A stretch of 64,000 nt of DNA, from assembly GCF_900163665.1 (NCBI RefSeq), contig NZ_FUIA01000001.1, forward strand, positions 1 to 64,000. Direction: 5' to 3'. Below are positions 1 to 64,000 of the stretch, one piece after another (position 1 is the first letter of the stretch; each line of letters starts with the position of its first letter). Source of the stretch: Frigoribacterium sp. JB110 (GTDB lineage Bacteria; Actinomycetota; Actinomycetes; Actinomycetales; Microbacteriaceae). The notes beneath the pieces were generated by a model. It did no database searches, was not told the DNA's origin, and saw only the letters and a program-made list of their open reading frames with translations. The translations under genes and the position numbers were made by a program.

Positions 1-62
1 TCTGCTCGAAGCCGGCGGTTTCAGACCTCGACTACACCCTCGTTCGTGAAGAGCCGGAATGA
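1..62 (+). CDS. C-terminal tail of an upstream gene (partial)
   Basis: Frame 3 is open from the window edge and ends with SDLDYTLVREEPE and a TGA at 60-62. Its stop overlaps the ATG of the next gene as ATGA, the usual coupling arrangement in this genome. Only about 19 residues are visible, so no family can be assigned. vWA proteins of this type are often preceded by a MoxR-like AAA+ ATPase, which is a guess here. Confidence 0.4.
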   Translation, partial: CSKPAVSDLDYTLVREEPE

Positions 63-910
63 CGCTTCACGCCCGAGCGGGAGCAGGCAGAGCGCGCAGG
101 ACGCCGCGCAGCGACGGGGGTGATGCGCGCGAATTCACCGACGAGGAGGGGGAACTGGTCGCCGCCGAGGTCGAGACCGTCGAACCCGACCCTGATGCGC
201 GTGCCCGCGCGCATCGGATCGCGGCGCGCCTGTCGATGCCGCGCCCCAGGGTCGATGCCACGGCGACGCGAGGCGCGGGCGCGCTGGTGAGCCTGCCGTA
301 CCGGGGCGGAAGCGACGACATCGACCTCGACCGCACGCTCGAGGTGCTCGCCGAGCGGCCGGTGCCGGACGAGGAGGACATCGTGGTGCGCGATCGGATG
401 CGCACCAGGCGCAGTGTGGTGCTCGCGATCGACGTCTCAGGGTCCATGCGCGGCGAGCGGGTGCGCACGGCGGCGGCGACCGTGGGCGCCCTCGCCGCCG
501 AGCTGGTGCACGACGCGCTCGCCGTGATCGCGTTCTGGTCCGACGCGGCGATCATCCACCGCTTCGGCGATCCGGTGCGGCCCTCCGAGATCCTCGACCG
601 GGTGCTCCGGATTCCTGCGCAGGGCCTCACCAATGTCGCCTTCCCGCTCGAACTCGCAGCGCGCCAGCTCGAACGCGTCCCCGTGCGGGAATCGCGTGTG
701 CTCCTGCTCTCCGACTGCGTGCACAACGCAGGGCCCGACCCTCGTCCGCTCGCCGCACGGCTGCCCCGACTCGACGTGCTCCTCGACGCCGACGGCGAGA
801 ACGACGTCGAGCTGGGGCGGGAGCTTGCGACATCCGGGCGCGGCCGTCTGCGCGTCATCCGGCACCATCGTGACGTCGCGCCCGCGCTGGGCGCGGTGTT
901 CGGCGAGTGA
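59..910 (+). CDS. von Willebrand factor A domain protein next to mycofactocin genes
   Basis: 283 aa protein. Its C-terminal two thirds form a vWA domain with a complete MIDAS metal site: DVSGSM near residue 125, the threonine in GLTNV near 191, and the aspartate in LLLSDC near 218. There is no signal peptide or membrane segment, so it is probably cytosolic, in the style of CoxE/MadC-like proteins that partner AAA+ ATPases in enzyme maturation. The N-terminal 80 residues are charged and low in hydrophobics. The start overlaps the upstream stop (ATGA), implying translational coupling to an unseen partner. It lies 166 bp before mftE, so a link to mycofactocin is inferred from position only. Confidence 0.75.
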   Translation: MTLHARAGAGRARRTPRSDGGDAREFTDEEGELVAAEVETVEPDPDARARAHRIAARLSMPRPRVDATATRGAGALVSLPYRGGSDDIDLDRTLEVLAERPVPDEEDIVVRDRMRTRRSVVLAIDVSGSMRGERVRTAAATVGALAAELVHDALAVIAFWSDAAIIHRFGDPVRPSEILDRVLRIPAQGLTNVAFPLELAARQLERVPVRESRVLLLSDCVHNAGPDPRPLAARLPRLDVLLDADGENDVELGRELATSGRGRLRVIRHHRDVAPALGAVFGE

Positions 911-948
911 CGTGCGCGCCAGATCGCCCGCGATGCCCTGCCGCCGCC

Positions 949-1008
949 GTTCAGGAGTGTCGAAGTGCTCTGGATCGCGGCGTGAAGAACCGTTGGGCAC
1001 TCCTGAAC
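949..1008. repeat. Inverted repeat between vWA gene and mftE
   Basis: Perfect 11-bp inverted repeat: GTTCAGGAGTG at 949-959 and CACTCCTGAAC at 998-1008, with a 38-nt loop. It lies 39 bp after the vWA stop and 69 bp before mftE. No T-tract follows, so it is not a classic terminator. It could be a small dispersed hairpin or an operator pair. Confidence 0.5.
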
Positions 1009-1076
1009 ACGACGGTCTCGGCGTCGCGCGTGGGGTGTCGCTGGGCGCGACGCGTGGGGGAGGGCAGACTGAAGGG

Positions 1077-1805
1077 ATGATCACGAGCGGCGGTCCCCGC
1101 CACCTTCTCGCGGAGCGCGCGAGCCGTGAGGCCGGGGGCACACGGACCGTGCTGATCGTGCCGTTGGGAGCGCTCGAGCAGCACGGCCCGCACCTGCCGC
1201 TCGACACCGATACGCGCATTGCGACGGCCGTCGCGCTCGCCGCAGCCGACGCGCTGCGGGTGCAGGGGCACGACGTCGTCACCGCGCCCGCCATCGCATA
1301 CGGCGCGTCGGGCGAGCACGAGAGCTTCGCCGGCACGGTATCGATCGGCACCGAGGTGCTGGAGCGCCTGCTCGTCGAGTACGGCAGGTCGGCATCCGGA
1401 TGGGCCGGGCGCGTCGTGTTCGTCAACGGCCACGGCGGGAACGTTCAGGCCGCGCGCGCGGCGGTCGACCGCCTCGAGTATGAGGGCCGCAGCGCCGGAT
1501 GGGTGCCGTGCGCACCACGTGAGGGCGAGGCGGGCCTGCCCGCGGCGGACGCCCACGCCGGTCGCATCGAGACCTCGCTGCTCCTCCATCTCGCCCCGGA
1601 GCTCGTGCGGCACGAGCTCGCGGAGCCCGGGGACACCCGACCGCTGCGCGACGTGCTGCCTGAGCTGCGCGAGGCGGGGGTCGCCGGTGTCTCACCGAAC
1701 GGGGTGCTGGGAGACCCGACCGGGGCGACAGCGGCGGAGGGTGAGTCGCTGTTCGATGCGATCGTGCGGGCCGTGGTCGCACGCATCGCGGGGAAGGACG
1801 CATGA
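1077..1805 (+). CDS. mftE: Mycofactocin system creatininase-family peptidase MftE
   Basis: 242 aa creatininase-fold metallopeptidase. In mycofactocin biosynthesis MftE removes the C-terminal Val-Tyr dipeptide remnant (AHDP) from the MftC-modified MftA peptide. Metal ligand motifs are clear: GALEQHGPHLPLDTD near residue 33 (Glu, His, Asp), VNGHGGN near 119, and ADAHAGRIETS near 157. The ATG at 1077 is preceded by a GAAGGG Shine-Dalgarno sequence. Upstream in-frame codons run through the vWA gene in another frame and are not coding. The downstream mftF supports the family call. The other mft genes (A-D) are not in this window and probably lie to the left or elsewhere. Confidence 0.85.
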   Translation: MITSGGPRHLLAERASREAGGTRTVLIVPLGALEQHGPHLPLDTDTRIATAVALAAADALRVQGHDVVTAPAIAYGASGEHESFAGTVSIGTEVLERLLVEYGRSASGWAGRVVFVNGHGGNVQAARAAVDRLEYEGRSAGWVPCAPREGEAGLPAADAHAGRIETSLLLHLAPELVRHELAEPGDTRPLRDVLPELREAGVAGVSPNGVLGDPTGATAAEGESLFDAIVRAVVARIAGKDA

Positions 1806-1879
1806 TGGTGTGCGGAGCGCGGCGCATCGGCGGACGGCTGATTCAGCAATGCGCGAAGGTCTCGGAGGGTGACGCATGA
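1802..1879 (+). CDS. Possible 25-aa ORF bridging mftE and mftF
   Basis: The ATG at 1802 overlaps the mftE stop as ATGA, and the TGA at 1877-1879 overlaps the mftF start as ATGA, so this frame fills the gap exactly. It encodes MMVCGARRIGGRLIQQCAKV and five further residues. It has no domain and may simply keep ribosomes moving between the two genes. It could also be chance. Confidence 0.3.
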   Translation: MMVCGARRIGGRLIQQCAKVSEGDA

Positions 1880-3474
1880 GGCGCGGTACGAGCACGGCGG
1901 ATCGCATGGCGGCGGCGCCGAAGCCCGCCCCTGCGCGTGCCCTCCCCGAAGGCGCGGTCGTGCGGCTCGGAGCGCACACCCGCCTCGCCGAGGGCGGCGC
2001 CGTACTGGTGGGCGGCGTGCCGACGCGGGCCACCAGACTCAAGCGTGCCGCCCGCGGGCTGCTCCGCGACGGAGCGCTCGAGGTCACCGATCGCACGTCC
2101 CGCTCGCTCGCCGCGCACCTCGTCGAAGCCGGCCACGCCGATCCGGACCCCGATACTCTGCCTGCGCCCGACACGAGTGAGGTCACCGTCGTGATCCCCG
2201 CGTACGGACGCTCGCGCCAGCTGAAGCGTCTGCTCGGCAGCATCAGGGCCGACCTCGGCGACATCCGGATCATCGTGGTCGACGACGGATCGGCGCCTCG
2301 GGATGCGGAGGCGATCGCGCGCACTGCGGGCGATCACGGCGCTGAGATCGTCGCGCTGGAGAGCAATCGTGGACCCGCTGAGGCGCGCAACGCCGGCCTG
2401 AGGATGGTCGAGACCGAGTTCGTGCTGTTCTGCGACATCGACGTCGTGCTCGGCCGCGGCGCCGTCGCTCGCGTGCTCCGCCACTTCGTCGATCCCGCCC
2501 TTGCGCTCGCGGCGCCGCGGGTGCGCGCTCTGCGCAGCGAGCGCAAGTGGGAGGGGCCGAAGGACTCGTGGGTGCTCCGCTACGAGGAGGCCCGTTCGTC
2601 GCTCGATCACGGCCCCCGCCCCTCGCTGGTGCGCCCGCAGTCGCCGATGGCGTGGGTGTCGTCGACGTGCCTGATCGGTCGTGTGGCCGCACTGCGCGGT
2701 CCGGATGGGCGGGGTGGCTTCGGCGCCGATATGCGCGTCGCGGAGGACGTCGACCTGGTCTGGCGACTGACCGAGGCCGGATGGCGCGTGCGGTACGAAC
2801 CTCGCGCGAGGGTCGCGCATGAGCACCGAGGCACGGTCGCGACCTGGCTCGAGCGCAAGTTCGTCTACGGCACGGGTGCGGCCGACCTCGCGCGGCGGCA
2901 CCCTGGTCTGGCCGCCCCGGCCGTCCTGGCACCGTGGACCGCCGGCGTGATCGCCGTGCTCGCCGCGGGGAAGCGATGGTCGCTGCCGGCGGCCTGCGCC
3001 ATCACGGCAGGTGCGGCGGTGCGCATCGCCCGCAGACTGCCGCGCGGTGCGGCGTCGGACGACTCCGGATCGCAGGCGCGCGAGGCGACCGGCCGCGGCG
3101 TTCTCGCCGCCGAGCTGGCAGGCAAAGGCGTCGTCTCGGCGCTCGAACAGAGCTCAGCGCTCGTGGTGCGGCACTGGTGGCCGGCGTTCGCCATCGCCGG
3201 CCTGTTCTCCAGACGGGTGCGCCGTCTCATCGCGCTCGCCGCAGTCGGAGACGCGGCCGTCGAGTACCTGCGTCTGCGCCCCCGCCTCGACTTCCCGCGC
3301 TTCTTCGTCGCGCGCCGCCTCGACGACCTAGCCTATGGCGCGGGCGTCTGGTGGGGCGCCCTCCGCGCGAAGGACCCCTCCGCCCTGCTCCCGGTCATCC
3401 GGATCGGTCGCTCCCGTGCGGCAGATCGCGCCAAGGAGCGACGTTCGGGGCAATCCGAGCACCGGATCGAGTGA
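1876..3474 (+). CDS. mftF: Mycofactocin glycosyltransferase MftF
   Basis: 532 aa family 2 glycosyltransferase that decorates mycofactocin with a beta-glucan chain. A PqqD-like N-terminal segment of about 90 residues (LPEGAVVRLGAHTRL onward) precedes the GT-A domain: VTVVIPAYGR near 97, VVDDGSAP near 134, the DxD-type CDIDVV near 183, and EDVDLVWRL near 290. Hydrophobic stretches near 350-380 suggest membrane association. The ATG at 1876 has GGAGGG seven bases upstream. The last residues (QSEHRIE) fall inside a direct repeat continuing past the stop, so the C-terminus may have been altered by that duplication. Confidence 0.88.
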   Translation: MRRGTSTADRMAAAPKPAPARALPEGAVVRLGAHTRLAEGGAVLVGGVPTRATRLKRAARGLLRDGALEVTDRTSRSLAAHLVEAGHADPDPDTLPAPDTSEVTVVIPAYGRSRQLKRLLGSIRADLGDIRIIVVDDGSAPRDAEAIARTAGDHGAEIVALESNRGPAEARNAGLRMVETEFVLFCDIDVVLGRGAVARVLRHFVDPALALAAPRVRALRSERKWEGPKDSWVLRYEEARSSLDHGPRPSLVRPQSPMAWVSSTCLIGRVAALRGPDGRGGFGADMRVAEDVDLVWRLTEAGWRVRYEPRARVAHEHRGTVATWLERKFVYGTGAADLARRHPGLAAPAVLAPWTAGVIAVLAAGKRWSLPAACAITAGAAVRIARRLPRGAASDDSGSQAREATGRGVLAAELAGKGVVSALEQSSALVVRHWWPAFAIAGLFSRRVRRLIALAAVGDAAVEYLRLRPRLDFPRFFVARRLDDLAYGAGVWWGALRAKDPSALLPVIRIGRSRAADRAKERRSGQSEHRIE

Positions 3475-3558
3475 GGACAGAGCATGCTCGCATGCTCGGG
3501 ACGAGCGATTGACGGTCGGAGGGCGCAGCCCGAGCATCGGATCGAGTGACGACAGCGC
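3455..3558 (+). repeat. Imperfect direct repeat across the mftF stop codon
   Basis: A 29-bp unit at 3455-3483 recurs at 3530-3558 with three mismatches (shared core CGGATCGAGTGA). The first copy includes the mftF stop. Between the copies lies the palindromic word AGCATGCT (3481-3488). The remainder of 3475-3685 has no gene. Confidence 0.6.
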
Positions 3559-3685
3559 GGAACCGCGATCCGCCGCACGGGAAGGGTCGGTTTCCGGCGT
3601 GTGGAAGGGGCGCTTCCGGATGGGGTGCGCGGCGAGTAGCTTCTGAGTATTCGCGGAGCCGGATGCCGCGGGCGAGGAGGAACCG

Positions 3686-3925
3686 ATGACGATCGACCAG
3701 AGTCAGATCGACGCGCTGCGAGGTTCGCTGGAGGCCGACGACTATCATCTGTCGCTCGACGTCGCGGACGAAGCGGCGAAGGCGGTCATCACGGCGGGGC
3801 CGGATGCGTGCGCCGAGTGCCTCGTGCCGAAGGATCTGATGCGCCAGATGCTGTCGCCGATGATCGGCGTTCCCGCCGACAGCATCGAGATGACCTACCC
3901 CGTCGAGGTTCACGCGGGCGAGTAG
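3686..3925 (+). CDS. Small CxxC protein of unknown function
   Basis: 79 aa, acidic, with no signal or membrane segment. The only striking motif is CAEC near residue 36, inside ITAGPDACAECLVPKDLMRQ. The C-terminal part (MIGVPADSIEMTYPVEV) looks like an alpha-beta unit reminiscent of small NifU-like or ferredoxin-fold pieces, but two cysteines alone do not show metal binding. A strong Shine-Dalgarno sequence (GAGGAGGAA) sits six bases before the ATG, so translation is credible. It stands alone between mftF and thrE. Function unknown. Confidence 0.65.
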   Translation: MTIDQSQIDALRGSLEADDYHLSLDVADEAAKAVITAGPDACAECLVPKDLMRQMLSPMIGVPADSIEMTYPVEVHAGE

Positions 3926-4003
3926 GCGGCTCCGCGACCCGCGCGGACGACGCCGCTTGGCACTCTGGTAGCGGGCCCACAGCCGCCTCACGGCCAGCCC
4001 CGG

Positions 4004-4032
4004 TCGACCCCACAGCAACGCGCCGATACGCT
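4004..4032 (+). promoter_or_regulatory. Leaderless promoter of thrE
   Basis: -35 TCGACC (4004-4009), a 17-bp spacer and -10 TACGCT (4027-4032). The expected transcript start coincides with the ATG at 4039, and there is no Shine-Dalgarno sequence. Confidence 0.6.
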
Positions 4033-4038
4033 CTAGAC

Positions 4039-5604
4039 ATGGGCAGGGAACACCACGCGCGCAGGGTCTTCGAGGGCGTCAAGCGCGCCTTCGTCACCGA
4101 CCCCGCGAAGCGGCGGATGACCGAGGCGATACCGATCGTCGACGACGCCCTGGCGTACCGCATCATCGACCTCGCCATGCGCATCGGCGCGGCGATGCTG
4201 TCGATCGGGGCGTCGGCGAGGGAGGTCGCTCAGGCGACCCTGCGCATCACTCGCGCGTTCGGGCTGAAGAAGGCGCACGTCGACGTGACCTTCACCTCGA
4301 TCACCGTCTCCGACCATCGCGATGGCGCGGGGCAGCCGGTCACGCTGATGCAGGTGGTGCAGTCCATCGGCGCCGATCATCAGAAGCTGCAGCGGCTGCA
4401 GGCTCTGGTCGACCAGATCGAGCGCGGTATGGAGCTTCACGACGCCGTGACGGAGTTCCATCGCATCCGGCGCATTCCCTTCATGTACCGCGAGGCGATC
4501 GTCGTGCTCGTCTCCTCGCTGCTGGCCGTCGCCGTCGCACTGATGTTCAACGCGGGGTGGGTGGTGCTGCTGTCGGCCGGCTTCGCCGCCCTCGTCGTCG
4601 CCGCGGCGCAGATGGGGCTCGGCAGGGCGCGCGTGCCCGTGTTCTTCAGCCAGATCGTCGGTGGGATCGTGCTCACGGCCGTGACCGCGCTGATCGCCTG
4701 GCTCGGCCGGATGGGCGTCGAACCGTTCGTCGACGTGCGCGCGAACCTGGTGGTCCCCGCAGGCATCGTACTGATGCTGGCCGGTGTCGCCGTGGTGGGA
4801 GCGGCGCAGGACGCGATCGACGGGTTCTCGCTGACGGCTACCGGCCGAATCCTCGATCTCACGATCATGACGATGGGGCTGGTCGTCGGGATCCTGGTGG
4901 GTCTTCAGGTCGCCGAGAGCCTCGGCGTCGGCATTCCCGTTCCCAGTGATGCCGTCACGATGGGGCCGTGGATTTTCCAACTGGTCGGCGCGCTCGTCAT
5001 CGCCTCCGCCGTCGCCATCATCAACGGCGGGGGCCCCCGCATCATCGGGGTCAGCACGGTGCTGGGTGCGCTGGCGTGGATGGGGTCGTTCGCGTTCGAG
5101 CGGCTCGTGGACCTGCCGACGGCGGCCGGGGCCTTCGGCGGCGCGCTGCTGGCGAGCCTCGTCGGGTCGGTGCTCGCCGTGAAGCTGCACGTGCCGTCAG
5201 TGGCGGTGACGACGGCCGCGATCATCCCGCTCGTGCCGGGTGCGGCCCTGTTCCGGGCGCTCCTCGGCATCGTGCAGTCCGGCTCCGAGGCAGATCACCT
5301 GCTCATCGCGTTCGGCGGGCTACTCGACGTGATCATGATCGGCATCGCGCTCGCCGCCGGTGCCACGCTCGGCATCTTCCTCGGTGCGCCGCTTCGAGTG
5401 CGCCTGTCCGACCGCAAGGTCCGCTTCCTTCCCGCGGCCAGGCCGACCTCCGGCGCTGGCACGGCACCGCTGGAGATCGTTCCCGCAGAGCCGCGCGAGA
5501 TCCCGACCGAGCCCCTTCCCGATCCGGTTGCGGAGCCCGCGGGTGCCGAGGAACCGCCGATCACCCGCCCGTTCGACGTGTCGGATCTCCGCGACGAGCG
5601 GTGA
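4039..5604 (+). CDS. thrE: Threonine/serine exporter family protein (ThrE-like)
   Basis: 521 aa, close to the usual size of ThrE (about 490). A soluble N-terminal region of about 150 residues (MLSIGASAREVAQATLRI and HVDVTFTS, typical of the ThrE N-domain) is followed by some ten membrane segments from VLVSSLLAVAVALMF to ALAAGATLGIFLG, and a proline-rich cytosolic tail from about 465. The family exports threonine and serine by proton motive force. The start at 4039 is chosen because a -10 box ends seven bases upstream, giving a leaderless mRNA; the open frame extends further 5' without coding character. The gene stands alone. Confidence 0.85.
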   Translation: MGREHHARRVFEGVKRAFVTDPAKRRMTEAIPIVDDALAYRIIDLAMRIGAAMLSIGASAREVAQATLRITRAFGLKKAHVDVTFTSITVSDHRDGAGQPVTLMQVVQSIGADHQKLQRLQALVDQIERGMELHDAVTEFHRIRRIPFMYREAIVVLVSSLLAVAVALMFNAGWVVLLSAGFAALVVAAAQMGLGRARVPVFFSQIVGGIVLTAVTALIAWLGRMGVEPFVDVRANLVVPAGIVLMLAGVAVVGAAQDAIDGFSLTATGRILDLTIMTMGLVVGILVGLQVAESLGVGIPVPSDAVTMGPWIFQLVGALVIASAVAIINGGGPRIIGVSTVLGALAWMGSFAFERLVDLPTAAGAFGGALLASLVGSVLAVKLHVPSVAVTTAAIIPLVPGAALFRALLGIVQSGSEADHLLIAFGGLLDVIMIGIALAAGATLGIFLGAPLRVRLSDRKVRFLPAARPTSGAGTAPLEIVPAEPREIPTEPLPDPVAEPAGAEEPPITRPFDVSDLRDER

Positions 5605-5727
5605 ACTCCCCGCGTCGGACTGACTGACCGTCGGACGGAGCGCGGCAGCGTCCGAGGGCACGTTCGTCTTCAGACGGGCGGGTCGAGTTCGCACGGGAGG
5701 CGATGGGTGGTGGACTTCTCGCAAAAG

Positions 5728-5759
5728 TGGTACTACCGTTAGAGTAAGCGGTCCTACTG
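5728..5759 (+). promoter_or_regulatory. Two FadR/GntR-type operator sites upstream of the TRAP operon
   Basis: TGGTACTACCG (5728-5738) and CGGTCCTACTG (5749-5759) both fit the FadR-subfamily pattern GTnnnAC, and their centres are 21 bp apart, two helical turns. A -10-like TAGAGT (5740-5745) lies between them. A short palindrome CTCAA-AG-TTGAG follows at 5763-5774. The obvious candidate regulator is the FCD-type GntR gene at 12079-12798. Confidence 0.5.
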
Positions 5760-5821
5760 ATCCTCAAAGTTGAGTGGACGGGCCTCCATGACAGCGACGT
5801 CACTGAAGGGACGAGTACGAC

Positions 5822-6853
5822 ATGACTTCTCGCAAGCGGATTATCGGGATGATCGCCGCAACGGCGGCGCTGGGTATGGTTGCCGGGTGCTCCGGCGGCA
5901 CGGCGGAAGGTGATGCGACAACGCTGCGCCTCGGAATGGTCGCTGCCGACGGCAGCGTGCAGCACCAGGCAGCGGAGCGATTCGCCGAGTCAGTTGCCGA
6001 GAGCTCGGGCGGCGAGCTGGAGGTCGAGGTCTTTCCCGCGGGGCAGATCGGCAGCGATGAGTCGCTGGGTCAGGACCTTTCCTCTGGGGCGCTCGACTTC
6101 GCGTTCCTGAACCAGGGTTCGATGGCTGCGACCGATCCGCTGCTTGATTTCCACTACTTGCCGTACATCGTGACGAACTATGCGCAGGCCGATGAACTCT
6201 TCTACGGCGACGGCATCATCCCGCAGACGATGACCGAGACGCTCGCCGCGCACGGCATCCGGGCACTGGGCTGGTACGAGTTGGAATTCCGCGGAGCATC
6301 CACCTCCGACGGGCCCATCCAGGAACCGGCGGATCTGGCCGGACAGAAGATCCGCGTGCCCGGTTCAGCGGCGATCGGAGCGTTCTTCGAGGAGACCGGC
6401 GCACAGCCGACGACGATCCCGTTTCCCGAGCTCTATTCCGCGCTCCAGCAGGGAACGGTCGACGGCCAGGACAACGGCCTGCTCATCACATATGACAACC
6501 GCTTCTTCGAGATCAACGACCACTACACGCTGACACGGCACGTCTACGCCTCAGGCACCATCGCGGCGAGTGAGTCGATCTGGGAGACCCTCAGCGACGA
6601 GGAGACCGGATGGATCGAAGACGCCGCGGCGGATGCGCAGGAATGGGAGATCGCTGAGGAGCGGGCCGTGACTGACGAATACATCCAGCTCATGACGGAT
6701 GAGGGCGTCGAGGTCACAGAGCTCGACGACTCAGAGCTCGCAGAGTTCCAGGCGGCCGGGCGAGCGGTGTGGGACGACATGGCCGACGTGTACGGCGAGG
6801 ACCGGATCGCGGCTCTCCGCGAAGAGGTCGAGGCCGTCGCGGATCTGAAGTAG
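5822..6853 (+). CDS. dctP: TRAP transporter substrate-binding lipoprotein, DctP family
   Basis: 343 aa. The N-terminus is basic (MTSRKR), then hydrophobic, ending in the lipobox MVAGC, so it should be an anchored lipoprotein in this Gram-positive. The body matches DctP/P-subunits: LGMVAADGSVQHQAAERFAE, then GQKIRVPGSAAIGAF with the conserved arginine that clamps a substrate carboxylate, and the YSALQQGTVDGQDNGL motif. The ligand is therefore probably an organic acid, identity unknown. It is the first gene of the catabolic operon and is followed 6 bp later by dctQ. The Shine-Dalgarno signal is weak (GAAGGGA, about 13 bases upstream). Confidence 0.85.
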   Translation: MTSRKRIIGMIAATAALGMVAGCSGGTAEGDATTLRLGMVAADGSVQHQAAERFAESVAESSGGELEVEVFPAGQIGSDESLGQDLSSGALDFAFLNQGSMAATDPLLDFHYLPYIVTNYAQADELFYGDGIIPQTMTETLAAHGIRALGWYELEFRGASTSDGPIQEPADLAGQKIRVPGSAAIGAFFEETGAQPTTIPFPELYSALQQGTVDGQDNGLLITYDNRFFEINDHYTLTRHVYASGTIAASESIWETLSDEETGWIEDAAADAQEWEIAEERAVTDEYIQLMTDEGVEVTELDDSELAEFQAAGRAVWDDMADVYGEDRIAALREEVEAVADLK

Positions 6854-6859
6854 GCGCTC

Positions 6860-7378
6860 ATGATCATGCTGGAGAACGCTCTCTTCGTGGCGCAGAAAGT
6901 GCTGGTGGCCCTTCTGATGGCCGTAGCATTCGTCGGGCTCGTCGTGATGGTTCCCGTTCGATACTTCGATCTGCCGGTGCCCGACATCAGCGAAGCGAGC
7001 ATCGCCGCTGTGGCCTCGATGACCTTCCTCTGCGTGGGGCTGCTCGTGCGCACCGGCGGGCACATCGCCATCGAGGTGGCCGCGCTCGTGCCGTCTCGGG
7101 TCGCAAGGTTCGTGGTGCGGCAACTGGCGAACATCGGGATCCTGCTGTTCGTCGTGGTCTTCGGCGTGCAGGCGCAGAGCCTCCTCGCCGCAGCAATCCG
7201 ATCAGGGGAGGCTTCGATTGCGCTGGGCATCCCACTCGCGATGCCGTTCACGGCGCTCGTTCTCGGGCTGATCATGGCCGCGTTCCACACCGTGATGAAC
7301 GTCGTTCGCGACGTCAGCGTCCTGCGGACCCGCGACGGCGAGTTCGACGTGCATCTGAAGGGGAGTGAGAGCGAGTGA
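6860..7378 (+). CDS. dctQ: TRAP transporter small permease, DctQ family
   Basis: 172 aa integral membrane protein with four predicted segments (about residues 13-35, 50-70, 88-112 and 128-150) and the small-permease layout, including GGHIAIEVAALVPSRVARF between segments two and three. It pairs with DctM to form the Na+-driven transporter. The stop overlaps the GTG of dctM (GTGA), so the two subunits are coupled. The cytosolic tail is short and acidic. Confidence 0.82.
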   Translation: MIMLENALFVAQKVLVALLMAVAFVGLVVMVPVRYFDLPVPDISEASIAAVASMTFLCVGLLVRTGGHIAIEVAALVPSRVARFVVRQLANIGILLFVVVFGVQAQSLLAAAIRSGEASIALGIPLAMPFTALVLGLIMAAFHTVMNVVRDVSVLRTRDGEFDVHLKGSESE

Positions 7379-8667
7379 AGCTCGTCATCGCGATCGGCTC
7401 CCTCGTCCTGCTCCTCCTTGTCGGGGTTCCGATCGGGTTCGGGTTCGCATTGTCGGGCAGCGTGGGTGCCGCCGCCGCCGGCCTGCCGGCGCAGACGATC
7501 GCGAACGCGCCGTACTATGCGGTCGCGGCGATCCCGCTCCTCGCCATCCCGTTCTTCATCCTCGCCGGCGAACTGATGAACCGCGGGAAGCTGATCGACC
7601 GGCTCGTCGATCTCGCCGACACGGTGTTCTCCTGGCTCCCCGGCCGGCTCGGCCATGTGACGACAGTGTCGAGCGCTTTCCTCGGCGCGATGACGGGGTC
7701 GTCCGTCGCCACGGTCGCAGCAATGGGCAGCAGCGTCGGCGATCGGATGGTCCGTGCGGGGTACGACCGCGGATACGTCGGAGCGCTCACCGCGAGCAGC
7801 GGGCTCCTCGGCGTGCTCATCCCGCCGTCGATTCCGTTGATCGTGTACGGCGCGGCTGTGGGGGTTTCGGTTGCCGACCTGTTCCTCGCCACACTTCTGC
7901 CAGGCATGATCATGACGCTCGCGTTCATGGTGGTTCACGCTCTCCGGACACGTCGCGTGCTCGGCTCCGAGGGTGATGCGGCGCTGGGAGAGGCACGCGG
8001 CGGTCTGCACGCCGGAGCCCTCAACGGCTTGGGGCGTCGTCTGCTGCGTGCACTGCCAGCGCTCGTGATGCCGGTCATCATCCTGGGGTGCATCTACTCG
8101 GGACTGACGACTGCGACAGAGGCGGCGGCGCTCGCCGGATTCTATGCGCTCGTCGTCATCGTTGTGGGGAGGATGCTGCCAGCGAAGCGCGTGCCGAAGG
8201 CCTTCTACCAGGCGGCGCTCATGAGCGGCGCGATTCTCGTCGTCATCGCCTTCACCAGCATCTTCAACAAGGTGCTCACCCTGATGCGCGTGCCGCAGGA
8301 CATCGCTGAGTTCACGACGGGCGTCACGGAGAACCCCGTGCTCTTCCTGCTCGCGGTGAACGCACTGCTCCTGCTCGTCGGCATGTTCATGGAGACAAAT
8401 GCCGCCGTGCTCCTGATGGCGCCGCTGCTGTATCCCGCGGCCGTTCAGTTCGGCATCGATCCCGTTCACTTCGGGATCATCCTCGTGACGAACATCGAGC
8501 TCGGACTGATCACGCCGCCTCTCGCGGCGAACATCTTCGTCGCGCTGAAGGTCACCAAGACCACGCTCCCGCAGGTTCTCCGCCACATCTGGCCGTTCCT
8601 GCTCGCCGCGCTGGCGGTGCTGATGGTCATCACATTCGTGCCTGAGCTGTCGCTCTGGTGGAAGTAG
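7375..8667 (+). CDS. dctM: TRAP transporter large permease, DctM family
   Basis: 430 aa, the usual length, with about 12 hydrophobic segments. Family motifs include IPLLAIPFFILAGELMNRG near residue 55, FLGAMTGSSVATVAAMG near 103, GLLGVLIPPSIPLIVYG near 144, and METNAAVLLMAPLLYP near 340. It forms the ion-coupled transport path for the carboxylate handed over by DctP. The GTG start overlaps the dctQ stop by four bases. Thirteen bases separate it from the alcohol dehydrogenase gene, so uptake and catabolism are one transcription unit. Confidence 0.88.
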   Translation: MKLVIAIGSLVLLLLVGVPIGFGFALSGSVGAAAAGLPAQTIANAPYYAVAAIPLLAIPFFILAGELMNRGKLIDRLVDLADTVFSWLPGRLGHVTTVSSAFLGAMTGSSVATVAAMGSSVGDRMVRAGYDRGYVGALTASSGLLGVLIPPSIPLIVYGAAVGVSVADLFLATLLPGMIMTLAFMVVHALRTRRVLGSEGDAALGEARGGLHAGALNGLGRRLLRALPALVMPVIILGCIYSGLTTATEAAALAGFYALVVIVVGRMLPAKRVPKAFYQAALMSGAILVVIAFTSIFNKVLTLMRVPQDIAEFTTGVTENPVLFLLAVNALLLLVGMFMETNAAVLLMAPLLYPAAVQFGIDPVHFGIILVTNIELGLITPPLAANIFVALKVTKTTLPQVLRHIWPFLLAALAVLMVITFVPELSLWWK

Positions 8668-8680
8668 AAGGAGCAACACC

Positions 8681-9781
8681 ATGGCCTATGGCCGTCTCGC
8701 CGCGATGAGCGGTGTGCGAATGACAGAGATCCAAGAGTACGAGCTGCCGGAGCCCGTCGAGGGCCAGGTGCTGATGCGGGTATCGAAGGCGAACGTCTGC
8801 GGGTCCGACATCCACATGTGGGAGGGCAACCACATCTTCCGCGACCATGTCATGGGCCATGAGATGACGGGGGTGGTCGAGGCGCTCGGCGATGGGGTCG
8901 CCACTGACTCCGCCGGGTCGCCGATCTCGATCGGCGACCGGATCGTCCCCGTGTATTACCAGACCTGTCAGCGGTGCCCGAACTGCTTGCAAGGGCTCTT
9001 CAACATCTGCGAGCACGGCAGTGACTTCCAGGGAGCCCCTGCCGCGAGGGAGCCGCATTTCACGGGCGCGTTCGCGACGCACTACGTGGTGCAGCGCGCG
9101 CAGTACTTCTTCAAGGTGCCGGACGAGGTGCCGGACACTGTCGCGGCCGGTGCGAACTGCGGATTCGCACAGATGCTGTACGTGCTCGACCAGTGCGGCG
9201 CGCTCGCCGACCGTACTGTCGTCATCCAGGGTGCCGGAGGAGTCGGGCTCTTCGCTGCGGCTATCGCTTCTGTCTCCGGCGCGGAGGTGATCGTGGTCGA
9301 CGGGGTCGCCGACCGCCTCAGCGACGCGGAGCGGTTCGGTGCGAACCACATCGTCGACATGGGGGAGTTCCCCACAGTCGAGGACCGCCGCAAGCGGATC
9401 GTCGAGTTGGCAGGGCGCGAACCGGACATCGTGGTCGAGGCCGCCGGGGTGCCTGTCGCGCTCGACGAGGCCATCCGGCTCGTGCGCGCCGGCGGAGAGG
9501 TCGTCGAGGTCGGCAATGTGAGCGTGTCGGAGGAACGCGCAGCCGCGATCCTGCCGGGTCTCATCACCCGCAAATGCCTCACGATCCGTGGCACGCTGAG
9601 GTACCAGCCATGGTATCTCGCGAGGGCGCTTCGTCTGCTGGCGCGGGAAGGGCACCGCTTCCCGTTCTCCTCGCTGACCGACAGGGAGTACGCGCTCGAA
9701 GAAACGCAGCTCGCGCTCGAGCGCGCCGCGAACAAGCAGGTTGCCCGCGCCATCATCGATCCGCAGCGGAGTGCGCGGTGA
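8681..9781 (+). CDS. Zinc-dependent alcohol dehydrogenase
   Basis: 366 aa medium-chain dehydrogenase/reductase. Catalytic zinc ligands are the Cys in NVCGSDIHMWEG near 38 and His-Glu in GHEMTGVVE near 62. Four structural-zinc cysteines lie in CQRCPNCLQGLFNIC near 97-111. The Rossmann motif is VIQGAGGVGLFAA near 182. It probably oxidises a hydroxyl of the imported acid to an aldehyde or ketone. The start has GAAGGAGC upstream. The stop overlaps the GTG of the next gene. Substrate unknown; the context (CoA-acylating dehydrogenase two genes on) favours an aldehyde product. Confidence 0.8.
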   Translation: MAYGRLAAMSGVRMTEIQEYELPEPVEGQVLMRVSKANVCGSDIHMWEGNHIFRDHVMGHEMTGVVEALGDGVATDSAGSPISIGDRIVPVYYQTCQRCPNCLQGLFNICEHGSDFQGAPAAREPHFTGAFATHYVVQRAQYFFKVPDEVPDTVAAGANCGFAQMLYVLDQCGALADRTVVIQGAGGVGLFAAAIASVSGAEVIVVDGVADRLSDAERFGANHIVDMGEFPTVEDRRKRIVELAGREPDIVVEAAGVPVALDEAIRLVRAGGEVVEVGNVSVSEERAAAILPGLITRKCLTIRGTLRYQPWYLARALRLLAREGHRFPFSSLTDREYALEETQLALERAANKQVARAIIDPQRSAR

Positions 9782-10623
9782 GGGCCGCGCTCTACGTTCC
9801 GGGGAGTTCGCCGCGGATGATCCAGAAGGCGCGCACTCTCGAGGCGGACGCGGTGATCCTCGATCTCGAGGACGCGGTCACCCCCGACCAGAAGGGTGCG
9901 GCGCGGGAACATGTCGCCGCTGAACTGTCGCGCACTCGCGGAGGGGCCCGCTGGGTGCGGGTGAATCCGGGCGACAGCGACGAGCATCGTGCCGATGTCG
10001 CGATGATCGTCGCGACGGCGCCGGATGCGATCGTGCTGCCGAAAGCAGAACCTGCGTCACTGGCCGCCCTCGACGCCCGCCTCGACGCGCAGGGAAGCTC
10101 GATTCCGATCGTGGCGCTGGTTGAGACATGCATGGGGCTGCTCGAGCTGGGGAGCCTGTGTCGGGCCAGCCCGCGGCTCACCGGGCTCCAACTCGGTGCC
10201 GAGGATCTCACCGCGGAGCTGGCCGTCGCGCGCACCCGGGGCGGCGAGGAGATCCGGTTCGCCCGTCACCAGCTCGCCGTCGCCGCGCGCGCGCACGGCC
10301 TGATGGCGATCGACACGCCCCAGCTCGACATTGCCGATGAGGTGTCGCTTGTCGCCGACACACGCATTGCCCGGTCGTGCGGCATGACAGGCAAGGCCTG
10401 CATCCATCCCTCGCAGCTGCAGATCGTGGCCGAGGCGTTCCGCCCTGGTGCGCACGACATCGAGTGGGCGCGGGACGTCGTGCGCGCCGCTGCGGACGCG
10501 ACCGAGCGGGGCGTCGGAGCGGTCGCGCTTCACGGGCAGATGATCGATGCCCCAGTGCTTGCACGAGCCAGGCGGATACTCGCAACCCTCGAGGCCGCCC
10601 CGACGCCATCCGATTCCGTATGA
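9778..10623 (+). CDS. HpcH/HpaI aldolase / CitE-like acyl-CoA lyase
   Basis: 281 aa TIM-barrel lyase. Motifs: ALYVPGSSPRMIQKA at the N-terminus (CoA-side arginine), VILDLEDAV near 30 (metal-binding acidic pair), a conserved glutamate in ALVETCMG near 115, and LGAEDLTAEL near 140. The family includes citrate lyase beta-like, malyl-CoA and citramalyl-CoA lyases, which cleave or form 3-hydroxyacyl-CoA bonds with Mg2+. The GTG start overlaps the dehydrogenase stop (GTGA). Its place between an alcohol dehydrogenase and a CoA-acylating aldehyde dehydrogenase suggests a CoA-thioester substrate. The exact reaction cannot be read from the sequence. Confidence 0.78.
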   Translation: MRAALYVPGSSPRMIQKARTLEADAVILDLEDAVTPDQKGAAREHVAAELSRTRGGARWVRVNPGDSDEHRADVAMIVATAPDAIVLPKAEPASLAALDARLDAQGSSIPIVALVETCMGLLELGSLCRASPRLTGLQLGAEDLTAELAVARTRGGEEIRFARHQLAVAARAHGLMAIDTPQLDIADEVSLVADTRIARSCGMTGKACIHPSQLQIVAEAFRPGAHDIEWARDVVRAAADATERGVGAVALHGQMIDAPVLARARRILATLEAAPTPSDSV

Positions 10624-10634
10624 AGGAGAGAACA

Positions 10635-12038
10635 ATGACCACCACAGAGATCCCCGAGCTGATCGTCCGCGCCAGCGCGGCCCAGAGGATCGCCGCGAGC
10701 TACGACCAAGAACAAGTGCGTCGCATAGCCGGCGCGATCGGATGGCTCGCGGTCCAGCGCGCTTCGGACTGGGCCGAGATGGTCTTCGCGGAGACGCGCT
10801 TGGGTGATGTGGCCAGCAAGGTGACGCGCACCTCGACGCGCGCTCGCGTGCTGATGCGCGACTACCAGGCGGCGCGGACGGTCGGCGTGATCGAGACGGA
10901 CGAGGCGAGGAGCCTGGTCAAGATCGGCAAGCCGGTCGGCGTCGTCGCCGCGCTCGTGCCGACTACGGTGCCGGAGGGTGTCGTATTCATCGGCGCGATG
11001 AACGCGATCATGGGTCGCAATGCGACGGTCTTCTCGCCGCATCCGCGTGCCAAGGGCAGTACGGCCCGGATCGTGGCGGAGCTGCGAGAACTGCTGCGAC
11101 GACTGAATGTCCCGGAGGATCTGCTTCTGTGCATCGAGAGCCCGAGCGTGGACAAGACCAACGAGCTGATGAGCGGCGCCGACCTGGTGGTCGCAACAGG
11201 GGGTGCGCCGATGGTGAAGGCTGCGTACTCTTCGGGGACGCCTGCGTACGGGGTCGGGGCGGGCAATGCCGTCGCCGTCGCAGACGAGACAGCGGATCTC
11301 GACCACGTCGCATCCGAGATCGCCTCATCGCAACGCAGCGATCTCGCAATCGGGTGTTCGACTGAGAATGCGGCCGTCGTCGTGTCGGACGTGTACGAGG
11401 ACGCCATTGCTGCCTTCCGGCGTGCGGGTGCCCACGTGTGCACGTCGGAGGAGAAGGAGCGACTCCGGTCGGTGCTCTTCGCGGACGGCCACCTGAACGC
11501 TGACCTGATCTGCAAACCGGCCGGAGTGATCGCCGAGGCTGCGGGAATCGATCTCGCGAACGGTGAGGACTGGCTGATCGTCGAGGAGTCGGGCTTCGGC
11601 AGGGAGTTCCCCTTCTCCGGCGAGAAGCTTTCAGTGGTCGTCGCGCTCTACCGCGCAAACGGCTTCGACGACGCGATCGATATCGTCAACGGTGTCCACG
11701 CGTACAGCGGCGCCGGTCACTCCTGCGGTATCTACTCGGCGGACAACGAGCGGGTGATGCGGTTCGCAGAGAGCACGAACACCGTCCGCGTCGCGGTCGG
11801 CCAGGCGACGACGAAGTCGAACGCTGGCGGCTGGACCACGGGCATGCCGCTCACGATCAATCTGGGCTGCGGCACGTGGGGAGGCAACATCGCATCAGAG
11901 AACGTGACGTGGAAGCACTACATCAACACCACGTGGGTCGCGCGCCCGATCGAGAATCCCGTGATCCCGTCGGATGGGGAGCTGTTCGGTAGCCTTGTCG
12001 ATGAGCCCGATCTGTTTGTCGGCTACGGCGCCTTGTGA
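10635..12038 (+). CDS. CoA-acylating aldehyde dehydrogenase, SauS/AdhE-N like
   Basis: 467 aa aldehyde dehydrogenase of the acylating type. The catalytic cysteine lies in AIGCSTENAAVV, replacing the classical GQxC site. The stretch VGVVAALVPTTVPEGVVF and the C-terminal GCGTWGGNIASENVTWKHY are hallmarks shared with sulfoacetaldehyde dehydrogenase (acylating) SauS, PduP/EutE relatives and the N-domain of AdhE. It should convert an aldehyde plus CoA and NAD(P)+ to acyl-CoA. It starts 11 bp after the lyase with AAGGAGAG as ribosome site. A sulfonate substrate is possible, but no sulfonate-specific partner (SauT, Xsc) is present. Confidence 0.8.
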   Translation: MTTTEIPELIVRASAAQRIAASYDQEQVRRIAGAIGWLAVQRASDWAEMVFAETRLGDVASKVTRTSTRARVLMRDYQAARTVGVIETDEARSLVKIGKPVGVVAALVPTTVPEGVVFIGAMNAIMGRNATVFSPHPRAKGSTARIVAELRELLRRLNVPEDLLLCIESPSVDKTNELMSGADLVVATGGAPMVKAAYSSGTPAYGVGAGNAVAVADETADLDHVASEIASSQRSDLAIGCSTENAAVVVSDVYEDAIAAFRRAGAHVCTSEEKERLRSVLFADGHLNADLICKPAGVIAEAAGIDLANGEDWLIVEESGFGREFPFSGEKLSVVVALYRANGFDDAIDIVNGVHAYSGAGHSCGIYSADNERVMRFAESTNTVRVAVGQATTKSNAGGWTTGMPLTINLGCGTWGGNIASENVTWKHYINTTWVARPIENPVIPSDGELFGSLVDEPDLFVGYGAL

Positions 12039-12078
12039 GGACGGCGACGGGACGGGCGGCTCGAGAAAGTGAGGCGCC

Positions 12079-12798
12079 ATGACCGAGGAACCGCCGTCGA
12101 CGCCCCCGGACCCGCCCGAAATCCCATTCGCGGATGAGCTGGTCGGTCGATTGATCCGTCGGCTCTCCTCGCTCCGCGAGGGCGAGCGGCTGCCGAGCGA
12201 GCGCGCCCTCGCCGATACGCTCGGGGTGAGCCGAACAGCGCTGCGCGACCGTCTGATGCGCCTGGAAGCGATCGGCGTCGTGGAACGCAGGGCAGGATCC
12301 GGCACCTACTTGCGGGGGCTGTCGTCTCGTATGACCAGCGACACCCTCGCGATGGGGATGCTCGTGAACAACCTGAACCCGGGGTCGATGATGCCCGTGC
12401 GCCGTGCGCTCGAACGCGAAGCAGCGCGGCAGGCGGCGATGCGCATCGATCACATCAACCTGGCGCACATGGCGGTGGCCCTGGACCGGATGGCCTCATC
12501 CGTCGATGACGGTGCGTTCCGGGAGGCCGATCACGCCTTTCACACGGCGCTCATCGCCGCATCTGGCGTGCCAGGGCTGGAGTTCTTCGGCGAGATGCTT
12601 CGGGACATCCTGTGGGCGACAGTGCGCGAAGTGCCGCTCGCGGAGCGCGTATCTCAGCTGACTGACCTTCACGTCGATATCTACCAGGCCGTGCGCGACT
12701 CAGATCCGGATGCCGCGATGCGCGCCGTGGACGTGCACTTCGACTGGTTCGACGGCGCGATCGCGCGCGGCACCATCAGCGGCGGTGAGAGTTCCTGA
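12079..12798 (+). CDS. GntR-family regulator, FadR/FCD subfamily
   Basis: 239 aa. The winged helix-turn-helix covers residues 15-75 (GERLPSERALADTLGVSRTALRDRLMRLEAIGVVERRAGSG). The C-terminal FCD ligand domain carries the expected metal/acid-binding residues (ADHAFHTALIAAS and DLHVDIYQAV). FCD domains usually bind carboxylic acids. Being the last gene of the TRAP operon, it is the likely regulator, and two FadR-type sites 21 bp apart lie before dctP. Its N-terminal 15 residues are proline rich and may be unstructured. Confidence 0.82.
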   Translation: MTEEPPSTPPDPPEIPFADELVGRLIRRLSSLREGERLPSERALADTLGVSRTALRDRLMRLEAIGVVERRAGSGTYLRGLSSRMTSDTLAMGMLVNNLNPGSMMPVRRALEREAARQAAMRIDHINLAHMAVALDRMASSVDDGAFREADHAFHTALIAASGVPGLEFFGEMLRDILWATVREVPLAERVSQLTDLHVDIYQAVRDSDPDAAMRAVDVHFDWFDGAIARGTISGGESS

Positions 12799-12915
12799 AC
12801 ACGACTGTCGGCGTGTATGTCCGTTCGCCGTCGGCAGCGTGTGGTGAGCACCGATTGACGTACCTGGTCCACAGCGCGATCAGGCGTTGTATCCGGCGCG
12901 AGGTCGGGACCGTGA

Positions 12916-13386
12916 TCAGATCGCGTCGGTGATGTCGGCGATCGTCGCCTCGAGTGCGTCGATCAGGGCGTCGGCGTCGACGTAGAGCGCCTTGCCGTGC
13001 GCCCCTGCCCCCATCGAGACGTGCTTTCCTCGCATGCGCTCATCGGCATACACGGGCCACGCCGTCGTTGAGCCGAGCGGCACGATCGTTCCGCGCTCGA
13101 AGCCCGTCGCTTCGAGCGCGAGCTCTGCCTCCGGCAGTCGCAGCTTGTTGACCCCGACGACGCCGCGCAGCTTCGACCACGAGATCGAGCGGTCGCCGGG
13201 AACCAGGGCGAAATAATAGGCGTCGCCCTTCCCTTTCACGACCAATGACTTCACGATGTCGGCCGGGGTGACTCCGCGCAGCCGTGCCGCCTCTTCGAGA
13301 GATGCCGCATTCGGCGTCTGCTCGATCCGCACATCGAGGCCCAGCGACTCGGCGGCCGCGCGCACCCGATCGGAACGATCCGTCAT
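12916..13386 (-). CDS. YbaK/EbsC family aminoacyl-tRNA deacylase
   Basis: 156 aa single-domain YbaK/ProX fold that hydrolyses mischarged aminoacyl-tRNA in trans. Conserved elements are the catalytic lysine region VKSLVVKGKGDAYYFALVPGDRSISW near 45-70 and the C-terminal MGAGAHGKALYVDADALI with its GXXXP-like glycine-rich turn. A GAGAGGGGAA ribosome site lies just before the ATG. It converges with the GntR gene. The 117 bp between them has nothing I can name. Confidence 0.8.
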   Translation of the reverse strand: MTDRSDRVRAAAESLGLDVRIEQTPNAASLEEAARLRGVTPADIVKSLVVKGKGDAYYFALVPGDRSISWSKLRGVVGVNKLRLPEAELALEATGFERGTIVPLGSTTAWPVYADERMRGKHVSMGAGAHGKALYVDADALIDALEATIADITDAI

Positions 13387-13450
13387 CCGATTCCCCTCTC
13401 ACCAACCTGTGCTGCGCCGGATGCCCGTGGCGGCATCCGGCGTGCGAAAG

Positions 13451-13490
13451 AAGCCCCACCGTCGCGGCGAAGCGATCGACGGTGGGGCTT
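13451..13490 (-). terminator. Rho-independent terminator
   Basis: Perfect 14-bp stem (AAGCCCCACCGTCG at 13451-13464 with 13477-13490), 12-nt loop, then a T-rich stretch on the minus strand. It ends transcription of the membrane-protein gene at 13501-14013, and its plus side also has TTTCT. Confidence 0.75.
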
Positions 13491-13500
13491 TCTCAGCGCT

Positions 13501-14013
13501 TTACGCGTCAGGGGCCGACAGCGGGTCGTCGGCGACCCACAGCTCGTCGTCCGCGCGGAGCGTCTGCCAGGCGACGAACGCGATGCCGAACGCGGCACCG
13601 AGGCCCAGAAGAACGGCGAGTACGGGGCCTGTCTTGCGCTTCTTCTTCGGCGGCTCGACGATCACCGTGCGTCCGGTGGCCTGTCGCGCCGCGTCCCATG
13701 CGCCGGCCGCACGGCCGACGAGCGAGCCGACGGCGGGGAGGACGCGGTTGTCGAGCGTCTTCTTGGACGCCGCGTAGCCGCGCTCCGCATAGGGGCGCGC
13801 CCGGTCGACGTAGGGGGAGAGGTATTCGTCGTACTTCTCCTGAGCGGCGGGAGCCAGCCGCTCGCGCCCGAAGCGCTTGGCCTGCTTCCCGACGACGCGT
13901 GCCAGGGCAGCGGCATCGCCGGCGACAACCTGCTGCTTCTCCCACAGCTCTGCTGCCGACTTCTGGAGCTTCTTGAGCTCCTTTTTCTGCTTCTTGCTCG
14001 GGCTGAGGCTCAC
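13501..14013 (-). CDS. Basic single-pass membrane protein, unknown
   Basis: 170 aa. A lysine-rich N-terminus (KKQKKELKKLQKSAAELWEKQQ) with coiled-coil tendency is followed by an alpha-helical middle, a basic patch PPKKKRKTG near 125 and one transmembrane segment PVLAVLLGLGAAFGIAFVAW (about 130-150). The short acidic tail ends near DPLSAPDA. This predicts an N-in protein on the inner face of the membrane. GTG start with a GGGAGGG ribosome site. Similar short proteins recur beside ppiA in Microbacteriaceae, but I know no function. Confidence 0.65.
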   Translation of the reverse strand: MSLSPSKKQKKELKKLQKSAAELWEKQQVVAGDAAALARVVGKQAKRFGRERLAPAAQEKYDEYLSPYVDRARPYAERGYAASKKTLDNRVLPAVGSLVGRAAGAWDAARQATGRTVIVEPPKKKRKTGPVLAVLLGLGAAFGIAFVAWQTLRADDELWVADDPLSAPDA

Positions 14014-14146
14014 AGTGCCCTCCCTGATCGCTGACGGAACCGGTCAATCCATATCCTGCCACGGGAAGTGTTACCGCGCCGAGATAGTGACGAATCTCGC
14101 AGGGATCGGAGCAACCCCATAGCCGGAACCTGAAAGAATGGACGGC

Positions 14147-14701
14147 ATGGCTCTTCACACTGCAGTTGCAACCCTCCACACGAACCACGGCGACATCGTC
14201 GTCAACCTCTACGGCGACCACGCGCCGAAGACGGTGAAGAACTTCACGGGCCTCGCGGACGGCTCGCAGGAGTGGACCGACCCCCGCACGGACGAGAAGG
14301 GCGAAGGCCCCCTCTACAAGGACGTCATCTTCCACCGCATCATCCCGGGCTTCATGATCCAGGGCGGCGACCCGCTCGGTCAGGGCATCGGCGGCCCTGG
14401 CTACAACTTCGACGACGAGATCCACCCCGAACTGGGCTTCAACGAGCCCTACGTGCTCGCTATGGCGAACGCCGGCAAGCGCCCCGACGCGTTCGGCAAG
14501 CTCTCCGGCACGAACGGCTCGCAGTTCTTCATCACGACCGGCCCGACGCCGCACCTGCACGGCAAGCACACCGTCTTCGGTGCGGTCGCCGATGACGACT
14601 CGAAGCGCGTCGTCGACGCCATCTCAGCAGTTCCCACCGGCGCGCAGGATCGTCCGACCTCGGACGTCGTGATCACGTCGGTCGACATCGCCGCGGTCTG
14701 A
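14147..14701 (+). CDS. ppiA: Cyclophilin-type peptidyl-prolyl isomerase
   Basis: 184 aa cyclophilin. The catalytic arginine lies in VIFHRIIPGFMIQGGDP near 62-78, followed by GPGYNFDDEIHPEL, the substrate loop MANAGKRPDAFGKLSGTNGSQFFITTG, and the tryptophan position replaced by HLHGKHTVFG, as in actinobacterial PpiA. There is no signal peptide, so it is cytosolic. The start chosen is the second ATG (14147): family members begin MALHTAVA, and an AAGAAT -10-like box ends seven bases before it. The other ATG is at 14138. In Actinobacteria ppiA sits near gyrA and the origin, followed by rhomboid and crgA, as here. Confidence 0.88.
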   Translation: MALHTAVATLHTNHGDIVVNLYGDHAPKTVKNFTGLADGSQEWTDPRTDEKGEGPLYKDVIFHRIIPGFMIQGGDPLGQGIGGPGYNFDDEIHPELGFNEPYVLAMANAGKRPDAFGKLSGTNGSQFFITTGPTPHLHGKHTVFGAVADDDSKRVVDAISAVPTGAQDRPTSDVVITSVDIAAV

Positions 14702-14720
14702 CCGCGAGCGCTGACCGCAC

Positions 14721-15647
14721 GTGAGTACGGGAGACTTCGCGAGCAACCGCGACAACTACTGCTATCGGCATCCGAAGCGCCAGAGCTTCGTGCTGTGCCA
14801 GCGGTGCGCGCGGACCATCTGCGGCGAATGTCAGACCCAGGCGTCGGTCGGCTTCATTTGCCCCGAGTGCATCAAGGAGCAGCGCAAGAACCGCAGCCCC
14901 GCCATCAAGCGCGCCCAGCGCCGGTGGCGGGGCAGGGGCGGCGGGGTCGCGGCGCTGACGGGCGGCGGCACTCGCGGGATGATGTGGATCTTCATCCTCA
15001 CCGCCGTGCTGTTCCTCGTCGACTGGGCCGGCCAGGCGGGCGGGCTGTCGATCAGGCGGTTCCTGATGTTCGATGCCCCGGACATCTATCCCACGATTCC
15101 GGCACTCGCCGGCCTGGCGCCGGAGATGGGCCCGTTCCAGCCATGGCGAATCCTCACCGTGGCGCTCACGCACGGCGGGTTCATGCATCTGCTGCTGAAC
15201 ATGCTCGCGCTGTGGATGATCGGCCGCCAGCTCGAGCCGCTTCTCGGTACGGGTCGCTTCGTGACGACATATCTGCTCAGCACGGCAGGCGGATCGGCCG
15301 CAGCGGCAGTCCTGGCGATCACGACGCCCGTCGTCGGCGCATCCGGGGCGATCTTCGGCCTGTTCGGCTGTCTGCTGGTGATCGGCAGGCACCTGGGAGC
15401 CAACATGACGGGCATGATCGTCGTGCTCGGCATCAACCTCGTGCTCGGCTTCATTCCGGGGATGAACGTGTCGTGGCAGTCGCACGTCGGCGGTCTCGCG
15501 GTCGGTGCGCTCTGCGGCCTCGTCTTCACGCGTACGCGCCGGCGAGACCAGCGTTCGAAGCAGTACCTCGGGCTCGGCGCCATCGGCGTCGGTCTCGTCG
15601 CCCTGTTCTGCCTGCAGCCCCTCCTCGGCTACGTCGCGCTGACCTGA
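14721..15647 (+). CDS. Rhomboid family intramembrane serine protease
   Basis: 308 aa. The N-terminal 60 residues carry a B-box-like zinc-binding cluster (CYRHPKRQSFVLCQRCARTI, then CGEC and CPEC), common in actinobacterial rhomboids. Six to seven membrane segments follow. The active site is complete: HGGFMHLLLNMLALW near 153, nucleophile in GASGAIFGLFG near 212, and catalytic His in WQSHVGGLAVG near 255. It cleaves membrane proteins within the bilayer; substrates unknown. GTG start 19 bp after ppiA, so probably co-transcribed. Confidence 0.87.
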   Translation: MSTGDFASNRDNYCYRHPKRQSFVLCQRCARTICGECQTQASVGFICPECIKEQRKNRSPAIKRAQRRWRGRGGGVAALTGGGTRGMMWIFILTAVLFLVDWAGQAGGLSIRRFLMFDAPDIYPTIPALAGLAPEMGPFQPWRILTVALTHGGFMHLLLNMLALWMIGRQLEPLLGTGRFVTTYLLSTAGGSAAAAVLAITTPVVGASGAIFGLFGCLLVIGRHLGANMTGMIVVLGINLVLGFIPGMNVSWQSHVGGLAVGALCGLVFTRTRRRDQRSKQYLGLGAIGVGLVALFCLQPLLGYVALT

Positions 15648-16080
15648 GCGGTCGAACAACCGCGGCACATCGACTCAGCGGCCGGACTCGTCTCACCAGA
15701 CGGGTCCGGCCGCTTCTGCATGCGCTGAGGGCTCATCCACAGGACGCGAGGGCGCCGTCGCCCGCCGCGGCGCGGATGTGAGCTCGTGCGCGGGTCGGCG
15801 CCGGTCGATTCGTCCACCGTTTCTCCACACTTTTTCCTCGTTTTCCACCGCGACGAGGTGGTTTGTCCACTGTCCTACGAGGGTTTTCCCCGGAGTTATC
15901 CACAGGATTGTCCCCATCTGGGGAGAATCACACACGTGTTATTCACGCCTGGGGAGAGCCCTGTGGATGAATCACATGGGTGTAGTTCGATCAGCTGCGT
16001 TGAGGAAGGCGCAAGGCGCCCTTCGGCGCGGGGTACGAAAAAACCCCGCCACGGAGGGCGGGGTTCGTTCGAAGCGTGTG
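15648..16080. other. 433-bp gene-free region with a cluster of DnaA-box-like sites
   Basis: Within 15733-15970 there are eight 9-mers resembling DnaA boxes: TCATCCACA (15733-15741), TTCGTCCAC (15809-15817), TTCTCCACA (15821-15829), TTTTCCACC (15841-15849), TTGTCCACT (15863-15871), perfect TTATCCACA (15896-15904), TTATTCACG (15939-15947), and TCATCCACA on the minus strand (15962-15970). A T-rich run lies at 15819-15846. No coding frame is convincing. The neighbours (ppiA, rhomboid, crgA) are normally close to oriC. No dnaA or dnaN is in the window, so this is an origin-like or DnaA-titrating site, not a proven origin. Confidence 0.55.
16037..16065 (-). terminator. Rho-independent terminator of crgA
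   Basis: AACCCCGCC (16042-16050) pairs with GGCGGGGTT (16057-16065) around a 6-nt loop. On the minus strand it is followed by six Ts (16038-16043), 16 bp or so after the crgA stop. Confidence 0.8.
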
Positions 16081-16311
16081 TCAGCGCCAGCGCGTCGTCA
16101 TCAGGAATCCGATGAAGGCGATGCCGAAACCGATCATGAGGTTCCACGCGCCGATGTCGGGGATGGGGAACTGCTGGTCGGTGAGGTAGAACACGATGAT
16201 CCACACGAGCCCCAGCAGCATGAATCCCACCATGATGGGCTTGAACCACACGGGGTTGGGGGCGCCGGCGCCAGCGGGGCGCTCTGGTGTCTCGTCGGTC
16301 TCACGTGCCAT
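16081..16311 (-). CDS. crgA: Cell division protein CrgA
   Basis: 76 aa, typical for CrgA, which in Actinobacteria joins the divisome and influences FtsZ/PBP localisation. Two transmembrane segments are visible (about 26-44 and 54-72: PIMVGFMLLGLVWIIVFYLT and MIGFGIAFIGFLMTT), separated by DQQFPIPDIGAWN, with the conserved PVWFKPIM before the first. A -10 TAGACT (16318-16323) ends six bases before the ATG, so the mRNA is probably leaderless. It lies divergent from the sortase and downstream of the DnaA-box region. Confidence 0.88.
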   Translation of the reverse strand: MARETDETPERPAGAGAPNPVWFKPIMVGFMLLGLVWIIVFYLTDQQFPIPDIGAWNLMIGFGIAFIGFLMTTRWR

Positions 16312-16388
16312 GCCGACAGTCTACTGGGGGATGCGTCCGCCGCGGAACCAGCAGGCCGCCGTGGCGGATTCGCAGAGGTTGAGCACTC

Positions 16389-16394
16389 TAAGAT
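16389..16394 (+). promoter_or_regulatory. -10 box of the sortase gene
   Basis: TAAGAT, seven bases before the ATG at 16402. It decides the start: the upstream ATG at 16393 lies inside the -10 box and could not be on this transcript. Confidence 0.5.
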
Positions 16395-16401
16395 GGTGAC
16401 C

Positions 16402-17172
16402 ATGACGGACCAGCCGCTGACGCGCGTCGCGGCGCGCAAGCAGAGGAAACCGCGTCGCCGAGTGAGCGTGATCGGCGTGATCGGCGAGCTGTTCATCACC
16501 GCTGGCGTCGTGCTGCTGCTTTTCGTGGCGTGGCAGCTGTGGATCGGCGACATGATCTACGGAGCCGAACGCAATCAGCAGGGCAATGAGCTGTCGCAGC
16601 AGTGGGCGCAGCAGGCGACGGATGACGACGACTCGTCGTCCGATGGTTCCGGCGACTCGGACGCCGAACCGCCAGCCGTCGCTGCTCCCGGCGAGGGCGA
16701 ACGCTTCGGGGTCATGCACGTGCCGCGATGGGGAGACGACTACGCCATGCCGATGGCAGGCGGCACGACCCGGCCCATCACGCTCGATCCGATCGGCATC
16801 GGGCACTACAACGAAACCGAGCTGCCCGGCGAGGTCGGCAACTTCGCGCTCGCCGGCCACCGCACCACCTTCGGCAAGCCGTTCGCGGAGATCGCGACGC
16901 TGCACGCGGGCGACGCGATCGTCGTCGAGACCGAGGCCGGTTGGTACACGTACCGCTTCCGGACACTCGAGTACGTCCGCCCGGACGAGACCGACGTGCT
17001 GCTCGATGTGCCGCAGAGCCCAGAGGTTCCCGCGAACGGGCGCTACATCACGTTGACGGCCTGCTCGCCCAAGTACTCGCTCGCCGAGCGCATCGTCGCC
17101 TACGGTGTGTTCGACTCGTTCCAGCCGCGCTCCGATGGCGAGCCGGAATCGCTGACGGAAGGGGCGGCCTGA
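16402..17172 (+). CDS. Class E sortase
   Basis: 256 aa membrane-anchored transpeptidase: basic N-terminus (ARKQRKPRRRVS), one membrane segment near 22-45 (GELFITAGVVLLLFVAW), an acidic Ser/Asp linker near 70-95, then the sortase barrel. Catalytic residues: His in FALAGHRTTFG near 152, Cys in TLTACSPKYSLAERIV near 220, Arg nearby in SLAERIV. Class E enzymes anchor surface proteins through LPxTG-like signals in high-GC Gram-positives. The start at 16402 follows from the -10 position. The stop overlaps the next ATG (TGATG). No sortase substrate is encoded nearby. Confidence 0.85.
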   Translation: MTDQPLTRVAARKQRKPRRRVSVIGVIGELFITAGVVLLLFVAWQLWIGDMIYGAERNQQGNELSQQWAQQATDDDDSSSDGSGDSDAEPPAVAAPGEGERFGVMHVPRWGDDYAMPMAGGTTRPITLDPIGIGHYNETELPGEVGNFALAGHRTTFGKPFAEIATLHAGDAIVVETEAGWYTYRFRTLEYVRPDETDVLLDVPQSPEVPANGRYITLTACSPKYSLAERIVAYGVFDSFQPRSDGEPESLTEGAA

Positions 17173-17360
17173 TGTACGGTGCGCTGTGGCGTGTGCTTCC
17201 CGGTCCGTGGTGGGTGCGGCTGCTGATTCTCCTCGCCCTGATCGCGGCTGCGCTGTACGGGCTGTTCTTCTACGCGTTCCCGTGGATCGCCTCGAACTAC
17301 GTGCCGGACAACGGCGTGATCGACGAGTCGGCAGCGACCATCGCCGCCTATCTGGCATAG
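17172..17360 (+). CDS. Small membrane protein coupled to the sortase
   Basis: 62 aa. One strong hydrophobic helix (WVRLLILLALIAAALYGLFF, about 15-36) and a short external tail with SNYVPDNGVIDESAATIAAY. The ATG shares one base with the sortase stop (TGATG), so it is almost certainly translated with it. A sortase partner or a stability factor is possible, but function is unknown. Such short ORFs follow class E sortase genes in related species. Confidence 0.7.
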   Translation: MYGALWRVLPGPWWVRLLILLALIAAALYGLFFYAFPWIASNYVPDNGVIDESAATIAAYLA

Positions 17361-17492
17361 ACGGCTACGGTCGCCGAAGCACAGCGTCGGCTCCCTCATC
17401 CCGGGACGCGTACGCGATTGGGCTTCGAAGGCGGGCACGCGCCGAGCGCCGGCCTCGCCCGCGGTGCCTCGGAACATGAGGCCCGCCCGGCG

Positions 17493-19181
17493 TCACTCGC
17501 CTGAGCAGTAGCGCAGGTTGATCTCCGAAGCGATCTTCGTGTCGCCGGCGCCGATCGACTGTGCGACGACCGTCGCCGGGTCGGTGGCGGCGCACGAGTC
17601 GTCGCCAGCGGACGCGACCGTGAGCCCGAGAGCCTCCAGGTCGCGGGTGGCGCTGTCGACGGTGAAGCCGGTGTAGTCGCTGATAGCCACCTCACCGGTG
17701 GCCACGACGAGATTGATCGTCGACCCGATCAGCACTTCATCTCCGGCGGTTGCGCTTGCAGAGAGCACTCGGCCCTTCTCCGCCTCCGGATCGTTGCGCG
17801 GTGCGACGAGGCCGACCTTCAGCCCTGCGTCCTTCAGCTCCTGCTGGGCCGCCTCCTGCGACGTGCCCACCAGCTCGGGCACGGCCACGACCTCGTGGCC
17901 GCCCGAGACGACGACAGTGATCCGAGTACCGGGTCGGAGCGACGTGCCGGCGACAGGATCGGTCCGGATGACCGCGCCCTCTTCGATCTCACGGCTCTGC
18001 TCCGTGACCGCCGCAACGGCGAGCCCCAGATCGCTGAGCTCCTCGACGGCCTCCTCGTGCTGGGCTTCGACGAGCTCGGGTACGACCACAGCGTTGGTCG
18101 GATCCGCCGAGAACGGCTGCAGCGAGATCACCCAGATGAGCATCGAGATCACGATCACGGCGATGAACGCCACAGCGGCCCAGATCCACGCCACGGGGGG
18201 TCCTGACTGTGTGCGGACCATGGTGGTGTCACTGGAGAGCTGGCGCAGAGAACGCTGCGTCTCCTGTGCGTGCCGCGGATTCGCGCCGTACAGGGCGTCG
18301 GTGAGCTTGCCGATCGCGCGCTTGGACGGCTCGCGTCCGCTGGTGGCCGCGTCGAGGGCTTCGCGGAACGTCGCCGCGTCGGGGAAGCGCTGGAACGGGT
18401 CCTTCGCGAGGGCTCGCAGCACGACGGCGTCGAGCGCACCAGGCGAATCGGAGTTCAGCCGGCTCGGAACGGCCGGGGTCTCGCTGACGTGCTGGTAGGC
18501 GACCGCCACGGGCGATTCGCCTTCGAACGGCGGACGGCCCGTCAACAGCTCGTAGAGCACGACGCCGACCGAATAGATGTCGGTGCGCGCGTCTACGGTC
18601 TCGCTCTTGGCCTGTTCCGGCGAGAAGTAGTTCGCGGTGCCGAGCACAGCGGCGGCCTCAGCGACGGTTGCCGCGTTGTCCGACACTGCCCGTGAGATGC
18701 CGAAGTCCATCACCTTCACACCGGACTCGGTGACCATGATGTTCGCGGGCTTGATATCGCGGTGCACGACGCCGGCGCGATGCGCGTAGGCGAGCGCTTC
18801 GAGGACGCCGTCGACATAGGCCACGGCGTCGCCGCTGGGAACGGGGCCGCGAGCGACGAGATCGGACAGGAGCGTTCCCTGCACGTACTCCATGACGATG
18901 AACGGTGTGGTGACATCGCGCGAGCCGACCCGCTCGGTCGCCTCTCCCGTGTCGTAGACGCGGACGATCGACGGATGCGCCATGCGCGAAGCCGACTGAG
19001 CCTCCATGCGGAAGCGGTGGCGGAAGACCTTGTCGCCCGCGTGCTCTCGCTTCAGGATCTTGATCGCGACGGCCCGACCGAGCTTCTCGTCGGTGCCTCG
19101 GTGGACTGTGGCCATCCCGCCCTCGCCGATGACGTCTTCGACGCGGTAGCGACCGGCGAGAACACGATTCTCAGGCGACAC
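17493..19181 (-). CDS. pknB: Serine/threonine protein kinase with PASTA domains, PknB
   Basis: 562 aa. Kinase domain residues 10-275: glycine loop IGEGGMATV, Lys in VAIKILK, HRDIKPANIM, DFGISR, GTANYFSPEQA. One transmembrane segment near 331-353 is followed by three PASTA repeats (about 363-428, 429-495, 496-561) that in PknB sense muropeptides or lipid II. Mycobacterial PknB has four PASTA units, so this one is shorter; the last repeat has two cysteines (DDSCAATD and RYCSGE) that may form a disulfide. It is the final gene of the fhaA operon, 92 bp after pknA. Confidence 0.93.
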   Translation of the reverse strand: MSPENRVLAGRYRVEDVIGEGGMATVHRGTDEKLGRAVAIKILKREHAGDKVFRHRFRMEAQSASRMAHPSIVRVYDTGEATERVGSRDVTTPFIVMEYVQGTLLSDLVARGPVPSGDAVAYVDGVLEALAYAHRAGVVHRDIKPANIMVTESGVKVMDFGISRAVSDNAATVAEAAAVLGTANYFSPEQAKSETVDARTDIYSVGVVLYELLTGRPPFEGESPVAVAYQHVSETPAVPSRLNSDSPGALDAVVLRALAKDPFQRFPDAATFREALDAATSGREPSKRAIGKLTDALYGANPRHAQETQRSLRQLSSDTTMVRTQSGPPVAWIWAAVAFIAVIVISMLIWVISLQPFSADPTNAVVVPELVEAQHEEAVEELSDLGLAVAAVTEQSREIEEGAVIRTDPVAGTSLRPGTRITVVVSGGHEVVAVPELVGTSQEAAQQELKDAGLKVGLVAPRNDPEAEKGRVLSASATAGDEVLIGSTINLVVATGEVAISDYTGFTVDSATRDLEALGLTVASAGDDSCAATDPATVVAQSIGAGDTKIASEINLRYCSGE

Positions 19182-19273
19182 AGAAGGTTCCCCCCTTCGA
19201 CAACCAGCTCACAGAATAACCGAGCGCACGCGACTGCCCCTGAGAGAGAGCAGGGGGAGAGGTCTCGTCCGGA

Positions 19274-21202
19274 TCACGAATCGAGATCGATGCCATCCGT
19301 GTCGGTGTCTGCCGGAGCGATGATGTCGGCGCTAGTGGGCGGCGAGGAGCCGGACTCCTCCTCGCCGAAGACGGCGAAGTACGACACCACGACGCTGCGC
19401 CCGGCGGAGCCCGTGACGGTGAAGTCCGCGCTCAGCTCCCCCGGGTCGAAGGTCTGGGTCGACCGACCGTTACTGAACTGGGCGTTCTCCAGCTCCACGA
19501 CGTACCCGGTCAGGGTGGCGCCTTCCGGGCGGTACTCCGCCCAGTTGACCGTTCCGGTCGCGTCGGTCTCGAACTCAGTGGCGCTCAGCGTCGGCCCGTT
19601 CGCCGGCGCGCCGAGGTCCACGACTTCGACATCGCCGTACACCGTCGCCTCGACGGTGGTTCCCATCGGCACGCTGCCGCTCTCGGAGAGCTGGTAGACG
19701 TTGTCGACCTCGCTCTCCTCACCGGCCGGATCACCGGTCGCGCAGGTCAGCGTGATGCCCGCCTCCTCGGCGATGCCGGTGGCCACGTCGCAGGTCTTGC
19801 CGACCAGGCCGAGCGCATCGACGTCGACTGTCGCCATCTCGCCGTACACCGTTGCTTCGACCTGCGATCCGGCGGGCACGCTGTCGTCGGAGAGCTGGTA
19901 GATGGTGCCGGCCTGGCCCTCCTCGGTCGCCGCGTCGCCCGTCGTGCAGCTCAGCTCGATGTCTGCCTGCTCCGCTGCGATGATGCCGGTGGCTTCATCG
20001 CACGTCTTGCCGATCAGCTCCAGGGCGGCCACATCGACGTCGGGCGGAGTCGTCTCGGTCGCCGTGGCGCTCGGCGATGTCGGCGCAGGGTCAGCGTTCA
20101 GCGAGTTCGACACCAGCGCCCAGATGGTGCCGCCGACGGCGATGACCAGCAGTGCGATCAGTGCGATCAGCGGCCACGTCCACGGGCTGCGCTTCTTCTT
20201 CGGCTCCTCCGCCTCGTCTTCCGCGTCTTCCTCGTCACCGTTCACCGGCGCGGGCAGCGGGTTGGTCGCCGGGAGCAATTGGGTCTTCTCGCCGTCCGAC
20301 GTGTCGAGCAGCTGGGTGAAGCTGTCGTCGTCCAGTGCTGCGGAGTCGGCGATCGCAGGCACCGCAGCCGCGGCCGCGGAGATGTCACCCCGGCGCAGGG
20401 CCGCGCACGCGCGGGAGACGGCGGCTGCCGATGAAGGGCGGTCCTCCGGCTTCTTCGCGATCATCGCGAAGATGAGGTTCTTCACCGGCTGCGGGATCTC
20501 CGCAGGCAGAGGCGGCGCCTGGTCGTTGATCTGCGCCATCGCGATGGCGACCTGCGACTCGCCGGTGAACGGGCGCTTGCCCGCCACCGACTCGTACGCG
20601 ACGATGCCCAGCGAATAGATGTCCGTCGACGGGCTGGCCGGATGGCCTGAGGCCTGTTCGGGCGAGAGGTACTGCACGGTGCCCATCACCTGACCGGTCG
20701 CGGTCAGCGGCACCTGATCGGCGATGCGCGCGATGCCGAAGTCGGTGATCTTCACCCTGCCGTCCGGAGTGATCAGCAGGTTGCCCGGCTTGATGTCGCG
20801 GTGCACGAGGCCCGCCGCGTGCGCGGCCTGCAGCGCCGAAGCCGTCTGCGCGATGATGTCGAGCACGCGGTTCGGCTCGAGAGACGTCTCCCGCTCGAGG
20901 ATCGTCGAGAGCGCCTCGCCAGGCACGAGCTCCATCACGAGGAACGCGGAGCCGTCCTCCTCGCCGTAGTCGAAGACGCTCGCGATGCCCTCGTGGTTGA
21001 CGAGTGCGGCGTGCCTGGCCTCGGCGCGGAAGCGCTCGAGGAAGCCAGGATCCCCCATGTACTCGTCCTTGAGGATCTTGATCGCGACCGTGCGCCCGAT
21101 GACGTGATCGGTCGCCTCCCAGACCTCGCCCATGCCGCCGATCGCGACGCGCGAGCTCAGTTCATAGCGACCGCCGAACGTCACACCCTGTGTTGGCCTC
21201 AT
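19274..21202 (-). CDS. pknA: Serine/threonine protein kinase, PknA position, with large extracellular region
   Basis: 642 aa. Kinase residues 11-270 ([53 protein letters not shown]), a linker, then a membrane segment near 369-391. Unlike mycobacterial PknA, the outside part is long: two PASTA-like repeats each with a Cys pair ([11 protein letters not shown]...LSCTTG and [11 protein letters not shown]...LTCATG) and a C-terminal fibronectin-III-like domain ([20 protein letters not shown]). The start at 21202 overlaps the pbpA stop (ATGA); a longer upstream reading is in pbpA antiphase and is not used. Confidence 0.88.
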
Positions 21203-22665
21203 CTGCCCAGCACCGCCTCCATGACCTGTTTCGCGATAGGCGCCGCGATCGCATTTCCTGAACCTGATTGCTCCTGGCCGCCGCCGTCTTCGACAACGAC
21301 CGCGACCGCAACCTCTGGGTCGTCCGATGGCGCGAACCCCGTGAACCACAGGCTGTACGGCTCGCCTTCACTGTTCTCCGCCGTGCCCGTCTTACCGCCC
21401 ACGTCGACCCCGTCTATTCTTGCATTCGAAGCGACGCCGCTGCTCACGTTCGCCGTCATCATCTCCACCATCTCCGCGGCGAGGTCCGGAGCGAGCGCCT
21501 CGCCGAACTCCGTCGGCTGCGTCGTCTGCTGCGCGGACAGATCCGGGCCGACGACCTCGTCGACCATCGTCGGGTTCATGACCGCTCCTTCGTTCGCGAG
21601 TCCGGCGGTCACCATGGCGATCTGCAACGGCGTGGCGGTCACCTGACCCTGGCCGAATCCGGTCAGACCGGTCTGGGCGTCGTCGAGGCCGTCCGTCGGG
21701 TAGCTCGACTCCGTCGACGTCAGCGGCAGGTCGAAGCTCGCATTGAACCCGAACTTCTCGGCCTGCTCCTTGATCGCCTCATCGCCGAGCTCGACGGCGA
21801 GTTCGGCCATCGGAATGTTGCAGCTCAGCCGCAGCGCGTCGGCGATGGTCACCTCGTCGCCTGAACCGCACTTTCCGCGACCAGCGTTGCGCACGACGGA
21901 TCCGGAACCTGGCAGCTCATATTCGGCGACGTTCGGCAGCTTCGAGTCCGGCGTGTAGTCGCCCGAGGCGAGGGCCGCCGCTGCGGTCACGATCTTGAAG
22001 GTCGACCCAGGCGGGTTCAGGTCGCCGCCGATCGCCCGGTTGAGCAGCGGCCGCGACGGATCGTCGATGAGCGCGTCGTAGGCCTCGTTCGTGGCCGCGT
22101 CGTCGTGCACCGCCAGCTGGTTCGCGTCGTACCCCGGCGTCGACACCATCGCAAGGACGCGTCCGGTGTCCGGTTCGATCGCGACGACGCCGCCTGTGTA
22201 TCCGGCATTCGTCATCGCGTCGTACGCCGCGCGCTGGGCGGCAGGGTCGAGGCTCAGTTTGATGGACGACCCCCGCGGGTCCTGACCGGTGAGGACCCGC
22301 TCCAAGCGGGCGAACACCGCGGATGAGTCCGTACCGGAGAGCTCCTGCGTCATCGCGCTCTCGAGACCGGTCGCCGAGCGCAGCACCGGATTGAGATAGC
22401 CCGTGGCCGTCGACCACATCTGCGACTGCTCGTACTGGCGCTGCCATGCGTACAGGTCGTCGCTGGGCACGGAGGAGGCGATCTCCTCGCCTCCGGCGAT
22501 GATCGACCCGCGCTGCACCTCGAAGCTGTCGTAGAGCGTGCGCTTGTTCTCCGAATGAGCGGCGAGGCTGTCGGACGTGACCGCCTGGATCACGCTGGTC
22601 GATACGAACAGCGTGAGGAACATCAGGATCACGATGGTCGTGAGGCGACGAAGTTCCTTGGTCAT
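21199..22665 (-). CDS. pbpA: Penicillin-binding protein (PbpA / FtsI family transpeptidase)
   Basis: 488 aa class B PBP. N-terminal membrane anchor (about 8-28), dimerisation domain, then the transpeptidase: SxxK in [13 protein letters not shown] near 236, SxN as SCN near 291, and KTG in [11 protein letters not shown] near 430. It crosslinks peptidoglycan during growth and division, and in Mycobacterium is regulated by PknB phosphorylation. It overlaps pknA downstream (ATGA) and lies 34 bp after rodA, so the glycosyltransferase and transpeptidase form the standard pair. Confidence 0.92.
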
Positions 22666-22699
22666 GCGGTCGCCTCCATCCGGATCGTCGTTCGACGCA

Positions 22700-24070
22700 T
22701 CATCCGATCACCGCTTTCGGCTGTTGGCGTACGGCATCGCTGATGCGCAGGATCAGCGCGATGATGATCCAGTTCGCAAGCAGCGACGAGCCGCCCGCCG
22801 CGAGGAAGGGCGTCGTCAGCCCGGTCAGCGGCAGCACGCGCGTGACGCCGCCGACCATGATGAACACCTGCAGCGCCAGCGTGAAGGACAGCGCCGTGGT
22901 GAGGAGTTTGCCGAAGTCGTCCTGGCCGGCGATGCCGATGCGCAGGCCCCTGCCCACGAGTACGAGGTACATGGACAGGATCGCGAAGATGCCCACCAGG
23001 CCCAGCTCCTCGCCCAGCGACGGGATGATGTAGTCGCTCTGCGAGACCGGCGTCAGCCACGGGCGGCCCTGGCCGAGACCCGTGCCGAAGAATCCGCCGT
23101 GCGCGAGACCGAAGAGGCCCTGCACGAGCTGATAGCTGCCGCCTTCGCGGTCGTAGATCTCCTGGTCGAACGCGTTCAGCCAGTTGTCGAACCGCCAGCC
23201 GACGTACGTCATGAATCGCGAGGCGACGAAGGCGCCGCCGATGGCGAGGAAGACGCCGATGAGCATCCATCCGGTCTTGCCCGTCGCGACGTACAGGGTC
23301 GCGACGAACATGCCGAAGATCAGGATGCCCGTGCCGAGGTCGCGCTGGATCACGATGATGCCGAGCGAGACGATCCAGATCACGAGGACGGGGCCCAGCT
23401 CTCTGGCGCGCGGGAACGTGAGACCCAGCACGCGTCTGCCCGTCGTGGCGAGACTCTCACGGGTGCGCACCAGGTAGCCGGCGAAGAAGATCGCGAGGCA
23501 GATCTTCGCGATCTCGCCAGGCTGGAAGTTGAAGCCCGCGATCGAGATCCACACCTTCGCGTTGCCGCCGCCGTTGAGGAACGGGATGAACGGCAGCAGC
23601 AGGAGCACGATGCCGGCCAGGCCGAACAGGTACGTGTAGCGGAACAGGAGGCGGTAGTTCGACAGCAGCCAGACGAGTGCCCCCGCGAGCACCATCGACA
23701 CGGCCGCGTAGACGATCTGGCTGGTGCCGGCCCCCGGGTTCGTGCCAGAGAGGCTGATGCGGTAGATCTCTGCGATGCCGAGGCCTGTGAGCAGGAATGC
23801 GATCGGCAGCACGAGGGGATCGGCATTGGGCGTCTTGATGCGCAGCACGACGTGAAGGGCGAGCGCCAGCAGTCCGAGCAGGCCGGACAGAATGAGCTCG
23901 CCGTACACCAGGGCGCCGAGGGCGCCGAGCTGCACGAGCGCCATCGCACCGGTGGAGAGCACGATCGAGAACAGCAGCAGGAGCAGCTCCCGATTGCGGC
24001 GCGGTGCCGGTCTGCGCACGCGGCGCAGCGCCTTCAGTACGGCGGTGTCGGCCGCGACGTCGTCGCTCAT
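22700..24070 (-). CDS. rodA: FtsW/RodA/SpoVE family peptidoglycan glycosyltransferase
   Basis: 456 aa SEDS protein with about ten membrane segments. Signature residues include GGNAKVWISIAGFNFQPGEIAK near 178 and the extracellular loop GSYQLVQGLFGLAHGGFFGTGLGQGRP near 312, with SDYIIPSLGEELG after it, which carries the catalytic acidic residues of SEDS polymerases. It polymerises lipid II, working with the PBP encoded next. The start overlaps the pstP stop (ATGA). RodA rather than FtsW is chosen from position beside pbpA and pstP. Confidence 0.92.
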   Translation of the reverse strand: MSDDVAADTAVLKALRRVRRPAPRRNRELLLLLFSIVLSTGAMALVQLGALGALVYGELILSGLLGLLALALHVVLRIKTPNADPLVLPIAFLLTGLGIAEIYRISLSGTNPGAGTSQIVYAAVSMVLAGALVWLLSNYRLLFRYTYLFGLAGIVLLLLPFIPFLNGGGNAKVWISIAGFNFQPGEIAKICLAIFFAGYLVRTRESLATTGRRVLGLTFPRARELGPVLVIWIVSLGIIVIQRDLGTGILIFGMFVATLYVATGKTGWMLIGVFLAIGGAFVASRFMTYVGWRFDNWLNAFDQEIYDREGGSYQLVQGLFGLAHGGFFGTGLGQGRPWLTPVSQSDYIIPSLGEELGLVGIFAILSMYLVLVGRGLRIGIAGQDDFGKLLTTALSFTLALQVFIMVGGVTRVLPLTGLTTPFLAAGGSSLLANWIIIALILRISDAVRQQPKAVIG

Positions 24071-25407
24071 TCGTCCTCACCTCCCGAGGTCTCGCTCGGT
24101 TCGGGCGTCGAGCTGCCATCCGGATCCGGTGTCTCGGTCGGCTCCGGATCGATCTCGGCGGACTCGTCGTCGGCCGGCAGGTTGGCGCGCAGGCGTTCGA
24201 CGATCTCCTCCGCGTGCTCGAGCGAGTGCGCCGTGATCGTCTGCTCGACGATGCGCAGGTTCGCCGGAGAGAGCCCGTCGAGCGGCACGTCGGTGTCTTC
24301 GTACGTCGAAGAGAACGAGATCGGGCCGGCGGTGGCCTGGATGCCCTGGTAGATGACGACGCTGTCCTCGTCGGTTCCGACGTAGTAGCGCGTCTGCGTC
24401 CACTGGGTGAAGCCCCAGAACGCCACGGCGACGGCGGCGGCGATCAGCACGATCGCCGAGATGCCGACGATGCGCCGACGCCTGGCGCGACGCTTGTCCT
24501 CCTCGATGAGCTCTTCGAGGTAGTCGGAGTCGGGCTCGAAGTGGCTCGGCTCGTTCGCTGCCTGGCTGCGGGGGTGCAGCCATCCGGTGCCGATTGTCGG
24601 ACGGCGAGCGGACGGAACCTTGATTCCCTGCGGATTCGAGGCGGAGCCGACGACGGACGGAGCGCCCATGAGCACCGGATGGCGCCCGCCGACGTCGACG
24701 ATCACGACCGTGACGTTGTCAGGCGCGCCGCCGTCGAGTGCCTGCTTGAGCAGAGCGTCCGCCGTGCGGCCCGGGGTGTCGTCGCGCCGCAGCGTGCGGT
24801 TCATGTGTGGTTCGTCGACGACTCCGGAGAGTCCGTCCGAGCACAGGATGAACCTGTCGCCCTGCTGGGTCGGCATGATGATCGTGTCGACCTCGGGGTG
24901 GGCGTCCATGTCGCCGAGCACGCGCATCAGCACCGAGCGGCGCGGGTGGTAGCGCGCCTCCTCGGGGGTGATCCGGCCCGAGTCGACCAGGCGCTGCACG
25001 AAGCTGTGGTCGGTGGTCACCTGGGTGAGGGAGTCGTTGCGCCAGAGGTAGATGCGTGAGTCGCCGATGTGGGCGATCACGGCGTAGTCGTCGACCATCG
25101 CGATCGCGCTGACCGTGGTGCCGAGGCCGGCGAGCTCTGGGCGGCGCTTGGCGATCTCGATCAGGTCGCCCGCCGTGGAGGCGACGGTTTCGCGCAGGGC
25201 GCTCTCGGCGTGCTGTGGCGACTCGTAGACGTGATCGAGGGGCTCGAGTTTGTGCACGGCGACGCTCGAGGCGACGTCGCCGCCCGCGTGCCCGCCCATG
25301 CCGTCGGCGACGACGAAGAGGTTGGAACCGGCATAGCCGGAGTCCTGGTTGTTCGACCTGACCTTGCCCGTGTGGGAGATCGCGGCGCTGGAGCCCTCGA
25401 AGACCAT
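24067..25407 (-). CDS. pstP: PP2C-family protein serine/threonine phosphatase PstP
   Basis: 446 aa. Phosphatase domain 1-235 with metal-binding motifs: RSNNQD, VADGMGGHAGGDVAS, HIGDSRIYLW, CSDGLSGVV, DNVTVVIVDVG. A cytosolic linker with a basic stretch (KRRARRRR) precedes one membrane segment near 309-330 and an extracellular part ending in a Pro/Glu/Thr-rich tail. It reverses PknA/PknB phosphorylation. It sits 10 bp after fhaB and overlaps rodA by 4 bp. The length is slightly below the 514 residues of the mycobacterial enzyme. Confidence 0.92.
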   Translation of the reverse strand: MVFEGSSAAISHTGKVRSNNQDSGYAGSNLFVVADGMGGHAGGDVASSVAVHKLEPLDHVYESPQHAESALRETVASTAGDLIEIAKRRPELAGLGTTVSAIAMVDDYAVIAHIGDSRIYLWRNDSLTQVTTDHSFVQRLVDSGRITPEEARYHPRRSVLMRVLGDMDAHPEVDTIIMPTQQGDRFILCSDGLSGVVDEPHMNRTLRRDDTPGRTADALLKQALDGGAPDNVTVVIVDVGGRHPVLMGAPSVVGSASNPQGIKVPSARRPTIGTGWLHPRSQAANEPSHFEPDSDYLEELIEEDKRRARRRRIVGISAIVLIAAAVAVAFWGFTQWTQTRYYVGTDEDSVVIYQGIQATAGPISFSSTYEDTDVPLDGLSPANLRIVEQTITAHSLEHAEEIVERLRANLPADDESAEIDPEPTETPDPDGSSTPEPSETSGGEDE

Positions 25408-25417
25408 GCGGGTGGGG

Positions 25418-25933
25418 CTACTTCCTCAGCTCGAAGGTCGTCGCCCCGACCTTGATCGGCGCACCCGTCTGCACCGCGACCGGCGCAGACGACGCCACTC
25501 GCACGCCGTCGTGCATCGTGCCGTTGGTCGAATCGAGATCCTGGATCATCCACTGCTCGCCCCACAGCACGAGACGTGCGTGGTGGCCCGAGGTGTAGTC
25601 GTCGCGGATGACGAGCCCGGCCTCACTCGATCGGCCGATTGTGAGCGGGTCGGTTCCGAGGGGCACCTCGAGGCCCGCCTTCGGGCCGGAGGTGATCACG
25701 ATGCGGCTGACCGTCGATGTCGTGGCGGGGCCGGTCGTGGCGACGCTGGGCGTCGGGGTCGGGGGAGTGGAGGGTGCGGCGGGTGCCGCCGTACGAGCCG
25801 GCTGCGGCTCCGGCAGCTTTCGGGCACGGGATCCGAACAGGTCAGCGCGCAGCGCGAACACCACAGCCAGCACGAACAGCCACATGACGAGCAGGAAGCC
25901 GCCGCGCAGCAGAAGGAGGGTGAGGTCGGTCAT
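25418..25933 (-). CDS. fhaB: FHA-domain protein FhaB
   Basis: 171 aa. A single N-terminal membrane segment (LLLLRGGFLLVMWLFVLAVVF), a proline/alanine/threonine-rich linker, and a C-terminal FHA domain (LTIGRSSEAGLVIRDDYTSGHHARL, then DLDSTNGTMHDG) that binds phosphothreonine. In Mycobacterium FhaB (FipA) links PknA signalling to FtsZ. The start at 25933 overlaps the fhaA stop (ATGA); longer in-frame readings lie inside fhaA. Confidence 0.9.
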   Translation of the reverse strand: MTDLTLLLLRGGFLLVMWLFVLAVVFALRADLFGSRARKLPEPQPARTAAPAAPSTPPTPTPSVATTGPATTSTVSRIVITSGPKAGLEVPLGTDPLTIGRSSEAGLVIRDDYTSGHHARLVLWGEQWMIQDLDSTNGTMHDGVRVASSAPVAVQTGAPIKVGATTFELRK

Positions 25934-26691
25934 GTCGATGGCCGCTCCTGTGCGTCGAATATCCGGGTCGCTGCGTCGTGCGCCGGTCGGCGAGGGGAGG
26001 ATGCGCGGGGAACCACACGGAAGACGATATCGGTGCGACCGATGCGAATGACAGACCCGGATGCCAACGGGGCCTTCTTCACAGACGCCCCATCGAGCTT
26101 CGAGCCGTTCGTCGAGCCGAGATCGCGCACCATCGCGCTGGTGCCGTCCCAGAGGATCTCGACGTGCTTGCGGCTCGTTCCGGTGTCGGCGATCGTGATG
26201 TCGGCGTCGCTGCCGCGCCCGATCACGGTGCGGGCGGCGGTGAGCACGTGCTGGCGGCCGGCGATCTCGACCACCGCCTGCCACGACACCTGCGCGCCCT
26301 CGGCGGTTCCCGACTCGATCCGGATCGTGCCCGCCGGGATGTCGCCGTCCGGCCTGATGGCGATGCGCACGGGGCCGGCGAAGCTGTAGCCCTGCTTCGC
26401 CGCGTGCTTGCTGACGATCTCGTCGAGCTCGCTGTTCAGCGCCGGACCGATGCGATTCATCCGGTCGGCGTCCGCCGGATTGAGGCACACGGTGAGATCG
26501 TTCGGCGCGAGAATGCGGTCACGGCTGACCACAGCCGCACTGCTGTCGAGCTCGCCGCGCAGAGCGGAGGCGATCTCAACGGGCTGAACGCCGCTGCGGA
26601 AGGTCTTCGCGAAGGCGCCGTTCACGGCACGCTCGAGCCCCTTCTCAAAGCTGTCCAGAAGTCCCAAGCGATTTCTCCATCCGTCGGCCAC
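25930..26691 (-). CDS. fhaA: FHA-domain protein FhaA (DUF3662 plus FHA)
   Basis: 253 aa. N-terminal DUF3662 domain (about 1-120; GLLDSFEKGLERAVNGAFAKTF) and an FHA domain at 150-230 (ARTVIGRGSDADITIADTGTSRKHVEI, DLGSTNGSKLDG). In mycobacteria FhaA binds phosphorylated MviN and modulates PG precursor flipping. Mycobacterial FhaA is about 530 aa because of a long linker; here the linker is nearly absent. GTG start at 26691; a TACGAT box (26701-26706, minus) lies nine bases upstream, so it is the operon's first gene with a very short leader. Confidence 0.88.
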   Translation of the reverse strand: MADGWRNRLGLLDSFEKGLERAVNGAFAKTFRSGVQPVEIASALRGELDSSAAVVSRDRILAPNDLTVCLNPADADRMNRIGPALNSELDEIVSKHAAKQGYSFAGPVRIAIRPDGDIPAGTIRIESGTAEGAQVSWQAVVEIAGRQHVLTAARTVIGRGSDADITIADTGTSRKHVEILWDGTSAMVRDLGSTNGSKLDGASVKKAPLASGSVIRIGRTDIVFRVVPRASSPRRPAHDAATRIFDAQERPST

Positions 26692-27026
26692 GTTTGGCCC
26701 ATCGTAGCCACGGCCGGTGATAACCAGCCTGAAGAGGTGCAGAAGGCTGTGCGCGCGGGCTGGCGAGCACCGAGCTGTGGCAGCGACGCGGACGGCCTTC
26801 GAGGTGCGTCGAGCCGCGGCAGAATCGCCGGGACACGGCGTTTCCTAGCCGATTGTGCCGTGTCTCGAGGATTCTGCAGTGCCTCGGGGATTGATTTCCG
26901 GGCAGCGCGTCCTCTCCGCGGTTCTGCGCGGCTTCGAGCTCCCGCAGCGGACGATGTTCGGTTCGTTCGCATTCCCCGCGCCGTGTTAGGATCTTCAGGT
27001 TGAGAAAGAGCGCACGCGCTCGACTC
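26692..27026. other. 335-bp intergenic region with a large hairpin
   Basis: It separates fhaA from tRNA-Leu. It contains the fhaA -10 at 26701-26706, the tRNA -10 TAGGAT at 26987-26992, and a near-palindrome at 26819-26877: 21-bp arms (GCAGAATC and GACACGGC blocks conserved in both arms, 4 mismatches between them) around a 17-nt loop. I see no ORF. Confidence 0.6.
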
Positions 27027-27110
<84 letters not shown>

Positions 27111-27116
27111 CGGTAT

Positions 27117-27152
27117 GACGTTGGGCCCGACGGAATGGTCGGGCCCAACGTC
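27117..27152 (+). terminator. Hairpin after tRNA-Leu
   Basis: Perfect 15-bp inverted repeat (GACGTTGGGCCCGAC and its complement) with loop GGAATG, seven bases after the tRNA. No U-tract follows, as is common for actinobacterial terminators. Confidence 0.7.
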
Positions 27153-27330
27153 GTCTCCGGTCCCGATGCCGGATATGTCGTCCGGTCGAGACGCGCCGTC
27201 GTCGTCCGTGAGGCGGCGCGTTTCGCTGTGCGCGAGGGTTCGGACGGCCTGACCGCGGCGCACCGGCTCACCTGCTCGGCGAACGTTCCGAGTAGAGTGG
27301 CCGCACACTGAGCGGTGGGAGGTGAGAGCG

Positions 27331-27636
27331 GTGCTGGTTTCACTGTGGATCGCGCTGCACTTCATCGTGCTCACGCTCACCGTTGCGTTCGGCTCGCACG
27401 TGCCGTCGTCGCCGTTCCAGGCGCTGCTCTTCCTCGCTGTCGGTGCCCTCCTGGTGGCGGTCGTCGTTCCGCGGGCTCTGCGCACACTGACTCGCGCGCT
27501 GCTGATCGCGCCGAATGCGCCGCCGAAGGGCCTGCGCGTTCGCACGACCCCGGCCCGCCGGCTCGCAGGCCAGCCGGGCACTCGCGGCACCGCCATGGTG
27601 CGCGCGCCGTCGTTCGTCGTTCACGCCTCGGCCTGA
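27331..27636 (+). CDS. Small membrane protein upstream of yidC-like gene
   Basis: 101 aa with two hydrophobic helices (VSLWIALHFIVLTLTVAF and FQALLFLAVGALLVAVVV) and a basic C-terminal half. The GTG at 27331 is preferred because GGGAGGTGAG lies eight bases before it; the GTG at 27322 is inside that site. A -10 TAGAGT is at 27293-27298. Similar two-helix proteins (DUF6412 type) pair with Oxa1-family genes in Actinobacteria. The exact family is tentative and the function unknown. Confidence 0.65.
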   Translation: MLVSLWIALHFIVLTLTVAFGSHVPSSPFQALLFLAVGALLVAVVVPRALRTLTRALLIAPNAPPKGLRVRTTPARRLAGQPGTRGTAMVRAPSFVVHASA

Positions 27637-27761
27637 GCGACGACCTCTTCCTCCCCGCTGACTTCAGCAGGGGAATGCTCTCCCGCACGCCGCGGGCGGC
27701 TCCGTCGTTCTCACGAGGCGATCAATCGATCGATATTCCTTGCGAACGAGACGAGAACGAC

Positions 27762-28544
27762 ATGGACATCTACGAATTCCCACCCATCCGCATCCTGATC
27801 AGCGCCGCATACTGGCTGGTCACCCGGATCAGCGAGCTGCTCGAACCGCTGGCCGGCACCGAGAGCGCGGCGGCCGCGGTCATCCTGCTCACGATCGCGG
27901 TCCGCATCGTGCTGATACCCGTCGGCCGGTCGCAGGTCAGGGCCGGCATCATCCGGGAGCGACTCGCGCCGCAGCTCGCAGAGCTCCAGCGTCGGTACAA
28001 GAAGAACCCGGAGCTGCTCCAGCGCAAGACGATGGAGCTCTATGCGGCGGAGAAGTCGTCGCCGTTCGCCGGCTGCCTGCCCGTGCTCGCGCAGACGCCG
28101 CTCCTGATGGCCGTCTACGGGCTGTTCATCCGGCAGACCGTCGACGGGCACGCCAACGAGCTGCTGACGCACACGTTCCTGGGCATCCCGCTGGACGCAG
28201 GGTTCATCGGGCAGATCGTCGCCGGTGCCGCCGACTGGGGGTCAGCTCTGGTGTTCGTCGCGATCATGGTGCTGATCGCGATCGTCGCGCAGGCATCGCG
28301 CCGCCTGCTCGCGCCGCCGACACCGGCCACGCCGGCGGAGCGTCCAGATGGAGCGCCCGACCTGTCCCGGATGATGCGCGTGCTGAGCTTCATGCCCTTC
28401 CTCACGGCGGCGATCGCCGCGTTCGTGCCGCTTGCCGCCGCCCTCTACCTGCTCACGACGACGGCCTGGACCCTGGGGGAGAGGATCATCCTTCGGCGAG
28501 TGCTGGGCGGAGCGCCCGGAGCCGGTGAGGCGGTGGCCGCGTGA
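27762..28544 (+). CDS. yidC: YidC/Oxa1-family membrane protein insertase (second paralogue type)
   Basis: 260 aa, shorter than the housekeeping YidC and without a periplasmic domain. Core features: VILLTIAVRIVLIPVGRSQVRA with the conserved groove arginine, the cytosolic hairpin RLAPQLAELQRRYKKNPELLQRKTMELY, FAGCLPVLAQTPLLMAVYGLF, and later helices ending TTAWTLGERIILRRV. It inserts proteins into the membrane. Its isolation from rnpA/rpmH suggests a specialised paralogue; the preceding two-helix protein may be its partner. The ATG at 27762 lacks a good Shine-Dalgarno signal. Confidence 0.82.
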   Translation: MDIYEFPPIRILISAAYWLVTRISELLEPLAGTESAAAAVILLTIAVRIVLIPVGRSQVRAGIIRERLAPQLAELQRRYKKNPELLQRKTMELYAAEKSSPFAGCLPVLAQTPLLMAVYGLFIRQTVDGHANELLTHTFLGIPLDAGFIGQIVAGAADWGSALVFVAIMVLIAIVAQASRRLLAPPTPATPAERPDGAPDLSRMMRVLSFMPFLTAAIAAFVPLAAALYLLTTTAWTLGERIILRRVLGGAPGAGEAVAA

Positions 28545-28573
28545 GGAGTGTCAGCCGGGTCGCCGCAGCGACT

Positions 28574-28611
28574 GCGTCAGCACGGATCGGGTGATGCGAG
28601 CCTGCTGACGC
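28574..28611. terminator. Hairpin between convergent yidC and ridA
   Basis: GCGTCAGCA (28574-28582) and TGCTGACGC (28603-28611) form a perfect 9-bp stem in the 73-bp convergent gap, possibly a bidirectional terminator. Confidence 0.45.
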
Positions 28612-28617
28612 GGCCGC

Positions 28618-29019
28618 TCAGTCCACGACGGCGAGGGCGTCGATCTCGACCAGCATCTCCGCGTGCGGCAGGCCGACGAAGACGGTGGTGCGGCCGGGGA
28701 GGACGCCGTCACCGACGTGGCGTTCGACGAACTCGCCGTACGCCTCGTTCATGGCGGCGAAGTCACCGCGGTCGGTGAGGTAGACCCGGAACATCACCAC
28801 GTCGGCGACGCTCGCACCGCCGGCTTCGACAATGGCGCGCACGTTCTCGAGGGTGCGAAGGGTCTGCGCGTGCACGTCGCCCTCGGCGATGTAGCGCTTC
28901 GTCACAGGATCCATCGGACCCTGACCGGAGACCTGCAGCACGTTGCCGTGCCTGACTCCCTGGGAGAACGTGTGCGCGGCGGCGGGGGCGGCGTCGGTCC
29001 GGATGGCGGTGCGTGGCAT
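28618..29019 (-). CDS. ridA: RidA family enamine/imine deaminase
   Basis: 133 aa, the standard size. The catalytic arginine lies in PGRTTVFVGLPHAEMLVEIDALAVV, and the trimer-interface motif VSGQGPMDP is present. RidA hydrolyses reactive 2-aminoacrylate-type enamines released by PLP dehydratases. The gene cluster across the IclR gene encodes just such a PLP ammonia-lyase, and both units share an operator-like sequence. Start 29019: GAGAGGAAC ribosome site upstream. Promoter -35 TTGTGA (29071-29076) and -10 TAGCAT (29049-29054) on the minus strand, 16-bp spacer. Confidence 0.82.
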   Translation of the reverse strand: MPRTAIRTDAAPAAAHTFSQGVRHGNVLQVSGQGPMDPVTKRYIAEGDVHAQTLRTLENVRAIVEAGGASVADVVMFRVYLTDRGDFAAMNEAYGEFVERHVGDGVLPGRTTVFVGLPHAEMLVEIDALAVVD

Positions 29020-29080
29020 CAGTGTTCCTCTCAAGAGCGGGCGTGATGATGCTAGGGCAAAGTGCAGGAATCACAAAGGC

Positions 29081-29099
29081 TGTTGCACCACACGCAACA
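29081..29099. promoter_or_regulatory. Putative IclR operator upstream of ridA
   Basis: TGTTGC-N7-GCAACA, a perfect 6-bp inverted repeat just upstream of the ridA -35. It matches the site at 30215-30233 at 12 of 19 positions. Confidence 0.5.
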
Positions 29100-29106
29100 C
29101 ACCCCT

Positions 29107-29206
29107 GGTCGTCTCCGCCCGGTCGTCTCCGCCCCGCGCGAGTGCCTACGTTCTTCGCGAATGCCTATGCAATGTCGTAGGCGTTCGCGAACTTCGTAGG
29201 CACTCG
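29107..29206. repeat. Tandem 14-mer and large palindrome downstream of iclR gene
   Basis: A 14-bp unit GGTCGTCTCCGCCC occurs twice in tandem (29107-29134). Next comes a palindrome with 29-bp arms (29139-29167 and 29178-29206; four or five mismatches, 10-nt loop), in which the words TGCCTA and TTCGCGAA recur. It could stop transcription of the IclR gene before ridA, or be a REP-like element. Confidence 0.65.
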
Positions 29207-29217
29207 TGTGCGTCGCC

Positions 29218-29988
29218 CTACCCCAGGTCCCGCGAGACCCGGCTTGCGGTCTCGAGCAGATCGTCGAGGTGGGTGCGCAGGTCATCGAGGTTGTGCAGCG
29301 CTTTCAGCGACGTGAGCGAGATCGCGCCGACGACGGTGCCGTCCGAGTTGGACACGGGCGTGGCGATGCAGTTCGTGAATCCCTCGAACTCGCTGTCGTC
29401 GACGGCCCAGCCGCGCCGCGCGATCCGGTCGAGCTCGACGTCGAGGCTCTTCCGGTCAGTCAGCGTCGTGTCGGTGTACGCGTGCCATTCGACGCCGGCG
29501 AGCACGGCGTCGCGGCGCGCGGCGGGCAGCTGCGCGAGGATCGCCTTGCCGACCCCCGTCGCCTGCGGCAGCACGGTTCGGCCGACGCGGGAGTACATCC
29601 GCACACCGCTGGTGTCCTCGATCTTGTCGACGTACACGATGCTGTTCTCCATCAGCTGCGCCAGGTGCACCGTGCAGCCGGCACGAGTCTGCAGCCGGAT
29701 GAGGTGGTCGTGCGCGATGCGGCGCAGGTCGATGCGCTCCAGTGCATGCTGGGCGATCGAGATGATGCGCGGGCCGATCGCGTATCGACCGTCCGACCGG
29801 TGCACGAGGAAGCCGGCGCGCTCGAGCGTCTGCAGCTGACGGAACACCGTCGAACGGTGCACGTCGAACTTCTCCGCCGCCTCGGCGAGGGTGCGCGGGT
29901 CCTCTGCGATGAACTCGATGAGCTCCGTCGCGCGTTGCACGGTCTGCGACACTGTGTCCCCCGGAATCGGCCTGAGCGATGCGCTCAT
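29218..29988 (-). CDS. IclR-family transcriptional regulator
   Basis: 256 aa. An N-terminal winged HTH (TVSQTVQRATELIEFIAEDPRTLAEAAEKFDVHRSTVFRQL within residues 12-55) precedes the IclR effector domain (LPQATGVGKAILAQLP near 128 and GFTNCIATPVSNSDGTVVGAISL near 208). Divergent from the KDG kinase operon, it is the natural regulator of sugar-acid genes, as with KdgR-type IclR proteins. The start at 29988 matches the family N-terminus; the longer frame upstream is in the promoter region. Confidence 0.85.
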   Translation of the reverse strand: MSASLRPIPGDTVSQTVQRATELIEFIAEDPRTLAEAAEKFDVHRSTVFRQLQTLERAGFLVHRSDGRYAIGPRIISIAQHALERIDLRRIAHDHLIRLQTRAGCTVHLAQLMENSIVYVDKIEDTSGVRMYSRVGRTVLPQATGVGKAILAQLPAARRDAVLAGVEWHAYTDTTLTDRKSLDVELDRIARRGWAVDDSEFEGFTNCIATPVSNSDGTVVGAISLTSLKALHNLDDLRTHLDDLLETASRVSRDLG

Positions 29989-30214
29989 GCTGTCACAGCG
30001 CGCGAACCCGGGCCAAGCGCCCCGCCGTGCACTGCCCCCGGGCGTCGCGCGCACAGCGCAGTCATCTCTCGGCGCAGTGCTCGCGAGAAGCGCGGACTGC
30101 CGCGGATGGCGTCGGAGGCATTCGGTGTGTCGACTGCGCTGTGTCCGGCGGAGCAGCCTTGACGTCGTTCCCGCCGCGAACCTATGCTCGAAGGACATCG
30201 GATGTCGCAACAGA

Positions 30215-30233
30215 TTGTGCAAATAATGCAACA
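30215..30233 (+). promoter_or_regulatory. Putative IclR operator before the KDG kinase operon
   Basis: The 19-mer TTGTGCAAATAATGCAACA ends 15 bp before the GTG at 30249, with another GCAACA at 30206-30211. It shares TGCA and GCAACA blocks, in the same spacing, with the ridA site. It would overlap the core promoter, consistent with repression. Confidence 0.5.
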
Positions 30234-30248
30234 TGACGGAATCAGGCG

Positions 30249-31235
30249 GTGAGCGCTGCGGAACCCGCCGACGTGCTCTGCCTCGGCGAGAGCATGGTGC
30301 TCGTCGCCGCGGCAGGTGAGGGTCTGCGCAGCGCCGAGACGGCCGAGCTGCACATCGCGGGAGCCGAGTCGAACGTCGCGGTCGGGCTGACCCATCTCGG
30401 CCGTCGTGCGGAGTGGTTCAGCAGAGTCGGCGCCGATCCGTTCGGCAGTCGGATCCTCGAAGCGCTGCGCCTCCGCGGCGTCGAGACCCCGCGCGTCGTC
30501 GAAGACGGCACCAGGCAGACCGGCGTCTACTTCAAAGACGTCGTCGACGGCCGCAGCGACGTGCTCTACTACCGCGCGCGTTCCGCCGCCTCGGCGATGA
30601 GCCCCGCCGATCTCGCGGGCCTGCGTCTGGCCGAGCGCCGCGTGTGCCACCTGTCCGGCATCACTGCCGCGCTGTCGGAATCGTGCAATGACCTCGTCGA
30701 CGCGGTGCTCTCCGGCAGATCGGGTGACGTCGTGACGAGCTTCGACGTGAACTTCCGCCCTCGGCTCTGGGCATCCGAGCGCGCAGCACCCGTGCTGCTC
30801 GAGCACGCCCGCCGTGCCGACATCGTCTTCGTCGGCCGCGACGAGGCGGCCGAGCTGTGGGGCACCGCAACGGCGGACGAGGTGCGCGAGCTGCTGCCGG
30901 ATGTCGGTGCGCTCGTCGTCAAGGACGCCGACGTCGGCGCGACGAGCTTCGTCGGCACCGAGCGCGTGCACGTTCCCGCACCCTCTGTCGACGTGGTGGA
31001 GCCGATCGGGGCGGGCGACGCGTTCGCCGCCGGCTACCTCGACGGTCGGCTGGGCGGCGCGGACGAGCGCACCTGTCTGCGTCGCGGCCACGTGATGGCG
31101 GCGCATGCGCTGCGGCACCGCGGCGACACCCCGGATCCGGGGCCCGCACAGCGGCTCAGAGAGCTCGCCGCGATCGGCGAAGAGGAATGGAACGCACTGC
31201 GCTTCGCAGTGCAGGAGGAGACGGTGCGATGGTGA
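30249..31235 (+). CDS. PfkB-family sugar kinase, probable 2-keto-3-deoxygluconate kinase
   Basis: 328 aa ribokinase fold. N-terminal substrate motif GAESNVAVGLTHLGRRAEWFSRVGADPFG near 37-65, and the C-terminal catalytic loop EPIGAGDAFAAGYLDG near 249-264 with the base Asp in GAGD. KDG kinase is favoured because KDPG aldolase follows with a 7-bp overlap. The product would be 2-keto-3-deoxy-6-phosphogluconate. GTG start; the ribosome site is weak. First gene of a four-gene overlapping operon. Confidence 0.82.
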   Translation: MSAAEPADVLCLGESMVLVAAAGEGLRSAETAELHIAGAESNVAVGLTHLGRRAEWFSRVGADPFGSRILEALRLRGVETPRVVEDGTRQTGVYFKDVVDGRSDVLYYRARSAASAMSPADLAGLRLAERRVCHLSGITAALSESCNDLVDAVLSGRSGDVVTSFDVNFRPRLWASERAAPVLLEHARRADIVFVGRDEAAELWGTATADEVRELLPDVGALVVKDADVGATSFVGTERVHVPAPSVDVVEPIGAGDAFAAGYLDGRLGGADERTCLRRGHVMAAHALRHRGDTPDPGPAQRLRELAAIGEEEWNALRFAVQEETVRW

Positions 31236-31825
31236 CGTTCGACGAGCTGTTCGACGGGCAGCGGTTCATGGCGATCCTGCGCGGAATGGCACCGGCCGAG
31301 GCTGTTGCGCTGGCGACGCGGGCATGGGATCTCGGCATCGACCTCGTCGAGGTGCCGATCCAGACACCGGATGCCGTTGCGTCGCTCGAAGCGGTGGTCG
31401 CAGCCGGTCGGGAACGGGGAAAGCGGGTCGGATCCGGCACGGTCGTCACGGTCGAGCAGGTCGAGGCCAGCGCGAGCGCGGGTGCCGCCTTCACGGTCGC
31501 GCCCGGCACCGACGGCAGCGTGCTCGACGCGAGCCATCGTCGCGAGATGCCGCACCTGCCAGGCGTGGCCACGGCGACCGAGGTGCAGCGCGCGCAGGCG
31601 CTCGGCGTCGACTGGGTGAAGGCCTTCCCCGCCGCCACGCTCGGCACCTCGTGGTTCCGCACGATGCGCGGCCCGTTCCCCGGCATCCGATTCGTCGCCA
31701 CCGGCGGCATGGACGCGCACAACGCCGAGGAGTTCCTCGCCGCCGGCGTCTCGGTCGTCGCCGTCGGCTCCGCGCTGAGCGACCCGCGCCAGATCGACCT
31801 GCTCGCCCGGTACGCGTCCGCATGA
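31229..31825 (+). CDS. eda: KDPG/KHG aldolase (Eda family)
   Basis: 198 aa class I aldolase. The Schiff-base lysine lies in GVDWVKAFPAATLG near 131, the catalytic Glu in LVEVPIQTPDA near 42, and phosphate-site residues in GSGTVVTVEQ and FVATGGMDAHNAEEFLAAG. It splits KDPG to pyruvate and glyceraldehyde-3-phosphate. It overlaps the kinase gene by 7 bp with GGAGGAGAC upstream as ribosome site, and overlaps the deacylase start (ATGA). PFPG is replaced by PFPAA, a common variant. Confidence 0.87.
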   Translation: MVTFDELFDGQRFMAILRGMAPAEAVALATRAWDLGIDLVEVPIQTPDAVASLEAVVAAGRERGKRVGSGTVVTVEQVEASASAGAAFTVAPGTDGSVLDASHRREMPHLPGVATATEVQRAQALGVDWVKAFPAATLGTSWFRTMRGPFPGIRFVATGGMDAHNAEEFLAAGVSVVAVGSALSDPRQIDLLARYASA

Positions 31826-33435
31826 CACGCACCGTCATCCGGGGAGGCGCCGTCGTCGACGACCGCGCTGAGGCGGGAACGCGCGCCGACGTCGCGATCT
31901 CCGACGGCCGGATCTCGGAGGTCGGGCGCATCGATCCTCGAGTCGGCGATGAGGTGATCGACGCCGGAGGGCGTCTCGTGCTGCCCGGTTTCGTCGACGC
32001 GCACTCCCACGCCGATGGGCGGGTGTTCGATCCGGATGTGGCCCTCGCGCTCCTGCGCCAGGGGATCACAACGGTGATCGCCGGCCAGGACGGCGTCTCC
32101 TATGCGCCGGGCGATGGGCGATGGGCGAGCGACTACTTCGCCGCGATCAACGGCGAGCATCCGCAGTTCCGCGGCGGAGGCGTCGCCGACCTGCTCGCGA
32201 CCTACGACGACGCGACGCCCGTGAACGTCGGCTGCCTCGTCCCGGCCGGCACCGTGCGCCACGACGTGATGGGCATGTCCGCCGACCCGGCGACCGACGG
32301 GCAGCTGCGGCGGATGCAGGAGCTGGTCGCAGACGGTCTGCGTGACGGCGCGCTCGGGCTGTCGACCGGCCTCGACTACGTGCCGGGCCTCTTCGCCGAT
32401 ACCACCGAGATCGCGAAGCTGACCGAGCCCGTCGCAGCCGCCGACGCCCTGTACGTGACGCACATGCGGGGCGGATACGAGCGGGGCTCGGACGTCGGCG
32501 TGCGCGAGATCGCCGCGATCTGCGCGCACAGCGGCGTCGCGGCGCACATCTCGCACTTCCACCTCGACGCGGAGCACGGCTGGCGCCTCATGGGCGACCT
32601 CGCCGACGGCGGGGCGGACGCGACGTTCGATATGTACCCGTACACGCGCGGCGCTTCGCTGCTGTCGATGCCGACGCTGCCGCCCGAGTACAGCGCGCTC
32701 GCCGCTGGCGACGCGGCGGCGCGGCTGCAGAGTCCGGATGAGGTCGCCAGACTGCGCACCGAGTGGTTTCCGCGCGTGGCCGAGCACCCGAGCCTCGGGC
32801 CAGACTGGCCAGGCATGATCACGATCTCCTCGATGCCGAACAGCGAGTGGGCCTGGTGCGCCGGGCTGACGCTCGCGGAGATCGCACAGCGGCTCGGCGT
32901 CGACGCGGCGGAGGCGACGATCCGGATGCTCGTCGCGGGAGACATGCGCGTCGGTGCGGTGATGGCCGTGCTCGACGAGCGGCCGATGGAGAATCTGGCC
33001 AGGCTGTTCTCTCATCCGGGTTTCATGGGCGGGTCGGATGGCATCTTCGTCGGACAGGCGCCGCATCCTCGCGCGTACGGCGCGTTCGCGCGGCTGCTGG
33101 CGATGGCCGCCGACGGCAGGTGGACATGGCAGCAGGCGGCGCACCGCCTGTCGGAGCGCCCCGCCGCACGGATGAGGTTGGGACGGCGCGGCGCCGTGTG
33201 GGCCGGATTCCACGCCGACCTCGTACTGGTCGACCCCGCCGCCGTCGCCGACAGGGCGGACTACGCGAACCCGCTCCGTCTCGCTGAGGGCATCGACGAC
33301 GTGCTCGTGGCCGGCGTCCCGGTTCTCGCGGATGGTGCGCTGACGGGCAGGACGCCAGGCCGCGGTCTGCGCCGGGACGTGTCATCGTTGACGGCGGGAG
33401 CACCGGATGGCCGTGCAGGAACGGAGAGAGCATGA
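31822..33435 (+). CDS. N-acyl-D-amino-acid deacylase family amidohydrolase
   Basis: 537 aa amidohydrolase-superfamily barrel: metal ligands in LPGFVDAHSHADGRVF near 54, an active-site Cys region VNVGCLVPAGTVRH near 137, ALGLSTGLDYVPG near 178, HMRGGYERG and HISHFHLD near 215 and 245, and a late aspartate in GGSDGIFVGQAPHPRAYG near 402. The family removes acyl groups from D-amino acids. Here, between KDPG aldolase and a D-serine dehydratase-like enzyme, deacetylation of N-acetyl-D-glucosaminate (a D-configured 2-amino acid) is an attractive inferred role. Start overlaps the aldolase stop. Confidence 0.83.
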   Translation: MTRTVIRGGAVVDDRAEAGTRADVAISDGRISEVGRIDPRVGDEVIDAGGRLVLPGFVDAHSHADGRVFDPDVALALLRQGITTVIAGQDGVSYAPGDGRWASDYFAAINGEHPQFRGGGVADLLATYDDATPVNVGCLVPAGTVRHDVMGMSADPATDGQLRRMQELVADGLRDGALGLSTGLDYVPGLFADTTEIAKLTEPVAAADALYVTHMRGGYERGSDVGVREIAAICAHSGVAAHISHFHLDAEHGWRLMGDLADGGADATFDMYPYTRGASLLSMPTLPPEYSALAAGDAAARLQSPDEVARLRTEWFPRVAEHPSLGPDWPGMITISSMPNSEWAWCAGLTLAEIAQRLGVDAAEATIRMLVAGDMRVGAVMAVLDERPMENLARLFSHPGFMGGSDGIFVGQAPHPRAYGAFARLLAMAADGRWTWQQAAHRLSERPAARMRLGRRGAVWAGFHADLVLVDPAAVADRADYANPLRLAEGIDDVLVAGVPVLADGALTGRTPGRGLRRDVSSLTAGAPDGRAGTERA

Positions 33436-34631
33436 GCGAGACGATTGCGGCGCCGTGGGCGACGAAGGGGCTGTGGCCGGGCGGCGGGGAGGATCGGACC
33501 CTCTTCGACGGCAGCGTCGCGTTCCCCGCGATGGTCCTGCGCGAGCGCGCGCTCGCGCGCAACATCCGGTCTCTGGCTGACTTCTGCACACGGCACGATC
33601 TGAGCTTCGCGCCGCACGGCAAGACCACGATGTCGCCGCAGCTGTTCGCCAGGCAGCTTGCAGAAGGCGCGTGGGGGATCACGGTCGCGATGGGGCATCA
33701 GGCGCGCGCGGCGCGCGGCTTCGGGGTCTCGCGCATTCTGATCGCGAACGAGGTGCTCGATCCGGCGACGCTGAGATGGATCGCGGATGAGGCTGCAGGG
33801 GGAGCAGGCGAGATCCTCTTCCTCGTCGACTCGGACGAGGGCAGCGCCGCGGCGGCTCGCGAGGGCGTGCGCGCAGGCGTCGAGCTCCCGGTGCTCGTCG
33901 ACATCGGCCATGCCGGGGGCCGCACGGGAGTGCGTCATCCGGATGAGGCGGCGCGGCTGGCGCACATCGTGCACGACATCGAGGGCGTTCGGCTGGCGGG
34001 AGTCTCCTCGTACGAGGGAGGTCTGCGCAGCGTCGCCGAGGTGACCGACTACTTCGACGGCGTCAGAGCGATCACTCGGCGGCTTCGCCTGGAAGGCGTG
34101 CTTCCTGAGCGGCCGATCGTGACAGCCGGTGGCAGCGCGTACTTCGACCGGGTGGCGGTCGAGCTCGGCGAGGCGCTCGCCGGTGACGCGCAGGTGATCC
34201 TGCGCAGCGGGGCGTACGTCTCACACGACGACGGCGTGTACGTGGGAAAGACCGCGTTCAATCGGATTCCGGATGAGGGGCGCCTCGACGCCGCGCTGGA
34301 GATCTGGGCGCACGTGGTGTCGGTGCCGGAACCAGGGATCGCGATCATCGGAATGGGCAAACGAGACGCTCCGTACGACGAGGGCATGCCCGTTCCGCTC
34401 CGCCAGCGGACCGCCGACGGCGTCGTCTCCGAGATCGCCGATCGAGCAGCGGTGACGAAGCTGGACGACCAGCACGCCTACCTGAGCTGCGAGGACGGCT
34501 TCGCCCCGCGACCCGGCGACCTGGTCTGCTTCGGCATCTCCCACCCGTGCACCGCATTCGACAAGTGGCGCAGGGTCCCCGTCGCCGACGACCACGACCG
34601 CATCACCGAGATCATCGACACGTACTTCTGA
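33432..34631 (+). CDS. DSD1-type PLP enzyme (D-serine dehydratase / D-threonine aldolase-like)
   Basis: 399 aa, fold type III PLP enzyme. The PLP lysine lies in SFAPHGKTTMSPQLF near 59. The C-terminal metal ligands His and Cys are in GISHPCTAFDKW near 371-376, the hallmark of zinc-dependent DSD1 enzymes. The family eliminates water and ammonia from D-3-hydroxy amino acids or cleaves them. D-Glucosaminate has a D-amino acid centre and a 3-hydroxyl, so deamination to 2-keto-3-deoxygluconate fits the neighbouring KDG kinase and aldolase. RidA would speed imine hydrolysis. Substrate inferred. Confidence 0.82.
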   Translation: MSETIAAPWATKGLWPGGGEDRTLFDGSVAFPAMVLRERALARNIRSLADFCTRHDLSFAPHGKTTMSPQLFARQLAEGAWGITVAMGHQARAARGFGVSRILIANEVLDPATLRWIADEAAGGAGEILFLVDSDEGSAAAAREGVRAGVELPVLVDIGHAGGRTGVRHPDEAARLAHIVHDIEGVRLAGVSSYEGGLRSVAEVTDYFDGVRAITRRLRLEGVLPERPIVTAGGSAYFDRVAVELGEALAGDAQVILRSGAYVSHDDGVYVGKTAFNRIPDEGRLDAALEIWAHVVSVPEPGIAIIGMGKRDAPYDEGMPVPLRQRTADGVVSEIADRAAVTKLDDQHAYLSCEDGFAPRPGDLVCFGISHPCTAFDKWRRVPVADDHDRITEIIDTYF

Positions 34632-34676
34632 CGAGCCGCGCGTGCGGCATCCGCGCCGGCGCCTCAGGACACGCGT

Positions 34677-35054
34677 TCAGGCACCCAGCAGCGGCCCTGG
34701 AGTGCGGTGCTGATGCACGGTGAGGTAGCGCAGGCCGCCCGGCCCCGCCGTGAATGCGCGGCGGGATCCGCGGGGGAGCCACACCACGTGGCCGGGGGAG
34801 AGCGCGATGTCGGTGGTCGCGGTGGTCAGCGTCCCTGCTCCCGCGACGACATGGATCAGTACATCGATCGCCGGCCCCCGGTGCAAGGCGATGCCCTCGC
34901 CCGGCGGCAGTGCGATGACGTTCGCGTCGAGGTCGCGCTCGCCCGAGGGGATGTTCCAGACCGCGCCGATCTCACCGGGTTCGCCGACACGGGCCGCAAG
35001 ATCGCGCGTGTCGGCGACGATCCGCGGCTCGGTCCCATCCGGCACTTCGGTCAT
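34677..35054 (-). CDS. Cupin-domain protein
   Basis: 125 aa single-domain cupin (EGIALHRGPAIDVLIHVVAGAGTLTT, then SPGHVVWLPRGSRRAF). The metal-site histidines of a classical cupin are incomplete: only HRG and a later HQH are present, so it may bind a ligand rather than catalyse. The start overlaps the quinone-reductase stop (ATGA), giving a two-gene unit. Role unknown; a small-molecule sensor or isomerase is possible. Confidence 0.7.
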   Translation of the reverse strand: MTEVPDGTEPRIVADTRDLAARVGEPGEIGAVWNIPSGERDLDANVIALPPGEGIALHRGPAIDVLIHVVAGAGTLTTATTDIALSPGHVVWLPRGSRRAFTAGPGGLRYLTVHQHRTPGPLLGA

Positions 35055-36025
35055 GGCCGCAGCAGCACCTTGCCCGCACGTCCTGGGCGGTTGTGGGCGG
35101 CGACGGCGTCGGCGATCCGGTCGAACGAGAAGATCTCCTCGACCGGAAGGGTGATGTCGCCGCTGGCGGCGAGCTCGACGACTTCCCGGATGAGCGAGGC
35201 GCGTTCGAGCGGATCCATCGCGGACATGACCTTGGAGCCCCAGAAGCCCTCGATCGTCACCTGACGGAAGATGATGTGACGGCTCGCCGCCTCGATCCGC
35301 GCCGAGCCCATGGCGCCGAACAGCACGACCCGGCCGCCGTCGGCGACGAGCTCGAGCATGTCGCCGACCGCGGGCCCGCCGACCGAGTCGACGCCGACGG
35401 TGATGGGTGCGCCGCCGGTGATCTCGGCCGCCCGATCGCGCCAGTCGTCCTGGTCGGTCGCCACGACGCGATCGATTCCTGCTGCGGCGAGTTCGGCGAC
35501 GCCCTCGCTGCGGCGCACGAGTCCGAGCACGTTCACGCCGCGGCTGCGGGCGAACTGTGCCACGAGCCTCCCCACGGCTCCGCCCGCGGCGTTCTGCGCG
35601 ATCCAGTCCCCCTCGCTCACGCCGAGCGCGTTCAGCAGCGCCAGGGCGCTGGCCGGCATCGAGATGAGCTGTGAGGCCGACTCGTCGTCCAGGGCATCCG
35701 GCACCGGTACGAGCCCTGCCGCGTTCGCGACGAACGTCTCCGCCCACGCACCGAACGCTCCGCCGGCGACGCGCTGGCCGATCTGCAGCGAGTCGACGCC
35801 CTCGCCGAGGGCCTCGACGACGCCGGTTGCCTCCGTGCCTGACTGTGCGGGAAGGGGCGGCACGAAGCCGTAGTCACCCGACACCGTGAGCACATCGTGG
35901 TTGTGAATCGGCGACAGCGTGGTGCGCACGAGCGCCTGGCCGGGGCCTGGCACCGGATCGGGGACCTCCTGCACGCGGAGCTGCTGGGCGGGGTCGCCGA
36001 AGGTGTCGTGGATGAGCGCGCGCAT
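35051..36025 (-). CDS. Zinc-free MDR oxidoreductase (quinone oxidoreductase-like)
   Basis: 324 aa medium-chain reductase with GroES-like N-domain (SPIHNHDVLTVSGDYG, SGTEATGVVEALGEGV) and an NADPH Rossmann fold (NAAGGAVGRLVAQFARSRG near 140). The structural-zinc cysteines and catalytic Cys are absent, as in NADPH:quinone/enone reductases. It ends with the typical RPGRAGKVLLRP. It probably reduces electrophilic enones or quinones. It forms an overlapping pair with the cupin gene; no Shine-Dalgarno signal is strong. Confidence 0.78.
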   Translation of the reverse strand: MRALIHDTFGDPAQQLRVQEVPDPVPGPGQALVRTTLSPIHNHDVLTVSGDYGFVPPLPAQSGTEATGVVEALGEGVDSLQIGQRVAGGAFGAWAETFVANAAGLVPVPDALDDESASQLISMPASALALLNALGVSEGDWIAQNAAGGAVGRLVAQFARSRGVNVLGLVRRSEGVAELAAAGIDRVVATDQDDWRDRAAEITGGAPITVGVDSVGGPAVGDMLELVADGGRVVLFGAMGSARIEAASRHIIFRQVTIEGFWGSKVMSAMDPLERASLIREVVELAASGDITLPVEEIFSFDRIADAVAAHNRPGRAGKVLLRP

Positions 36026-36134
36026 AGTCGGCTTTCTGTTGGGACGGTCACCGAGCTACAGCGCGCAGTGACGTCGTTTCATTCCATCGACACGGTCGGG
36101 AAGCGCCGTCGTCTGCCCGGGCAGTTCGATGCTC

Positions 36135-36156
36135 GTGTCCCCCAAATGGGGGACAC
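36135..36156. promoter_or_regulatory. Perfect palindrome over a promoter
   Basis: GTGTCCCCC and GGGGGACAC with AAAT between them, ending five bases before the -10 TATGCT. It covers the -35 region, so an operator is likelier than a terminator. Confidence 0.55.
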
Positions 36157-36173
36157 TGCCGTATGCTGGAAGA

Positions 36174-36233
36174 AGACGTCCTCTCTCGGTCGTCCGGCCC
36201 CCGCTGTTTCCCCCCAACGGCGGGGGCCGTTTT
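36174..36233 (+). ncRNA. Candidate short terminated RNA ahead of cspA
   Basis: From the predicted start (about 36174) to the T-run (36230-36233) there are some 60 nt ending in a 10-bp GC-rich stem (36195-36204 / 36220-36229) whose 15-nt loop contains six consecutive cytosines. This recalls the actinobacterial 6C RNA motif, although only one C-rich loop is clear. It could equally be a transcription attenuator. Confidence 0.4.
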
Positions 36234-36359
36234 ATGTCTTCACGGGGGAAGATTCCTGTGAATCCGAAGCAGATTCTCTCGCGCCCTATCGCCAGAGCGA
36301 TCGAACGGTTAGCGTGGGACCTGGCCGACACGAAATCTGAGTCGGCTTCATCTCTATAG
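36234..36359 (+). CDS. 41-aa upstream ORF in the cspA leader
   Basis: The ATG lies directly after the terminator T-run, with GGCGGGGG in the hairpin arm as a possible ribosome site, and the frame ends 11 bp before cspA. It encodes a basic, amphipathic peptide ([20 protein letters not shown] inside). It could be a leader peptide or chance; no family known. Confidence 0.3.
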
Positions 36360-36370
36360 AACGGCAATAC

Positions 36371-36577
36371 ATGAGCACGCAGGGTACCGTCAAGTGGTTC
36401 AACTCGGAGAAGGGCTACGGCTTCATCTCTCCCGACGAGGGCGGCTCTGACGTCTTCGCGCACTACACCGCCATCGATTCGCAGGGCTACCGCTCGCTGG
36501 AAGAGAACCAGCGCGTGGAGTTCGAGATCGCACAGGGCCCGAAGGGCCTGCAGGCGGAGAGCATCCGGCCGCTGTAG
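36371..36577 (+). CDS. cspA: Cold-shock protein, CspA family
   Basis: 68 aa single cold-shock domain: [15 protein letters not shown] carries RNP1 (KGYGFI), and DVFAHYTAI carries RNP2. It binds single-stranded RNA and DNA as a chaperone. The mRNA may be nearly leaderless (TATAGA ten bases upstream) or read through the long structured leader. A strong terminator follows 14 bp after the stop. Confidence 0.93.
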
Positions 36578-36591
36578 TCCGGCAGATCTCA

Positions 36592-36628
36592 CGAAGGCCC
36601 CGTTCGCATTCTGCGGACGGGGCCTTCG
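36592..36628 (+). terminator. Terminator of cspA
   Basis: Perfect 12-bp stem CGAAGGCCCCGT / ACGGGGCCTTCG with a 13-nt loop, without a strong T-tract. Confidence 0.75.
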
Positions 36629-36650
36629 TCGTCGGGTGGCGAATCAGCGC

Positions 36651-36727
36651 GAGTGGACCCCTTGTGATCGAGTGGACGCCTTGTGTCCGTAGGCGACGGG
36701 TCCGCTCGAAGACAAGTGGTACGTTCG
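36651..36727 (+). repeat. 77-bp dispersed hairpin repeat, copy 1
   Basis: Begins GAGTGGACCCCTTGTGATCG and ends TGGTACGTTCG. The word GAGTGGA occurs twice and its complement (TCCGCTC) once, giving a nested stem: outer CCCCTTGT/ACAAGTGG, inner CGAGTGGAC/GGTCCGCTCG. It lies between the cspA terminator and the malY stop. Confidence 0.8.
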
Positions 36728-36740
36728 CGTGCCGTGTGCG

Positions 36741-37895
36741 TCAGTGGGCGCGCACTGCCTCGCCCATGGCGCGGATGGCCTGCTCCATGATCGGGCGCGG
36801 TGTCGCGAAGTTGAAGCGCACCGCCTGTGCGTTGCCGTCGCCGCAGAGCGCGCCGTCAGTCGGCACGACGTCGGCTGAGCTGGCGAAGAACTCTGCGGGC
36901 GAGCCGGGAAGCTCCAGTGCAGAGCAGTCCAACCAGCCGAGGTATGTGCCCTCGGGCGCGGTGTAGCGCACGCCGGGCAGGTGCTCGGCGATCAGATCGC
37001 CGAGCAGGCGACGGTTGCCGTCGAGGTAGTCCAGCACCTCGGCGAGCCAAGCGCCGCCGCCGGTGTAGGCGGCCGTGTTCGCCACGACGCCGAGGTTGGA
37101 CGCCTCGAAATGCAGCGAGCGGGCGTTGTCGGCCCAGTACTTGCGGTCGGCGTCGTTCGACAGCACGACCTGAGCGGCCTTCAGGCCAGGCAGGTTGAAC
37201 GCCTTCGAGGCGCTGGTCGCCGTGAGCGTGTGGCCTGCGTTGACCTCATTCACCGAGGCGTACGGCACGTGGCGCCCGCCCGCGTAGACCAGCGGCGCGT
37301 GGATCTCGTCGGAGAACACGCGCGCACCACGGCGGTCGACGACCTCGCCGATCGCGGCCATCTCGTCGCGGCGCAGCACCCGCCCGATCGGGTTGTGCGG
37401 GTTGCACAGAATGAGCAGCCCACCGCCGTCGGCGAAGGCGCGGTCGAGCGCGTCGAGGTCGTACTCCCATCCGGTCTCCGTGCGCAGCATCGGCACCTGA
37501 ATGATCCTGCGGTTCATCACAGGAGGCACGGTGAGGAACGGCATGTACGCCGGCGTCGGCAGCACGATCGCCGAACCGGGCTCGCTGAAGTGCTCGATCG
37601 CGACCTCGAACGCCTGAATGACGTCGGATATCTGCTTCACGTCATCCGGATCGACCTGCCAGTCGTAGCGCTCGGCCGCCCATCCGGTGAACGCCTCGCG
37701 CAGGGCGAGGTCGGTTGCGGGCGGCAGGTACCCGAACGCGCCGTTGTCGACCGCATCGTGCAGCGCCTGCGTGATGGCGGGCGCGATGCCGAAGTCCATC
37801 TCGGCCACGAATGCGGGAGTCTTGCCGGGGAAGTACGACCACTTCAGGCTGCCGACCTCGCGCAGCTGGTCGGGCGTAATGGAATCGAAGCTCAC
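36741..37895 (-). CDS. MalY/PatB family PLP aminotransferase (cystathionine beta-lyase type)
   Basis: 384 aa fold type I PLP enzyme. It has the PLP lysine in ATSASKAFNLPGLKAAQ near 224, substrate-side YLPPATDLALREAF, and cofactor motifs ILCNPHNPIGRV and FSDEIHAPLVY. The MalY/PatB branch cleaves the C-S bond of cystathionine and cysteine conjugates. I choose the GTG at 37895 because a TACGCT box (37903-37908, minus) ends seven bases upstream, implying a leaderless message; ten codons earlier there is an ATG (37925). It stands alone between repeat copies 1 and 2. Confidence 0.83.
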   Translation of the reverse strand: MSFDSITPDQLREVGSLKWSYFPGKTPAFVAEMDFGIAPAITQALHDAVDNGAFGYLPPATDLALREAFTGWAAERYDWQVDPDDVKQISDVIQAFEVAIEHFSEPGSAIVLPTPAYMPFLTVPPVMNRRIIQVPMLRTETGWEYDLDALDRAFADGGGLLILCNPHNPIGRVLRRDEMAAIGEVVDRRGARVFSDEIHAPLVYAGGRHVPYASVNEVNAGHTLTATSASKAFNLPGLKAAQVVLSNDADRKYWADNARSLHFEASNLGVVANTAAYTGGGAWLAEVLDYLDGNRRLLGDLIAEHLPGVRYTAPEGTYLGWLDCSALELPGSPAEFFASSADVVPTDGALCGDGNAQAVRFNFATPRPIMEQAIRAMGEAVRAH

Positions 37896-37996
37896 GTTGT
37901 AGAGCGTATCGCCCGCGGGGGGCACAGGGGCCGCCGGATGTCGCGGAGTTGCGTGGCGCGGGCGCTCCGGGTCGCGCCGTCACGCGGCGTCTGCGC

Positions 37997-38073
37997 GAGC
38001 GTGCACCTTGTGATCGAGTGGGCCCCTTGCATCCGGACCCAAGCGCCCCGCTCGGTGCGAAAGGGGACGTTCG
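37997..38073 (+). repeat. 77-bp dispersed hairpin repeat, copy 2
   Basis: Begins GAGCGTGCACCTTGTGATCG and ends GGGGACGTTCG; same length as the other copies. It shares the central CTTGTGATCGAGTGG and CCTTGCATCCGGA words. Confidence 0.75.
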
Positions 38074-38104
38074 CGGTGCGCGGGGCTGTGCGGTGCGGGC
38101 GGTG

Positions 38105-38797
38105 CTACGCCGCGGCGAGGGCGGGCAGGCCGGCGCGGAGCAGCTCGCGCAGCTCGGCGGGGGCGTCGACCGTGGCGATCGAGCCTGCCTCCTCGCCGGG
38201 GTTTCCGAAGCCCCACGTGGCGAAGACGACAGGGACGCCGTGCTCCGCGGCGCCGTCGACGTCGTGGTGCCGGTCGCCGATCAGCACGGGCGACGAGGTG
38301 TCGGCGCCGGCCGCACGCAGCCGTTCGAGGGCGTTGCCGACGACCACGGCCTTGGTGTCGTTGATCTCCGCGTCGGAGCGGGCTCCGGCGATCGCGGTGA
38401 ATGCGTCATCGAGACCGTAGTGCTCGAGGATGGCCCTGACCTGGTTCTCGGGCTTGGTGCTCGCGGTTGAGATCGGTACGCCGGCCTCGCTCACCTCGCG
38501 CACGAGTTCGGGGATGCCGTCGTACAACCTGACCGACGTGGCGTAGCCGCCGCGGGAGGCCAGCTCGCGATACATGCCGACTGCCGTGATCGCCTCATCC
38601 GGATTCAACCCCGCCCGCACCTGGAACGACTCGAGCATGGGCGGCCCGATCCACGCGCGCAGGTCGTCGAATGTGGGAACCGGATGCCCGAGCTCGGTGA
38701 GCACCTGCTGCACGCGCGGCATGATGCCGGCCGTCGCATCGGCGATCACCCCGTCGACATCCCACAGAACACAGGTGAACTCGCGCACATCAGCCAT
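38105..38797 (-). CDS. HAD-superfamily phosphatase (phosphoglycolate phosphatase-like)
   Basis: 230 aa. Catalytic motif I LWDVDGVIADATAG near 11, alpha-helical cap 25-90, motif II STASTKPENQ near 114, and motif IV LIGDRHHDVDGA near 178. This is the Gph/PpaX-type layout, hydrolysing small phosphate esters. A TAGGCT box (38804-38809, minus) ends six bases before the ATG, so the transcript is probably leaderless. It lies between repeat elements on both sides. The specific substrate is not evident. Confidence 0.8.
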   Translation of the reverse strand: MADVREFTCVLWDVDGVIADATAGIMPRVQQVLTELGHPVPTFDDLRAWIGPPMLESFQVRAGLNPDEAITAVGMYRELASRGGYATSVRLYDGIPELVREVSEAGVPISTASTKPENQVRAILEHYGLDDAFTAIAGARSDAEINDTKAVVVGNALERLRAAGADTSSPVLIGDRHHDVDGAAEHGVPVVFATWGFGNPGEEAGSIATVDAPAELRELLRAGLPALAAA

Positions 38798-38847
38798 GCC
38801 TCCAGCCTATCGACAGGCCCCTGCGGGATCGCCCCGCCCAGGCTGCC

Positions 38848-38914
38848 GAGATGCGACTTGTCATCGAGATGCGCCGCTCGGGACACTTCTGTGTCGAAGA
38901 AGTGTGCGTCTCGG
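38848..38914 (+). repeat. Diverged relative of the 77-bp repeats
   Basis: It has the same plan as the 77-bp family (GAG-word, CTTGTcATCGAG-word, complement of the word near the end), but the repeated word is GAGATGC with GCGTCTC as complement. A further stem ACACTTCT/AGAAGTGT lies inside. It occupies most of the gap between the HAD gene and nucS. Confidence 0.5.
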
Positions 38915-38968
38915 CGGCCCGTGCTCCCCGACTGAGACAAGCGCGACCACCGGATGGACATCGGGATC

Positions 38969-39664
38969 TCAGAACAGCCGGGGGACGCCCGACTCGATCC
39001 CCTTCATGTCGTCGTAGTCGAGCACGAGGCACTCGATGCCGCGGTCCTCGGCGAGAGTGCGCGCCTGCGGCTTGATCTCCTGGGCGGCGAATACGCCTCG
39101 GATGCCCGTCAGCAGTGGGTCGCGGCCGAGCAGGTCGAGATAGCGGGTGAGCTGCTCGACGCCGTCGATATCGCCGCGGCGCTTGATCTCGACGGCGATG
39201 TGCTGGCCGTCTGAGCCGCGCACCATCAGGTCGACGGGGCCGATGGCGGTGGGGAACTCGCGTCGCACGAGCGCTGCTCCCTCGGAGACCCGGTCGACCT
39301 GCTCGGCGAGGAGGCGCTGCAGATCGGATTCGACGCCGTCCTTGATCAGGCCGGGGTCGACACCCAGATCATGGGAGGAGTCCGAGATGATCTCGTGGAT
39401 GCGCACGGTGAGCGCGTCGCCCGACTTCTGGTGCGTCACCTTCCACACCTCGACGACGCCCGCCGAGGCGAGTTCCTCATCCGGTTCTGACACGTCCGTG
39501 CGGCACGGCGAGCTCATCCAGTTCAGCGGCTTGTACGAGCCGCCGTCGGAATGGATGAGGACGCTGCCGTCGCCCTTGTGCATCAGCACACGCTTCGCGA
39601 GCGGGAGATGGGCGTTGAGGCGGCCGGTGTAGTCGACGGAGCATTCGGCAATGACGAGGCGCAC
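38969..39664 (-). CDS. nucS: Endonuclease NucS (EndoMS), mismatch repair nuclease
   Basis: 231 aa, typical length. NucS cuts both strands at mismatches and replaces MutS/MutL in Actinobacteria. The catalytic PD-(D/E)xK core lies in [24 protein letters not shown] near 140-165 (Asp, Glu, Lys all present), and the last residues PRLF match the C-terminal beta-clamp-binding motif. GTG start; TAGGTT (39671-39676, minus) ends six bases upstream, so leaderless. Monocistronic, divergent from the Mrp operon. Confidence 0.92.
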
Positions 39665-39808
39665 CGAACCAACCTAACCGCACAATCTTAGTCCGAGCGC
39701 ATCCGAGCCGACTCAGCAATCGGCCGATAGTCTTGATGCGGACCCAAAACATACCGGATCACACCCGCCGCCTGTGCACCCGCGCCGGCCAGACGACGAG
39801 GAGGCGCC

Positions 39809-42805
39809 ATGCTTGCGATCCTCGTCGTGTTCGCGGTGCTGTCGTTCGCCGTGGTTCCGCTCGCACGATTCCTCGGCTCGCGCGTGTTCTATCTGGCCGC
39901 GCTGCTGCCCATCGCCGGCTTCGTGCACGCGCTGATGCAGGCTCCGGCGGTCGTCGCAGGTCCTGTGCCACACGAGGCATACGAGTGGATCCGCCCCCTC
40001 GACGTCGAGATCTCGATGCGGATGGACGCACTCAGCTGGGCGCTGACCCTGGTCGTCACCGGGGTCGGCGCGATCGTGCTGATCTACTGCGCCACCTACT
40101 TCCGCGGCCAGGGAGCGGGCAGAGGGCGGTTCGCCGGCGAGCTGCTCGGCTTCGCCGGAACGATGTACGGTCTGGTGCTCACCGACGACATCATCATGCT
40201 CGTCATCTTCTGGGAGATCACGAGCATCCTGTCGTACCTGCTCATCGGCCACTACTTCAATCGTGCCGCCAGCCGCCGTGCGGCGCTGCAGTCACTGCTG
40301 ACGACCACGCTCGGCGGGCTGGTGATGTTCGTCGGCGCAGTGATCCTCGCCGTGCAGGTCGGCTCGAACTCGATCAGCGCGATTCTCAGCGACCCGCCGT
40401 CAGGGGCGCTGACGAACATCGCCCTGGTCTGCCTGCTGATCGGCGCGTTCAGCAAGTCTGCGATCTTCCCGTTCCACTACTGGCTTCCTGGCGCGATGGC
40501 CGCGCCTACGCCCGTGAGCGCGTATCTGCACGCTGCGGCGATGGTCAAGGCGGGCATCTATCTGCTCGCGCGCTTCGCGCCGACCTTCGCAGAGGCGGAG
40601 CCGTGGCGCCCGCTGGTGGTGTCGCTCGGCGTGTTCACCATGCTGCTCGGCGGCTTCCAGGCGCTGCGCGAAGTCGATCTGAAGCGACTTCTCGCCTACG
40701 GCACGGTGAGCCAGCTCGGATTCATCACGGTCGTGATCGGCTTCGGCACGCGCGACACTGCGCTGGCAGGTCTCACGCTGCTGTTGGCGCACTCGCTGTT
40801 CAAGGCGGCGCTGTTCCTCGTGGTCGGCATCATCGACCGTCAGCTCTCCACACGCGACATCGGCGACCTCAGCGGTGTGGGCAGGCAGGCGCCTACTCTC
40901 GCCGTGATCTCGGTCGTGTCCGTCGCCTCGATGGCAGGGCTGCCGCCGCTGCTCGGATTCGTGGCGAAGGAGACCGCCCTGACGGCGATGCTCGATGAGG
41001 CGCTCGCCGGCAGCGTGTGGGGCTGCGTCGCGCTCGGGGGGATCGTGCTCGGCTCTGCGCTCACCGCGGCGTACGGGCTGCGCTTCGTGTGGGGTGCGTT
41101 CTGGACCAAACGCGACGCCGACGGCAGCGTGCGTGCGCGCACGCCGTGGCCGGACCCTCCTCTCGACTTCGTCGCCAGCCCGCTGCTGCTCGCGGTGCTC
41201 ACCGCCGCCTGCGGCATCGCGGTCCCTGTGCTCGATCCGATGCTCGGCGCGTACGCCGATTCTGCTCAGGGCGGGCACGGCATTCATCTCGCGCTCTGGC
41301 ACGGGCTCGAGCCGGCACTCGCCCTGTCCGCCGCCTCGCTCGCCGTGGGCGTCGGTGTGTTCTGGGCGTCGCGGCGGCTCGAACGGTATCGCCGTTGGCG
41401 CTTGCTCCCGCTGCCCGCGTCCGACGTCTACTACCTCGTCACTCGCGAGATCGATCGACTCGCCGTCATGGTGACCCGTGCCATCCAGCGCGGCTCGCTG
41501 CCGACGTACGTCGCGCTCTCGTTCGTCGTGCTGGTCGCAGCCGAGGCGGCGGTTCTCGTCGTGCACGGCGACTGGACGATGCTGCTGGAGCCGTGGCACC
41601 ATCCGGCGCAGCCCGTCGCCGCTGTGCTGATGATCGCGGCGGGAATCTTGGCAGTCAGGGCGACCAAGCGGTTCACGGGAGTCGTGCTGGTGTCGGTGTC
41701 CGGCCTCGGAATGGTCACTCTGTTCGCCCTCTCCGGTGCCCCGGATCTGGCGATCACACAGGTGCTCATCGAGACCGTCACGCTCGTGGTGTTCACCCTC
41801 GTGCTGCGGCGCATCCCGGCGCGCATGGGCAGCCACCACGGCTCGAGCAGGCCCGTCATACGTGCGCTCATCGGCGCGGCGGTGGGCGTCACGATGGCGG
41901 TCGTCGCAGTCGTCGCTTCGAGCGCGCGGATCGCCGAGCCGGTCTCTGTCGCCTGGGAGGAACTGGCATACGAGATCGGGCACGGCAGCAACATCGTCAA
42001 CGTCGCGCTCGTCGACCTGCGCGGCTGGGACACGATGGGAGAGCTCAGCGTGCTCGTGCTGGCTGCCACAGGCGTCACATCGCTCGTGTTCGTCACGGCT
42101 CGCGAGGACCGGATGACGGGGGTGCGCCGCGCGATGCGGAAGAAGACCACGTTCAGGCAGCGTCTGCGACTCGGGCGCACACCCATGGTCGAGACGACCG
42201 GCGGCATCCGGCTGCAGGACGACGGCAACCGCGGGGCGCGACGCGCGTGGCTCCTCGGCGGTGCGAGCATGAGCGCGGCTTCACGCTCCCTGATTCTCGA
42301 AGTCGTCGTGCGGATCCTGTTCCACACGATCATCGTCATCTCGATCTATCTTCTCTTCGCTGGGCACAACCTCCCGGGCGGCGGCTTCGCGGGCGGGCTT
42401 GTCGCCGGCCTGGCCCTCGTGATGCGCTACGTCGCCGGGGGCAGGTACGAGCTCGGCATCGCCGCACCCACCGACGCCGGCTACATGCTGGGATCCGGTA
42501 TGGTGCTCGCCGTCGGCACGGCCGTTGCGCCGATGCTGTTCGGCCTGGATCCGCTCACGCGCGCGGTCTGGGAAGCGGAGCTGCCGTTGGTCGGACACGT
42601 CGAGTTCGTCACGTCGACGGTCTTCGACATCGGCGTGTACCTCGTCGTCGTCGGCCTGGTGCTCGACGTGCTCCGCTCTCTCGGCGGCGAGGTCGATCGA
42701 CAGATCATGGACGACGGCGGTCGCCGATTCGTCCCGGCCGCAGGTGACGAAGCCGCCGCGCCGACGGGCGCCGTGTCCGAGCCGGAGAGGGGAGGATCGT
42801 CGTGA
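39809..42805 (+). CDS. mrpA: Na+/H+ antiporter subunit MrpA with fused MrpB
   Basis: 998 aa, polytopic. Residues 1-560 form the NuoL-like antiporter channel (YLHAAAMVKAGIYLLARF with its key lysine, LLAYGTVSQLGFI, HSLFKAALFLVVG). Residues 600-800 are the MrpA C-terminal part. From about 830, RILFHTIIVISIYLLFAGHNLPGGGFAGGL is MrpB, so A and B are fused, as in many Actinobacteria. Mrp complexes expel Na+ in exchange for protons, giving alkali and salt tolerance. GAGGAGG ribosome site. Its stop overlaps mrpC (ATGA). Confidence 0.93.
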   Translation: MLAILVVFAVLSFAVVPLARFLGSRVFYLAALLPIAGFVHALMQAPAVVAGPVPHEAYEWIRPLDVEISMRMDALSWALTLVVTGVGAIVLIYCATYFRGQGAGRGRFAGELLGFAGTMYGLVLTDDIIMLVIFWEITSILSYLLIGHYFNRAASRRAALQSLLTTTLGGLVMFVGAVILAVQVGSNSISAILSDPPSGALTNIALVCLLIGAFSKSAIFPFHYWLPGAMAAPTPVSAYLHAAAMVKAGIYLLARFAPTFAEAEPWRPLVVSLGVFTMLLGGFQALREVDLKRLLAYGTVSQLGFITVVIGFGTRDTALAGLTLLLAHSLFKAALFLVVGIIDRQLSTRDIGDLSGVGRQAPTLAVISVVSVASMAGLPPLLGFVAKETALTAMLDEALAGSVWGCVALGGIVLGSALTAAYGLRFVWGAFWTKRDADGSVRARTPWPDPPLDFVASPLLLAVLTAACGIAVPVLDPMLGAYADSAQGGHGIHLALWHGLEPALALSAASLAVGVGVFWASRRLERYRRWRLLPLPASDVYYLVTREIDRLAVMVTRAIQRGSLPTYVALSFVVLVAAEAAVLVVHGDWTMLLEPWHHPAQPVAAVLMIAAGILAVRATKRFTGVVLVSVSGLGMVTLFALSGAPDLAITQVLIETVTLVVFTLVLRRIPARMGSHHGSSRPVIRALIGAAVGVTMAVVAVVASSARIAEPVSVAWEELAYEIGHGSNIVNVALVDLRGWDTMGELSVLVLAATGVTSLVFVTAREDRMTGVRRAMRKKTTFRQRLRLGRTPMVETTGGIRLQDDGNRGARRAWLLGGASMSAASRSLILEVVVRILFHTIIVISIYLLFAGHNLPGGGFAGGLVAGLALVMRYVAGGRYELGIAAPTDAGYMLGSGMVLAVGTAVAPMLFGLDPLTRAVWEAELPLVGHVEFVTSTVFDIGVYLVVVGLVLDVLRSLGGEVDRQIMDDGGRRFVPAAGDEAAAPTGAVSEPERGGSS

Positions 42806-43305
42806 GCGTCTCCCTCTCTCTGGTGGTCGTGATGGCCGTGCTGTATGCCGCAGGCGTGTACGCCATGATGGAGCGCAGCCTGACCCGTGTGCTCATCGGG
42901 TTCCTGCTGCTCGGCAACGCCACCAATCTGCTCCTGCTCATCGCGATGGGGTTCCCCGGCGTCTCGCCGTTCCACGGAAACGCGGGTGAGCAGTCCGATC
43001 CGCTGCCGCAGGCCCTCATGCTGACGGCGATCGTGATCACCTTCGCCGTCAGTGCCTTCCTGCTCGCGCTGATCTATCGATCGTGGCAGTTGGGCCAGGA
43101 GGACACAGTGCGGGACGACGAAGAGGACATCGCGCTGCGCGAGCGGGCATCCGAGACAGTCGTCGCGCTCGACGACGAAGAGGACGCCGCCGAGGTGGAG
43201 GACTCCGAGCGGACCGACTTCTCCGATGACGCAGTCGGGCCGGTCACAACGGCGAGCATCGTCCTTCCGGATGAGCGCCGCCGGCGGAGCGGAGGCGCAG
43301 AATGA
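42802..43305 (+). CDS. mrpC: Na+/H+ antiporter subunit MrpC
   Basis: 167 aa. Three membrane segments over residues 1-90 in NuoK style (GVYAMMERSLTRVLIGFLLLGNATNLLLLI, AIVITFAVSAFLLALIY). The remaining 75 residues are an unusually acidic cytosolic tail (DDEEDIALRERASE, DDEEDAAEVEDSERTD); MrpC is usually 110-125 aa, so the tail is an extension. It overlaps both neighbours by four bases. Confidence 0.9.
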   Translation: MSVSLSLVVVMAVLYAAGVYAMMERSLTRVLIGFLLLGNATNLLLLIAMGFPGVSPFHGNAGEQSDPLPQALMLTAIVITFAVSAFLLALIYRSWQLGQEDTVRDDEEDIALRERASETVVALDDEEDAAEVEDSERTDFSDDAVGPVTTASIVLPDERRRRSGGAE

Positions 43306-44861
43306 GCCTGCTCGTCCCGCTGTTCGTGGCGCTGCCGCTGCTGGGTGCCGCATTCACGCTGCTGCTCGGTCGTCACCGCCGGATGCAGATCGGCGTCTCG
43401 GTGGTCACGCTCAGTGCGACATTCCTGCTCGCGGCGGTGATGCTCGTCGCGGTCGACCTCGGCACGCCGCTGGCTGTCTCAGTCGGCGGATGGCCGCTCC
43501 CGTTCGGCATCGTGCTCTACGTCGATCGCCTCGCGGCCCTTCTGGTGGCGGTGTCGAGCATCGTGCTGCTCGCCGTGCTGCTGTTCTCCGTCGGGCAGGG
43601 CTCAGCCGATCGCGATCAGGACACTCCGGTGTCGATCTTCCACCCGACGTACCTGATCCTGGCGGCCGGGATCTTCAACTCGTTCATCGCGGGCGACCTG
43701 TTCAATCTCTACGTCGGTTTCGAGATCCTGCTCGTCGCCTCGTACGTGCTGATCACGCTGGGCTCGACCAAGGAGCGCATCCGGACCGGCACCGTCTACA
43801 TCGTCGTCTCTCTGGTGTCGAGCGTCATCTTCCTCTCCGCGATCGCGGTGATCTACGGCGCGCTCGGCACGGTGAACATGGCGCAGATCGCCGAGCGGAT
43901 GGGGGAGCTGCCGGACGGCGTGCAGATGCTGCTGCACATCATGCTGCTGCTGGGCTTCGCCGTGAAAGCCGCGATCTTCCCGCTGTCGTTCTGGCTTCCC
44001 GACTCCTATCCGACGGCTCCTGCGCCGGTCACCGCGGTGTTCGCCGGCCTGTTGACCAAGGTCGGGGTCTATGCGATCATCCGGACCGAGTTGCAGTTGT
44101 TCCCCGACAGCGATCTCGATCTGGTCCTGGCGATCGCGGCCGTCGCGACGATGATCGTGGGGATCCTGGGCGCCGTCGCGCAGGCGGAGCTCAAGCGCAT
44201 CCTCTCATTCACACTCGTCAGCCACGTCGGCTACATGATCTTCGGCCTCGCGATACACACCGAAGCGGCGGTCGGTGCCACGGTGTACTACATGATCCAC
44301 CACATCGTGGTGCAGACGACCCTCTTCCTCGCAGTGGGGCTGATCGAACGCTACGCGGGCTCGACCTCGATCCTGCGGGTGAGGGGCCTCGTCACGGCGG
44401 CGCCGCTGATCGCCGCGCTGTACTTCATCCCCGCACTCAACCTGGGCGGGCTGCCGCCGTTCTCCGGGTTCATCGGCAAGTTCGCGCTGTTCGACGCGGC
44501 TGCGAGCGTCGGCACGCCCATCATGTGGGTGTCGATCGCCGCAGGCGTCGTGACGTCGCTGCTGACGCTGTACGCGCTGATGCGGGCGTGGAACATGTCG
44601 TTCTGGCGCGGCCACGAGGAAGAGGCGACGGACGCGGACGCCCGCTTCAAGCACCTGGAGCAGGCACCGGCAGCCGACAGCCAGTCGGAGCGCCGCGAGA
44701 GCCCCAGGATCATGACGGGCGCGACGATCGGCATGGTCGCGGTCACGCTCGCGCTGACCGTGTTCGCCGGTCCGATCTACGACGTGTGCGAACGCATCGG
44801 TGAGTCGCTGCTGCAGCCCATCTCGCTCGTGGAGCTCGAGGGGGTGGAGCAGGGATCATGA
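43302..44861 (+). CDS. mrpD: Na+/H+ antiporter subunit MrpD
   Basis: 519 aa NuoN/NuoM-like subunit with about 14 membrane segments. Conserved lysines and glutamate of the proton path lie in NLYVGFEILLVASYVLI near 140, PLSFWLPDSYPTAPAPVTAVFAGLLTKVG near 227 and LKRILSFTLVSHVGYMIFGL near 297. It shares the hydrophilic axis with MrpA. The C-terminal 60 residues include a charged loop (EEEATDADARFKHLEQ). ATGA overlaps with mrpC and mrpE. Confidence 0.93.
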   Translation: MSLLVPLFVALPLLGAAFTLLLGRHRRMQIGVSVVTLSATFLLAAVMLVAVDLGTPLAVSVGGWPLPFGIVLYVDRLAALLVAVSSIVLLAVLLFSVGQGSADRDQDTPVSIFHPTYLILAAGIFNSFIAGDLFNLYVGFEILLVASYVLITLGSTKERIRTGTVYIVVSLVSSVIFLSAIAVIYGALGTVNMAQIAERMGELPDGVQMLLHIMLLLGFAVKAAIFPLSFWLPDSYPTAPAPVTAVFAGLLTKVGVYAIIRTELQLFPDSDLDLVLAIAAVATMIVGILGAVAQAELKRILSFTLVSHVGYMIFGLAIHTEAAVGATVYYMIHHIVVQTTLFLAVGLIERYAGSTSILRVRGLVTAAPLIAALYFIPALNLGGLPPFSGFIGKFALFDAAASVGTPIMWVSIAAGVVTSLLTLYALMRAWNMSFWRGHEEEATDADARFKHLEQAPAADSQSERRESPRIMTGATIGMVAVTLALTVFAGPIYDVCERIGESLLQPISLVELEGVEQGS

Positions 44862-45436
44862 CGCTGAAGCGCTTCTGGAACCAGCTGCCGTTCTTCGCCT
44901 GGCTGGTGCTGCTGTGGATGCTGCTCTGGGGGCAGTTCACGTGGCTCACGGCCGTCTCCGGCATCGTCGTGGCGGTCGTGGTGACGCGCGTGTTCCGGCT
45001 GCCGCCCGCAGACCTGACGGGCCGCGTCAGCCTGTTCTGGCTCCTCATCTTCGGGCTGCAGTTCTTGTGGGAAGTCGTTCTGGGCGCACTGCAGGTGGCC
45101 TGGCAGGCCGTCGGGCCCGGCACACCGTCCGCAGCGATCGTGAAGGCGCCGCTGCGCGTCGACGATGATCTGATCATGACTCACGTCGCCGTGGCCACTT
45201 CTCTCGTGCCGGGAACGACCGTCATCGAGGCCGATCGCGCGCGCCGGGTGCTGTACCTGCATGCCATCGGCGTGCGCACCGATGCTGATCTCGACGTCGT
45301 GCGCCGCCACGTGCTCATCTGGGAGAAGCGGATCGTACGGGCCGTCGGTTCGCGCGCGGAGCTGAGGACCTGCCGCGCAGGGGACGCGCCGTACTTCGAG
45401 CGTCGCGCGGCCGAGTCGGGGAGCGAGGCACGATGA
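44858..45436 (+). CDS. mrpE: Na+/H+ antiporter subunit MrpE
   Basis: 192 aa. Two or three N-terminal membrane segments (FFAWLVLLWMLLWGQFTWLTAVSGIVVAVVV) and a cytosolic ferredoxin-like domain (LIMTHVAVATSLVPGTTVIEADRARRVLYLHAIG) matching the MrpE C-domain. The tail past 165 is short and variable. It overlaps mrpD and mrpF as ATGA. Confidence 0.9.
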   Translation: MTLKRFWNQLPFFAWLVLLWMLLWGQFTWLTAVSGIVVAVVVTRVFRLPPADLTGRVSLFWLLIFGLQFLWEVVLGALQVAWQAVGPGTPSAAIVKAPLRVDDDLIMTHVAVATSLVPGTTVIEADRARRVLYLHAIGVRTDADLDVVRRHVLIWEKRIVRAVGSRAELRTCRAGDAPYFERRAAESGSEAR

Positions 45437-45765
45437 TCATCTCGATACTCGTGACCGCGATCGCGGTCGTCTTCGCAGTCGGCGCCGTCCTCACGATCAT
45501 CCGGATGGTGAAAGGCCCGTCGATCCTGGATCGTGCTCTGGCCAGCGATGTGCTGCTGACGATGGTGCTGTGCCTGCTGGGCGCGGAGGCGGCGATCAAC
45601 CGCCGCACGGACACGCTGCCGATCATGCTGATGATCGCGGCGACAGGGGTGCTCGGCACGGTGGCGGTCGCGCGCTTCGTCGCCCGTCGTGAAGGGCGCG
45701 ACGGGCGCGAGACACGCGGACCGAGTGACCGGGCGCCAGGCGACAGCGGGGAGGCGGAGCAGTGA
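45433..45765 (+). CDS. mrpF: Na+/H+ antiporter subunit MrpF
   Basis: 110 aa with three membrane helices and the MrpF motif RMVKGPSILDRALASDVLL near 24. The basic tail after residue 80 (ARREGRDGRETRGPSDR) is longer than usual. Coupled to mrpE and mrpG by ATGA overlaps. Confidence 0.9.
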   Translation: MIISILVTAIAVVFAVGAVLTIIRMVKGPSILDRALASDVLLTMVLCLLGAEAAINRRTDTLPIMLMIAATGVLGTVAVARFVARREGRDGRETRGPSDRAPGDSGEAEQ

Positions 45766-46109
45766 TCCTCTACATCGTCGCGCTCTCGCTCGTGCTGCTG
45801 GGCGCCGTGCTGTGTCTGACGGCCGCAATCGGGCTGCTGCGGTTCCGCGATGTGCCGAGCCGGATCCACGCGGCCTCGAAGCCGCAGGTGCTCGGGCTCA
45901 TCCTGATCGCGGCCGGCGTCGCCGTCTCGCTCGAGTCGTGGGCCGCTGTCGGCTTCCTCGTGCCGGTTGTCGTCATTCAGCTCGCCACCGCGCCGCTGTC
46001 TGCGCATATGGCGGGGCGCCAGGCCTACCGCAACGGCACGCTCGACGCGAAGCACCTGGTGCGGGACGAGCTGGATAGGGATCGTGAGGTCATCGAGGAC
46101 GAGGGCTGA
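45762..46109 (+). CDS. mrpG: Na+/H+ antiporter subunit MrpG
   Basis: 115 aa, three membrane helices, with the MrpG signature GLLRFRDVPSRIHAASKPQVLGLILI near 27. Last gene of the operon. The only sequence before the convergent ald gene is the repeat-rich element at 46112-46258. Confidence 0.9.
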   Translation: MILYIVALSLVLLGAVLCLTAAIGLLRFRDVPSRIHAASKPQVLGLILIAAGVAVSLESWAAVGFLVPVVVIQLATAPLSAHMAGRQAYRNGTLDAKHLVRDELDRDREVIEDEG

Positions 46110-46111
46110 CG

Positions 46112-46258
46112 CTGACGGGGACGCGAGCACGCCGCTCGGTGCGTTGTCGTCAGTCGCCGGGCTCTCGGCCCGACTCCTTCCTCCGCCTTCCGATCGACGC
46201 ACTCGCGTCCCCGTCAGTTGGCGGGTGGTGGGCACGCTGCTCGGTGCGTTGTCGTCAG
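46112..46258. repeat. Compound repeat element filling the mrpG-ald gap
   Basis: A perfect 16-bp inverted repeat (CTGACGGGGACGCGAG at 46112-46127, complement at 46202-46217) is interleaved with a 27-bp direct repeat (46127-46153 and 46232-46258, one mismatch; core GCTCGGTGCGTTGTCGTCAG). It begins two bases after the mrpG stop and ends one base before the ald stop. Confidence 0.75.
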
Positions 46259-47344
46259 CTATTCGTCGAGGGCCGCGGCCACTGCGGTGTTGGTGATCTC
46301 GCCGGCGCGGGTATTGAGGCCGCGGGCGAGGGCGGGGTCGGCAGCGGCGGCCCCGTCCCAGCCGAGGTCGGCGATGCGCGAGACGTACGGCAGCGTCGCG
46401 TTCGTGAGGGCATGGGTGGACGTGGCGGGAACGGCCCCTGGGATGTTGGCGACGCAGTAGAACAGAGTGTCGTGCACCGCGAACGTCGGGTCGTCGTGGG
46501 TCGTCGGGCGCGAACCGGCGAAGCAGCCGCCCTGATCGATGGCGATGTCGACGAGCACGGTGCCCGGATTCATCGCCTGCACCATCTCATCCGTGACCAG
46601 CTTGGGTGCAGCGGCACCGGGGATCAGGACGGAGCCGATCACGAGGTCGGCGTCATCGAGTTCCTCGGCGATCGCGTAGCGGGTCGAGTGACGCGTGATC
46701 AGTCCGTTCCCGTAGCGTGTTTCGAGCTCGCTGAGACGGCGCACGTTCACATCGAGCACGGTCACCCGTGCGCCCAATCCGAGGGCGTTCGCCGCCGCGT
46801 TCTCGCCGGCGACGCCGCCCCCGATCACAACGACCTTCGCCCGGGGAACGCCGGGAACCCCGCCCAGCAGTGCTCCCCGGCCACCCTGGGTGCGCATCAG
46901 ATGGTACGCGCCGACGGTGGTCGCCAGGCGGCCGGCGACCTCGCTCATCGGTGTGAGGAGCGGGAGGGAACCGTCGTCGAGCTGCACGGTCTCGTAGGCG
47001 ACGGCCGTCGTTCCTGATCGCACGAGGGCCTCTGCCAACGGTCGGTTCGCGGCGAGATGGAGATACGTGAACAGCGTGAGGTCGTTCCGCAGTAAGCCGT
47101 ACTCGGCCTCGACGGGTTCCTTCACCTTGAGCAGCAGTTCTCCCGCGGCCCACGTCTCGCCCGCACCGGGCGTGATCGTCGCGCCGGCCGCGGCGTACGC
47201 CGCATCCGCGATCCGGGAGCCGTCGCCGGCGCCCGCCTGCACGAACACCTCGTGGCCTCGCTGAACGAGTTCGTCGACGCCGGCCGGGGTGACGGCGACG
47301 CGGTTCTCGTTGTTCTTGACCTCAGTGGGAACGGCGATCCTCAT
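46259..47344 (-). CDS. ald: Alanine dehydrogenase
   Basis: 361 aa. N-domain VPTEVKNNENRVAVTPAGV with substrate Arg/Lys (Lys in ELLLKVKEPV near 75), His in TYLHLAANR near 96, and the Rossmann motif VVIGGGVAGENAAANALGLGA near 170. It interconverts L-alanine and pyruvate plus NH3 with NAD. Start 47344 is set by GAGGAGATCACC upstream and the family N-terminus. The divergent Lrp-type gene matches the ald/aldR pairing of mycobacteria, so alanine-dependent control is likely. Confidence 0.93.
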   Translation of the reverse strand: MRIAVPTEVKNNENRVAVTPAGVDELVQRGHEVFVQAGAGDGSRIADAAYAAAGATITPGAGETWAAGELLLKVKEPVEAEYGLLRNDLTLFTYLHLAANRPLAEALVRSGTTAVAYETVQLDDGSLPLLTPMSEVAGRLATTVGAYHLMRTQGGRGALLGGVPGVPRAKVVVIGGGVAGENAAANALGLGARVTVLDVNVRRLSELETRYGNGLITRHSTRYAIAEELDDADLVIGSVLIPGAAAPKLVTDEMVQAMNPGTVLVDIAIDQGGCFAGSRPTTHDDPTFAVHDTLFYCVANIPGAVPATSTHALTNATLPYVSRIADLGWDGAAAADPALARGLNTRAGEITNTAVAAALDE

Positions 47345-47425
47345 GGTGATCTCCTCGGCTCTGGGGATGGGACTCGTTCCAGAATCGCAGTACGTTCGGC
47401 CAATGCGCGAGGTTGTCACAGTTTC

Positions 47426-47453
47426 TTCGACAGATCGATGTCGCGTATTAACA
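47426..47453 (+). promoter_or_regulatory. Promoter of the Lrp-type gene
   Basis: -35 TTCGAC (47426-47431), 16-bp spacer, -10 TATTAA (47448-47453), eight bases before the ATG at 47462; the transcript would be leaderless. Confidence 0.5.
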
Positions 47454-47461
47454 ACCTTCGT

Positions 47462-47971
47462 ATGGGAACCGCAGATTCCGACCTCCGTCCGAAGGATCTT
47501 CCGGCTGTGCAGCTCGACGAGCTCGACCGGAGGATCGTCCGGATCCTCAGCGGCGACGCCCGTATCACGAACGCCGATCTCGCGGCCGCGCTCGGCATCG
47601 CCCCGTCGACGGCGCATGCGCGCACTCGATCGCTGATCGACCGCGGCGTGATCCGCGGATTCCACGCGAGCGTCGATCACCAGCGCCTCGGACGCGGGCT
47701 GCAGGCGATGATCGGTGTGACGCTGCGCGGGGGCACGCGGCACGACGGCATCGTCACGTTCATCGACGAGGTCAAACAGCTGCCGCAGGTGCTGCAGCTG
47801 TTCTTCCTCGGCGGTCCTGACGACTTCATGGTGCACATCGCCGTCGCCGATTCGAGCGAGGTGCGCCAGTTCGTCGTCGAGAACCTCTCGACGGAGCCCT
47901 TCGTCGCGTCGACTCGCACGAGCATCATCTTCGAGTACCACCGCCGCGGAGTGGCCGCGGGGTTCCGATAG
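47462..47971 (+). CDS. Lrp/AsnC-family transcriptional regulator (AldR-like)
   Basis: 169 aa. HTH at residues 18-65 (LDELDRRIVRILSGDARITNADLAAALGIAPSTAHARTRSL), then the RAM effector domain (GVTLRGGTRHDGIVTFIDEVKQLPQVLQLFFLGGPDDFMVHIAV). Lrp proteins bind amino acids. Divergent placement from ald points to alanine-responsive control of that gene, as known for AldR. The start at 47462 fits the -10 position; an in-frame ATG at 47438 lies upstream of that box. Confidence 0.85.
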   Translation: MGTADSDLRPKDLPAVQLDELDRRIVRILSGDARITNADLAAALGIAPSTAHARTRSLIDRGVIRGFHASVDHQRLGRGLQAMIGVTLRGGTRHDGIVTFIDEVKQLPQVLQLFFLGGPDDFMVHIAVADSSEVRQFVVENLSTEPFVASTRTSIIFEYHRRGVAAGFR

Positions 47972-48003
47972 GTCGCGGGCTCGCGCGGACCTACGATGTC
48001 GTC

Positions 48004-48207
48004 ATGTCGAAGGGCAAGAAGGGCAAGAAGGGCAAGAAGCTCGTGCCCAAGAAGAAGTGCTGCAAGTCGACGCCTCGATGCAAGCGCTGCCCGATCCGGA
48101 TGCTCGCGGAAGGCCGACTCGACCCGGCAGATGCGAAGGAGATCTTCCAGAAGGCGCGCAACCGGAAACAGGCGAAGAAGGCGCACCTCGACGTGCCGCA
48201 GGGGTGA
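48004..48207 (+). CDS. Small lysine- and cysteine-rich protein
   Basis: 67 aa, very basic. The first 19 residues are almost all Lys/Gly (MSKGKKGKKGKKLVPKKK), then four cysteines in CCKSTPRCKRCP, then a helical region (LDPADAKEIFQKARNRKQAKK). The cysteine cluster could bind Zn, and the tail suggests nucleic-acid contact. TACGAT (47992-47997) ends six bases before the ATG, so a leaderless message. I recognise no characterised family. Confidence 0.65.
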   Translation: MSKGKKGKKGKKLVPKKKCCKSTPRCKRCPIRMLAEGRLDPADAKEIFQKARNRKQAKKAHLDVPQG

Positions 48208-48233
48208 GCACGGGCTGTGGAATGATCTCAGAC

Positions 48234-48782
48234 ATGTCGATCCTCACGCACAACGTGCTCGTCTTCCAGCAGACGAAGAACTTCTCGAAGAACGACTTCG
48301 CGATCACGGACGCACAGGGGCTGCAGGTCGCCCACGTCGAGACGGGCGGCAGTGCGCTCGGGCGAGCGTTCATGGGGGCTCGCGAGCTGACGGTGTTCGA
48401 CGGCCCGGGCAATCCGCTCATCCAGGTCAAGGACACCGTCACCTTCGGCCGCGACCGCATGGAGATCCTCGACGGTGCGGGGAACCCGCTGGCGAGCCTC
48501 GTGAAGCGGATCGCCTTCTTCAAGACGCGCGTGACGATCGAACTGCAGGGCGAGCAACTCGATCTCCAGGGCAACTTCATCGGCTTCGAGTTCGAGCTGG
48601 TGGGCCCCCTCGGCGTGATGGCGACCGTCTCACGTGAGTGGTCGGGCATGGGCAACGCGTTCCTGGGGAAGTCGACCTATGCGGTGCGACTCGCCGAGAA
48701 CCTCACGCCGCCGCAGCGCCAGGCGGTCATCGGCGCCGTCCTCGCCCTCGACCTGATCCGGGAGAAGAACAGCCGGAACTGA
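48234..48782 (+). CDS. LURP-one-related / phospholipid scramblase-like protein
   Basis: 182 aa beta-rich protein of the tubby/LURP-one superfamily: repeated strand patterns ITDAQGLQVAHVET, LTVFDGPGNPLIQVKD, MEILDGAGNPLASLVKRI, and a final hydrophobic helix QAVIGAVLALDLIRE. In bacteria these are uncharacterised; the fold suggests membrane or lipid binding. AATGAT (48221-48226) seven bases before the ATG suggests a leaderless start. It lies 26 bp after the small Cys-rich gene, same strand. Confidence 0.75.
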   Translation: MSILTHNVLVFQQTKNFSKNDFAITDAQGLQVAHVETGGSALGRAFMGARELTVFDGPGNPLIQVKDTVTFGRDRMEILDGAGNPLASLVKRIAFFKTRVTIELQGEQLDLQGNFIGFEFELVGPLGVMATVSREWSGMGNAFLGKSTYAVRLAENLTPPQRQAVIGAVLALDLIREKNSRN

Positions 48783-48800
48783 GCAGCAGCGGGGCCAATG

Positions 48801-49208
48801 CTACTTGTCGGACTCGCCGCCCTCGAGCATCCACACGATGCCGTAGGAATCGATGACCTGGCCGAAGTAGGCGCCCCACGGCGATGCTTCGAACGGTATC
48901 TGAACCTCACCGCCCTCCTGCAGTCGCGAGTGGAACTGCTCGAGCTGCGAGGCGTCGTCGCCCCACACGCAGATCGCCACGTTGCCATGGCCGTGCGATC
49001 CTGGGCTGTCGGCCGCGAAGAACGTGACGCCGTTGTCGAGGGTGAGTGAGCCGTGCATCACCCACTCGGGGTCGCCCTCCATGCCCTCCATCGGCATGTC
49101 CTTGTAGCGCATGACGTCGAGCGTGCCGCCGAAGACGTCATGGTAGAAATCCAGTGCCTCGGACGCCTGCCCGTTGAACTGCATGTAGGGAGTTGCCTGG
49201 AACGTCAT
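48801..49208 (-). CDS. VOC-family protein, PhnB-like (glyoxalase fold)
   Basis: 135 aa. Two beta-alpha-beta-beta-beta modules: YMQFNGQASEALDFYHDVFGG at the N-terminus and MHGSLTLDNGVTFFAADSPG in the middle, then WGDDASQLEQFHSRLQEGGEV and WGAYFGQVIDSYGIVWML. PhnB-like proteins carry incomplete metal ligands and mostly lack known activity. Start 49208: GAGAGGGC upstream, matching the family N-terminus. Monocistronic. Confidence 0.78.
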   Translation of the reverse strand: MTFQATPYMQFNGQASEALDFYHDVFGGTLDVMRYKDMPMEGMEGDPEWVMHGSLTLDNGVTFFAADSPGSHGHGNVAICVWGDDASQLEQFHSRLQEGGEVQIPFEASPWGAYFGQVIDSYGIVWMLEGGESDK

Positions 49209-49378
49209 GGTCGTGCCCTCTCGATCGCGTGCGAACGAGCGACTGCCCGCTCTTGCGAGAGAGCATGCCACGGACCGCCGACATTCGAAACGGGTGCGGA
49301 CGTCGTTCACCTGACGTTCGCTGTGAGGCAGGTCACGGCGTCAGCGCGCCGGCCAGGAGGAAGGGCCGGCCGACCCGC

Positions 49379-50863
<1,485 letters not shown>

Positions 50864-50957
50864 TCAGCACCGGCGCCGTCGACCGGACATCGGGGAATCA
50901 TGCAGTGGACGCGCTCGACGATCTGGCGACGGGAACGACGTGCTCCGGACCCGAGGC

Positions 50958-51449
50958 TCAGACCCCGCGCATCCTGGCGTGCAGGCCCTTGATCTCATCG
51001 GCGAACTCCTCGACCGGGCCCGCCGTGTCCACTCCGGGAGCGACGTCGCTGATCGGAAGCGCGGCGACCGGGCCGCCCGGCATTCCCCACGCCCGCAGCC
51101 ATTCGGTGAGCTGCGATGTGCTGCCGGCGTACACGATGCGGCCGAGCCCGACCCATGCATGCGCGGCGGCGCACATCGGGCAGTGCTCGCCGGATGTGTA
51201 CACCACGCACGCGGCGCGCTCGGCAGGCGTCAGGTGCTCGGCGGCCCAGCGGGCGATCTCGAACTCAGGATGTCGAGTGGCGTCGCCGTCCTTCACGCGA
51301 TTGCGATCCTCGAACAGGACGTCTCCATCCGGGCCGACCAGCAGTGAGCCGAAGGGTTCGTCGCCGTCATCGAGCGCCTCGGCAGCGAGATCGACGCAGC
51401 GGCGAAGGAACAGCGCCTCGGCTTCGGTGGGATCGTAGAACTGCACCAT
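50958..51449 (-). CDS. Cytidine/guanine deaminase family (CMP/dCMP deaminase fold)
   Basis: 163 aa. The zinc site is HPEFEIARWAA (first ligand region HPE, near 66) and TSGEHCPMCAAAHAWVGLGRIVYAG (CPMC near 91), the deaminase signature. The HPE form, rather than HAE, resembles guanine deaminase-like members. Predicted to deaminate a purine or pyrimidine base or nucleoside. The start at 51449 has a TACGCT box six bases upstream, leaderless; the frame continues upstream through the neighbour's coding sequence. Confidence 0.8.
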   Translation of the reverse strand: MVQFYDPTEAEALFLRRCVDLAAEALDDGDEPFGSLLVGPDGDVLFEDRNRVKDGDATRHPEFEIARWAAEHLTPAERAACVVYTSGEHCPMCAAAHAWVGLGRIVYAGSTSQLTEWLRAWGMPGGPVAALPISDVAPGVDTAGPVEEFADEIKGLHARMRGV

Positions 51450-51455
51450 GCCGCG

Positions 51456-51465
51456 AGCGTAGCCT
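51456..51465. promoter_or_regulatory. Overlapping divergent -10 boxes
   Basis: Minus-strand TACGCT (51456-51461) and plus-strand TAGCCT (51460-51465) share two bases. Each ends six bases before its start codon (51449 and 51472), so both divergent genes are served by a 22-bp intergenic gap. Confidence 0.55.
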
Positions 51466-51471
51466 GCCGGC

Positions 51472-52944
51472 ATGGACGGTTTCGCGGCTGTCGACTTCTG
51501 GTTCGCGAGGGAGGTGCTCCAGCGCGGCATCGCTGCGCTCTATCTCGTCGCCTTCGTCTCGACGCTGAACCAGTTCCGGCCGCTGCTGGGGGAGCGGGGG
51601 CTGCTCCCCGCTTCCGCACTGCTGGCATGGGCGGCGGGGGACAGGCGCCGCCCACGGATGCTGCGCCCTACGCTCTTTCTGCGCTGGCGCTACACCGACC
51701 GACGCCTGGCCGCGCTGTGCTGGGTCGGCATCGTCGTTGCGGCCGCGCTCGCGGGAGGCGTTCCGCAGCTCGGGCCGCCGTGGGCGCCGATGCTGTGCTT
51801 CCTCGCGCTCTGGCTCGGCTACATGTCGATCGTGAACATCGGGCAGACCTTCTACTCGTTCGGCTGGGAGATGCTGCTGCTCGAGGCAGGGTTTCTCGCC
51901 GCCTTCCTCGGCTCGGGTGACCAGCCGCCGGCCACGGTCGTGATCGTGCTGCTCTGGTGGCTCGTGTTCCGGCTGGAGTTCGGCGCGGGCATGATCAAGA
52001 TCCGCGGCGGCCGGGAATGGCGCGACCTCACCGCGCTGATGTACCACCACGAGACCCAGCCCATGCCCGGCCCGCTCAGCCGCACGGCGCATCTGCTGCC
52101 GCGATGGTTCCACCGCGCGGAGGTGCTGGGGAATCACTTCGCGCAACTGGTCGTGCCGTGGTTCCTGTTCACACCGATCCTCGGCCTCTGGGTTCCGGGT
52201 ACCGGGCCTGCGGCCGTCGGCACCGTCGCCGCCGGCATCGTGATCGCCACGCAGTGCTGGCTCATCGTCACGGGAAACTTCGCATGGCTGAACTGGGCGA
52301 CCGTGGTGCTGGCGTTCTCCGCGCTCTCCGTTCCGGGCGCGATGCCCGGTTCCGCGGTGCCGTGGGTGCCCGACGGCATCCCCCTCTACTGGGTCGTGAT
52401 CACCTCTGCGGTCGGCATCCTGTATGTCGTGCTGAGCGTTCCCGCCGCGCGCAACTTGTTCTCACGAAGCCAGCTGATGAACGCCGGCTTCAACCGCTGG
52501 CAGCTGGCGAACGCATACGGGGCGTTCGGCACGGTGACGAAAGAGCGCATCGAGATCGTGATCGAGGGCACGGATGATGCCGATCCGGATGTCGGAACGT
52601 GGCAGGAGTACGAGTTCACAGGCAAGCCGGGCGATCCGCATCGCGTGCCGAGGCAGTTCGCCCCGTACCACCTGCGGTTGGACTGGCTGATGTGGTTCCT
52701 GCCGCTCGGGCGCTCGCTCGACGACTGGTTCGCGATGCTGCTGCGGCGACTGCTGGAAGCCGACGCCGCGACCCTGGCGCTGCTGCGACACGATCCGTTC
52801 CGAGGCGCTCGGCCGCGCTGGGTGCGGGCCGTGGCGTACCGGTACCGATTCGCCAGCCGCGCGGAGCGACGAGCCGAGCGCACCGTGTGGCGGCGCGAGC
52901 TGCGCGGCACCGTGATGGGTCCGGTATCGATGCCGCGGGACTGA
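51472..52944 (+). CDS. Lipase maturation factor family protein (LMF-like)
   Basis: 490 aa. An N-terminal region (about 10-340) with several membrane segments contains the family motifs RGIAALYLVAFVSTLNQFRPLLGERGLLPA, WGYMSIVNIGQTFYSFGWEMLLLE-like spacing and RLEFGAGMIKIRGGREWRDLTAL. The C-terminal soluble part includes WQEYEFTGKPGDPHRVPRQFAPYHLRLDW, the conserved DUF1222 core. Vertebrate LMF1 matures lipases in the ER; the bacterial role is unknown. It starts at 51472, six bases after a TAGCCT box. Confidence 0.85.
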   Translation: MDGFAAVDFWFAREVLQRGIAALYLVAFVSTLNQFRPLLGERGLLPASALLAWAAGDRRRPRMLRPTLFLRWRYTDRRLAALCWVGIVVAAALAGGVPQLGPPWAPMLCFLALWLGYMSIVNIGQTFYSFGWEMLLLEAGFLAAFLGSGDQPPATVVIVLLWWLVFRLEFGAGMIKIRGGREWRDLTALMYHHETQPMPGPLSRTAHLLPRWFHRAEVLGNHFAQLVVPWFLFTPILGLWVPGTGPAAVGTVAAGIVIATQCWLIVTGNFAWLNWATVVLAFSALSVPGAMPGSAVPWVPDGIPLYWVVITSAVGILYVVLSVPAARNLFSRSQLMNAGFNRWQLANAYGAFGTVTKERIEIVIEGTDDADPDVGTWQEYEFTGKPGDPHRVPRQFAPYHLRLDWLMWFLPLGRSLDDWFAMLLRRLLEADAATLALLRHDPFRGARPRWVRAVAYRYRFASRAERRAERTVWRRELRGTVMGPVSMPRD

Positions 52945-52968
52945 GTCCGATGCTCGACCCGACCGACC

Positions 52969-54126
52969 CTACGGCTCCGGGTTCTCCTCCAGCGCCTTCT
53001 CGAACGCGTCGCGATCGGCCTCGCTGAGCAGCTGGGTGCCGTAGAACATCAGCTGCACGCCCTCCATCGGGGTGCCGTTCTTCGCGTTCTCTGCCTCCTG
53101 CTGCTTCGTCCAGCGTCCGGTGTCGTCGTGCGTGAGGTCGATCATCTCCGCGTAGAAGAGCGGCGGCTCCGGTGCACCCGCGCCGAAGCTCGGCTCGGTC
53201 AGCTGTGTGTAGTACGACCATCGCACCTGCTCGAGAGGATCGGCGCTGCCATACAGCTGCTCGAGGCTGTCGTCCGAGATGCTGTCGTACGGCTCGTTGA
53301 GCGGGTACAGCGAGTAGTACACGCCCTCCTCGTACAGCACGTCGTCGATCGTGCTCATCACGTCGAGCTTGTCGCCGTAGCCGTGCACCGGCTGCTCGGT
53401 CGCCCACACCGGCGCGGTGTGCTGCTGCAGCATCGACTCGCCTCCGTAGCCGTTGCGCTCGTTGCGCTGCAGCGGGTCGGAGATCTTCACCCAGGTGAAG
53501 CCGAACTCGTCGCTCAGCTCCGCCCTGATCCTCGCCGACAGCTCGTCCATCCGGCTCTGCGTCGCTTCGAGCGACGGTGCCTGCATGATCGCGTCCTCGT
53601 CGACGCCCTTGATGCCCGGATAGGAGTGCCCCGGTTGCTCGTTCCCCGGCTGACCGCCGTAGGTTCCGGCCGCCGAGGTGCGCAGCGCACTCATCGCACC
53701 GACGGTTCCCACATTGAGCACGAGCACGATCGCCAGCGCCCACGATCCGAGCACCCGCGACGGCGCGACCACCACCGCGGCGATGACGGCCGCGAGGACG
53801 ATCAGCTGCAGCGCGAGCATCGTGGCACCGTAGATCGCGTCGGTCGCCCCCATTGCGAGCGCCACGAGCAGCACGAGCGCGAAGACGGCCGCGACGGCGA
53901 TCGCCGACCAGCCGAACGGATGCCGCAGTCGGCGGTTCGTCGGCTTCGGTGCCGTGCGCTCCGGAGGCTCTGGGGCACCGACGGCCACGACGAACGGCGA
54001 CGACGGGAAGCGCCTGGCGTGCTGGTAGCCCTCCGGCGGAGGCGTCGGCGGTGCCCCGTCGTGGCGCGACAGGAACGGCAGGCTCGAATGCTTGCGCTGT
54101 TGGGGATCGTCGGCAGGTCTCACCAT
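52969..54126 (-). CDS. Membrane protein of a MoxR/vWA operon, unknown
   Basis: 385 aa. A proline-rich cytosolic N-terminus of 60-70 residues is followed by three hydrophobic segments (AIAVAAVFALVLLVALAMGA, LALQLIVLAAVIAAVVVAP, ALAIVLVLNVGTVGAMSAL) and a large extracellular domain from about 150, rich in charged and aromatic residues (ELSDEFGFTWVKISDPLQRN). No recognised family. It is last in a seven-gene overlapping operon (7-bp overlap), so it presumably acts with the vWA proteins at the envelope. Confidence 0.7.
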   Translation of the reverse strand: MVRPADDPQQRKHSSLPFLSRHDGAPPTPPPEGYQHARRFPSSPFVVAVGAPEPPERTAPKPTNRRLRHPFGWSAIAVAAVFALVLLVALAMGATDAIYGATMLALQLIVLAAVIAAVVVAPSRVLGSWALAIVLVLNVGTVGAMSALRTSAAGTYGGQPGNEQPGHSYPGIKGVDEDAIMQAPSLEATQSRMDELSARIRAELSDEFGFTWVKISDPLQRNERNGYGGESMLQQHTAPVWATEQPVHGYGDKLDVMSTIDDVLYEEGVYYSLYPLNEPYDSISDDSLEQLYGSADPLEQVRWSYYTQLTEPSFGAGAPEPPLFYAEMIDLTHDDTGRWTKQQEAENAKNGTPMEGVQLMFYGTQLLSEADRDAFEKALEENPEP

Positions 54127-54893
54127 GGCTTGTCCGATCCGAATCCGCCGCCGTCCTCGTCGCCGTCTGCGCCCTGGTCCTGGCGCTCCTGGTCGCCGTT
54201 CTGCAGCTTCTCCTCGATCTCATCGAGCTTGTCCTGCTGCTCCTGCTGCTCCTGCTCGCTCGGCTCCTCCTCTTCGCCGCCGCCGTCCTGCGACTCGTCG
54301 TCCTGAGGGTTCTGCTGCTGCTTCTGCTGGAGCCGCTCCTGCTGGTCATCGAGCGTCTCCTCGTTCGAGCGCTCAGGGTCGGGCGACTGTTCGTCGGCCT
54401 TCTCGCTGCGGCACTCCTCCGGCGTGGCCAGATTGATCTCGAGCGCCTCCGCATACAGGGTGCTCGCGGCCTCCGGATCGTCGGTGCGCGCCTGATCCGC
54501 CATCATCTCGACGACGAGGCCGAGGTTGATGTGCACAGGGCAGGCCTTCAGACCGCTCACCAGCGGGAGCGCACGCTCGAACTCCGCCCGCGCCTCGGGA
54601 AGCCGGTCGTAGGAGGCCAGCCCGACGCCCACGTTGTACGGCGCCAGATAGGGCTCGAACCAGTTCAGCGGTGTCTGACCCTCGGCTGCCGCAACGGTGC
54701 GCGCCGGGTCGCCGGAGACGTGACTGGTCACAGCCTGGTGCGCGAAGGCGTACATCGACAGGAGCTTCACCACGATCACCAGGCCGGCGATCGCAACGGG
54801 GGAGAAGCCGAGCAGCAGCCACCGGCGCAGGCGTCGCCGAGACCGGACGATGTCGTCGCGGCTCCGGGTGTCGGATGCGGGCTGAGTGCTCAT
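54120..54893 (-). CDS. BatC-like TPR membrane protein with acidic coiled tail
   Basis: 257 aa. N-terminal basic stretch, a membrane helix near 27-48 (LLLGFSPVAIAGLVIVVKLL), TPR-like repeats near 80-160 (YNVGVGLASYDRLPEARAEFERALPLVSG, HINLGLVVEMMADQA), then a glutamine/glutamate-rich tail (QQERLQQKQQQNPQDDES) likely to be disordered or coiled. The layout recalls BatC of aerotolerance operons. Overlaps both neighbours (7 bp and 4 bp). Confidence 0.72.
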   Translation of the reverse strand: MSTQPASDTRSRDDIVRSRRRLRRWLLLGFSPVAIAGLVIVVKLLSMYAFAHQAVTSHVSGDPARTVAAAEGQTPLNWFEPYLAPYNVGVGLASYDRLPEARAEFERALPLVSGLKACPVHINLGLVVEMMADQARTDDPEAASTLYAEALEINLATPEECRSEKADEQSPDPERSNEETLDDQQERLQQKQQQNPQDDESQDGGGEEEEPSEQEQQEQQDKLDEIEEKLQNGDQERQDQGADGDEDGGGFGSDKPW

Positions 54894-55924
54894 CGTGCCT
54901 CCTTCCGCGCCGTCTGCGAACGGGTTGCGCGCAGTGTTCGACCGACGCGTGCCGTGGCCACGCCGATCTCGACCGCGAGCAGCGCCGCGACCACGAGGGC
55001 GACGATCCAGCTCAGTTCCTCGCGAGCACCTGGTGTCTCATCGCCGGCGACCGTGGTCGTCTCGGCCGGCGCTTCGGGCAGTGCCGCCTGGGTGTCGCCG
55101 GTGCGGAGCTGGAAGCCGACGCCGAGCTCGCCGGCGATCCCCTCGAGCGCCGCCTCGTCGACGGTCGACAGAGCCGGTTCGCCGGTCGACGGGTCTTCGA
55201 TGTAGCCCCCTGCCGCGCCGATGCCTGCCTCGACGCGCTTCATCCGGCCGCCTTCGGTCGTTCCGTACCCGAGCACACCGCCGCCGTCGACGTACGGTGC
55301 GCTCGCATCGAACGACTGCGGCTCGCCCGAGGCGGTCTGCTCGCCGTCGCCGAGGTAGAACACGAGCCTGGCTCTGCCGTCGGCCGATGCCGCATTCTCG
55401 AGCGTCCCGGCGAGTGCGTCTGCAGCGACCCCGATCGAACTGCCGCTCGAATTGTCGGTCGGCGGGGGCGCCATGACCTCGAGCGACGACATCAGCGCCG
55501 ACGTGTCTGTGGTCAGCGGCAGGCGCACCTGAGCGCTGTTGTCGAACGCGATCAGGGCGAACCGCGCCCCAGGATACGCCTCGATCAGCGCGCGCACATC
55601 GGCCCTGACCCCGTCGATCCGGCGCCCCTGCTCACCGTCGACGCCGTCGGCTTCCGGGTCCGTCCAGTCCTCGGCGAGCATGCTCGTGGTGTTGTCGAGC
55701 GCGATGATCACGTCGACGTTGGTCGCCACGGACTTCGAGGTGCCATCGGGGATGCCGGGACGGAACGCCAACAGGGCGCAGGCCGCGACCAGCAGCACTC
55801 GCACGACCCAGATCAGGCGGGTGGAACCGGTGCGCGCCGTGATGAGTGCCCAGACGGCCACGCCCAGACCGGTAAGCGTCAGGGGGACCAGCAGCAGCGG
55901 ATGCAGCACGGGGAGGAAGCTCAC
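54890..55924 (-). CDS. vWA domain membrane protein, BatB-like
   Basis: 344 aa. Two N-terminal membrane segments, a vWA domain (about 70-260) with IIALDNTTSMLAEDW, where the second MIDAS serine is Thr (DxTTS), and a C-terminal membrane helix (WIVALVVAALLAVEIGVATA). GTG start at 55924 overlaps the preceding stop (GTGA); longer in-frame reading lies in that gene. With its paralogue upstream it probably forms a membrane-anchored metal-dependent pair. Confidence 0.75.
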   Translation of the reverse strand: MSFLPVLHPLLLVPLTLTGLGVAVWALITARTGSTRLIWVVRVLLVAACALLAFRPGIPDGTSKSVATNVDVIIALDNTTSMLAEDWTDPEADGVDGEQGRRIDGVRADVRALIEAYPGARFALIAFDNSAQVRLPLTTDTSALMSSLEVMAPPPTDNSSGSSIGVAADALAGTLENAASADGRARLVFYLGDGEQTASGEPQSFDASAPYVDGGGVLGYGTTEGGRMKRVEAGIGAAGGYIEDPSTGEPALSTVDEAALEGIAGELGVGFQLRTGDTQAALPEAPAETTTVAGDETPGAREELSWIVALVVAALLAVEIGVATARVGRTLRATRSQTARKEAR

Positions 55925-56901
55925 AGCCTGACCCTCCACATCACGACGACGGCGACCAGCACGAACACGAACAGGATGACGATCCACACGGTCGGCTCAT
56001 CGGTCTGCACGACCTCGATCTCGCCCTGCAGAGCACTGGCCTCCTGCTGCTGCACTTCGTCCACGATGTCGGCGACCGTCGTTGTGCCGCGCAGCGCGTA
56101 CGCCTCGCCGCCCGTCGACTGCGCGGCCCGCACCAGACCTTCGCCCACCTCGCTGGCGCCCTGGATCGGATTCAGCGCATACACCCTGATGTCGCGGGAG
56201 GCGGAGTAGTCGGCCGCCTCCTGAACGCTGAGCACCTCGGCGCCGGCCGGCTCATTGTCGGTGGCCAGGATGATCGAACGCGACCGGTCGAGATCGCTGT
56301 GGTCGAAGCGCAGCGCGCACGCGGCGAGTCCGTCGCCGATCAGCGACGCTCCAGGACCGTCGAGCGTGCCGATCCAGTGCTCAGGGGTGACATCGGTGTA
56401 CTCGAAGCTGTCGCGGAGCGAGGCGAGATGCTCGCGCACGAACTCGTAGTCGTCGGTGAGGGGGAACAGCTGCACGGGTGATGCGTTGAAGATGGTCAGC
56501 CCGATGCGCTCTCCTTCGAAGCCGTCGATCAGCTCGATGAACAGGTCGAGAACCTCTTTGTCGGTGTCGGTCATCGAGCCGGACACGTCGAGGCAGAGCA
56601 TGATGTCACGACTGTTGTTCTCCGGCACGATGGTCTGCTCCGCCATCGGCCGCGCGGACACGACGCTGCTCGCGCCCGCGGCGATCGCGCCGATGAGCAC
56701 GATCGCCGCCAGCGCGATGGCGCGTCTGCGGGTGGCGCGGCGCACGGACGGCAGCTGCCGCACCCGCTCGGCGCGGGCGACGAGCGCCCCATCGCCCGGC
56801 TCGGCGTGCTCGCCGCGGCGGCTCCACCAGATGCCGATGAGGATCGCGACGACGACGGCTGCGGCCACGGCGGCGAAGGGCCAGAATTGGGTCAGTGCCA
56901 T
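55921..56901 (-). CDS. vWA domain membrane protein, BatA-like
   Basis: 326 aa. N-terminal membrane segments (FAAVAAAVVVAILIGIWW, IALAAIVLIGAIAAGASSVV), a vWA domain at 95-270 with full MIDAS LCLDVSGSM, and a C-terminal helix (WIVILFVFVLVAVVVMW). Overlaps the DUF4381-like gene by 10 bp and its paralogue by 4 bp. Function in this operon type is linked to complex assembly or envelope stress in other bacteria. Confidence 0.8.
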   Translation of the reverse strand: MALTQFWPFAAVAAAVVVAILIGIWWSRRGEHAEPGDGALVARAERVRQLPSVRRATRRRAIALAAIVLIGAIAAGASSVVSARPMAEQTIVPENNSRDIMLCLDVSGSMTDTDKEVLDLFIELIDGFEGERIGLTIFNASPVQLFPLTDDYEFVREHLASLRDSFEYTDVTPEHWIGTLDGPGASLIGDGLAACALRFDHSDLDRSRSIILATDNEPAGAEVLSVQEAADYSASRDIRVYALNPIQGASEVGEGLVRAAQSTGGEAYALRGTTTVADIVDEVQQQEASALQGEIEVVQTDEPTVWIVILFVFVLVAVVVMWRVRL

Positions 56902-57428
56902 GCCGTCACCACCTCGCGTGCGGCGGCGATGCCAGGGCCGGGGTCGGTCGGAGGGCTGTCGCCGAAGATGCTCGGGTAGTAGTAGCGGTTGAGGGCTTCG
57001 AGCAGGGCGGGGTGCACGTCCTGGTGCTCGAGCTCCTCCAGGCTCATCACCGGCGTCGCGACGCCGGTGTACTCATTCACGAAACGGCGCGTGATCGCGC
57101 TGAGCTCTGCGTTCACGCCGCGCGCGTCGAGCGTGCCGGCCGCATGCGCCTGCTCGACGAGATCGATGCGGTGCAGATAGTCGGCACGCAGGTGCTCGAG
57201 CTGCTCCACCGGAGTGCCATGCGGAACCGGGGCGGCAGGGGCCGGTGCCTGCTTCGGCGGTCGGGTGAGCGCGACGATCAGCACGACGACGAGGATGAGC
57301 ACCAGGATGATGCCGAGCGCGAGCAGCAGCCACCATCCGGAGTACTGCGCAGGCGGATACAGCTCTTCCGGGCCGATGCCCGTGGCCGCCTCGATGAGGA
57401 GGGCGGCGCCGATGTCAGCGGCCGGCAT
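56892..57428 (-). CDS. DUF4381-like membrane protein of MoxR operon
   Basis: 178 aa. One membrane helix near 30-54 (WWLLLALGIILVLILVVVLIVAL), then a proline/alanine linker and a helical cytosolic domain (LEHLRADYLHRIDLVEQAHAAGTLDARGVNAELSAITRRF). The position between DUF58 and vWA genes is where DUF4381 proteins usually lie. Role unknown. Confidence 0.68.
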   Translation of the reverse strand: MPAADIGAALLIEAATGIGPEELYPPAQYSGWWLLLALGIILVLILVVVLIVALTRPPKQAPAPAAPVPHGTPVEQLEHLRADYLHRIDLVEQAHAAGTLDARGVNAELSAITRRFVNEYTGVATPVMSLEELEHQDVHPALLEALNRYYYPSIFGDSPPTDPGPGIAAAREVVTAWH

Positions 57429-58311
57429 GGGCGGCCTTCCTGCGATGCAGCATGCTCAGCAGCGCCGGTACGACGTCATCGTGCGTCGACACGGTCGCGC
57501 TGCTGATCTCGAGCGCCGAGAGCACCTCGCGCCGGCGAGCGGCAGCGGCCTCCCGTGCCTCGCCCAGCTCGGCGACGACGTCGGCGTGACCGTGCAGGAA
57601 CGCCGGCACCGCCCACCCGGTCTGCGCATCGCGTCGCGCATCGGGCGATGGCCGCTCGAGCACAGGATCGGCGTCGCGCACCGTGACCCAGAGCACGTCG
57701 TGCTGCACGCGCAGGCGCCGCAGACCCTGCTCGTCGGCATCGGTCAGCGGCGCTTCGTCTGTGACGATCACCAGCAGCGCGCGCTTCGACACTGTGCGCG
57801 TGACGGTCGTCAGCAGCTGCCGGCGATCACTTGGCGCCGCACCCGGTGCTGACGCCCTCTGGATCGCCCGCAGCGCGTGCTCGAGCGCGCCGTCCGACCG
57901 TCGTGGCGGCGTGCGACTGATGCCAGCCGCGTCGCCGTAGAGCACGCTCACGTCATCTCCGTGCCTGGTGGAGAGCACCCCGAGGGCGCCGACGGTCATG
58001 ATCGCGAGCTCGCTCTTCGGCCGCTCGTTCGGCGCGAGTGCCGCCATGTCACGACCGGTGTCGACGGCGAAGACGACGGAGTGCATCCGGCTCGCGCGCG
58101 AGCGCTTGACGAGAAGGGTTGACAGCCGTGCCGTTGCGCGCCAGTCGATGTCGCGGATGTCGTCGCCGTGCTCGTATCTGCGCAGGTCCTCGAAGTCGAG
58201 GCTGCGGCCGTGGAACAGCGACGCATACGCGCCCTCGAGCGCGTGCGCCGACTTGCGCCGCGAATGGATGAAGAGCTTGCCCTTCACTCTCGTGAGCAGA
58301 GTGGACGTCAT
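57415..58311 (-). CDS. DUF58 domain protein
   Basis: 298 aa. The DUF58 core motif DLRRYEHGDDIRDIDWRATARL near 40-62 is intact, followed by a vWA-like fold (VFAVDTGRDMAALAPNERPKSEL). No membrane segment. DUF58 proteins are constant partners of MoxR ATPases and probably adapters for vWA substrates. 6 bp after moxR, overlapping the next gene by 14 bp. Confidence 0.85.
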   Translation of the reverse strand: MTSTLLTRVKGKLFIHSRRKSAHALEGAYASLFHGRSLDFEDLRRYEHGDDIRDIDWRATARLSTLLVKRSRASRMHSVVFAVDTGRDMAALAPNERPKSELAIMTVGALGVLSTRHGDDVSVLYGDAAGISRTPPRRSDGALEHALRAIQRASAPGAAPSDRRQLLTTVTRTVSKRALLVIVTDEAPLTDADEQGLRRLRVQHDVLWVTVRDADPVLERPSPDARRDAQTGWAVPAFLHGHADVVAELGEAREAAAARRREVLSALEISSATVSTHDDVVPALLSMLHRRKAAHAGR

Positions 58312-58317
58312 GGCGGC

Positions 58318-59316
58318 CTACGGCGTGGGAACGGACTGGAAGATCGCGTCGATCAGCTCTTCGCTGCGCACCCCGTCGGCCTCGGCTTCGAAGGTGAGCA
58401 GCAGACGGTGGCGGAGCACGAGGTGGCGCAGCTCGCGGACGTCTTCTGGGATCACGTGCGAGCGGCGGTTCAGCATGGCCAGGGCGCGCGCGCACTGCAG
58501 GAACGCGATCGATGCGCGGGGGCTGGCCCCGTACTTGATGTAGCGGGCACGCTCCTCACCGATGTACGGGGCGGGATTGCGCGTGACGTAGCTGAGACCG
58601 ACGATGTAGTTCCGGATGGCGGGCGAGACGTGGATGCGCCCCGCGACATCCTGCATCAGGAGAACGTCGTCGAGGCTCGCGGTGCTGTCGAGGTGTCGGT
58701 CGGGGTCGAGCAGGCCCGTGTCGATGCGCGCCAGCACCTCGAACTCCTCCTGCGGGCTCGGGTAATCGACGATCTCCTTGATCAGGAAGCGGTCGAGCTG
58801 AGCCTCTGGCAGCTCGTAGGTCCCCTCCTGCTCGACCGGGTTCTGCGTCGCGATGACGAGGAACGGCTTGGGCAGATGGTGCACCTGGCCGCCGATCGTC
58901 GTCTGGTGCTCCTGCATCGCCTCGAGCATCGCCGACTGGGTCTTCGCGCTGGAGCGGTTGATCTCGTCGAGCAGCACGAAGTTCGCGTGCACGGGCCCGA
59001 GCACAGTGCGGAACGAGCCCTTCGACGCGTCGTAGACCTGGTTGCCCGTGATGTCGCTCGGCAGCAGATCCGGAGTGCACTGGATGCGCTTGAAATCTGC
59101 GGCGACCGTGTCGGCGAGCGTCGAGGCCGCCGTGGTCTTCGCCAGACCCGGCACCGACTCGAGCAGGATGTGACCGCCGGCGATCAGGGCGACGAGCAGG
59201 CTCGTCCTGAGGCGCTCCTGGCCCACCATGCGCACCGAGTACGCGGTGGCGATGTGGTCGAGCACCTGACCGGCGCGCGCCAGCTCCTGGTCCGTCGGTA
59301 CGGTCTGCGATGCCAT
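58318..59316 (-). CDS. MoxR-family AAA+ ATPase
   Basis: 332 aa. Walker [21 protein letters not shown] near 51, Walker [20 protein letters not shown] near 113, sensor 1 [27 protein letters not shown] near 150, and a lid domain with [20 protein letters not shown] near 270. MoxR ATPases act as chaperones that insert cofactors or assemble complexes together with vWA proteins. First gene of the seven-gene operon. No -10/Shine-Dalgarno pair stands out. Confidence 0.9.
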
Positions 59317-59394
59317 ATCAGCGGCTCTCCTTCGTCGGCTCCGTCAAGACTACGGGTCACCGCCGGCGTCGCGCGCTGGGCAGAGGTGCCCGTC

Positions 59395-60180
59395 CTACGG
59401 CCCGCCCCGCTCGGCGGCATCCGGATCGGATTCCGTCTCGGCGCGGTGAGCCCTCGCTCTGCTGATGGCGATCACGCCGACGGCGACGACCGCGACCACG
59501 ACGGACAGCACGGCGATGTAGGCCGCGACCCCGGCGAAGCCGTCCTGTACGCGGGGGTTGAGGAAGGGGTACGGATAGAAGCCGGTGAAGCCCGTCGACG
59601 GCTCGACGATGAACGGCGCGCGCACGAGCGTGTACGCGCACCACACGATCGGGATCGCGACGACGACCCAGATCGAGTGCCACGCGAGCGTGCGACGCTT
59701 CGGGGCGAGCAGCAGATCGGCGAGCAGGAAGAGCGGGCCGACCACGTGCACCACCTCGTTGCTGAAGCGGAGGAAGGTGAGCGGGTCGGCTGTGTCGCGC
59801 AGCAGCGCGTTGTAGACGACGCCGGTCACGACCATGCAGCTCGTCGTGCACACCAGCGCCACGGCGAGCCAGCGCGGTTCGTGCTTCGCGCTGCGCCCGC
59901 GGGTGAGCGCCCACACAGCGCCGGCGATCAGCGTCGCCGCCGTGGCGATGTTGGCGAGGTTCGTGAAGTAGCTGAAGAAGTTCGCCACGAGGGTCGGTAC
60001 GTGCGAGGCGTACGGCTCAGGCATGGCCGCGTACACGCTGACGGTGCGCTGGAACTGCATCGCCACGGCGACGAGGAGCACAGCGCCGACCGCAAGACGC
60101 GCATACGGCCAGATCGTCGCGATGGCGCGCGCGGAGCGGGAACCGGCGGGCGATGGCACCCGCCGCAGCGGCACGGACAT
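59395..60180 (-). CDS. Pr6Pr-like membrane protein
   Basis: 261 aa with six predicted membrane helices. Conserved pieces: FFSYFTNLANIATAATLIAG near 70 and RFSNEVVHVVGPLFLLADLLL near 139, with FIVEPSTGFTGFYPYPFLNP after it, typical of the Pr6Pr family of unknown function (FAR-17a/AIG1-like). The C-terminal 30 residues are charged. Located between the MoxR operon and purA on the opposite strand to purA. Confidence 0.7.
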   Translation of the reverse strand: MSVPLRRVPSPAGSRSARAIATIWPYARLAVGAVLLVAVAMQFQRTVSVYAAMPEPYASHVPTLVANFFSYFTNLANIATAATLIAGAVWALTRGRSAKHEPRWLAVALVCTTSCMVVTGVVYNALLRDTADPLTFLRFSNEVVHVVGPLFLLADLLLAPKRRTLAWHSIWVVVAIPIVWCAYTLVRAPFIVEPSTGFTGFYPYPFLNPRVQDGFAGVAAYIAVLSVVVAVVAVGVIAISRARAHRAETESDPDAAERGGP

Positions 60181-60266
60181 GGAACCAGCGTATGGCTCGC
60201 TTCGTCGGATGTCGGTGGCACGCCGTAGGATCGCAAGGTACGTAACCCATCGAATAAGGGGGACGA

Positions 60267-61556
60267 ATGCCAGGCATCGTCATCGTTGGCGTCCAGTGGG
60301 GCGATGAGGGCAAGGGCAAGGCCACTGACCTTCTCGGCGACAGAACCGACTGGGTGGTGAAGTTCAACGGCGGGAACAACGCCGGCCACACGGTCGTCAT
60401 CGGCGACGAGAAGTACGCGCTGCACCTGCTGCCCAGCGGCATCCTGTCGCCTGGCGTGACGCCCGTGATCGGCAACGGCGTCGTCGTCGATCTCGAGGTG
60501 CTGTTCGAGGAGCTCGACGCGCTGAACGCGCGCGGCATCGACACGTCGAAGCTCAAGATCTCGGCGAACGCGCACATCATCACGCACTACCACCGCACGC
60601 TCGACAAGGTGCAGGAGCGCTTCCTCGGCAAGCGCCAGATCGGCACGACCGGCCGCGGCATCGGCCCGACGTACGCCGACAAGATCAACCGGATGGGCAT
60701 CCGGATGCAGGATCTGTTCGACGAGTCGATCCTGCGCCAGAAGGTCGAAGGTGCGCTCGACCAGAAGAACCACCTGCTGCTGAAGCTGTTCAACCGCCGC
60801 GCGATCACGGTCGACGAGGTCGTCGAGGACCTGCTCTCGTACGCCGAGCGCGTGCGCCCCATGGTCGGCGACACCGGTCTCCTGCTCGACAGGGCGCTCG
60901 ACCGCGACGAGGTCGTGGTGTTCGAGGGCGGTCAGGCGACGATGCTCGACGTCGATCACGGCACGTACCCGTTCGTGACGAGCTCGACCGCAACGGCGGC
61001 GGGCGCGGCGAGCGGTTCGGGCGTCGGGCCGGGGCGTCTGGATCGCATCGTCGGCATCGTGAAGGCGTACACCACGCGTGTGGGCGCCGGTCCGTTCCCG
61101 ACCGAGCTGTTCGACGCCGATGGTGACGGCAACTGGCTGCGCACGACGGGCCATGAGTTCGGCACGACCACGGGGCGCGATCGTCGCGTGGGCTGGTACG
61201 ACGCCCCGATCACGCGCTATGCGACGCGTGTGAACGGCATCACCGATCTCGTGCTGACCAAGCTCGACGTGCTGACGGGGCGAGCGACGATCCCCGTGTG
61301 CGTCGCCTACGACGTGAACGGCGAGCGCTGCGACGAGGTGCCGGTCAGCCAGAGCGACTTCCACCACGCGAAGCCGATCCTGGAGGAGTTCCCCGGCTGG
61401 ACCGAGGACATCTCGGGCTGCCGCACCTTCGAGGAGCTGCCGCAGAACGCGCAGGACTACGTGCTCGCGCTCGAGCGCATCAGCGGAACGCGCATCTCCG
61501 TGATCGGCGTGGGCCCCGCCCGCGACGCCGTGATCGTGCGCGAGGATCTGGTCTGA
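60267..61556 (+). CDS. purA: Adenylosuccinate synthetase
   Basis: 429 aa, standard. GTP/IMP sites: [19 protein letters not shown] at the N-terminus, [31 protein letters not shown] near 128, [29 protein letters not shown] near 224, and [13 protein letters not shown] near 304. It commits IMP to AMP synthesis. AAGGGGGA ribosome site; -10 TAGGAT at 60226-60231 gives a leader of about 30 nt. A 77-bp repeat follows 21 bp after the stop. Confidence 0.95.
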
Positions 61557-61577
61557 GCCGGAGCGCCGCCCGCCCGC

Positions 61578-61654
61578 GAGCGTACCCCTTGTGATCGGCT
61601 GGATCACTTATGCCCGCACACAAGTGGTCCACTCGATACCAAAGGGCACGTTCG
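61578..61654 (+). repeat. 77-bp dispersed hairpin repeat, copy 3
   Basis: Begins GAGCGTACCCCTTGTGATCG and ends GGGCACGTTCG. Its inner part is the most diverged (GGCTGGATCACTTATGCCCG), yet the pairing with CAAGTGGTCCACTCG and the 77-bp length are kept. Between purA and ltrA. Confidence 0.75.
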
Positions 61655-61688
61655 ATGGCAGACTGAGCCGCTGAGGAGGAGATACCGG

Positions 61689-62837
61689 ATGGGCACCACC
61701 CGCGCGCTGCTCGGCCGCACCGCCGAGAACCGGTCGCACGTCGGCCCCGTCGAGCTCTTCTTCGATCTCGTCTACGTCTTCGCGATCGTCCAGCTGTCGC
61801 ACCTGCTGATCGAGCACCTCGACTGGGTGGGCGCGGCGCAGACGGTTATCGTCTTCGCCGCGGTCTGGTGGGGGTGGAACTACACCGCGTGGGTCATGAA
61901 CTGGCTCGAGCCCTCGCGCACGCCGGTGCAGCTGCTCAGCGCCGTGCTGATGTTCGCGGCGCTCGGCATGTCCGTCGCGATCCCGTATGCGTTCGGCGAT
62001 GGTGCGCTGCTGTTCGTCGGGTGCTATCTGTTCATGGGCATCGCGCGCCCCGTGTTCATGATGGTCGCCTTCCGCGGTCAGCAGCTGGCGCACAACTACC
62101 GGATGCTGCTGATCTGGACGCTCGGAGCCGGGGTGCTCTGGGTGGCTGGTGCGTTCCTGGAGCCGCAATGGCGTCTCGTGCTGTGGGTCGCGGCCGTGCT
62201 CGTCGACTACCTCGCGCCCATGGTGCACTTCCGCGTGCCTGGCGTCGGCGCCGCCCCGATGCACCTGTGGGACACCGATGCCGAGCACCTCGCGGAGCGC
62301 AACAGGCTCGTGTTCATCATCGCCCTCGGCGAGTCGATCCTGCTGATGGGCGGCACGGTGGTCGACCACGGCGAGCTCACGGCACCGCTGGCCGTGAGCC
62401 TGCTGGTCGGCTTCGCGTCGCTGTTCGTGCTGTGGTGGAACTACTTCGCCCTCAACGGCGAGGACACAGGAGGCGACGGCTCGACGGCCGCGCTGCGGTC
62501 GGCATACGCCTATGCCCACGCGTTCATGGTGCTCGGCGCGATCCTCGTGGCGGTGTCGATCGAGCTGCGCCTCTCGCACGACCACCTCACGCCGGCGATT
62601 GTGGCCGTCACCGTCGCGGGCCCTGTGGTGTACCTCATCGGCAACGTGCTGTTCCTGCGCTCGCGCCGCGGCGTGCTCGCCGTGTCCCGCTTCGTCGCGA
62701 TGGCGGTGCTGCTGGCGATCGGCGTGGTCGCACTCCTGGTCGGCGAGGCGTTCCCGATCCTGTGGCTGAGCATCGCGCTGCTCGCGGTCACGGCGGCGCT
62801 TGCCGCCCTCACCGTGCGCCAGCGTCGCCGCGCGTGA
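61689..62837 (+). CDS. ltrA: Low temperature requirement protein A (LtrA) family
   Basis: 382 aa with about twelve hydrophobic segments. N-terminal signature VGPVELFFDLVYVFAIVQLSHLLIEH near 19, and later FIIALGESILLMGGTVVDH near 213. First noted in Listeria for growth at low temperature; molecular function is unknown. A GGAGGAGA ribosome site lies just before the ATG. The gene is flanked by 77-bp repeats on both sides. Confidence 0.82.
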   Translation: MGTTRALLGRTAENRSHVGPVELFFDLVYVFAIVQLSHLLIEHLDWVGAAQTVIVFAAVWWGWNYTAWVMNWLEPSRTPVQLLSAVLMFAALGMSVAIPYAFGDGALLFVGCYLFMGIARPVFMMVAFRGQQLAHNYRMLLIWTLGAGVLWVAGAFLEPQWRLVLWVAAVLVDYLAPMVHFRVPGVGAAPMHLWDTDAEHLAERNRLVFIIALGESILLMGGTVVDHGELTAPLAVSLLVGFASLFVLWWNYFALNGEDTGGDGSTAALRSAYAYAHAFMVLGAILVAVSIELRLSHDHLTPAIVAVTVAGPVVYLIGNVLFLRSRRGVLAVSRFVAMAVLLAIGVVALLVGEAFPILWLSIALLAVTAALAALTVRQRRRA

Positions 62838-62873
62838 CCCTCCCGCGCCGCGGGTGACCCGCGCCGCGCAGCC

Positions 62874-62950
62874 GAGTGGACCCCCTGCGATCGAGTGGAG
62901 CCCTTGCATCCGGAGACAACGGGTCCACTCGAAGCGAAGGGGGCCACTCG
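62874..62950 (+). repeat. 77-bp dispersed hairpin repeat, copy 4
   Basis: Begins GAGTGGACCCCCTGCGATCG and ends GGGGGCCACTCG. The cleanest stem: TCGAGTGGA-G-CCC with GGGTCCACTCGA, and outer CCCCCT..GC with GCGAAGGGGG. It ends 13 bp before the -10 of the chorismate mutase gene. Confidence 0.8.
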
Positions 62951-62975
62951 GCGGGCGGCGCGGTATCGTCGAGCC

Positions 62976-63293
62976 GTGGCGGATGAGATGAACGAAGACC
63001 CGATGCAGGCGCTGCTGCGCCTGCGCGCCAGCATCGACAACATCGACGCGGCGCTCGTGCACATACTCGCGGAGCGATTCCGCGCGACGAAGCAGGTCGG
63101 GTATCTGAAGGCGAACCATGATCTGCCCGCCTCCGACCCGGAGCGGGAGAAGCAGCAGGTGGCGCGCCTGCGCGCGCTCGCCGAAGACGCCCATCTCGAC
63201 CCGGAGTTCGCGGAGAAGTGGTTCAACTTCGTCGTCGCCGAGGTCATCCGGCACCACGTCGGTGCCGGTGCCGAGGAGAACGACCGGCCGTAG
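62976..63293 (+). CDS. Chorismate mutase, AroQ class
   Basis: 105 aa all-helical chorismate mutase with [31 protein letters not shown] at the N-terminus (catalytic Arg and Lys) and the later arginine/glutamine helix. It makes prephenate for Phe/Tyr. GTG start: TATCGT (62964-62969) ends six bases before it, leaderless. No other aromatic gene is nearby. 59 bp ahead of the prpD-family gene. Confidence 0.85.
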
Positions 63294-63352
63294 ACTCGCT
63301 CAGGCGCGGCGCGGACCACGAGTCCGGGCGGGCATCGACGGAAGGAGCCGGG

Positions 63353-64000
63353 ATGACAGTGATCCACCAGGTGCGAATGCACCGCAGCGAGGAGGAGCTG
63401 CCCCGCGAAGAGCAGCTCGCCCACCGCATCGCACAGGTCGCCGCAGATCCGGTCGCCGTCGATGCCGAGGTCGTCGACATGGTGATCAACCGTGTGATCG
63501 ACAACGCCGCGGTCGCCGCGGCCTCGCTCACCCGCGCGCCGGTCGCGTCCGCACGCGCACAGGCCCTGGATCATCCGGTCTCCCGCGGCGGCGACGGCGG
63601 CACCGTGTTCGGCTGCGCAGCGGCCGTCCGGACCAGCCCGGAATGGGCGGCGTGGGCGAACGGCGTGGCCGTGCGCGAGCTCGACTACCACGACACCTTC
63701 CTCGCTGCGGAGTACTCGCACCCCGGTGACAACATCCCGCCGATCACCGCCGTCGCCCAGCACGTCGGCGCCGACGGCGCGGCGCTCGTGCGCGGCATCG
63801 CGACCGGCTACGAGATCCAGATGGATCTGGTGCGCGCGATCAGCTTGCACCGCCACAAGATCGACCACGTCGCCCACCTCGGCCCGTCTGCCGCGGCCGG
63901 CATCGGCACGCTGCTCGGCCTCGACGCCGATGTGATCGCGCAGGCGGTGTCGCAGGGACTGCACACCACGACCGCGACCAGGCAGTCGCGCAAGGGCGAG
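63353..64000 (+). CDS. prpD: MmgE/PrpD family protein, N-terminal part (2-methylcitrate dehydratase-like)
   Basis: The first 216 residues are in the window and the frame is open at the edge. AAGGAG lies before the ATG. PrpD fold motifs: [38 protein letters not shown] near 101 with the family HPxDxxP-like stretch, [22 protein letters not shown] near 152, and [17 protein letters not shown]. PrpD dehydrates 2-methylcitrate in propionate catabolism. Whether prpB or prpC follows cannot be seen, so the symbol is provisional. Confidence 0.8.

What the first reader, a model, noticed from the sequence alone, without database searches (positions are those of the whole stretch)
15733..15970. Origin-like cluster of DnaA boxes between the rhomboid gene and crgA
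Eight DnaA-box-like 9-mers, one perfect (TTATCCACA) and two TCATCCACA in opposite orientation, lie in 240 bp of non-coding DNA with a T-rich tract. Actinobacterial oriC normally lies between dnaA and dnaN some 10 kb away in this gene neighbourhood. This could be the real origin after rearrangement, a second DnaA-binding locus, or a titration/reactivation site.
Basis: partly seen in the sequence, partly recalled or inferred. Interest (0 to 1): 0.75.

Follow-up and report, generated by a model that had tools for sequence, protein, structure and literature searches.

The report
Ancient switch linking replication and division
A 50-base DNA element that lies beside the same cell-division gene in relatives across the actinobacteria joins DnaA-box sequences, the landing sites of the protein that starts chromosome copying, to a match with the published recognition sequence of the division regulator McdR, and is likely a control site that ties the start of replication to cell division.

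Summary
The box cluster is real: 7 DnaA boxes at up to 1 mismatch in 238 bp; none of 3000 random resamplings reaches 7. It is not the origin: dnaA-dnaN, on another contig, has 3 perfect boxes and the GC-skew flip; the skew does not flip here. The core, 15893-15946, is deeply conserved: 112 of 120 family and 171 of 296 class genomes match a sequence model. In 105 of 120 it reads box, box, inverted box, then an 18-bp palindrome that matches the published McdR/ResR (Rv1830) operator AATnACAnnnnTGTnATT and recurs at whiB. In M. tuberculosis DnaA binds the syntenic Rv0010c-Rv0011c region, function left open (PMC7738170). I conclude: a phylum-wide composite DnaA-McdR site, likely a DARS/datA-like control of DnaA gated by McdR. 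Joint binding, and mcdR in this genome, are untested.

The parts
15893..15946 (+). Conserved composite element (three DnaA boxes plus McdR operator); best match of model R1
   Evidence: model from 28 genus elements; own-genome hit E 1.2e-14; 112 of 120 family genomes
15896..15904 (+). DnaA box 1, perfect TTATCCACA
   Evidence: invariant in the 28-row alignment
15908..15916 (+). DnaA box 2, TTGTCCCCA, 12 bp downstream of box 1
   Evidence: box 2 and inverted box 3 both present (up to 2 mismatches each) in 105 of 120 public elements
15919..15927 (-). DnaA box 3, inverted (TTCTCCCCA, 2 mismatches), head to head with box 2
15926..15943 (.). AATCACACACGTGTTATT, exact match to the McdR/ResR operator AATnACAnnnnTGTnATT
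   Evidence: 0 mismatches; motif from PMC9040748; 0.004 exact matches expected by chance in the genome
15962..15970 (-). Inverted DnaA box TCATCCACA of the half-element copy
15970..15987 (.). Second McdR-operator-like palindrome, 1 mismatch
15810..15892 (+). Upstream head-to-tail array of weaker DnaA boxes (15810, 15821, 15832, 15841, 15863, 15884), steps of 9-22 bp
15733..15741 (+). Outlying DnaA-box-like TCATCCACA
   Evidence: outside the conserved core
16043..16059 (-). Terminator-like hairpin behind crgA
   Evidence: 2 overlapping sites found, 0.5 expected; no promoter-like site in 15600-16400
14721..15647 (+). Rhomboid-family gene, convergent neighbour
   Evidence: Pfam PF01694 E 1.8e-31
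16081..16311 (-). crgA, whose 3' end faces the element
   Evidence: Pfam PF06781 E 1.8e-28

Best explanation
The cluster holds a ~54-bp element, conserved beside the crgA 3' end across the actinobacteria, in which DnaA boxes abut an exact match to the published McdR/ResR operator; DnaA and McdR are predicted to bind it together, and the complex likely tunes DnaA activity so that initiation at the nearby oriC is coupled to the McdR-WhiB2 division programme. Shown here: anatomy, conservation, synteny, origin proximity in closed relatives, identity of the palindrome with the McdR motif, and the same motif at whiB genes. Shown by others in mycobacteria: DnaA binds the syntenic region, and McdR binds this motif and represses whiB2. 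Inferred: that McdR occupies the crgA-side site; that DnaA assembles on box 1, box 2 and inverted box 3 as on an E. coli DARS core; and that McdR plays the gating role which IHF plays at datA and DARS2. With no promoter-like match there, the site would act on DnaA itself rather than on transcription of a neighbour.
For: Conservation: 29 of 30 genus loci carry it within 0.9 kb of crgA, the 30th (G031) about 0.3 kb past rhomboid with crgA some 4 kb away; 112 of 120 family genomes; 171 of 296 class genomes; 119 of 120 public pattern loci bear actinobacterial titles. Information content is at most 0.34 bits per position just outside the element (80 elements). Synteny: 107 of 120 pattern loci within 400 bp of crgA by tblastn, 110 with three Acidimicrobiia-type loci whose CrgA Pfam recognises; all 109 crgA genes found by tblastn face it with the 3' end. 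Three boxes, two tandem and the third inverted, in 105 of 120; in the first 80 the box 1-2 step is 12-13 bp and the box 2-3 gap 1-3 bp, and random strings have both boxes in 0.035%. Palindrome: exact McdR motif in 90 of 120, partly forced by the search pattern, and in 32 of 50 model-found elements. The same motif lies before whiB in the own genome and at 9 of the 18 sites away from crgA in 30 closed family genomes, and before whiB in four fetched loci, at its 5' end in a fifth, and before SepX/GlpR in two, in distant families. Pattern-backwards controls gave 0. Distance to dnaA: median 14.9 kb in 47 closed genomes. Published: DnaA binding at Rv0010c-Rv0011c by IDAP-seq and EMSA, and by ChIP-seq at the M. 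smegmatis homologue; variants there give longer cells, as dnaA variants do; McdR motif by DIP-seq and EMSA. McdR-like MerR proteins: 14 aligned from as many class genomes, 56-81% identity to the first.
Against: No McdR occupancy of this site is reported: the text of PMC9040748 names three promoter targets for five DIP-seq peaks and never mentions Rv0010c or crgA (supplements not seen). dnaA variants in M. tuberculosis showed no change in initiation rate, which is weak support for control of initiation. Streptomyces-like genomes (f25) keep DnaA boxes at crgA but the palindrome is altered (three loci, by eye). 125 of 296 class genomes have no model hit at the cut-off; loss and divergence were not told apart. 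The Acidimicrobiia-type elements lack a clear box 2 (by eye). 13 of the 120 pattern loci have no crgA within 400 bp by tblastn, three of them mended by Pfam.
Confidence: 0.6

Rival explanations
1. Plain DnaA titration sink, as described for DnaA-box clusters of B. subtilis and S. coelicolor: an origin-proximal cluster, doubled soon after initiation, soaks up DnaA, and the palindrome is incidental or serves another purpose.
For: Origin-proximal: 45 of 47 closed genomes at 9.7-84 kb from dnaA; box-rich; PMC5742627 cites such clusters as repressing untimely initiation.
Against: A sink does not need fixed 12-13 bp and 1-3 bp spacings, an inverted third box, or an abutting operator conserved across the phylum.
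Confidence: 0.17
2. McdR- and DnaA-dependent transcription control: the site regulates an unannotated RNA or read-through between the convergent rhomboid and crgA genes.
For: McdR and DnaA bind promoter regions elsewhere.
Against: It sits at two 3' ends with no promoter-like match. It is inverted relative to crgA in 9 of 29 genus loci and 24 of 109 pattern loci with crgA. Neither Rv0010c nor Rv0011c expression changes in dnaA mutants. In mycobacteria, though, the site lies upstream of Rv0010c, so a promoter role there is not excluded.
Confidence: 0.08
3. Chromosome-organisation mark: an origin-proximal anchor for segregation or nucleoid folding that uses DnaA and McdR as structural proteins.
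For: Near oriC in most closed genomes looked at; found in either orientation.
Against: The operator is shared with promoter regions, which points to a regulator rather than a structural protein.
Confidence: 0.08
4. Real or secondary replication origin.
For: Dense DnaA boxes and a mildly T-rich tract.
Against: Skew flips at dnaA-dnaN and not here; dnaA-dnaN has the three perfect boxes.
Confidence: 0.02
5. Structured RNA or terminator.
For: The 96-nt strand folds better than its shuffles (z -3.24). Two palindrome pairs, the outermost and the central one, match slightly more often than shuffled columns (0.64 against 0.56, 0.59 against 0.47).
Against: The variable inner pair matches no better than shuffled (0.58 against 0.57), and the central pair is adjacent bases that cannot form a hairpin; no Rfam match at gathering score; found in either orientation.
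Confidence: 0.02

Closest known systems
DnaA site in the Rv0010c-Rv0011c intergenic region of M. tuberculosis (Hicks et al. 2020, PMC7738170; abstract, passages and sections 7 and 9 read)
   Same: Same position (Rv0011c is crgA, recalled; in 13 named Mycobacterium/Mycolicibacterium loci the element lies 69-90 bp from the crgA 3' end; a fourteenth, L190, is elsewhere). Cluster of DnaA-box-like sequences and a small palindrome; DnaA binding shown.
   Different: The authors saw 'no obvious correspondence' in other bacteria. A phylum-wide element and an McdR operator are not mentioned in the parts I read.
McdR/ResR (Rv1830) operator at whiB2 (PMC9040748; abstract, passages and section 7 read)
   Same: AATnACAnnnnTGTnATT, exact in the window; also upstream of whiB in this genome.
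   Different: Here it abuts DnaA boxes between two gene ends instead of lying at a promoter.
E. coli DARS1/DARS2 (PMC5742627, passages read)
   Same: Core of three DnaA boxes, one opposite to the other two, head-to-head pair, fixed spacing; accessory-protein sites nearby (DARS2).
   Different: No IHF or Fis site was looked for; ADP-DnaA preference unknown; other phylum and sequence.
E. coli datA and the S. coelicolor and B. subtilis DnaA-box clusters (PMC5742627 passages; S. coelicolor cluster names H69, H24 and D78 recalled only)
   Same: Non-coding, origin-near DnaA-box cluster outside oriC.
   Different: datA's essential boxes all point one way; here the third is inverted. Whether a published S. 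coelicolor cluster is this locus was not checked.

Membership tests
Chromosomal origin oriC | Between or beside dnaA-dnaN, at the GC-skew switch | tested here: not met
Chromosomal origin oriC | Dense DnaA boxes with AT-rich unwinding element | tested here: inconclusive
   Boxes met; lowest 40-bp GC 0.45 against 0.40 at dnaA-dnaN
DARS | Core of three DnaA boxes with fixed spacing, box I opposite to II and III | tested here: met
   105 of 120 public elements, boxes 2 and 3 at up to 2 mismatches; steps 12-13 and 1-3 bp in the first 80; definition from PMC5742627. Equality with the E. coli spacing was not measured
DARS | Prefers ADP-DnaA and releases ADP | not testable with these tools
   Needs biochemistry
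DARS2 / datA | IHF (and Fis) binding site | not tested
   Not searched for; an McdR operator occupies the neighbouring position
datA | Essential boxes all in one orientation | tested here: not met
   Box 3 inverted; the upstream array 15810-15892 is head to tail
McdR/ResR operator | AATnACAnnnnTGTnATT | tested here: met
McdR/ResR operator | Bound by McdR at this locus | not testable with these tools
   No assay; mcdR not located in this genome
DnaA site at mycobacterial Rv0010c-Rv0011c | Syntenic position beside the crgA 3' end, DnaA boxes plus palindrome | tested here: met
DnaA site at mycobacterial Rv0010c-Rv0011c | Bound by DnaA | not testable with these tools
   Shown for mycobacteria only (PMC7738170)

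The most novel reading that the evidence does not exclude
Actinobacteria carry a phylum-wide, origin-proximal replication-division checkpoint element: a DARS-like DnaA machine in which the division regulator McdR takes the place of IHF, so that the McdR-WhiB2 loop resets or withholds DnaA. This would explain why dnaA variants and variants of this site have like effects in mycobacteria.
Probability: 0.4. Interest if true: 0.92.

Novelty: new variant of a known kind. Interest (0 to 1): 0.82.

Why it matters
How actinobacteria, which include the antibiotic makers and the tuberculosis germ, time replication and tie it to division is poorly understood. A fixed, short, deeply conserved DNA element that puts the initiator's boxes against the operator of the WhiB2-controlling regulator gives a concrete, testable junction. 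It also gives the 'cryptic' DnaA site of M. tuberculosis a phylum-wide identity and a predicted partner protein.

Tried and rejected
Origin reading: rejected by skew and the dnaA-dnaN region. RNA reading: the strand folds well, but the variable inner palindrome pair does not covary, orientation flips and Rfam gave nothing at gathering score. MtrA as binder of the palindrome: its motif is a direct repeat (PMC6265350, passages), so rejected. HigA2 binds ATCAC(N)4-7GTGAT sites, one of them at this place in M. tuberculosis (PMC11205783, passages); set aside as a phylum-wide binder because I know of no such distribution (not tested). FtsR (Rv1828) has another motif (PMC6683498, passages); my notebook entry 9 wrongly equated it with McdR and entry 10 corrects this. 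Of the 18 palindrome sites away from crgA in closed family genomes, 9 are before whiB and 2 before DUF3145; the other 7 (L295, L299-L304) were not counted, five of which (L295, L300-L302, L304) share flanks of another promoter type. Locating mcdR through its BFN-nuclease neighbour failed in the own genome and in 4 of the 5 other family genomes tried; in the fifth, G117, no MerR gene was seen beside the nuclease. Paper searches that did not show this element as a DnaA-McdR site: (open-licence library only; no supplements read).

Rows dropped or set apart: alignment A2 has 28 rows, without L015, whose box 2 differs, and L023, which lacks the element beside crgA. In one search, five closed genomes whose dnaA lies across the contig end were left out (G118, G366, G186, G279, G233); of the 63 genomes given, which I picked by hand from single-contig genomes, 47 were used, 9 genus genomes and 2 others having no model hit in the lists I used. 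Of the 47, G051 is a hit at dnaA-dnaN itself and G383 lies 178 kb away, not at crgA. The information profile, spacing and first synteny count used 80 of the 120 pattern loci; one search used all 120.

Full report
WHAT IS THERE. The 433-bp gap between the convergent rhomboid (14721-15647, +) and crgA (16081-16311, -) genes holds 7 DnaA boxes at up to 1 mismatch inside 15733-15970 and 12 at up to 2. First-order Markov resamplings of the gap average 0.16 and 0 of 3000 reach 7. All boxes upstream of the core point the same way; from 15810 the steps are 11, 11, 9, 22, 21, 12 and 12 bp. No promoter-like site was found from 15600 to 16400; a terminator-like hairpin lies behind crgA.

NOT THE ORIGIN. 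The window is bases 1-64000 of contig C21 of a 3.75-Mb, 29-contig draft. dnaA is on contig C23 with dnaN behind it, three perfect TTATCCACA between them and one before dnaA. GC skew changes sign there (-0.0197 to +0.0162) and stays positive across the window cluster (+0.0254, +0.0223). How far C21 lies from C23 is unknown; C23 runs about 55 kb past dnaA, and the only crgA of the genome is on C21.

A CONSERVED ELEMENT. crgA was found in 38 of 39 genomes of the genus and 30 of its loci were fetched. Twenty-nine carry one element within 0.9 kb of crgA: TTATCCACA, in most a second box 12-13 bp on, CTGGGGA, then a palindrome. The thirtieth, G031, has it about 0.3 kb past rhomboid while crgA lies some 4 kb away. 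In 9 of the 29 it is inverted relative to crgA. A sequence-only model of 28 copies hits 112 of 120 genomes of the family, 80 of 85 genera. Of the 30 loci fetched there (own genome and one genus member included), 29 have crgA and 29 rhomboid by tblastn. A wider model hits 171 of 296 genomes of the class. CrgA itself is present in 38 of 38 class genomes tried; by eye, variants of the element stand beside crgA in several genomes that the model missed.

NAMED RELATIVES. The pattern GTTATCCACAGN{19,23}AATNACANNNRTGTNA was scanned against the public genome collection (one genome per species, 84,980 in all). Titles of 119 are actinobacterial: Microbacterium, Curtobacterium, Leucobacter, Mycobacterium, Rhodococcus, Nocardia, Gordonia, Prauserella, Janibacter, Phycicoccus, Propionimicrobium, Boudabousia, Microthrix, Acidimicrobiaceae and others. 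The exception, L231 (Candidatus Fonsibacter), has crgA beside the element and is probably a misbinned contig. The pattern matches the window once and its shuffles never. By tblastn 107 of 120 lie within 400 bp of crgA; all 109 crgA genes found face the element with their 3' end; 24 of the 109 are inverted. Three more (L161, L194, L196) have a CrgA recognised by Pfam some 20-50 bp away, making 110. The other ten: L181 and L192 (1.2 and 2.4 kb from crgA); L175, L190, L211, L214, L219, L224, L225, L244 (no crgA found by tblastn; L175, L219 and L224 lie near a locus end). L190 is a second site of Mycolicibacterium vaccae, whose other contig L236 has crgA. In 80 elements, conservation is sharply bounded: at most 0.2 bits per position from -30 to -2 before box 1 and at most 0.34 from the third base after the pattern.

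ANATOMY. Three boxes, two tandem and the third inverted, are present in 105 of 120 (boxes 2 and 3 at up to 2 mismatches). In the first 80, box 1 to box 2 is 12 or 13 bp, box 2 to box 3 1-3 bp apart, and the operator overlaps or touches box 3; random strings of the same bases have boxes 2 and 3 in 0.035%. This is the arrangement described for an E. coli DARS core (one box opposite to two, head-to-head pair) and not for datA, whose essential boxes share one direction (PMC5742627).

THE PALINDROME. I first described it as GAATNACACNNGTGTNATTC from the alignments. In the own genome it occurs here, before whiB (C4:200564) and before a DUF3145 gene (C15:141684). In 30 closed family genomes 24 have it at up to 1 mismatch; of 18 such sites away from crgA, all fetched, 9 lie before whiB (8 of them, read by eye, over the -10 of a TTGAC-N17-TGTAAT-like promoter), 2 before DUF3145 and 7 elsewhere. 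In 12 genomes of distant families the shorter form AATNACANNNNTGTNATT hits 8; among 15 fetched loci it lies before whiB in four (L310, L315, L316, L319), at the 5' end of whiB in L320, at crgA in two (L308, L314), and before SepX/GlpR in two (L311, L312; NCBIfam). Only then did I find PMC9040748, where McdR (Rv1830) is shown by DIP-seq and EMSA to bind AATnACAnnnnTGTnATT at whiB2 and at MSMEG_5468/Rv0996 and to repress whiB2. The window site is an exact match; 0.004 exact matches are expected in the genome, and at least three were seen. Among 50 model-found genus and family elements 32 are exact and 16 have one mismatch. McdR-like MerR proteins sit behind garA-ftsR-nuclease in the loci read (by eye; FHA and both MerR domains confirmed by Pfam for one cluster, the last MerR for three more); 14 from as many class genomes align at 56-81% identity to the first with a near-invariant core. 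mcdR was not located in the window's own genome. The inner variable pair of the palindrome does not covary as an RNA stem would; two other pairs are slightly above shuffles.

DnaA BINDING. PMC7738170 mapped DnaA sites in M. [quoted passage not shown] smegmatis. Rv0011c is crgA (recalled); the syntenic element is seen in named mycobacteria. The authors found that site recurrently varied in clinical strains, with longer cells and the same direction of effect as dnaA variants, and saw no counterpart in other bacteria. The window's genome has a parallel set of DnaA-box sites: oriC, before dnaA, before dnaB, before nrdHI, and this element. Of these five only this one lies between two gene ends; five single-box or weaker sites were looked at only briefly.

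HOW IT LIKELY WORKS (inferred). In 47 closed genomes it lies a median of 14.9 kb from dnaA, 45 of them between 9.7 and 84 kb, so it is doubled soon after initiation. DnaA would load on the three boxes as on a DARS core; McdR, bound to the abutting palindrome, would promote or block that assembly, coupling DnaA activity to the same regulator that represses whiB2. Whether the outcome is reactivation, inactivation or sequestration is open. Longer cells with site variants, as with reduced DnaA function, lean towards a positive, DARS-like role; unchanged initiation rate in dnaA variants leans against a strong effect.

CONFIDENCE. Conserved composite element: about 0.97. DnaA binds it in this organism: 0.9. 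McdR binds it: 0.8. Joint control of DnaA activity: 0.5. DARS-like direction: 0.3.

Noticed in passing
L255:1894-1962 (own genome C27, about 49,393-49,461): The region upstream of an nrdH-like glutaredoxin and nrdI carries AGTTACATCCATGTGATT, one mismatch from the McdR motif, fused to DnaA boxes TTATCCACA, CTATCCACA and TTGTCCACA: a second composite DnaA-McdR-like site in this genome.
   Followed up: partly
L256:1875-1940 (own genome C12:34874-34939): Two DnaA boxes between rplI and dnaB, matching the DnaA site upstream of dnaB reported in mycobacteria.
   Followed up: partly
L042:1501-1520 and L287-L292, L296-L298: whiB upstream regions of the family carry the McdR motif and, in 7 of 10, also TTGAGGGTTTA further upstream, which resembles half of the FtsR motif printed in PMC6683498; two MerR regulators may share this promoter (count by eye).
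   Followed up: partly
L043:1501-1520; L293, L294: Exact or near McdR motif upstream of the DUF3145 gene in three genomes: a possible unrecognised McdR target.
   Followed up: no
L311, L312: AATTACAGGTGTGTAATT upstream of SepX/GlpR in two mycobacteria-like genomes, consistent with Rv0996 being an McdR target; L317 has the same site, neighbours untested.
   Followed up: partly
L305:1800-2030: G031 has an expanded array of TTCTCCAC repeats before the element plus a second half-copy, as in the window, although crgA lies 4 kb away.
   Followed up: no
L032-L034, L036 and L018, L021: Repeats of GTTAACA stand on the operator side of several genus elements, four of these six being inverted ones.
   Followed up: no
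L295, L300, L301, L302, L304: TGACANNNNTGTCA-like palindromes between ACATGTAGTG- and TATATAGTG-like boxes, a different recurrent promoter type.
   Followed up: no
L112, L114, L129: Streptomyces-like genomes (family f25, 8-9 Mb) keep DnaA boxes beside crgA but with TCACACCGGCGTCAAC in place of the usual palindrome.
   Followed up: no
L190:7370-7417: A Mycolicibacterium vaccae contig has a full pattern match between a TetR and a LysR gene, besides the crgA-linked one on L236.
   Followed up: no
L231: A record titled Candidatus Fonsibacter (not an actinobacterium) carries the element next to crgA, so it is probably a misbinned actinobacterial contig.
   Followed up: no
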